Shown here piece by piece: positions 1 to 22,024 of a stretch of DNA of 22,024 bases. The stretch spans positions 1-22,024 of the IMG/VR virus record IMGVR_UViG_3300017771_000134. The stretch is one strand, 5' to 3'. Position numbers and translations under genes: made by a program. How positions within the stretch are numbered: the stretch's first letter is position 1; every line of letters starts with the position of its first letter. The stretch comes from a virus. The notes under the pieces were generated by a model. That model was not told where the DNA came from, did no database searches, and was given only the letters and a program-made list of their open reading frames with translations.

Positions 1-495
1 AGTGATCCATTAGTTCTAACTGAGAACGCCATAGAACCATTGGATTTTAGGATCTACGAATATTGTAGCAAGAACTATGATGTTAAAAAATTTAAACCTT
101 TTATAAGATTAGTAAACATAGCTGGTTGTTTTCAGATCTCATTGGAGCAAGTCCAGGCAGCATTACAACGATTAACTAAGATTAGAGTTAATAATTTGCC
201 GTTAATTAAAATATCAGACAACGGTAAATATCTTACATTCGATATGCCAAGACATACAGAGTTTGTAAAATCATTAGGCTTTCAAAGATTTAATTCAAGT
301 AGAGCCTGGAAGTTATTAAAAGAGCATACAGCTCAAGAAATAAAAACAGATTATCTTTATAAGGATCTCGATCAATACGAGTTATTCGATAAGCTTTGTA
401 GTTTGCCGAAGGAGCAGCTGCTTAGTATTTCTGAAGATAAACTTATGTACAGATGGGTATTAAAAAATGTCAAGAAGCATAGAAACTATAGTTAA
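1..495 (+). CDS. Winged-helix-like protein, 5' end outside window
   Basis: The reading frame is open from base 1, so the gene most likely starts upstream of the window. The first in-window start candidate is a TTG at 40, but the 13 codons before it are also open and look protein-like. The visible 165 residues include a probable winged helix-turn-helix: a helical stretch with the core IAGCFQISLEQVQAALQRL, followed by a wing-like strand pair around LIKIS and YLTFDMP. This suggests a DNA-binding protein of the replication or regulatory module that precedes the packaging genes. I do not recognise a named family with certainty and see no catalytic motif. Its last 29 nt overlap the next gene, which implies co-transcription and translational coupling. 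Confidence 0.6.
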   Translation, partial: SDPLVLTENAIEPLDFRIYEYCSKNYDVKKFKPFIRLVNIAGCFQISLEQVQAALQRLTKIRVNNLPLIKISDNGKYLTFDMPRHTEFVKSLGFQRFNSSRAWKLLKEHTAQEIKTDYLYKDLDQYELFDKLCSLPKEQLLSISEDKLMYRWVLKNVKKHRNYS

Positions 496-928
496 CGAAC
501 AATTAAAGATTGAAAAACATATTGTTGACATCTTGGATGATGCTGCATTTGCTGAGAGATTTCTTGCTAAACCTAATAACAATAGATGTCCGAGTATGTA
601 TCAATTACTTGAAACACATTACGATAAGAACGACTGGGGTTATCATTTAAGACCAAAGCTATCTTTACGTGCAACACCAAGACAAATGACCAGGTATGAC
701 TTAGCAATAGATATTATTTGTGAAATAGATTTAGATATATCAGATGATCCTAGAGTAGATCGTAAACTATTGTGGATGCGTGCTAATCGTTTTAAATGGA
801 CCAAGCTTGGAAAGTTTTTTGGTTTACATCGTACAACAGTTAAAAAAAGATATGAGAATGTCTTAGACAAATTATCTAATAAGTTAAAAAAAAGCTTTGA
901 CAACTTCGACAAAATCTTTACTAAATAA
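467..928 (+). CDS. Small C-terminal helix-turn-helix protein (DUF6362-like)
   Basis: This 153-residue basic protein starts at ATG 467, inside the end of the preceding gene. Its C-terminal third reads as a sigma-region-4-like helix-turn-helix: WMRANRFKWTKLGKFFGLHR followed by TTVKKRYENVLDKL. That arrangement, with an aromatic/basic helix, a short turn and a recognition helix carrying HRTTVKKR, is typical of the small phage proteins grouped as DUF6362. The N-terminal half has no motif I recognise. The likely role is DNA binding, either regulation of the late genes or an accessory to packaging, since it lies just upstream of the terminase region. It is the last gene before a 160-nt AT-rich spacer. 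The family assignment is from memory of the pattern and is moderate. Confidence 0.65.
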   Translation: MSRSIETIVNEQLKIEKHIVDILDDAAFAERFLAKPNNNRCPSMYQLLETHYDKNDWGYHLRPKLSLRATPRQMTRYDLAIDIICEIDLDISDDPRVDRKLLWMRANRFKWTKLGKFFGLHRTTVKKRYENVLDKLSNKLKKSFDNFDKIFTK

Positions 929-978
929 ATATATCCTTACAAATAAATCTTTTCACATCGTATAGGAAAAAATAATAA

Positions 979-1006
979 TAGACGGATAAGAAATCGGCAG
1001 TATAAT
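979..1006 (+). promoter_or_regulatory. Possible promoter upstream of the packaging genes
   Basis: A perfect TATAAT lies at 1001-1006. Sixteen bases upstream is TAGACG (979-984), which matches four of six positions of the bacterial -35 consensus. It sits in the only spacer between the helix-turn-helix genes and the packaging/structural block, where a late promoter would be expected. In such AT-rich DNA a TATAAT can arise by chance, so the call is weak. Confidence 0.35.
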
Positions 1007-1007
1007 T

Positions 1008-1065
1008 AAACTGTAGTTATGAAAACAGTTTGTTAAAGATTAATTTTTTTTTACTCTTTTTTTTT
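1008..1065 (+). terminator. Weak terminator-like hairpin with two T tracts
   Basis: AAACTG (1008-1013) can pair with CAGTTT (1026-1031) across a 12-nt loop. Downstream are two runs of nine T (1044-1052 and 1057-1065) separated by ACTC. The T tracts are striking, but the first begins 12 nt after a stem that is short and AT-rich. This is not a classical rho-independent terminator. It may be an attenuating element or simply AT-rich spacer. Confidence 0.2.
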
Positions 1066-1088
1066 ATTCCAACAGATTAAGCCAACGA

Positions 1089-1412
1089 ATGAAATTAAAA
1101 CCTGATCGTTGCGAAAGCAATACAAGATCAAGCAACTACACTGTCCGTTGCAAAGCCAAAGGATTTTATTGCAGAAGTTCTAAAAAATTCAGATGTAAAA
1201 ATCACGGTGGATTAAGTACAGGTCCACGAACTAAGCAAGGTAAATTAAAAGTTCTCAAAAATTTAAAACAGTTTAAAGATGTCTCAGAAATTACAACTGA
1301 CAGACCAAGTGTCAGAAAATATTTGTCAAAAACTAATGCAAGGAAAACCTTTAACTCAGATATGCAGAGAGAAGGAATTGCCAAGCATAAGCGTAGTTTA
1401 CAAATGGATTAG
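1089..1412 (+). CDS. Small Cys-containing protein with HGG-STGP motif
   Basis: This is a 107-residue, very basic protein. Four cysteines (C8, C21, C28, C36) followed by H39 could bind a metal. The recognisable element is HGGLSTGPRTKQGK at residues 39-52. Short proteins with an HGG-x-STGP-x-T-x-x-G segment recur beside terminase genes in many phages, but I know of no proven function. The start is the ATG at 1089, with no good ribosome-binding site. Only about residues 1-63 lie in unshared DNA. The remaining 44 codons run out of frame across the beginning of the small terminase gene, an unusually long overlap. The conserved part of the protein ends almost exactly where the overlap begins. Confidence 0.6.
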   Translation: MKLKPDRCESNTRSSNYTVRCKAKGFYCRSSKKFRCKNHGGLSTGPRTKQGKLKVLKNLKQFKDVSEITTDRPSVRKYLSKTNARKTFNSDMQREGIAKHKRSLQMD

Positions 1413-1674
1413 CCAACACCAAGAGTTTGCCAACAAGATAGTTCAAGCAAGAAAGATAGGATGTCAGACTTATCTTGATGAAATGATTACAGAGCTTGAG
1501 AATGCAGACAATAAAAATATTATGGTCGTGCGTGAGAAGCTACATCATTACCGTTGGTTAGCCTCTAAACTATTGCCAATCTACGGTGATAAACAACAGA
1601 TCGTACAAGACACTAAAGTAGAGATTACCTGGCAACAACCGCAAGAGAAAGTGATTGAAGCAGAAAGTGATTAA
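1279..1674 (+). CDS. terS: Terminase small subunit
   Basis: This is the DNA-recognition subunit of the packaging motor. Residues about 7-55 form the helix-turn-helix typical of phage small terminases: a helix around ICQKLMQGKPLTQICREKE, the turn LPSISVVYKWI, and the trailing HQEFANKIVQAR. The later KLHHYRWLASKLLPIYGDK segment (about residues 86-104) matches the family's conserved 'WxAxKLxPxxYGDK' region, after which the tail is acidic and variable. At 131 residues the length suits the Sf6-like small-terminase family. The start must be ATG 1279 because the frame is closed by a TAA at 1264 and later starts would cut into the helix-turn-helix. It therefore overlaps the upstream gene by 134 nt. 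The large subunit follows one small gene later. Confidence 0.85.
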   Translation: MSQKLQLTDQVSENICQKLMQGKPLTQICREKELPSISVVYKWISQHQEFANKIVQARKIGCQTYLDEMITELENADNKNIMVVREKLHHYRWLASKLLPIYGDKQQIVQDTKVEITWQQPQEKVIEAESD

Positions 1675-1922
1675 ACACCGTTGGTAGTTGCGGACAAAGA
1701 ACGTCTCGCACACGTCATGGAGTTTGGAATTATTCTAAAGTAGAGTAGATCTACAAAGTTTTGCACCAAGCATGCACCAGTTTGTTTTATTTATATTGAT
1801 TTACTTAGCTAGAGTGACTGCCTGGCATGCAATAGTCAAAAAGGTACAGCAAAAAAAAACATTTTTACGCAAGGTACCATACCCCAAATTTATGGCGCCA
1901 CCTCTATTACGATAATATACCG
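1675..1922 (+). other. 248-nt non-coding spacer, candidate packaging site
   Basis: This is the longest gap without a gene in the window and it lies between the small and large terminase genes. It contains a perfect palindrome GTAGATCTAC (1745-1754), the direct repeat TGCACCA (1762-1768, 1773-1779), two GCATGC palindromes (1770-1775, 1825-1830), an inverted repeat TGACT/AGTCA (1815-1819, 1834-1838), AAGGTAC twice (1841-1847, 1871-1877), an A9 run and a GGCGCC palindrome near 1894. Parts are less AT-rich than the rest of the genome. A pac or cos site next to the terminase genes is common in phages, so that is my leading guess. No promoter here is convincing. A 20-codon open stretch (1681-1743) follows the terS stop in the same frame. 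Confidence 0.4.
1762..1779 (+). repeat. TGCACCA direct repeat, 11-bp period
   Basis: TGCACCA occurs at 1762-1768 and again at 1773-1779, spaced 11 bp start to start, about one helical turn. Such spacing is what a protein binding one face of DNA would use. Two copies only, so chance is possible. Confidence 0.4.
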
Positions 1923-2132
1923 ATGAGCAACACACGCAAAAAGAAACAATTAGAAATACCTAACAAGTTTAAGAACGTATCAGGCTTTACAGTTACAACA
2001 TTTAATAATGAGCTGATGATGGTCTTTAATGGATTTGAGGATCAAGACGATTTGCCTGAGTTTGCTGATTTCGTATTTCAAAAAATAAATATGAAATACT
2101 GGGATAAAGATAAAATTCCTACAGTACACTAA
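1923..2132 (+). CDS. Hypothetical 69-aa protein upstream of large terminase
   Basis: I do not recognise this protein. It is 69 residues long, with a basic start (NTRKKKQ) and an acidic middle and end (FEDQDDLPEFADF). The hydrophobic pattern around GFTVTTFNNELMMVFNGF looks like a beta-hairpin. It has no cysteine, signal peptide or catalytic motif. Its stop overlaps the large-terminase start by one base (TAATG), so the two are translationally coupled, which suggests a packaging-related or head-related role. No clear ribosome-binding site precedes the ATG. The codon pattern and tight coupling argue that it is real. Confidence 0.6.
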   Translation: MSNTRKKKQLEIPNKFKNVSGFTVTTFNNELMMVFNGFEDQDDLPEFADFVFQKINMKYWDKDKIPTVH

Positions 2133-3403
2133 TGAAAATAACCATACCGTATTCGCCAAGAGAGCAACAAGCTTATATACATGGCAAGCTAGATAAACAT
2201 AGATTTTCAGTTTTGTGCTGCCACAGGAGGTTTGGCAAAACGGTAATGTTAATCAATCATTTAATTAAATGTGCGATGACAAACAAAAATCATAATCCAC
2301 GATTTGCTTATCTTGCTCCGACTTATTCGCAAGCCAAAAAAATCGCTTTCGATTACTTAAAACATTACACCAGCAAAATACCTGGTACGAAGTATAACGA
2401 AACAGAGTTACGTTGTGATTTTATGAATGGCGCCAGGATCATGCTGTTGTCAGCAGAAAATCCTGATAGCTTAAGAGGAATTTATTTAGATGGTTGCGTA
2501 ATTGACGAGACTGCTCAAGTGAACGCAGCTGTTGTTGATGAAGTAATTAGACCAGCACTCTCTGACCGTAAAGGATGGTTATCGATGTGCGGAACGCCAA
2601 AAGGAATGAATAATCTTTTTTATGATTATTATCTCAAGGCTCAGCAAAACGATGACTGGTTTTTATATGTAGCCAAATCATCAGACACAAAGCTAATAGA
2701 CCAGGAAGAGCTAGATGCAGCGCTTCAAGTAATGGGTCAAGCTAAGTACAATCAAGAATTTGAATGCAGCTTTATAGGAAATATCACAGGATCTATTTAT
2801 GGGGATTTACTAAATAAATTAGAGAATGAACGAAGAATTACTAGAGTGCCTTATGATCCGTCTCATCCTGTTAATACCGCTTGGGATGTTGGTTTTAATG
2901 ATAGTACCGCTATTATTTTTTTCCAAGTTATTGGACATAGTCTTAACATTATTGACTTTGCTGAGGACCATAATAAAGCGTTTCCTTACTATGCTCAACT
3001 ACTCAAGGAAAAAGATTATGTCTATTTAAATCATTATGGACCACACGATCTTGAGCAAACCGATTTCGCTACTGGTAGAACTAAAAGAGAAGTTGCTTAC
3101 CAATTAGGATTAAGATTTAAAATAGCTAAGAAGCTTTCAGTCGAAGATGGCATCCACGCAGTTAAAATGCTGCTACCAAGATGTCAGATCGATGTAGATA
3201 ATTGTCAAAAATTAATAAACGCTCTTAGGCATTATCATCGTAAATATAATGATAAGTCTCGAGTGTACGCAACTAAACCTGTACACGATTGGTCTAGCCA
3301 TCCTTGCGATAGCTTTAGAACATTAGCAGTAGGTTTAGAAAAAGAAAAAATAACAACCATTAAAAATATGCAAAAGGAATATAAATATGAGTTCAATCTT
3401 TAA
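2132..3403 (+). CDS. terL: Terminase large subunit (packaging ATPase/nuclease)
   Basis: This is the motor that translocates DNA into the prohead and cuts the concatemer. The N-terminal ATPase shows Walker A at residues 30-37 (CHRRFGKT, the deviant R-x-FGKT form of viral terminases), Walker B with catalytic glutamate at about 121-126 (GCVIDE), and coupling motif III SMCGTPKG at 151-158. The C-terminal RNase H-like nuclease begins with AWDVGFNDST (D252 and D257 are candidate metal ligands), continues with HYGPHD near 305, and ends with SHPCDSFR, the usual final acidic motif. At 423 residues it is shorter than T7 gp19 and closer to Sf6/HK97-type enzymes. The ATG overlaps the upstream stop by one base, and the 3' end overlaps the next gene by 17 nt. 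Confidence 0.95.
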   Translation: MKITIPYSPREQQAYIHGKLDKHRFSVLCCHRRFGKTVMLINHLIKCAMTNKNHNPRFAYLAPTYSQAKKIAFDYLKHYTSKIPGTKYNETELRCDFMNGARIMLLSAENPDSLRGIYLDGCVIDETAQVNAAVVDEVIRPALSDRKGWLSMCGTPKGMNNLFYDYYLKAQQNDDWFLYVAKSSDTKLIDQEELDAALQVMGQAKYNQEFECSFIGNITGSIYGDLLNKLENERRITRVPYDPSHPVNTAWDVGFNDSTAIIFFQVIGHSLNIIDFAEDHNKAFPYYAQLLKEKDYVYLNHYGPHDLEQTDFATGRTKREVAYQLGLRFKIAKKLSVEDGIHAVKMLLPRCQIDVDNCQKLINALRHYHRKYNDKSRVYATKPVHDWSSHPCDSFRTLAVGLEKEKITTIKNMQKEYKYEFNL

Positions 3404-3614
3404 ACCTGACATACCAGCTCCACCTCAAATGGTAATGCCATCAGTGGCAGATGTACCAAGCGCAGAAGATAGCGCAAGAGCTGCGCAAGAAGCAGAAGAA
3501 ATGAGAAAAAGAAATAGAAACAGAAAAGGTCGTAGATCTACAATCTTAACTGACACTGATATTGGCGAAGTCGCTGATAACAACATCGCAAAGAAAACTT
3601 TGTTAGGAGGATAA
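3387..3614 (+). CDS. Small virion-type protein ending in KTLLGG (copy 1)
   Basis: This 75-residue protein has a proline-rich N terminus (MSSIFKPDIPAPPQM), a charged helical middle with many Arg/Lys, and a C-terminal block made of GRRSTILT, a glycine-containing linker and a final KKTLLGG. Short proteins with this plan (Pro-rich start, 'RRxTxLT', 'TLLGG' end) are known next to the portal gene in podoviruses. By position they correspond to T7 gp6.7/gp7.3, small virion proteins of the tail and portal region, although I infer this from location and general composition only. The ATG lies 17 nt inside terL with AGGA upstream. Its last codons encode the AGGAGG that serves the next gene. About 14 of 28 C-terminal residues match the third copy. 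Confidence 0.75.
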   Translation: MSSIFKPDIPAPPQMVMPSVADVPSAEDSARAAQEAEEMRKRNRNRKGRRSTILTDTDIGEVADNNIAKKTLLGG

Positions 3615-3904
3615 TGTCAACTACTGGAACAATGCAACGTAGGCTTAAAAGACCTGATCCTAGTTATGTTAGTGGAGTTAGTCCTATAGGTTTTGGACCA
3701 ACATATGAAAAAGATGCTGTTGCTGAATTAACAGATGCTAGAAGAATTTTTAAAGAAAAAACTGGCGGCAAATTAAGAAATGTAAAGACTGCAACAAATT
3801 ATCAAAAACTTAGCGAAGCAGAAAAAAAAAGATACAAAAAATTAAATCCTCAAGATTTTGAAGAGGATATGTCAGTTTCAAAAAAAACTTTATTAGGAGG
3901 ATAA
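3614..3904 (+). CDS. Small basic protein ending in KTLLGG (copy 2)
   Basis: This 96-residue basic protein starts at the ATG overlapping the previous stop (TAATG), with AGGAGG only 3 nt upstream. It shares the KKTLLGG ending with its two neighbours but lacks their GRRSTILT-type block. Its body instead reads PDPSYVSGVSPIGFGPTYEK, then a lysine-rich helical part (residues about 40-80, for example KLSEAEKKRYKKL) and an acidic FEEDM before the tail. I do not recognise the body. The shared ending suggests that it docks to the same partner as its neighbours, presumably at the portal or tail vertex, while the body does something different. It could be a chimera of an unrelated N terminus and the duplicated tail. 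Confidence 0.7.
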   Translation: MSTTGTMQRRLKRPDPSYVSGVSPIGFGPTYEKDAVAELTDARRIFKEKTGGKLRNVKTATNYQKLSEAEKKRYKKLNPQDFEEDMSVSKKTLLGG

Positions 3905-3905
3905 T

Positions 3906-4109
3906 ATGGGTGGATTTGTACCACAAAAAAGAAAAGCACCAGCACCTGTAGTCGTTGCACCTAAACCTACAACACCATCAGGACCAACAACGGTAGAGGC
4001 GGTTTACGATAAGTCAAAAAGAAGAGGTAGAAAAGCTACGCTTCTTACTTCATCAAAAGGCATTTCTAATGATGCAGAAATTCAATTAAAAACTTTATTA
4101 GGCGGTTAA
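3906..4109 (+). CDS. Small virion-type protein ending in KTLLGG (copy 3)
   Basis: This 67-residue protein has an Ala/Pro/Val-rich N-terminal half (PQKRKAPAPVVVAPKPTTPS), a basic stretch KSKRRGRKATLLTSSKG, and the ending LKTLLGG. It is a paralogue of copy 1: the GR-x-x-T-(I/L)-LT, central G, D-x-x-I and KTLLGG positions match. AGGAGG lies 5 nt upstream of its ATG, inside the tail codons of copy 2. Its own tail codons read GGC GGT, so the GG ending is kept although the AGGAGG is lost. The portal gene that follows starts at the overlapping TAATG. The role is probably a minor virion component near the portal, inferred from position. Confidence 0.75.
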   Translation: MGGFVPQKRKAPAPVVVAPKPTTPSGPTTVEAVYDKSKRRGRKATLLTSSKGISNDAEIQLKTLLGG

Positions 4110-5734
4110 TGCAAGATCAAGAATTAAGAAAACTATCAGCAGAACTTAAAACAAATCTTTCAAGATTAATGGAACAAAGATCTACTTGGGAAAGTCATTG
4201 GCAAGAATGTGCTGATTATGCTTTAACAAGAAAAGCTGAAGTTTCTAAAGAGAGAGCTAGAGGTGATAAAAGAAATACTTTAGTGTTCGATGCTACTGCA
4301 ATACACGCACTAGAATTACTTGCAGCTTCTTTACATGGTATGCTGACATCATCTGCGAATAGATGGTTTTCAATGCGTTTTAAAGAAAGTCTTTTAAATG
4401 AAGATGACGATGCAAGAGAGTGGTTAGAAAGTGCTTTAGATAAAATGTATTTAGCTTTTGCTAGATCTAATTTTCAACAAGAGATTTTTGAGAGTTATCA
4501 TGATTTAATTTGCTTTGGCACAGCATGTTTAATGATTGAAGAAGATAAAGACGATATTCTACGTTTCTCTGCTAGACACATAAAAGAATTATATATCCAA
4601 GAAAACAAAAAAGGTTTTGTAGATACTATTTATAGAAAATTTAAAATGCCAGCTCATGCAGCTGTAGATAAATTTGGATTAGAAAATTTAAGTAGAGACG
4701 TAAAAAGATTATTCGACAAAGATCCTTTACAAGATGTTGACTTCGTTCACGTTGTAAGACCAAGAACAATTTATAACGAGAGAAAACAAGATAAGTCTAA
4801 CATGCCATTTCAAAGTATCTACATGGAAGATCACACTGGACATGTCATATCTATTGGTGGTTTTAGAGAAATGCCTTATGTCATTCCAAGATATTTAAAA
4901 TCATCTACAGAGATCTACGGCAGATCACCAACGATGAATGCTCTACCTGATATTAAAGTATTAAATAAAATGGTTGAGAATGGTTTGAAGGCGGCAGCTA
5001 AACAAGTTGACCCACCTTTACTTGTTCCTGATGACAGTATGATTAGTCCAATCAGAATGGCTCCAGGTTCTTTAAATTATTATAGATCAGGATCAAGAGA
5101 TAGAATTGAGCCTTTAAATATAAATGCAAACACTGGTGTAACTTTAAATAACGAAAATCAAAGACGCTCAGCTATTGCAAAAATATTTCATGTTGACCAG
5201 TTACTTATTACTGAAAATAGAAATATGACAGCTACAGAAGTTCTTCAAAGAAATGAAGAGAAGATGAGAATACTTGGTCCAGTATTAGGAAGATTACAAT
5301 CTGAATTACTACAACCGATGATCTTAAGAGTATTTAACATCATGTTAAGAAATGGATTATTTGCTGAAGCTCCTGAGGTTCTTGCTAATCAAGAAGTAGA
5401 TATTGAATATGTATCACCAATGGCACTAGCACAAAAAGGACAAGAGCTACAAAATTTAATGAGAGGTTTAGAATTATTTGCACAGATCTCACCTTTAGCT
5501 CCAGTACAAGATTACATCGATGAAAACGGTTTAATAAAACAAATTATAAATATTTTAGGATTACCAGCTCGAATGATTAAATCTGACAAACAGGTTCAAG
5601 AATTACGAGAACAAAAAGCTGCAGCGCAACAAGAACAAATGCAAATGCAACAAGCAATGCAAGAAGCTCAAATAGCTAAAGACGCAGCTCCAATGGTTAA
5701 AGAAATAAATAATATTAATGGACCAGCAGAATAA
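4109..5734 (+). CDS. Head-tail connector (portal) protein, T7 gp8-like
   Basis: This forms the dodecameric ring at the capsid vertex through which DNA enters and leaves. The 541-residue length is essentially that of T7 gp8 (536). The N terminus has the family pattern of a long helix with RSTWESHWQECADYAL, then DATAIHALELLAASLHGMLTSSANRWFSM, the conserved stretch of podovirus connectors. A central part covers the wing (YRKFKMPAHAAVDKFG) and the stem region with IPRYLKSSTEIYGRSP. The C-terminal 45 residues are rich in Gln, Met and Ala (EQMQMQQAMQEAQ), a probable coiled coil at the crown. The ATG overlaps the previous stop by one base and has no strong ribosome-binding site, so translation probably depends on coupling. 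Confidence 0.95.
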   Translation: MQDQELRKLSAELKTNLSRLMEQRSTWESHWQECADYALTRKAEVSKERARGDKRNTLVFDATAIHALELLAASLHGMLTSSANRWFSMRFKESLLNEDDDAREWLESALDKMYLAFARSNFQQEIFESYHDLICFGTACLMIEEDKDDILRFSARHIKELYIQENKKGFVDTIYRKFKMPAHAAVDKFGLENLSRDVKRLFDKDPLQDVDFVHVVRPRTIYNERKQDKSNMPFQSIYMEDHTGHVISIGGFREMPYVIPRYLKSSTEIYGRSPTMNALPDIKVLNKMVENGLKAAAKQVDPPLLVPDDSMISPIRMAPGSLNYYRSGSRDRIEPLNINANTGVTLNNENQRRSAIAKIFHVDQLLITENRNMTATEVLQRNEEKMRILGPVLGRLQSELLQPMILRVFNIMLRNGLFAEAPEVLANQEVDIEYVSPMALAQKGQELQNLMRGLELFAQISPLAPVQDYIDENGLIKQIINILGLPARMIKSDKQVQELREQKAAAQQEQMQMQQAMQEAQIAKDAAPMVKEINNINGPAE

Positions 5735-5933
5735 GAAGTTAAAAGAACTTTTTGAAAATTACAAAATTTGCTTTGGTACAGATCAAGGTAAAAAAGTAAT
5801 AGAAGATCTCGAGAAGAGATGTCATGAGTTTAATACTACTCATGTAAAAGGTGATAGCCACGAAGGAGCATTCTTTGAAGGACAAAGATCCATCCTGGTA
5901 TTTATAAAAAGTATTCTAAACCAAAAACAATAA
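5718..5933 (+). CDS. Bbp19-like small phage protein
   Basis: The 71-residue protein matches the pattern of the Bbp19 family: an initial helix, then CFGTDQGKKVIEDLEKRC, a short loop, and a second helix with the conserved glycine-arginine region HEGAFFEGQRSILVFIKSIL. Members sit between portal and scaffold or capsid genes in many podoviruses. Their exact role is not known to me, though a minor head or assembly function is likely. The ATG lies 17 nt inside the portal gene in a different frame, and the scaffold gene begins 8 nt after its stop, so the three are expected to be made together. Confidence 0.75.
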   Translation: MDQQNKKLKELFENYKICFGTDQGKKVIEDLEKRCHEFNTTHVKGDSHEGAFFEGQRSILVFIKSILNQKQ

Positions 5934-5941
5934 GGATAAAT

Positions 5942-6829
5942 ATGGACAATCAGACAACTGCTCCAGTAGAGCAATCTGAGCAACCAACGGATGTTGCTCA
6001 ACAACCTGAGGCAACACCTTCGGTAAAAGAAACTGTTTTAACTCAAAGCGAGCCTAAAGCAGAAGTACAACAAGAAAAACAGGAAACAAATTTTAAAGAT
6101 TTAATTCCTAAAGACTTTCAAGAAGAAAAGTCATTACAAAATTTTAATAATATGGAAGATTTTGTAAAGTCTTACTTATCAGCTCAAAGATTAGTAGGTG
6201 CTAATAAAGTTGCTATACCAAATAAAATGGCAACGGATGATGATTGGCAAGAAGTCTTTGACAAGTTAGGCAGACCAAAAACACCTGAAGATTATAAATA
6301 TGATTTTAAAGAAGGTGAAATCGACCAGACGCAGCTAAAAAATTTTAATGAAACTGCACATCGATTAGGTTTGTTACCAAAGCAAGCTGAAAGATTAATT
6401 AACTTCTACCAAGAAATGAATGGTGAAAGCGAACAAGCAAAACTTGTTGCAGCCGAAGCTAAGCAAGTTGAAGTAGAAGCTCAATTAAAAAAAGATTTTG
6501 GACCTGAGTATAACAAACGATTAGATCAAGCTAAGAAACTTGCAATCGATACTTTAGGATCTGATATTCTTAATCAAACAATATTAAAGAATGGGTCAAG
6601 ACTAGGTGATAATCCTGATGTCATAAAAGCTTTTAGTATGCTTGCAGATAAATTATCTGAAGATGAAATTATAAAAGGCGATGGCACTGGTTACATGACT
6701 GCTAGTGAGTTAGAAAAAGAAATTTCTGAACTTACTGAAGATGGTTCACCATACTGGTCTAAAGCTCATCCTAATCATAAGAAAACAGTTGAACAAGTCT
6801 TGAAGTTACGAGAGCAGCTAAATGGTTAA
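5942..6829 (+). CDS. Capsid scaffolding protein, T7 gp9-like
   Basis: This 295-residue, highly charged protein is soluble-looking, with no cysteine or hydrophobic segment. The N-terminal 50 residues are disordered (Gln/Glu/Pro/Thr-rich). The segments LIPKDFQEEKSLQNFNNMED and GRPKTPEDYKYDF (about residues 53-125) are characteristic of podovirus scaffolds. They are followed by long helices with an acidic surface and a C-terminal basic helix-turn-helix-like end (HPNHKKTVEQVLKLREQL) of the kind that docks to the capsid protein. The length is close to T7 gp9 (307). Position just before the capsid gene supports the call. It would guide prohead assembly and leave before or during packaging. Confidence 0.85.
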   Translation: MDNQTTAPVEQSEQPTDVAQQPEATPSVKETVLTQSEPKAEVQQEKQETNFKDLIPKDFQEEKSLQNFNNMEDFVKSYLSAQRLVGANKVAIPNKMATDDDWQEVFDKLGRPKTPEDYKYDFKEGEIDQTQLKNFNETAHRLGLLPKQAERLINFYQEMNGESEQAKLVAAEAKQVEVEAQLKKDFGPEYNKRLDQAKKLAIDTLGSDILNQTILKNGSRLGDNPDVIKAFSMLADKLSEDEIIKGDGTGYMTASELEKEISELTEDGSPYWSKAHPNHKKTVEQVLKLREQLNG

Positions 6830-6986
6830 TACCGAGATAGCGCTTGAATGTTTAAGATTAGCTACTGAATTTGGATCTGAAAAAGATAGATCAAATCCAA
6901 TTCCTAAAGCTACAACTTATTATGAATGGGTTCAAAAAGTTTCCAAGAAGATAACTCCAAAAGAGCCTTCTAAGAAAAAAGTCTAA
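6822..6986 (+). CDS. Hypothetical 54-aa protein between scaffold and capsid
   Basis: A short ORF starts at ATG 6822, overlapping the scaffold stop by 8 nt, and ends at TAA 6986. The product reads MVNTEIALECLRLATEFGSE, then SNPIPKATTYYEWVQKVSKK and a Lys/Pro-rich tail. The first half is a probable amphipathic helix (IALECLRLATEFG), and the YYEWVQKV segment a second helix. Small 'ALxLAxEF ... FYxWV'-type helical hairpins are common in marine phage genomes, though I know of no function. Overlap with the scaffold gene and protein-like composition support it being real. It is the last gene before the capsid leader. Confidence 0.55.
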   Translation: MVNTEIALECLRLATEFGSEKDRSNPIPKATTYYEWVQKVSKKITPKEPSKKKV

Positions 6987-7081
6987 TTGCAGACTTTAAA
7001 GGCAAAGACTAGATCCGTCATTGACGGTCAATCAAATCGATCAATCAACAATCAATCAACCAACCAAGAGGAGGATTAGAA
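6987..7081 (+). promoter_or_regulatory. Capsid mRNA leader: hairpin, AATC repeats, strong RBS
   Basis: The spacer before the capsid gene has three parts. A compact hairpin CCGTC-ATT-GACGG occupies 7015-7027. Next is an almost guanine-free stretch (7028-7066) built from repeated ATCAATCA/AACC units, which should be unstructured RNA. Last comes the strongest ribosome-binding site in the window, AAGAGGAGG at 7066-7074, 7 nt from the ATG. This fits a leader tuned for very high translation of the capsid protein. TTGACG at 7021 resembles a -35 box, but no -10 follows at the right distance. Confidence 0.6.
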
Positions 7082-7945
7082 ATGTCTAATCAAATCACAA
7101 CGGCTTTTGTTGAGCAATATTCAAACAATGTTGCAATGCTTAGCCAACAAAAAGGATCTCTTCTTAGAGGTGCGGTAGATGTTGAGAGCGTAGTAGGCAA
7201 AAATGCTTTCTTCGACCAAGTAGGATCAGCTACAGCGGTTAAAAGAACAAGCAGACATGCTGACACTCCGCAGATCGACACTCCACACGCTCGTAGAAGA
7301 GTAAGTTTGGTAGATTATGAGTACGCTGATATTATCGACAACCAAGATAAGATCAGAACTTTAATCGATCCAACATCATCATACGCTCAAGCTGCTGCTT
7401 TCGCATTAGGTAGAGCAATGGATGATGAAGTAATCGCTGCAATAAGTGGTTCTGCAAACACAGGTGAGACTGGCTCAACAGCTACGCCTTTACCAGCTGC
7501 GCAGAAAATAACTGAAAGTAGCTCAGGTGGATTAACAATCGCAAAACTAAGAAGTGCAAAAGAAATCTTAGATAGCGGTAACGTAGATCCATCAATTCCG
7601 AGATACATAGTAGTAGGACCAAAACAAATTTCTGATTTGTTAGGAACTACTGAAGTGACATCTTCGGATTTTAATACAGTTAAAGCATTAAGTAACGGTG
7701 AAATTAATACGTTCTTAGGATTTAACTTCGTAGTCTCTAACAGACTGTCAATCGCTTCATCTAAAAGATTATGCTTAGCATACGCTATGGATGGTGTGAA
7801 ACTTGCATTAGGTCAAGATCTGATGTCAAGAATTGATGAGCTGCCAAACAAAGGCTACGCAACTCAAGTATATAACTGCATGTCTATAGGCGCAACTAGA
7901 ATGGAAGAATCCAAAGTTGTTACTATTCAAGCACATGAAGCGTAA
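7082..7945 (+). CDS. Major capsid protein
   Basis: This 287-residue protein follows the scaffold and has the best translation signals in the window. The N-terminal region (NQITTAFVEQYSNNVAMLSQ, then GSLLRGAVDVESVVGKNAFFDQVG) and the block TPHARRRVSLVDYEYADIID, DKIRTLIDPTSSYAQAAAFA match the HK97-fold capsid family often called Phage_capsid_2, typical of marine podoviruses. The E-loop lies around residues 40-80, the spine helix around 100-125, and the P/A domain core around SAKEILDSGNVDPSIPRYIV and the LGQDLMSRIDEL end. It is shorter than T7 gp10 and not obviously homologous in sequence. I see no frameshift extension at the 3' end. The next gene follows after 15 nt. Confidence 0.92.
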   Translation: MSNQITTAFVEQYSNNVAMLSQQKGSLLRGAVDVESVVGKNAFFDQVGSATAVKRTSRHADTPQIDTPHARRRVSLVDYEYADIIDNQDKIRTLIDPTSSYAQAAAFALGRAMDDEVIAAISGSANTGETGSTATPLPAAQKITESSSGGLTIAKLRSAKEILDSGNVDPSIPRYIVVGPKQISDLLGTTEVTSSDFNTVKALSNGEINTFLGFNFVVSNRLSIASSKRLCLAYAMDGVKLALGQDLMSRIDELPNKGYATQVYNCMSIGATRMEESKVVTIQAHEA

Positions 7946-7960
7946 TAGGAGGAACTGAAA

Positions 7961-8440
7961 ATGGGTACTAAAAATACAGATCTAGTAGCTAACTTTGAAG
8001 CTACTCCTCAAGTTAAAAACAACGCAGCAGAACTACATGGTGTTCTAAGAACAGCACATGGAACTGTTGAGTTGGCGGCTGGTGATAGTGATAATGACGA
8101 TGTTGTTATGTTAGCACCGATCCCATCAAATGCAGCTGTACCAAGTTTATTCATTGGTTCAGACACATTAGGTGGATCGTGTACTTTCAATGTTGGAATA
8201 TACACTACAGATGGAACAGTAAAAGACGAAGATGTTTTCGCAAGTGCGGTGGCTGATGAAGCTGCTATGGCGGATGTTCGTTTTGAAGCTGCTAACATCG
8301 ATACGGCTAGCAAAAAAATGTATGAACTTGCTGGTGACACTACAGATCCTGGAGGACACTACTATATAGCGGCTACAATGGCTGCTGCTGGTGGTACTGA
8401 AGGAACTATGTCATGGAACATTTCATATGTTGTTAACTAG
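7961..8440 (+). CDS. Probable head decoration or minor capsid protein
   Basis: This is a 159-residue acidic, cysteine-poor protein rich in Ala, Thr, Gly and Asp, as expected for an all-beta capsid-surface protein. Alternating hydrophobic strands are visible at LHGVLRTAHGTVELA, VVMLAPIPSNAAVPSLFIG, CTFNVGIYTTDG and the terminal TMSWNISYVVN. AGGAGG at 7947-7952, 8 nt upstream of the ATG, indicates high expression immediately after the capsid gene. I do not recognise a named family, and decoration protein is inferred from location, composition and strong ribosome-binding site. A structure of two hairpins follows the stop codon, suggesting the end of the head transcription unit. Confidence 0.65.
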   Translation: MGTKNTDLVANFEATPQVKNNAAELHGVLRTAHGTVELAAGDSDNDDVVMLAPIPSNAAVPSLFIGSDTLGGSCTFNVGIYTTDGTVKDEDVFASAVADEAAMADVRFEAANIDTASKKMYELAGDTTDPGGHYYIAATMAAAGGTEGTMSWNISYVVN

Positions 8441-8443
8441 GAA

Positions 8444-8491
8444 GTAGATTTATCTACAATTAGGCTAGGCGGTATCAAAGCCGCCTGGCTT
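8444..8491 (+). terminator. Tandem hairpins after the capsid genes
   Basis: The first is GTAGAT-TT-ATCTAC (8444-8457), perfectly symmetric. The second is much stronger: AGGCTAGGCGG (8462-8472) pairs with CCGCCTGGCTT (8481-8491) around the 8-nt loop TATCAAAG, 11 bp with two G-U wobbles. It is an unusually GC-rich spot in this AT-rich genome. There is no U tract after it, so it is not a standard intrinsic terminator. A partial terminator, an RNase processing site or an mRNA 3'-end stabiliser for the capsid message are the options. Confidence 0.6.
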
Positions 8492-8498
8492 ACTAATC

Positions 8499-8717
8499 AT
8501 GAAATATATTTTAATCTTAACTTTATTTAGTTTTACCAGTAACGAACAATTAGGATCTATAACACACACGTTATCTTATCCAACGTATCACTCTTGTATT
8601 AGTGATGGTTACATTCGATCTTTTACAAAACTAATGGAAATAGACGAAGATTTTATAAACAAAGAAAAAATTTTAATAACTTTTAAATGCGAGGAAAAAA
8701 ATGGCATCAGTAGTTGA
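8499..8717 (+). CDS. Small putative exported protein (N-terminal signal-like segment)
   Basis: This 72-residue protein starts MKYILILTLFSFTS, a short basic-hydrophobic segment resembling a secretion signal or membrane anchor, followed by a polar domain with two cysteines (C33, C64) that could form a disulphide outside the cytoplasm. The pattern 'Y-x-x-C-x-x-x-GY ... F-x-C-E-E' recalls small proteins common in marine phages, but I know of no function. It is wedged between head and tail genes right after the hairpins, and its end overlaps the next gene by 17 nt. A role at the host envelope during infection is possible. The hydrophobic run is short (about 10 residues), so export is not certain. 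Confidence 0.6.
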   Translation: MKYILILTLFSFTSNEQLGSITHTLSYPTYHSCISDGYIRSFTKLMEIDEDFINKEKILITFKCEEKNGISS

Positions 8718-9279
8718 TATTTGCAATTCAGGTTTAAACTTATTGGGCGCTTCTACAATCACACAATTAACAGATGATAGTAAGAATGCTAGGTTATGTA
8801 ACCAAAGATATGAGCCTATTAGAAATAGAATTTTTAGATCACATGCTTGGAACTGTTTAACTAAAAGAGTTCAGTTAGCAGCTGATAGTGCAGCTCCAGT
8901 AGTAGAGTATTCTAATCAATATACTTTACCAAGTGATTGCTTAAGAGTTTTAAAAATACATACAGGTTCAACAGATAGTATTGCTAGTGATATAGATTAT
9001 GTTGTTGAAGGTAGAAAAATTAAAACTAATCAAGGAACTGTATTTTTAGTTTATATAGCTTTAATTACAGATCCAAACGAATACGATACATACTTACAAG
9101 AAAGTATCTCAAGTGCTTTAGCTGCAGATATAGCTTATGCAATTACAAACAATGCAACACTAGCTAAGAATTACCAGGTGACAGCTGACGAAAGATTACG
9201 TGAGGCTAGATTTGTAGATGCTACAGAAAATAGTTTAGGTACAGTCGAGAGCAACGAATTTACTGATGCGAGGTTATAA
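8701..9279 (+). CDS. Tail tubular protein A, T7 gp11-like (gatekeeper)
   Basis: This is a 192-residue protein, against 196 for T7 gp11. The N-terminal block ASVVDICNSGLNLLGASTIT, then DDSKNARLCNQRYEPIRNRI and the HAWNC motif are the signature of the podovirus adaptor that binds below the portal and closes the tail channel. QYTLPSDCLRVLKI (about residues 73-86) and the C-terminal helices DTYLQESISSALAADIAYAI complete the family pattern. The start is ATG 8701 with GAGG 7 nt upstream. It overlaps the previous gene by 17 nt and its stop overlaps the next start by one base (ATAATG). It should assemble as a dodecamer between portal and nozzle. Confidence 0.93.
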   Translation: MASVVDICNSGLNLLGASTITQLTDDSKNARLCNQRYEPIRNRIFRSHAWNCLTKRVQLAADSAAPVVEYSNQYTLPSDCLRVLKIHTGSTDSIASDIDYVVEGRKIKTNQGTVFLVYIALITDPNEYDTYLQESISSALAADIAYAITNNATLAKNYQVTADERLREARFVDATENSLGTVESNEFTDARL

Positions 9280-9506
9280 TGACCGCAACTGCTTTTGATC
9301 CTGGTTTAATAAAAAAATATAGAGAGCCAAGAGTTTTATTACATTTTCAATGGGGTGATGATGACACAAAAGTTTATCGATATGCTTTAACAGAAGTTAT
9401 CGATGTAGGCGAAATTGATCCTAGAACCAAATGTAAAAAAGATGAACAAGGTTTAACACAACAAGAAATTTATAAAAAATTATGCCAAGAACAACACTTG
9501 CTTTAA
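9279..9506 (+). CDS. Hypothetical 75-aa protein between tail tubular genes
   Basis: I do not recognise this protein. Its 75 residues start MTATAFDPGLIKKYREPRVL, include a strand-like VLLHFQWGDDDTKVYRYALTE, and end with a charged helix QQEIYKKLCQEQHLL. The start overlaps the previous stop by one base, and its last 25 nt overlap the start of the tail tubular B gene in another frame. Placement between the gatekeeper and nozzle genes and the tight overlaps suggest a tail-assembly or minor tail function, but nothing in the sequence shows it. Confidence 0.6.
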   Translation: MTATAFDPGLIKKYREPRVLLHFQWGDDDTKVYRYALTEVIDVGEIDPRTKCKKDEQGLTQQEIYKKLCQEQHLL

Positions 9507-11500
9507 CCTCTTTTGTATCAGGCGAACTAGGAGCCAAGCTTGATGGTAGAACAGACTTTACTAAATACGGAACTGGTTGCAAAGAATTAAAAAACTTTTT
9601 AGTACATCCTCAAGGTGCTGCTACTAGAAGAGTAGGTACACAATTTATTGCAGAAGTTAAATCAAGCGCTGCTAAAACAAGATTAATACCTTTTGAATTT
9701 TCAACTACTCAAACTTATATTTTAGAATTTGGAAATACTTATATTAGATTTTTTAAAGATAAAGGTCAGATCTTAGATAGTGGATCAGCTTATGAAATAT
9801 CATCACCATATTTAACAGCAGAATTGTTTGATATTAAATTTTCACAATCAGCTGATGTAATGTACATCGTTCATCCAAACCATGAAACGATGAAGCTTTC
9901 AAGAACTGGTCATACTAATTGGTCTTTAACAGAAGTTGATTTTACAGACGGACCATATTTAGAGCCTAACGATACGACAACAACTTTAACTCCAGCATCT
10001 GCTTCAACAGGTACAGGCGTTAATATTACTGCTTCTGCTGTTACAGGAATTAATAGTGGATCAGGATTTTTAGCTACAGATGTTGGAAGAATAATATCTT
10101 TTAATAGTGGCTTAGCAAAAATTACAGCTCGTACTAGTACCACAGTAGTTGTTTGTACAATTACAAAAGCTTTTGCTAATACTGATGCTAAGACAGATTG
10201 GAAGTTAGGAGCTTTCTCAGATACAACAGGTCATCCTTCAAGCGTATCATTCTTCGAACAAAGATTGGTTTTTGCTGGAACTACAGCTGAGCCGCAAACT
10301 TTATATTTTTCAAAGTCAGGTGATTACGAAAATATGACTGCTGGTACCGATGCTGACGATGCTATGATTTATACCATCGCATCAAATCAGGTTAATGCCA
10401 TAAGATATTTAAAAGCACAAAGAACTTTAATTGTTGGAACAACTGGCGGTGAGTTTACCGTTTCGGCGGATGGGACGGATGCAGCTATTACACCAACAAA
10501 TATTACAATTAAGAAACAAAGCTCTTATGGATCAGCTAATGTTGATGCGCAACCAGCTGGTAACTCAATACTATTTTTACAAAAAGCTAAAAGAAAAATT
10601 AGAGAACTAACTTACAATTTTGACGTTGACGGATATGTAGCCGCTGACCTTACCATATTAAATGACATCGTAACTAAAACAGGAATAAATGAAATGGCTT
10701 ATCAGCAAGAGCCTGACAGTATTCTTTGGTGTGTTAGAGACGATGGAGTTTTATCAGGATTAACTTATCAGAGATCTGAAAATGTTACTGCTTGGCATAG
10801 ACATATTTTTGGTGGATCTTTCGGATCAGGCGATGCTGTTTGTGAAAGTGTTGCTTCTATTTCAGGAACTTTAACTGAAGATGAATTATGGGTTATCATA
10901 AAAAGAACTGTCAATGGTGCAACTAAAAGATATGTTGAGTGTTTCTCTGAATTTGATTTTGATGAGACAACAGCAACTGATTTTAGATTTGTGGACAGTC
11001 ATCTTATTTATGATGGTTCAGCAACAACAACGCTGACAGGATTGAGCCACTTGGAAGGTCAAACTGTTTCTATCCTAGCGGATGGCGCAACGCATGCAGA
11101 TAAGGTTGTGTCGAGTGGTTCAATATCCTTAGATCGCTCTACATCAAAAGCAGTTGTAGGTTTGAGCTATGACAGTGTTCTACAAACTATGAGAATAGAA
11201 GGTGGAGCTGCAGAAGGAACGTCTCAAGGAAAAACAAAAAGAATTAGTAAAGTTACATTAAGATTATTTGAAACAGTTGGTGCGAAGGTAGGACCAAGCT
11301 TAACGAATTTAGAAACAGTTCCATTTAGAACTTCATCAGATCCAATGGACACTCCAGTTTCAACATTAATAGCTGGTGATAAAGAAATAGAATTTAGAGA
11401 CGATTACAATACGGATGGATTTATTTTTATAAAACAAGATCAGCCTTTACCATTATCGGTACTGGCGATTTATCCAACAGTTGTAACAAGTGACGGATAA
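9482..11500 (+). CDS. Tail tubular protein B, T7 gp12-like (nozzle)
   Basis: This is the hexameric nozzle of the short tail. The N terminus carries the family signature TSFVSGELGAKLDGRTDFTK, then GTGCKELKNFLVHPQGAATR and RVGTQFI (residues about 9-55), the 'sGEl..l.gR.D...Y..g...l.N......G...RpGt.fv' pattern. Beta-propeller-like strands follow, with SFFEQRLVFAGTTAEPQTLY and FSKSGDYENMT near residue 255-290, and a Thr/Ser-rich insertion at about 165-200. At 672 residues it is somewhat shorter than T7 gp12 (794). The ATG lies within the previous gene (25-nt overlap). The 3' end overlaps the GTG start of the next gene by 11 nt. Confidence 0.94.
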   Translation: MPRTTLALTSFVSGELGAKLDGRTDFTKYGTGCKELKNFLVHPQGAATRRVGTQFIAEVKSSAAKTRLIPFEFSTTQTYILEFGNTYIRFFKDKGQILDSGSAYEISSPYLTAELFDIKFSQSADVMYIVHPNHETMKLSRTGHTNWSLTEVDFTDGPYLEPNDTTTTLTPASASTGTGVNITASAVTGINSGSGFLATDVGRIISFNSGLAKITARTSTTVVVCTITKAFANTDAKTDWKLGAFSDTTGHPSSVSFFEQRLVFAGTTAEPQTLYFSKSGDYENMTAGTDADDAMIYTIASNQVNAIRYLKAQRTLIVGTTGGEFTVSADGTDAAITPTNITIKKQSSYGSANVDAQPAGNSILFLQKAKRKIRELTYNFDVDGYVAADLTILNDIVTKTGINEMAYQQEPDSILWCVRDDGVLSGLTYQRSENVTAWHRHIFGGSFGSGDAVCESVASISGTLTEDELWVIIKRTVNGATKRYVECFSEFDFDETTATDFRFVDSHLIYDGSATTTLTGLSHLEGQTVSILADGATHADKVVSSGSISLDRSTSKAVVGLSYDSVLQTMRIEGGAAEGTSQGKTKRISKVTLRLFETVGAKVGPSLTNLETVPFRTSSDPMDTPVSTLIAGDKEIEFRDDYNTDGFIFIKQDQPLPLSVLAIYPTVVTSDG

Positions 11501-11945
11501 TTATTTAATTGTTCCATACCGTCAGGAACATGGCGATCAAATTGTTAAAGAAGGTTTAAATTATGAATTACTTAAAATTGATGCAAGCTATGAAGAACTA
11601 CGCCTCGATCATTCACGACCTGGTATGTCATTTACTTTATTGGGTGATGGTCATCCTATTGTTTGTGGTGGCATTATTCCGTTATGGAGTGGAGTATGCG
11701 AAGGCTGGGTTATTGGTGGCAAAAGAATATTTCAAATCAAATTCAAAGCTGCAAGATTAATTAAGAAGAGAACAGATCTCTTATGTTTAAACAATAAAAT
11801 TAGACGATTACAAACATCGGTAAAAGCTGGTTTTAAAGAAGGTTATCGTTTTGCAAAGTTCTTAGGATTGCAAGATGAAGGATTAATGAAAAAATATGGA
11901 CCTGATGGTTCAGATTATTACAGAATGGCAAAAATATATTTATGA
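11490..11945 (+). CDS. T7 gp13-like protein with GNAT-like fold
   Basis: This 151-residue protein starts at GTG 11490, inside the end of the nozzle gene. The central segment CGGIIPLWSGVCEGWVI (residues 59-75) and the ending FLGLQDEGLMKKYGPDGSDY resemble the acetyltransferase (GNAT) fold of the T7 gp13 family of podovirus proteins. In T7 gp13 is needed for correct assembly of the internal core. The acetyl-CoA loop (R/Q-x-x-G-x-G/A) is not visible, so catalysis is doubtful, and a structural or assembly role is likely. It lies directly before the gp14-like gene and overlaps it by 4 nt (ATGA), the T7 order. Confidence 0.75.
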   Translation: MTDNYLIVPYRQEHGDQIVKEGLNYELLKIDASYEELRLDHSRPGMSFTLLGDGHPIVCGGIIPLWSGVCEGWVIGGKRIFQIKFKAARLIKKRTDLLCLNNKIRRLQTSVKAGFKEGYRFAKFLGLQDEGLMKKYGPDGSDYYRMAKIYL

Positions 11946-12400
11946 GTTTTATAGGTAACATAGTAGCTGGACAAGCAGCTTCAGCGATAGGTAAGTACAA
12001 TCAAAGTGTTTATAGTGCGCAAGCAGCTTATCAAAAACGTCAAGGCGAAATAGCTAAAGCTACTTATGATAAAGTCACTCGACCTATATTTTTAAAACAG
12101 CAAAAATCTCAATACTCTACTTTCTTAGTTAGTGCTTTAAACTCAGGAGCAGAATTTAGAGCTGGTACATCACCTTATTTAGCTGGTTTAGAATTTAAAG
12201 TTAATCAAGCTACAGATGTTGCTATTCAAGATTATAACGCAGAAATGAATTTAATAGATAGTTTCAATAGATCTATCTTAACTGAAAGCAGAGGAACTGC
12301 TGAAAGATTTAAAGGTGATTTAACAAGAGATACAGAGTTTGCAAAAGCTGCTGGCAAAATGTTTGGTAATTATCAAAGCTCAGGAAGTTTATTAGGATAA
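11942..12400 (+). CDS. Internal virion protein, T7 gp14-like
   Basis: This is a 152-residue, largely helical, Ala/Ser/Gln-rich protein. The beginning MSFIGNIVAGQAASAIGKYN, followed by AQAAYQKRQGEIAKATYDKV, is the usual form of the smallest ejection protein, which in T7 (gp14) inserts in the host outer membrane. The middle, SALNSGAEFRAGTSPYLAGL, followed by a helix and an R-G-T-A-E-R segment, fits as well. It is shorter than T7 gp14 (196). Coupled starts on both sides (ATGA upstream, TAATG downstream) place it in the ejection operon. The end, SLLG with codons TTATTAGGATAATG, echoes the TLLGG junctions of the small proteins at 3387-4109. Confidence 0.8.
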   Translation: MSFIGNIVAGQAASAIGKYNQSVYSAQAAYQKRQGEIAKATYDKVTRPIFLKQQKSQYSTFLVSALNSGAEFRAGTSPYLAGLEFKVNQATDVAIQDYNAEMNLIDSFNRSILTESRGTAERFKGDLTRDTEFAKAAGKMFGNYQSSGSLLG

Positions 12401-14010
12401 TGGCAACTTTAAAAATTTATCAAGTACAATCTAAAGTTAGACAACCAGGCGATCAAGCTCAAGGAGGATTAATTCCTGTATCACTAGCTACACAATTAGG
12501 TAGAGGCTTAGGTGAGATTGGTAAAGTCGTTGACGATATTAGAAAAGATCAAAGACGTGAAGAAAACGAAAACGAAGCTACAGATATTATTACAGGTTTA
12601 AATTCTAAAATATCTCAAAGCTATTCTAAATATTCTAAAGGCACTAATATAGATAATGTTAATTTATTTAGTAATGATCTTATGGGTCTTAAGTATGAAG
12701 CTTCTAATAAAGAAGTTAAAAAAAGTGTCGATAAATATGTCAGAGATAAAAGATTAGATTTAGGTTTAAAATTATCAAATCAGTTAATTGCAAATTCAGT
12801 TACTAAATCTAAAGATAACAAAGATCAAAATCTTAATAGTTTAATTAGCGATATTGCTAGCAAAGATAAGACAACAAGTTTCATAGCATTAAAGAAATAT
12901 GATAGTTTTTTTCAAAATCCTGAGGAAGAAAATTTTTACGGTATAGATAATTTTAGAAAATTAAAAAAAGAAAAAGATAAACTATTACAATCATCTATAT
13001 TAATTAATAGAATAAACAATAACGACATAGATCTTACTAACAACGAAACAAGAAAAGAAATTGTAAAAGTATTTGGTGACGTAGGAGCTAAAAAGTATTT
13101 AGAAAAAGCTAGAAACAAAACACTTAGCGCTGAACTTAATTTAGATAACGAAATTAAAAAACAAGAAATAATTCAAGTTGACCAACAATTAAATAATTTT
13201 ACAACAATTCTTGAAAGTATCAATTTATCTAAAAGTAATCCTAGTAAAAAAGAATATTCTTTAGATGAAATCTACGACACCTATCAAGATGGAGCTATAA
13301 ATACTGTAATGTATAATGCTTTAATTAAGTATTATGCAAATCCTAAAGCTGCTTCTAATGAAGAAATGCTTGAGCAAATTAATGCTCAGTTAGCTTATGC
13401 AGCTACAGCTGAAGATGTAGATCAAATTAAAAGATCAATACATTCTGACAGAGTTCTTATTGAAGGATTAAATCCTGAGGAAACAATCGTCATGAAAGGA
13501 TTGTTAGATAAATACGGTAAAGATATTGTTGGATTACAAGATTATAAAAAATACCAAGAACAATTAAAAACAGATGTAGGCAATGTAAGTAATGTTTATT
13601 TTTCTTTAAGTGGTGCTGATAGTGCTAGTGAGAAAAAAAGATTAAGTATGAAAGCTGTAGGTGATTTTAACAGATACATTAATAATGGTTTTTCACCTGA
13701 GAACGCTTATCTAAAATCTATTAATAATTTTACTGATACTAAAAAACTTCCAAAGATTGAAGATCTTGATATGCCGTTAAATATTAAAATTGATACTAGC
13801 GATTTGGAAATGAAAATACAAAACGATCCAATAAGTACAAAAACAAATCTTTATCAAAAAGTTGTTGATGAATTTAAAACATCTAAAAATGTAAATGATT
13901 ACAGAGAAAACATAAAAAGATTAGATTTTATATTTGACGTTTACAAAGTCAGAAAAGATCTAGGCGCTAATATAAGAAATAAATCTAAATTGGATGAGGA
14001 CACTAAATAA
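12400..14010 (+). CDS. Internal virion protein, T7 gp15-like by position
   Basis: This 536-residue protein is strongly helical, with many Lys, Asp, Asn and Ser, no cysteine and no membrane segment. The N terminus (VRQPGDQAQGGLIPVSLATQ, GRGLGEIGKVVDDIRKDQRR) matches the beginnings seen in many podovirus gp15-type proteins. The rest is low-conservation helical repeat-like sequence, such as EETIVMKGLLDKYGKDIVGL. In T7, gp15 forms a tube together with gp16 across the periplasm. Here it is shorter than T7 gp15 (747). The assignment rests on order (after gp14-like, before the large protein) and composition. Both ends overlap neighbours by one base. Confidence 0.7.
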   Translation: MATLKIYQVQSKVRQPGDQAQGGLIPVSLATQLGRGLGEIGKVVDDIRKDQRREENENEATDIITGLNSKISQSYSKYSKGTNIDNVNLFSNDLMGLKYEASNKEVKKSVDKYVRDKRLDLGLKLSNQLIANSVTKSKDNKDQNLNSLISDIASKDKTTSFIALKKYDSFFQNPEEENFYGIDNFRKLKKEKDKLLQSSILINRINNNDIDLTNNETRKEIVKVFGDVGAKKYLEKARNKTLSAELNLDNEIKKQEIIQVDQQLNNFTTILESINLSKSNPSKKEYSLDEIYDTYQDGAINTVMYNALIKYYANPKAASNEEMLEQINAQLAYAATAEDVDQIKRSIHSDRVLIEGLNPEETIVMKGLLDKYGKDIVGLQDYKKYQEQLKTDVGNVSNVYFSLSGADSASEKKRLSMKAVGDFNRYINNGFSPENAYLKSINNFTDTKKLPKIEDLDMPLNIKIDTSDLEMKIQNDPISTKTNLYQKVVDEFKTSKNVNDYRENIKRLDFIFDVYKVRKDLGANIRNKSKLDEDTK

Positions 14011-14831
14011 TGGCTAATATATTAGATTTATATTTAGGTCTTAAAACTGATGAAGAGTTGATTAGTAGCCAGGAGTATAAACTATTAAAAGACAATAAGA
14101 TTGATACTGCTTTATTAGACGGTGAAGATCCTGATCCTAATGCTGGTGAAGTCCAGGTAGGTAAAATAGATGAAGCTGAAAAAACTACATTAGTTGAAGA
14201 TGTTTTTGATTTTGTTAAGTCTATGCCAAAAGACATGTTGTTAAGTGTTACTCGAGGAACAATGAATGGATTTGGATTTGTTAATAGTGCTACAAACTTA
14301 ATAGGTGTTAATCCTGATAGCTCATACGAATTTGTTAAAGATAAAATAGATAAGCAAATGAAGAGCTTAGATGAGCTTGATAAAGACAGTCCATTAGTTT
14401 CAAAGATGGTTGCAATCGTTGGACAAGATGCTGCTTATATAGTTCCAGTTTATAAAAAACTTAAATCATTTGGATTACCAAAACAGTACGCTTTACCTTT
14501 ATCTTTTGGCATAGGTCAATCATTAGCTTTTAATAAAGATACAAGCATGCTTGTAGATACTGACGCTGTAAAAAGTTTAAAGAGATACACAAATATAGAA
14601 GAAGGTACATCAGCAGATGATATGGTTGATAATGCTTTACTTGCTATAGAAGGTTCATCTTTAGGTTTTGCTTTTGATAAGTTAGGTCCAGTATTGAAAG
14701 GTATTAAAAATTCTAATTGGCAACAAAATGCTATTGCAGTTGGTGGAGCTACAGCTACAGCTGAAACTGTAAATAAAGTATCAGATAATATCCAAAACAA
14801 TATTATTTCACAAACAACAGAAAAAGAGTAA
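14010..14831 (+). CDS. Putative ejection protein preceding the gp16-like gene
   Basis: This is a 273-residue protein. The N terminus MANILDLYLGLKTDEELISS leads to an acidic linker (DGEDPDPNAGEV), then helices with small hydrophobic residues such as VSKMVAIVGQDAAYIVPVYK and YALPLSFGIGQSLAF, and NAIAVGGATATAETVNKV near the end. These could touch membranes. I do not recognise a family. It lies between the gp15-like and the 936-residue gene, in the same reading frame as the latter. It may therefore represent the N-terminal part of a gp16-type ejection protein that is encoded separately here. No transglycosylase catalytic motif is visible. The start overlaps the previous stop by one base (TAATG). 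Confidence 0.6.
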   Translation: MANILDLYLGLKTDEELISSQEYKLLKDNKIDTALLDGEDPDPNAGEVQVGKIDEAEKTTLVEDVFDFVKSMPKDMLLSVTRGTMNGFGFVNSATNLIGVNPDSSYEFVKDKIDKQMKSLDELDKDSPLVSKMVAIVGQDAAYIVPVYKKLKSFGLPKQYALPLSFGIGQSLAFNKDTSMLVDTDAVKSLKRYTNIEEGTSADDMVDNALLAIEGSSLGFAFDKLGPVLKGIKNSNWQQNAIAVGGATATAETVNKVSDNIQNNIISQTTEKE

Positions 14832-14882
14832 GAAAACACTATCCTCAGATATTTGTTTTTTTCAAAACAGAAAAATTAAAAC

Positions 14883-17693
14883 ATGGTGAACATTAGAAAC
14901 ATCAGTAAGAAATTTACTGAAGCAGAAGGTAAACAATTATTAGAAGGCGCTCAAAAAATTATTGATGAGAAGATTGCTGGACCTAAAATAAGAAGAGATA
15001 AACTTTTAAAAGGCGATAAAGCTAAAAAAGAAAAAGTTCTTATTGATGGTAAAAACTATGAAACTGTAGATGGTGAATTAACAGCTACGGTTAAGACAAA
15101 AGTAAAAACGCCTTTTCCTGATGAACAGGCAGACAAAGTTTTATTTAAAGTAAAAGCTGGAGGTAAAATAACACCAGCTAAACTAAACGATTTTAATATT
15201 AATAATATGCAGTCTAAAGACGATATTATTAAATACATAGATGAAGTTGCAGAAACTTATAAAAAAGATTTTAGTTCAAGAAAAAGAGGCGAACAAACTA
15301 ATAAGCAAACGCAAGCTTTAGCGGACCTATTACAAAAGGACCAAACAAAATTATCAGCTACGTTACTGAACTTAAAAAAAGGTGACACATTAAATGCTGA
15401 ATACATATTAGCTACAAGAGAATTAGTAGAAGCTTCTTACACTAAATTAGATGAACTTGCTGCTAAAGCAGTAGCTGGAAGCTCTGATGATATATTAAAG
15501 TACAGACAACATTTTGCTTTAACATCTGAACTAACAAAGATTTTAAAAGGTGTACAAACTGAAACAGCAAGAGCCTTGCAACAGTTTTCAATACCAACAA
15601 GAACTAAAAAATTCACTAATGCAAGATTAGATGAATTAAATAGACAAGAGTTATTAGTTGAGATTGGCGGTGAAGATAACATCAAGATGATGGCTCAGAT
15701 GTATCTTAAGACAAGTACAACAAAACAAAGATTACAATTTACTGAACAAGCTGGAACTATTAACAGCAGAATATCTGAAGCAGTATCAGAAGTTTTTATT
15801 AATGCGATTTTATCTAATCCATTAACACACGTTAGAAACACTGCTGGTAACTGGATTACTCAAGGAATTATTCAAGCAGAAAACAAATTAGCTGCAAGAT
15901 TATTTGGTGATGCCAAAGGTGGTGGAATTGCTGAATACGAAGATATGGCTAGAGCTTTCGGTAAAACGATGGCAACGAGAGAAATGTGGGCTGCTATGAA
16001 TGGTAGCTTAAAAAACATAGATAAAATTACAAGTATGGTCAGCGGTAATAAAGCTGAAGTTAGACCAGGTAAATTTACAGCTGCTAATTTCAATCAAGAA
16101 GCTGGTAGTTTGTCTGCTAACTTTACGGATATAGCTGGAAGAATTTTAACATTAGATAGAATACCTACAAAGCTTTTAACGGTTTCAGATAACTATTTTA
16201 AAAACAGAGAATACAGAGCTGAACTATATGGTTTAGCTTATAGAGATACTTTAAAAAAAATAGGTGATGGATCTTTAGATAGAAAAAATGCAGAAATATA
16301 TTTAGCTGATCTTGTTACTAATCCAACTAAATCAATAGTGGAAGAAGCAAGACAAGCAACTTTATATTCTACATTTCAAACTAAAATGAAAGATCAAGAC
16401 GGAGCTATAGCTTTTGTCGGAGGTAAACTACAAGATATAAAAAATAGTAAAGATCTAGGTTACATGAACTTCATGATGAATTACTATTTACCATTTATTC
16501 AAACACCTACGAACGTAGCTAAGTTTGCCTTAGAGAGATCACCAGGTTTAAATTTATTATTAAAAGATTATAGAAATCAATTAAGTTCACCTAACAAAGC
16601 GATTAGAGATAAAGCTAAAGCGAAAATGGCTTTAGGCTCAGCATTCTACACTACAGTTATGGGAATGAACTATGGTGGTTATGCAACAGGAACATCACCT
16701 GAGCTTGGAAGTAAATTTAAAGCAGACGGATCTAAGTTTGCTATGCAAAAAACTTTAGGCACTGGAAGTGGTACTATTAATATTCCTTACGGTGATACAA
16801 CTATAAATGTTTCAGTAAGAGATACTTTATTTGATCCAGTTGCTATGATGTTTAAACAAGCAGCAGATCTTAGCGCTATTGCACAAATGGGTTTTAAAGA
16901 TCACGATCAATGGCAAGATCATGTTGCGATGGCTACAGCTTTAATGTTGTCTTTTGGTGAGAACTTATCTGACAGTACATTTATGTCAGGTGTTTCAAAA
17001 GGAATTAATGATTTCCAAAACTTTAAACAGTTAGGTGCAATTAAAGGTGCGCAACGATGGGGAAAAGATATTGGAACAAGCTTTATACCTTCAATCGTAA
17101 AACAAACTGGTAAGACTTATAATTTTATTACAAATGATAGTCAGCAAAAACTTGCTGTTGAGTTTGAGGAATATGCAAAAAAAGCTATCGGTATTAATAA
17201 CAACTTAAATAAACAATACGATTTATTAGGTGACACAGTTCAAGGTTGGGGTGCTTACACTATTGCTAAAAACGATCCTATTAGAGACGAGCTTAAGAAA
17301 ACTCAAGTAGAGATTAGACCTATTAGAAGAGGTAAATCAATTACAAAAGGTTTTCTTGGAACTACAGTAGAATATACATCTGATGAATTGGCATTTTTAC
17401 AAAAACGTAAAGGTGCGTATGCAAAAGAAAATCTATCTGTTTTATTTTCTTCTGATGAATATTTAGAAGCTGAAGATAATTTTGTTAAACAAGGTTATAT
17501 TAAAAAAGCTTTTACTGCAGCAGAGCAAGCAGCTTACGGTGATTTAATCGGTGCTGGTGATAATCCATATTCTAAAGCAAAAGATGTTAATACAAGAATT
17601 ACAGAAGAAGCGACAGAAAAATTCGCAGAAAAAATACTAACACTAAATCAAGGTGAGCCAATACAAGGTGATTACTTTGAACAAGATCAATAA
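14883..17693 (+). CDS. Large internal virion protein, T7 gp16-like by position
   Basis: At 936 residues this is the largest gene in the window. The N-terminal third is charged and helical (GAQKIIDEKIAGPKIRRDK). The middle carries AILSNPLTHVRNTAGNW (about residue 308), a motif shared by large structural and ejected phage proteins, then MNFMMNYYLPFIQTPTNVAK (about 528-547), an aromatic hydrophobic patch that could insert in membrane. The C terminus holds helices ending in LTLNQGEPIQGDYFEQDQ. The large size, position after gp14/gp15-like genes and before the fibre make it the counterpart of T7 gp16. I see no lytic transglycosylase or other enzymatic motif. A 51-nt gap and no good ribosome-binding site precede the ATG. 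Confidence 0.75.
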   Translation: MVNIRNISKKFTEAEGKQLLEGAQKIIDEKIAGPKIRRDKLLKGDKAKKEKVLIDGKNYETVDGELTATVKTKVKTPFPDEQADKVLFKVKAGGKITPAKLNDFNINNMQSKDDIIKYIDEVAETYKKDFSSRKRGEQTNKQTQALADLLQKDQTKLSATLLNLKKGDTLNAEYILATRELVEASYTKLDELAAKAVAGSSDDILKYRQHFALTSELTKILKGVQTETARALQQFSIPTRTKKFTNARLDELNRQELLVEIGGEDNIKMMAQMYLKTSTTKQRLQFTEQAGTINSRISEAVSEVFINAILSNPLTHVRNTAGNWITQGIIQAENKLAARLFGDAKGGGIAEYEDMARAFGKTMATREMWAAMNGSLKNIDKITSMVSGNKAEVRPGKFTAANFNQEAGSLSANFTDIAGRILTLDRIPTKLLTVSDNYFKNREYRAELYGLAYRDTLKKIGDGSLDRKNAEIYLADLVTNPTKSIVEEARQATLYSTFQTKMKDQDGAIAFVGGKLQDIKNSKDLGYMNFMMNYYLPFIQTPTNVAKFALERSPGLNLLLKDYRNQLSSPNKAIRDKAKAKMALGSAFYTTVMGMNYGGYATGTSPELGSKFKADGSKFAMQKTLGTGSGTINIPYGDTTINVSVRDTLFDPVAMMFKQAADLSAIAQMGFKDHDQWQDHVAMATALMLSFGENLSDSTFMSGVSKGINDFQNFKQLGAIKGAQRWGKDIGTSFIPSIVKQTGKTYNFITNDSQQKLAVEFEEYAKKAIGINNNLNKQYDLLGDTVQGWGAYTIAKNDPIRDELKKTQVEIRPIRRGKSITKGFLGTTVEYTSDELAFLQKRKGAYAKENLSVLFSSDEYLEAEDNFVKQGYIKKAFTAAEQAAYGDLIGAGDNPYSKAKDVNTRITEEATEKFAEKILTLNQGEPIQGDYFEQDQ

Positions 17694-17704
17694 CAGGAAA
17701 TAAA

Positions 17705-18913
17705 TTGACTATATCTACAACTACAATCAAAAATAGCTACAGTGGAAACGGTTCTACAACTGTTTTTAACTATACTTTTAAAGTAACAGATCAAGACGAC
17801 ATTGAAGTTATAATAAGGAGTTCAGATGGTACGGAAACTACGAAAACGATTTCAACTCATTATAACGTCAGTGGCGTTGGTAATGCTAACGGAGGAAGTG
17901 TTACATTCACTAGCGGTAATGTTCCTACGGCTTCTGAAACAGTTGTTTTAAGAAGAGATACACCACAAACGCAAGGAGTAGATTTAATTGAAAACGATCC
18001 TCTTCCAGCGAATACTTTAGAAGATGCCTTAGATAAAGTAACTTCTATTACTCAAGAGCTTCAAGAAGAAAGCGATAGATCTATAAAGATTTCAAGAACT
18101 AATACGATGACATCGACTGAATTTACAGTTGATGCTACCAACAGAGCAAACAAACTATTATCATTTGATAGTTCAGGTGAAATATCTGTAGCTCAAGAGT
18201 TAGGAACTTTTAAAGGTAACTGGGCTGCCTCAACGACTTATGCTGTAAGAGATCTAGTTAAAGATACTTCTACTAATAATATTTTTATAGCTTTAACAGC
18301 TCATACATCTAGTGGATCTCAACCATTAACGACTAACACTGATAGTGCAAAATGGTCTTTGATTGTTGACGCTGCCTCAGCAACAACCTCTCAAACGGCT
18401 GCTGCTAGTTCTGCAACGGCTGCTGCAAGCTCTGCTACAGCTGCTGCTTCATCTGCATCGACAGCATCAGGTCATAAAGATACAGCAACAACTAAAGCTA
18501 GTGAGGCTGCATCATCTGCTACTGCGGCTGCATCATCTGCTACAGCTGCTGCAAGTTCAGCAACATCTGCGGCTGCATCTTTAGATAGTTTTGATGACAC
18601 ATATTTAGGATCTAAATCTTCAGCTCCATCTGTTGACAATGATGGAAATGCTTTAGCAACTGGTGCATTATATTTTAATTCATCTACAGGCGCTTTAAAT
18701 GTTTGGACAGGATCTGCATGGGTAGCAATACAAGCAGATACAGATGTCAAAGTTTCAGTATCATCGAATGATACAACACCTAACTTCTTACTTTCAAAAT
18801 TAACTGCTGGAACAAATATAAGCTTAGCAGAAACTAATGATGGCGGTAACGAAACAATAACAATAACCAACACTGGTGAAGATCCAACTGCACTAGCTAT
18901 AGCATTAGGATAA
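17705..18913 (+). CDS. Tail fibre, T7 gp17-type N-terminal domain
   Basis: The start is TTG 17705 with AGGA 7 nt upstream. Residues 1-150 match the T7 gp17 N-terminal attachment domain: GNGSTTVFNYTFKVTDQDDI, ETVVLRRDTPQTQGVDLIEN, and PANTLEDALDKVTSITQELQ with the helix that trimerises. An Ala/Ser heptad-like repeat (about residues 230-292) forms a rod. It is followed by YLGSKSSAPSVDNDGNALAT, then GALYFNSSTGALNVWTGSAW, a domain common to marine podovirus fibres, and a short beta end with TAGTNISLAETNDGGNETI. At 402 residues it lacks a large receptor-binding tip, so the genes downstream probably supply the distal adhesion parts. Confidence 0.88.
   Translation: MTISTTTIKNSYSGNGSTTVFNYTFKVTDQDDIEVIIRSSDGTETTKTISTHYNVSGVGNANGGSVTFTSGNVPTASETVVLRRDTPQTQGVDLIENDPLPANTLEDALDKVTSITQELQEESDRSIKISRTNTMTSTEFTVDATNRANKLLSFDSSGEISVAQELGTFKGNWAASTTYAVRDLVKDTSTNNIFIALTAHTSSGSQPLTTNTDSAKWSLIVDAASATTSQTAAASSATAAASSATAAASSASTASGHKDTATTKASEAASSATAAASSATAAASSATSAAASLDSFDDTYLGSKSSAPSVDNDGNALATGALYFNSSTGALNVWTGSAWVAIQADTDVKVSVSSNDTTPNFLLSKLTAGTNISLAETNDGGNETITITNTGEDPTALAIALG
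18395..18580 (+). repeat. Ala/Ser heptad-like coding repeat in the fibre
   Basis: Two blocks of a seven-residue unit TAAASSA encode the rod of the fibre: three units before a GHKDTATTKASE break and about three after. Codons vary between units (ACG/ACA for Thr, AGT/AGC/TCA for Ser), so the protein pattern is kept while the DNA has drifted. Confidence 0.8.
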
Positions 18914-18930
18914 TTAATAGGAGTAAATAA

Positions 18931-19296
18931 ATGGCAAACACGTTTAAAGCAATCAACTTCGCAGCAGAGCCAGCATCAGCTGGAACACCTTATGTGATGT
19001 ACACAGCAGCTGGAAGTACGACTACAGTAGTTCTAGGTCTTGTATTGGCTAACATTCATACAACAGCAGTAACAGCTGAAGTAGAACACGTTAGTACAAC
19101 ATCAAATAGAGGTGGAGCAAACAATGTTGCTAATGGTACATCGTTCTTAGTTAAAGATGTAACTATTCCAACAGGAAGCTCATTAGAAGTTTTATCAGGA
19201 TCTAAAGTAATTTTAGAAACTGGCGACAAAATTCAAATCGATTGTTCAGTAGCTGATAAGCTTTCAGGCACATTATCAGTAATGGAAATCACATAA
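18931..19296 (+). CDS. Small beta-rich virion protein of the fibre region
   Basis: This 121-residue protein has alternating hydrophobic strands: GTPYVMYTAAGSTTTVVLGL, VLANIHTTAVTAEVEHV, then TSFLVKDVTIPTGSSLEVLS, GSKVILETGDKIQIDC and a terminal LSGTLSVMEIT. The pattern (LxLaNxxxxxxxvxv ... vPxGssLevlxGxKiVLexGDxi ... lSvmEI) is a recurrent marine phage structural domain, usually beside fibre or neck genes. The strands suggest a compact beta-sandwich or jelly-roll that may cap or attach to the fibre. AGGAG lies 7 nt upstream of the ATG. The specific function is not shown. Confidence 0.7.
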   Translation: MANTFKAINFAAEPASAGTPYVMYTAAGSTTTVVLGLVLANIHTTAVTAEVEHVSTTSNRGGANNVANGTSFLVKDVTIPTGSSLEVLSGSKVILETGDKIQIDCSVADKLSGTLSVMEIT

Positions 19297-19315
19297 TAAT
19301 TAGGAGTTAAAACAC

Positions 19316-20056
19316 ATGGGTTACATAGGTAAAAAACCGACAGATGCACCATTAACATCAAGCGACATTGCTGATGGTATTATCTCTACTGCTGATTTAG
19401 CTAACACAGCTGTAACAGGAGCAAAGGTAAATACAGATGTTATTTCTGCACAGACAGCACTAGCGACAGAACCAGCTGATACAGATGAATTTCTAGTATC
19501 GGATGCTGGAGTAATTAAAAGAATTGATTACAGTTTAATTAAAGGTGGTGGTACTCATGTTTTACTTTCTACAACAACAGCAAGTGATTCAGCTAATATA
19601 AGTATCACTTCAAATATTGACAGCACATATAATACTTACATGCTAGAGTTTGTAAATATAAAAGCAGCAGATAATGCTCAAACATTATTTATGAGAATGG
19701 CAGAAGGTGGTTCTTTTGTTACTGGATCATTTTATGATTATGGTTTTAGAAGACTTCAATCTAATGCAGCTTCTGAGACACAAGGTGAAAACCAAACTAA
19801 AATAGAACTATTTAATGTTTATTCTAATGCTTCTAATGCAAATTTAAATGGAAGAATGTTTTTGTATTCACCATCAAGTAGCACTTTTGATACATACGTT
19901 GATTTTAGACTAACAGGTCAAATAGATGGTGACCATCAAATGACTACTGTTGGTGGTGGAAGAAGTGAAAGAGCTGGTGCTGTAGATGGAGTACAATTTC
20001 TTTTTACAACTGGTAATATTTCATCAGGATCAATTAAACTTTACGGAGTAGTATAA
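19316..20056 (+). CDS. Tail fibre or adhesin protein with LYGV module (copy A)
   Basis: This 246-residue protein starts with MGYIGKKPTDAPLTSSDIAD, then GIISTADLANTAVTGAKV, an N-terminal attachment segment typical of phage fibre proteins. From residue about 83 it carries a beta-rich module: LLSTTTASDSANISITS, IDSTYNTYMLEFVNI, a variable middle, and VDGVQFLFTTGNISSGSIKL ending in YGVV. The same module forms nearly all of the gene at 21179 and of the truncated gene at 21771. Such modules are probable carbohydrate-binding or receptor-binding tips. The GGAG needed by the following gene lies in the last codons of this one (20045-20048), so the two are coupled. Confidence 0.8.
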   Translation: MGYIGKKPTDAPLTSSDIADGIISTADLANTAVTGAKVNTDVISAQTALATEPADTDEFLVSDAGVIKRIDYSLIKGGGTHVLLSTTTASDSANISITSNIDSTYNTYMLEFVNIKAADNAQTLFMRMAEGGSFVTGSFYDYGFRRLQSNAASETQGENQTKIELFNVYSNASNANLNGRMFLYSPSSSTFDTYVDFRLTGQIDGDHQMTTVGGGRSERAGAVDGVQFLFTTGNISSGSIKLYGVV

Positions 20057-20057
20057 T

Positions 20058-20873
20058 ATGTATATAGGCAAACAACCAACAATAGGAAACTTTCAAGTCT
20101 GCGATGCTATTAGTGTAGTTAATGGTCAAGCTGCATACACGATGCAAGTATCATCTGTTAATGTAGTACCTGAAACAGCTAACCATATGTTGGTATCGCT
20201 GAACGGAATTTTACAGCGACCAGGAAGTTCATTTACTGTATCAGGTTCAACTATTACATTTGCATCTAACCTTGTAACAGGTGATGTGATAAACTTTATT
20301 CATATACTAGGATCAGTTCTTGATCTTGGTGTACCATCAGACAGTACAGTATCTCTTGCTAAACTAACAGCAACAGGAACTAAAGATGCTACAACTTTTT
20401 TAAGAGGTGATAATACATTTGCAGCACCTAGTGGTGGTAAAGTCTTACAAGTTGTATCAACAGCAAAAACAGATACTTTTAGTACAACAAATACTTATTC
20501 ATCAGGTGGCTTTGCAGATATTACAGGTTTAAGTGTAGCTATAACTCCATCTGCTACGTCTAGTAAAGTTTTAGTTTTAGTTCAAATATATAATTCTGTA
20601 TCTAGCAATACTCAATTTTTTAATTTAATTAGAGGTTCAACAAATTTATTACAACCTGGAAGTGGTTCATTAAAAGCAACAATAGCCAATGATCATAATA
20701 TGGGTAATGTTCCAATTACTTTTTTAGATAGTCCAAGTTCAACAAGTGCCACAACTTATAAAGTAGCAACTTGTAGAGAAGGTGCTGGTACAGTTTATAT
20801 AAATCAACGATCAGATGGATTAACTTCTCATCTTGGAAGTTCAACAATAACAGCAATAGAGATAGGAGCATAA
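20058..20873 (+). CDS. Tail fibre protein (GTKDATTFLRGDNTF type)
   Basis: This 271-residue protein has an N-terminal domain YIGKQPTIGNFQVCDAISVV, a beta-rich segment with GILQRPGSSFTVSGSTITFA, then the junction TGTKDATTFLRGDNTFAAPS that commonly links phage fibre shafts and tips. The C-terminal module from KVLQVVSTAKTDTFS through FADITGLSVAITPSATSSKV to SSTITAIEIGA is another frequent marine phage tip domain and differs from the LYGV module of the neighbours. It is probably one of several alternative or combined receptor-binding proteins. The start is 1 nt after the previous stop, and the end overlaps the next gene by one base. Confidence 0.8.
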   Translation: MYIGKQPTIGNFQVCDAISVVNGQAAYTMQVSSVNVVPETANHMLVSLNGILQRPGSSFTVSGSTITFASNLVTGDVINFIHILGSVLDLGVPSDSTVSLAKLTATGTKDATTFLRGDNTFAAPSGGKVLQVVSTAKTDTFSTTNTYSSGGFADITGLSVAITPSATSSKVLVLVQIYNSVSSNTQFFNLIRGSTNLLQPGSGSLKATIANDHNMGNVPITFLDSPSSTSATTYKVATCREGAGTVYINQRSDGLTSHLGSSTITAIEIGA

Positions 20874-21175
20874 TGGTAGATTTATCAACAGCAATATTAG
20901 CAATTAATTCTGAAGCACAATTTTCAATTAATGGTGAAGATGTAAATCAAATTACTTGGTATAACAATACAACACCTATTTCTGTAAATGATATAGAAGC
21001 AAAACAAGCAGAACTACAATCTGACTATGATGCTAAACAATATCAAAGAGATAGAGAAGTTGCTTATCCTACAATTCAAGAACAACTTGATATGCAGTAT
21101 TGGGATAATGTTAATGGTACTACAACTTGGAAAGACGCAATAGCTAAAGTAAAATCAGACAATCCAAAGGAGTAA
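20873..21175 (+). CDS. XkdW-like / fibre assembly-type small protein
   Basis: This 100-residue acidic protein has an N-terminal strand part (DLSTAILAINSEAQFSINGE), VNQITWYNNTTPISVNDIEA, then a long helix KQAELQSDYDAKQYQRDREV and the ending AYPTIQEQLDMQYWDNVNGT, TTWKDAIAKVKSDNPK. The 'R-x-x-x-YP-x-I-x-x-QLD-x-x-YW' segment is characteristic of small proteins next to phage fibre genes, resembling XkdW and tail-fibre-assembly chaperones. The likely role is folding or attachment of the neighbouring fibre proteins. The start overlaps the previous stop (TAATG) with AGGAG upstream. Family naming is by resemblance. Confidence 0.7.
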   Translation: MVDLSTAILAINSEAQFSINGEDVNQITWYNNTTPISVNDIEAKQAELQSDYDAKQYQRDREVAYPTIQEQLDMQYWDNVNGTTTWKDAIAKVKSDNPKE

Positions 21176-21178
21176 TCA

Positions 21179-21784
21179 ATGGCTCTTAATTTTGCTAACA
21201 ACAATTCCTTATCATCAATCACAGCTTTACCAGCTTCAATATCAGGTGGTGGATTAAATTTAATATCTACACAGACAGCTAGTAGTAGTGCCAATTTATC
21301 TTTTACAAGTGGAATAGATAGCACTTACAAAGAGTATGTATTTAAATGGATAAATATACATCCAGCTACAAATAATGTGGAATGGACATTAAATTTTAGA
21401 GATGGAAGTTCAGCTTTTGATGCAACAAAAACAACAACCAGTTTTCTTGCCAATCATACCGAAGCTGATGGCGGTGCAAGTATATCTTACAGCACAGGAT
21501 TAGATTTAGCACAAGCCACAGGTTATATAAGTTTAAATGAAAATACTTATGGAACTGATGCTGATGCTTCTTTATGTGGTGAAATGCATTTATTTGCTCC
21601 ATCTGATACAACTTTTGTAAAACATTTTTTAATTAGAAATACTCATATGGCAACAAATCCTGGAAGTAGGCAAGATTATACAGCTGGATATTGCAATGTT
21701 ACTGCAGCTATTGATGGTGTTGATTTTAAATTTTCATCAGGAAATATAGATAGTGGAGTTATAAAATTATATGGCGTTAGTTAA
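21179..21784 (+). CDS. Adhesin/fibre accessory with LYGV module (copy B)
   Basis: This 201-residue protein consists of a short N terminus (MALNFANNNSLSSITALPAS) and one complete copy of the module seen at the end of the gene at 19316: LISTQTASSSANLSFTS, IDSTYKEYVFKWINI, a variable middle about 100 residues long, then IDGVDFKFSSGNIDSGVIKL and YGVS. It lacks the phage-attachment N terminus of copy A, so it may bind another fibre protein. AGGAG stands 6 nt before the ATG. The next paralogue begins inside its last codons. The role is inferred as receptor-binding; no enzyme motif is seen. Confidence 0.75.
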   Translation: MALNFANNNSLSSITALPASISGGGLNLISTQTASSSANLSFTSGIDSTYKEYVFKWINIHPATNNVEWTLNFRDGSSAFDATKTTTSFLANHTEADGGASISYSTGLDLAQATGYISLNENTYGTDADASLCGEMHLFAPSDTTFVKHFLIRNTHMATNPGSRQDYTAGYCNVTAAIDGVDFKFSSGNIDSGVIKLYGVS

Positions 21785-22024
21785 ATACAATAACAATTCT
21801 ATAAGTGCAGTTACAGCAGCAGCTAGTATTCCTAGTGGTGCTTTAAATTTAATTACCACAAACACTATTACATCAGGAGTATCGTCATCTTCTTTTACTT
21901 CTAATATTAATAGCACATACGATACTTATTTATTTAAGTTTATAAATATGCACCCAGCAACAGACGAAGCTGATTTTACTTTTAATGGTTCAACAGATGG
22001 CGGTTCTAATTACAACACTACTAA
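21771..22024 (+). CDS. Adhesin/fibre accessory with LYGV module (copy C), 3' end outside window
   Basis: ATG 21771 overlaps the end of the previous gene by 14 nt in another frame, and the frame is open to the window edge, so the gene is truncated here. The 84 visible residues, beginning MALVKYNNNSISAVTAAASI, are clearly paralogous to copy B: shared MAL, NNNSISAV/NNNSLSSI, LNLI(T/S)T, SFTS, (N/D)STY-x-x-Y-x-FK-(F/W)-IN, HPAT. The variable part starts near residue 68. GGAG at 21754-21757 is 13 nt upstream, rather far, so coupling from the preceding gene is probable. Confidence 0.8.
   Translation, partial: MALVKYNNNSISAVTAAASIPSGALNLITTNTITSGVSSSSFTSNINSTYDTYLFKFINMHPATDEADFTFNGSTDGGSNYNTT

Follow-up and report, generated by a model that had tools for sequence, protein, structure and literature searches.

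The window, by which we mean the whole 22,024-nucleotide stretch analysed here, is a pelagiphage fragment; its megablast matches were exclusively Pelagibacter phages (9 records, led by HTVC028P, HTVC035P and HTVC010P), each covering at most 12% of the window, and the isolates counted here as HTVC010P type are presumably of that type. Towards its right-hand end (Table 1) lie a tail fibre gene whose residues 1–132 align with the N-terminus of a solved tailspike, a small gene whose counterpart at the equivalent place in HTVC010P is annotated 'virion structural protein', two stem genes, a further small gene and two short genes, A and B, the second of which is cut by the window edge.

Table 1. Genes and sequence features at the locus, in window coordinates
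Feature	Position	Strand	Basis or remark
Tail fibre gene, T7-type N-terminus	17705..18913	+	PHROG 13893/1640; tail protein families matched at E 4.2e-35 and 1.7e-34
Small gene separating tail fibre from tip genes	18931..19296	+	PHROG 1276
Stem gene with LYGV tip	19316..20056	+	PHROG 14820 at residues 75-245, E 3.2e-20
LYGV module copy 1, tip of stem gene 19316	19538..20050	+	HMM 3-183 of 183; tblastn E 1.7e-22
Second stem gene	20058..20873	+	Conserved anchor, then predicted TNF-like tip (~residues 126-271, 20433-20870); no LYGV module
Small gene	20873..21175	+	PHROG 9114, E 3.8e-29; family of unknown function
Triplet gene A, complete	21179..21784	+	PHROG 14820, residues 1-201, family positions 1-206 of 206, E 1.6e-77
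LYGV module copy 2, gene A	21233..21778	+	HMM built from module
Codons 51-52 of gene A (K E)	21329..21334	+	Proposed face towards B residues 31/54/56/196
Variable middle of gene A, residues 63-166	21365..21676	+	Segment swapped across the three gene classes in relatives
A/B overlap, 14 bases	21771..21784	+	End of A (YGVS-stop) is start of B (MALVK) in another frame
Triplet gene B, cut at window edge	21771..22024	+	PHROG 14820, residues 1-84, E 5e-25
LYGV module copy 3, gene B	21822..22022	+	HMM model positions 2-67 of 183

The LYGV module corresponds to PHROG 14820, a family of unknown function which, in agreement with the original prediction of one module in three genes, was found at the end of the stem gene at 19316, throughout gene A and at the start of the cut gene B. 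A search with gene A as query found no module copies beyond these three in the record. The stem gene is of a separate type from the other two, with a long stem and an anchor of its own, and its first ~74 residues form a stem or linker of the ADTDEFLVSDAGVIKRIDYSLIKGG type; residues 1–18 of gene A are a position-specific N-terminal peptide, MALNFANNNSLSSITALP. The module had been described as beta-rich, and the AlphaFold2 model of gene A is indeed an all-beta sandwich (mean pLDDT 87). Since all three genes belong to a common family (E 1e-19 or better), they are very unlikely to differ in fold. The best structure match of the LYGV model was a GH32 sandwich (Z 9.2), with galectins at Z 7–8, values of 7–9 being near the background of 7–8 for models without a clear match. 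Weak matches included 4-1BBL and RANKL, no C1q/TNF structures stood among the 50 matches listed, and no solved relatives of gene A were found by sequence at E up to 10. Fibre proteins were among the strong viral structure matches, and modules of the LYGV fold are present in phage proteins named as collagen-like and Stf-like fibres, both of which are trimeric.

Relatives with longer sequence, such as L002 (its A gene 90% identical), carry a full B gene and directly after it a third gene, C, as expected of an array said to run past the window edge. From 417 loci we retained 288 as distinct, dropping 129 whose full module was identical to that of a retained locus, or which were pieces of the window. 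The 178 bounded runs of short module genes in these distinct loci had lengths of three (155), six (18), five (1) or one (4), with no runs of two, four, seven or more; 173 of the 178 therefore consist of three or six consecutive paralogous genes kept together, and runs of three occurred in 138 of the 152 clusters formed at 70% identity. Exceptions were L101 (five genes), L267 (three plus one) and Lederberg L084 (one gene), from which a seeded scan recovered just two relatives. The array is thus made of sets of three and is no open-ended repeat, a point that the original prediction missed, and the occurrence of short module genes in threes is new.

Each of the positions A, B and C has a paralogue class of its own; the window contains A and the cut B. 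On a tree of 42 distinct triplets the position labels changed only 12 times, compared with 59.5 for within-locus shuffles (minimum 47), which indicates that the labels are orthologous. Judged by pattern, the N-terminal family was uniform within 235 of 259 triplets, and inspection of the remaining 24 by eye revealed clear mixtures solely in L061 and L142. One gene of each class was also the rule in triplets whose N-termini belong to other families, being found in 31 of 42 with the NFNS family (null 8.9) and in 8 of 14 with IKYN, there in the order C-B-A (null 2.6); one-of-each composition was not significant in the ISNG (3/13), NNITTGG (1/6), LSKIxA (0/4) and GIIAQN (1/3) families. Of the 168 triplets of the window's type that were scored, 161 had overlapping A and B genes.

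Conserved ends and a variable middle, the pattern noted earlier, hold across loci, within-class identity being 0.64–0.71 in the 5′ edge, 0.67 in the 3′ edge and 0.43–0.45 in the middle. The A, B and C genes exchange middles, with DNA identity of up to 95% inside the segment versus 41–71% in the 5′ flank, and 34 cross-class pairs with near-identical middles demonstrate recombination within the array. The diversifying selection that had been read into the variable middle was not upheld: among 132 independent close pairs dN/dS was 0.41 in the middle versus 0.23 and 0.17 in the edges, so the middle evolves faster and shows on average no signal of positive selection. Gene conversion homogenising the A, B and C genes of one genome was also considered and rejected, as middles are 0.445 identical within a triplet versus 0.439 between loci and none of 645 within-triplet middle pairs reached 0.75.

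Coupling between the three proteins was analysed in 245 of the 259 triplets, the others having no usable alignment (two) or an N-terminal family of unclear order. Residues 51/52 of A change together with 31/54/56 of B, and 51/52 of B with 31/56/194/196 of C; at these sites, chosen from the same data that scored them, A52-B56 co-changed on 16 branches versus 4.5 expected (rank 2 of 22,500 pairs), B51-C31 on 10 versus 1.6, and B52-C196 on 9 versus 1.9. Key pairs recurred in both halves of the tree, A52-B56 on 9 branches versus 2.7 expected in one half and on 7 versus 2.0 in the other. At A sites physically nearer to B co-change was absent (mean z −0.05), and within-chain A-A co-change at the same sites was likewise raised (59 versus 28.5). 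In direction tests on held-out interfaces the same direction beat the reverse in 5 of 6 by DCA, 2 of 6 by mutual information and 4 of 6 by co-change; whole-matrix handedness of the couplings discriminated nothing, and forward charge-pair sums for 51-31 and 52-194 were not above expectation. In static fit, E at A52 faces K at B56 and E at C52 faces K at A56/A196, with I/T/V at B52 opposite C56/C196, neither of which is K. C51 is K in 241 and C52 is E in 242 of the 245 triplets, and this near invariance means that co-variation barely probes a C-to-A contact; A56 and A196 are K in 212 and 237, respectively. These co-changes suggest that A touches B and that B touches C.

We consider that A, B and C are probably subunits of one heterotrimeric, lectin-like receptor-binding tail tip, A-B-C. 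Viruses of SAR11, the most numerous bacteria of the ocean, thus appear to assemble the tail's sensing tip from three related but different, adjacently encoded proteins. Gene A, the cut gene B and gene C past the edge would encode homologous, specialised subunits of a SAR11 podovirus tail-tip protein, each with a short N-terminal docking peptide, and we infer a closed 1:1:1 trimer on the tail that would bind a host receptor with a sugar as ligand. The conserved ends look like a subunit interface beyond a mere scaffold: edge strands and turns would serve both as interfaces and as recombination handles, the TYKEY turn of one chain packing on strand one, strand three and the final strand of the following chain, and the variable middle would form an outward, presumably carbohydrate-binding face. 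Overlap of the A and B genes would favour equal amounts of their products. Recombination in the conserved edges could shift middles from one of the three slots to another and from phage to phage, yielding new trios of binding faces without breaking the trimer. We are evenly balanced on the fuller proposal, that SAR11 phages possess a combinatorial receptor-binding head, a lectin-like obligate A-B-C heterotrimer held by class-specific conserved edges, whose interchangeable binding-face cassettes recombine among the three slots, across as many as three triplets of a genome and across unrelated phage families.

Three separate homotrimers of A, B and C, docked next to each other at a single place on a fibre or the tail and kept together by a need for three different receptors or three contact points, would account for the classes, for the N-terminus specific to each position and for the rule of three, and the protein of the single-gene relative Lederberg L084 must be a homo-oligomer or a monomer. 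Such an arrangement would, however, set I/T/V at B52 against K at B56/B196, and E at C52 against T/C/D at C56/C196, and the co-change links residues of neighbouring proteins, with A-B and B-C using the same positions; we regard it as unlikely. A stack or chain of A on B on C, with A-B and B-C contacts and none between C and A, fits the strong co-change in the two pairs where C-A is hardly testable, but the faces it would leave free, C51/C52 and A56/A196, are nearly invariant, as expected if they face each other, which makes the chain highly improbable.

It is similarly very doubtful that the triplet is a virion component with no part in receptor binding, such as a head decoration or tail cap, whose middle varies for other reasons. 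PHROG 14820, having no assigned function, leaves room for this, but the genes come after the tail fibre, the module also tips stem genes whose anchor elsewhere bears TNF-like or C1q-like tips, and fibre proteins recur among the viral structure matches described above.

Runs of three adjacent PHROG 14820 genes are likewise present in the cultured phages HTVC010P (AGE60300-302), HTVC019P (AGE60622-624) and HTVC034P (gp37-35), whose records call them hypothetical proteins and nothing more; the A, B and C N-termini were recognised in HTVC010P and HTVC019P. Phages of the HTVC010P type rank with the most abundant of known viruses, and we know of no established account of how they recognise SAR11. 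If true, a heterotrimeric tip with swappable faces would explain a large binding repertoire from a small genome, and it offers three concrete genes in cultured phages for study, together with a checkable prediction of residue contacts between their products. In the globular head of complement C1q, paralogous A, B and C chains form one heterotrimeric recognition head; the comparison concerns the way of working only, the best listed LYGV matches being GH32 and galectin sandwiches and C1q-like structures matching gene 20058 instead.

A search by titles and abstract openings, with Du et al. 2021 on HTVC010P-type genomes outside its scope, found no literature on triplets or heterotrimers in pelagiphages. 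A close parallel is the DSLV2 virophage, for which the available part of the report describes three consecutive tail genes and a 1:1:1 heterotrimer binding a cell surface (PMC12724248). The pelagiphage genes are likewise three in a row, with their complex suggested by co-variation; in contrast, the DSLV2 tail belongs to another virus group and is akin to T4 gp37 needle tips, and that part of the report does not mention the exchange of cassettes between slots seen in the pelagiphage triplet (PMC12724248).

Gene 20058 sits between the module copies and was left out of the original prediction. Its tip is, according to the structural model, of the C1q/TNF fold, matching the Pgp3 C-terminal domain (Z 16.0–16.1, 2.2 Å over 133), the TNF-like lectin PLTL (Z 14.7, 1.8 Å over 121) and C1q (Z about 10). 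Metaviromic islands of HTVC010P-like phages carry C1q-domain host-recognition genes next to or near the tail fibre, with a conserved N-terminus and a variable tip; in the available part of that report these are single genes, unlike the triplet, and would appear to correspond better to gene 20058 (PMC3909814). In other phages the anchor of the gene 20058 type bears LYGV or other tips.

The window is part of a podovirus of Pelagibacter (SAR11), and Pelagibacter phages were the sole megablast matches of its whole length (9 records), the best of which, HTVC028P, covered 12% of the window at 78% identity. The original prediction of an LYGV module in genes 19316, 21179 and 21771 was confirmed, since all three genes matched PHROG 14820, a family of unknown function (E 3.2e-20, 1.6e-77 and 5e-25, respectively), and a purpose-built HMM likewise found three copies. 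Genes 21179 and 21771, members A and B of a triplet A-B-C, are short and consist of a peptide of ~19 residues plus the module. Gene 19316 is a longer stem gene with the copy as its tip, and the linker of this gene (..ADTDEFLVSDAGVIKRIDYSLIKGG) also occurs in the stem genes of other loci. The PHROG 9114 gene is one that we take to resemble XkdW/assembly-type small proteins. Contig L001 carries an A gene 100% identical to that of the window, and both sequences break within gene B, probably because of repeats or population variety. Elsewhere in the window (3387-4109) a KTLLGG tag ends each of three consecutive small genes.

Features of the tail fibre region and LYGV module copies in the window
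Feature	Position	Remark
Tail fibre gene	17705	First in order, followed by small gene 18931
Small gene	18931	After the tail fibre gene; five further genes downstream
LYGV module copy 1	19538-20050	Purpose-built HMM
PHROG 9114 small gene	20873-21175	Between the stem genes and the triplet
LYGV module copy 2	21233-21778	Purpose-built HMM
LYGV module copy 3	21822-22022	Purpose-built HMM

Eight viral scans, a genome scan and phage records, together with the window, supplied 417 related loci, 288 of them distinct once sharers of an identical full module were removed. This sample is not random because the scans were seeded with family genes and returned at most the best 80 matches each; a run with an absent member would still have been retained. 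We counted only those short-gene runs that had a boundary at each end, the later rule allowing gaps of up to 250 bases and more stem patterns. Among the matches listed for the 288 distinct loci, 155 bounded runs held three genes, 18 held six, one held five and four held one, and no bounded run of two, four or at least seven genes was found in this set (best 80 matches or fewer per scan). When first genes were clustered at 70% identity, three-gene runs occurred in 138 and six-gene runs in 13 of 152 clusters; at 60% the corresponding figures were 16 and 2 of 21. Nine-gene arrays in L249, L250 and L251 were arranged as 3+6, their three triplets having three different N-terminal types. An earlier, smaller count had given runs of three (100), six (17), two (1) and one (8); its two-gene run and several singles, absorbed by the later rule, proved to be a stem gene and two triplets, one frameshifted and the other with wide spacing.

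The five-gene run (L101:192-3741) comprises A, B, a C/A-like chimera, B and C, an order that suggests either a six-gene array from which C-A recombination removed one gene or an artefact of assembly. Single-gene runs were L388, L267, which adjoins a triplet, L085, a fused protein with 168 residues ahead of the module, and L084. The last is the lone short module gene (4938-5534) of the cultured SAR11 phage Lederberg EXVC029P, possibly a homotrimeric ancestor and natural control.

Position within the triplet predicted kinship: a tree of 42 distinct triplets needed 12 label changes, whereas within-locus shuffles averaged 59.5 and never fell below 47. The N-termini start with MALNFANNNSLSAIT in A, MALVKYNNNSISAVT in B and MSIIKLNNRAVKDAT in C (the NNNS type); in other triplets they are unrelated to these (NFNS..VTP; Y..IKYN; ISNGT; NNITTGG; LSKI; SGIIAQN). 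By pattern, a single N-terminal type ran across all three genes in 235 of 259 triplets; of the remaining 24 only L061 and L142, each with two NFNS genes and one NNNS gene, look clearly mixed, whereas the others were missed by the pattern or have starts that are cut or broken. Class HMMs trained on NNNS modules and applied to the other families found one of each class in 31/42 NFNS triplets (null 8.9) and in 8/14 IKYN triplets (null 2.6), where the order was reversed to C-B-A; with these HMMs the result was not significant for ISNG (3/13), NNITTGG (1/6), LSKIxA (0/4) or GIIAQN (1/3).

The module had been described as having conserved ends and a variable middle under diversifying change. The contrast stood, within-class identity being 64-71% at the edges and 43-45% in the middle (residues 63-166), but diversifying change was not supported: across 132 independent pairs dN/dS was 0.41 in the middle and 0.23 and 0.17 in the edges, so that the middle evolves faster and is not positively selected on average. 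Between classes the middles were as similar (43-44%) as within them, and the nearest relative from another locus belonged to the same class for 639/645 5′ edges and 360/645 middles. The proposed comparison with metagenomic variants for recombination yielded 34 cross-class pairs, from 47 loci, with middles at least 80% identical; at the DNA level the identity of these pairs was 79-95% in the middle and only 41-71% in residues 20-45 (for example, gene B of L003 and gene C of L233, 95% in the middle and 54% in the preceding part). Judged from such alignments, the middles are cassettes that pass between classes.

Mean-field DCA of 245 triplets set side by side, with 150 columns for each chain, gave top-five means of 10.7 sd for A-B, 12.0 sd for B-C and 6.5 for C-A, against 11.5-12.0 within chains, so that A-B and B-C couplings were about equal in strength to those within a chain. 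Top pairs joined residues 48-52 (the DSTYKEY turn) of one chain with 27-31, 54-58 and 194-200 of the next, and also paired residues 24-28 with one another. On a tree made without the tested columns, 16 branches carried changes in both A52 and B56, against an expectation of 4.5 (second in rank among 22,500 A-B pairs), typically A from E to another residue and B from K to E; excesses were also seen for B51-C31 (10 vs 1.6), B52-C196 (9 vs 1.9) and A51-B54 (14 vs 4.6). Summed over {51,52} x {28,31,54,56,194,196}, sites chosen from the same data, forward co-change was 114 vs 46.5 for A-to-B, 85 vs 21.9 for B-to-C and 8 vs 1.5 for C-to-A; the reverse gave 66 vs 58.8 (A-to-C), 14 vs 10.6 (B-to-A) and 7 vs 2.5 (C-to-B), and the same chain 59 vs 28.5 (A), 17 vs 17.3 (B) and 2 vs 3.1 (C). 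None of 20,000 draws of matched random columns gave a mean as high as that of A-B or B-C. The key pairs were found again in both tree halves; the top-20 lists transferred between halves with mean z of 0.10 and 0.72 for A-B, a weak carry-over, 0.99 and 1.19 for B-C, and 0.24 and 0.18 for C-A. Linkage does not explain the co-change, because A residues 100-200, which lie closer to B on the DNA, gave a mean z of -0.05.

Counting against a fixed direction, the expected hand was not favoured by whole-matrix comparison of couplings, and held-out interfaces favoured the same direction in 5/6 (DCA), 2/6 (mutual information) and 4/6 (co-change) cases. Position 52 holds E in A (188/245) and C (242) but I/T/V in B (242). 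K occupies position 56 in A (212) and B (195), with T/I/Y/F in C, and position 196 in A (237) and B (240), with C/T/D/S in C. Among the same-chain, A-B-C-A and reverse arrangements, A-B-C-A alone places every E opposite K. It is this static residue pattern that favours a ring.

The model of gene 21179 (110 sequences; mean pLDDT 87.3) is almost entirely beta, with residues 1-20 uncertain. Foldseek found no PDB match to it at E 0.001; viral matches were strong, 112 reaching that threshold, some named tail fibre, Stf repeat or collagen triple helix. The PDB similarities are weak (VIA Z of 9.2 for a GH32 sandwich and near 8 for galectins) and little different from background; a lectin-like sandwich is therefore a lead rather than a result. 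Stem gene 20058 (20058-20873), which the original prediction did not cover, lacks an LYGV module and has a different N-terminal anchor. Its model from 12 sequences had a whole-protein mean pLDDT of 69.5, with blocks mostly of 80-93 and some lower in the tip (residues 126-271), which is predicted to be a TNF-like lectin/Pgp3-type domain (Pgp3 C-terminal domain, Z 16.0; TNF-like lectins, Z 14-15; C1q, Z about 10). In other phages, tips of no fewer than four kinds sit on anchors of this type: by end pattern, 161 genes in distinct loci comprised 64 LYGV, 15 TNF-like, 21 FIRLGDT, 7 C1q-like and 54 other endings, and the anchor slot therefore swaps whole tips.

We suggest that the three N-terminal peptides dock together and that the conserved edges would close a three-membered ring, from which three different middles may point outward and bind the host surface. 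The A and B genes overlap in 161 of 168 scored NNNS triplets, which would aid equal synthesis, and recombination at edges held constant by the trimer could swap one binding face at a time. In the literature, judged by titles and the openings of abstracts, we found no report of triplets in pelagiphages. Related papers describe C1q-type genes near an HTVC010P-like tail fibre that under-recruit in a metavirome (Mizuno et al. 2014, PMC3909814), a lectin-domain gene within a variable region in Skadi (PMC10504331), and a heterotrimer from three consecutive tail genes in virophage DSLV2 (PMC12724248). Runs of short module genes occur in HTVC010P (unclassified Caudoviricetes) and HTVC019P (Autographiviridae), and are therefore present in different phage families. 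Modules were also seen in contigs L172-L177, binned as Pelagibacteraceae, Pelagibacter, Roseovarius, Campylobacteraceae, Flavobacteriaceae and Rhodospirillaceae, with complete triplets in L172, L173, L175 and L176; these are probably phage contigs within bins, or infected cells.
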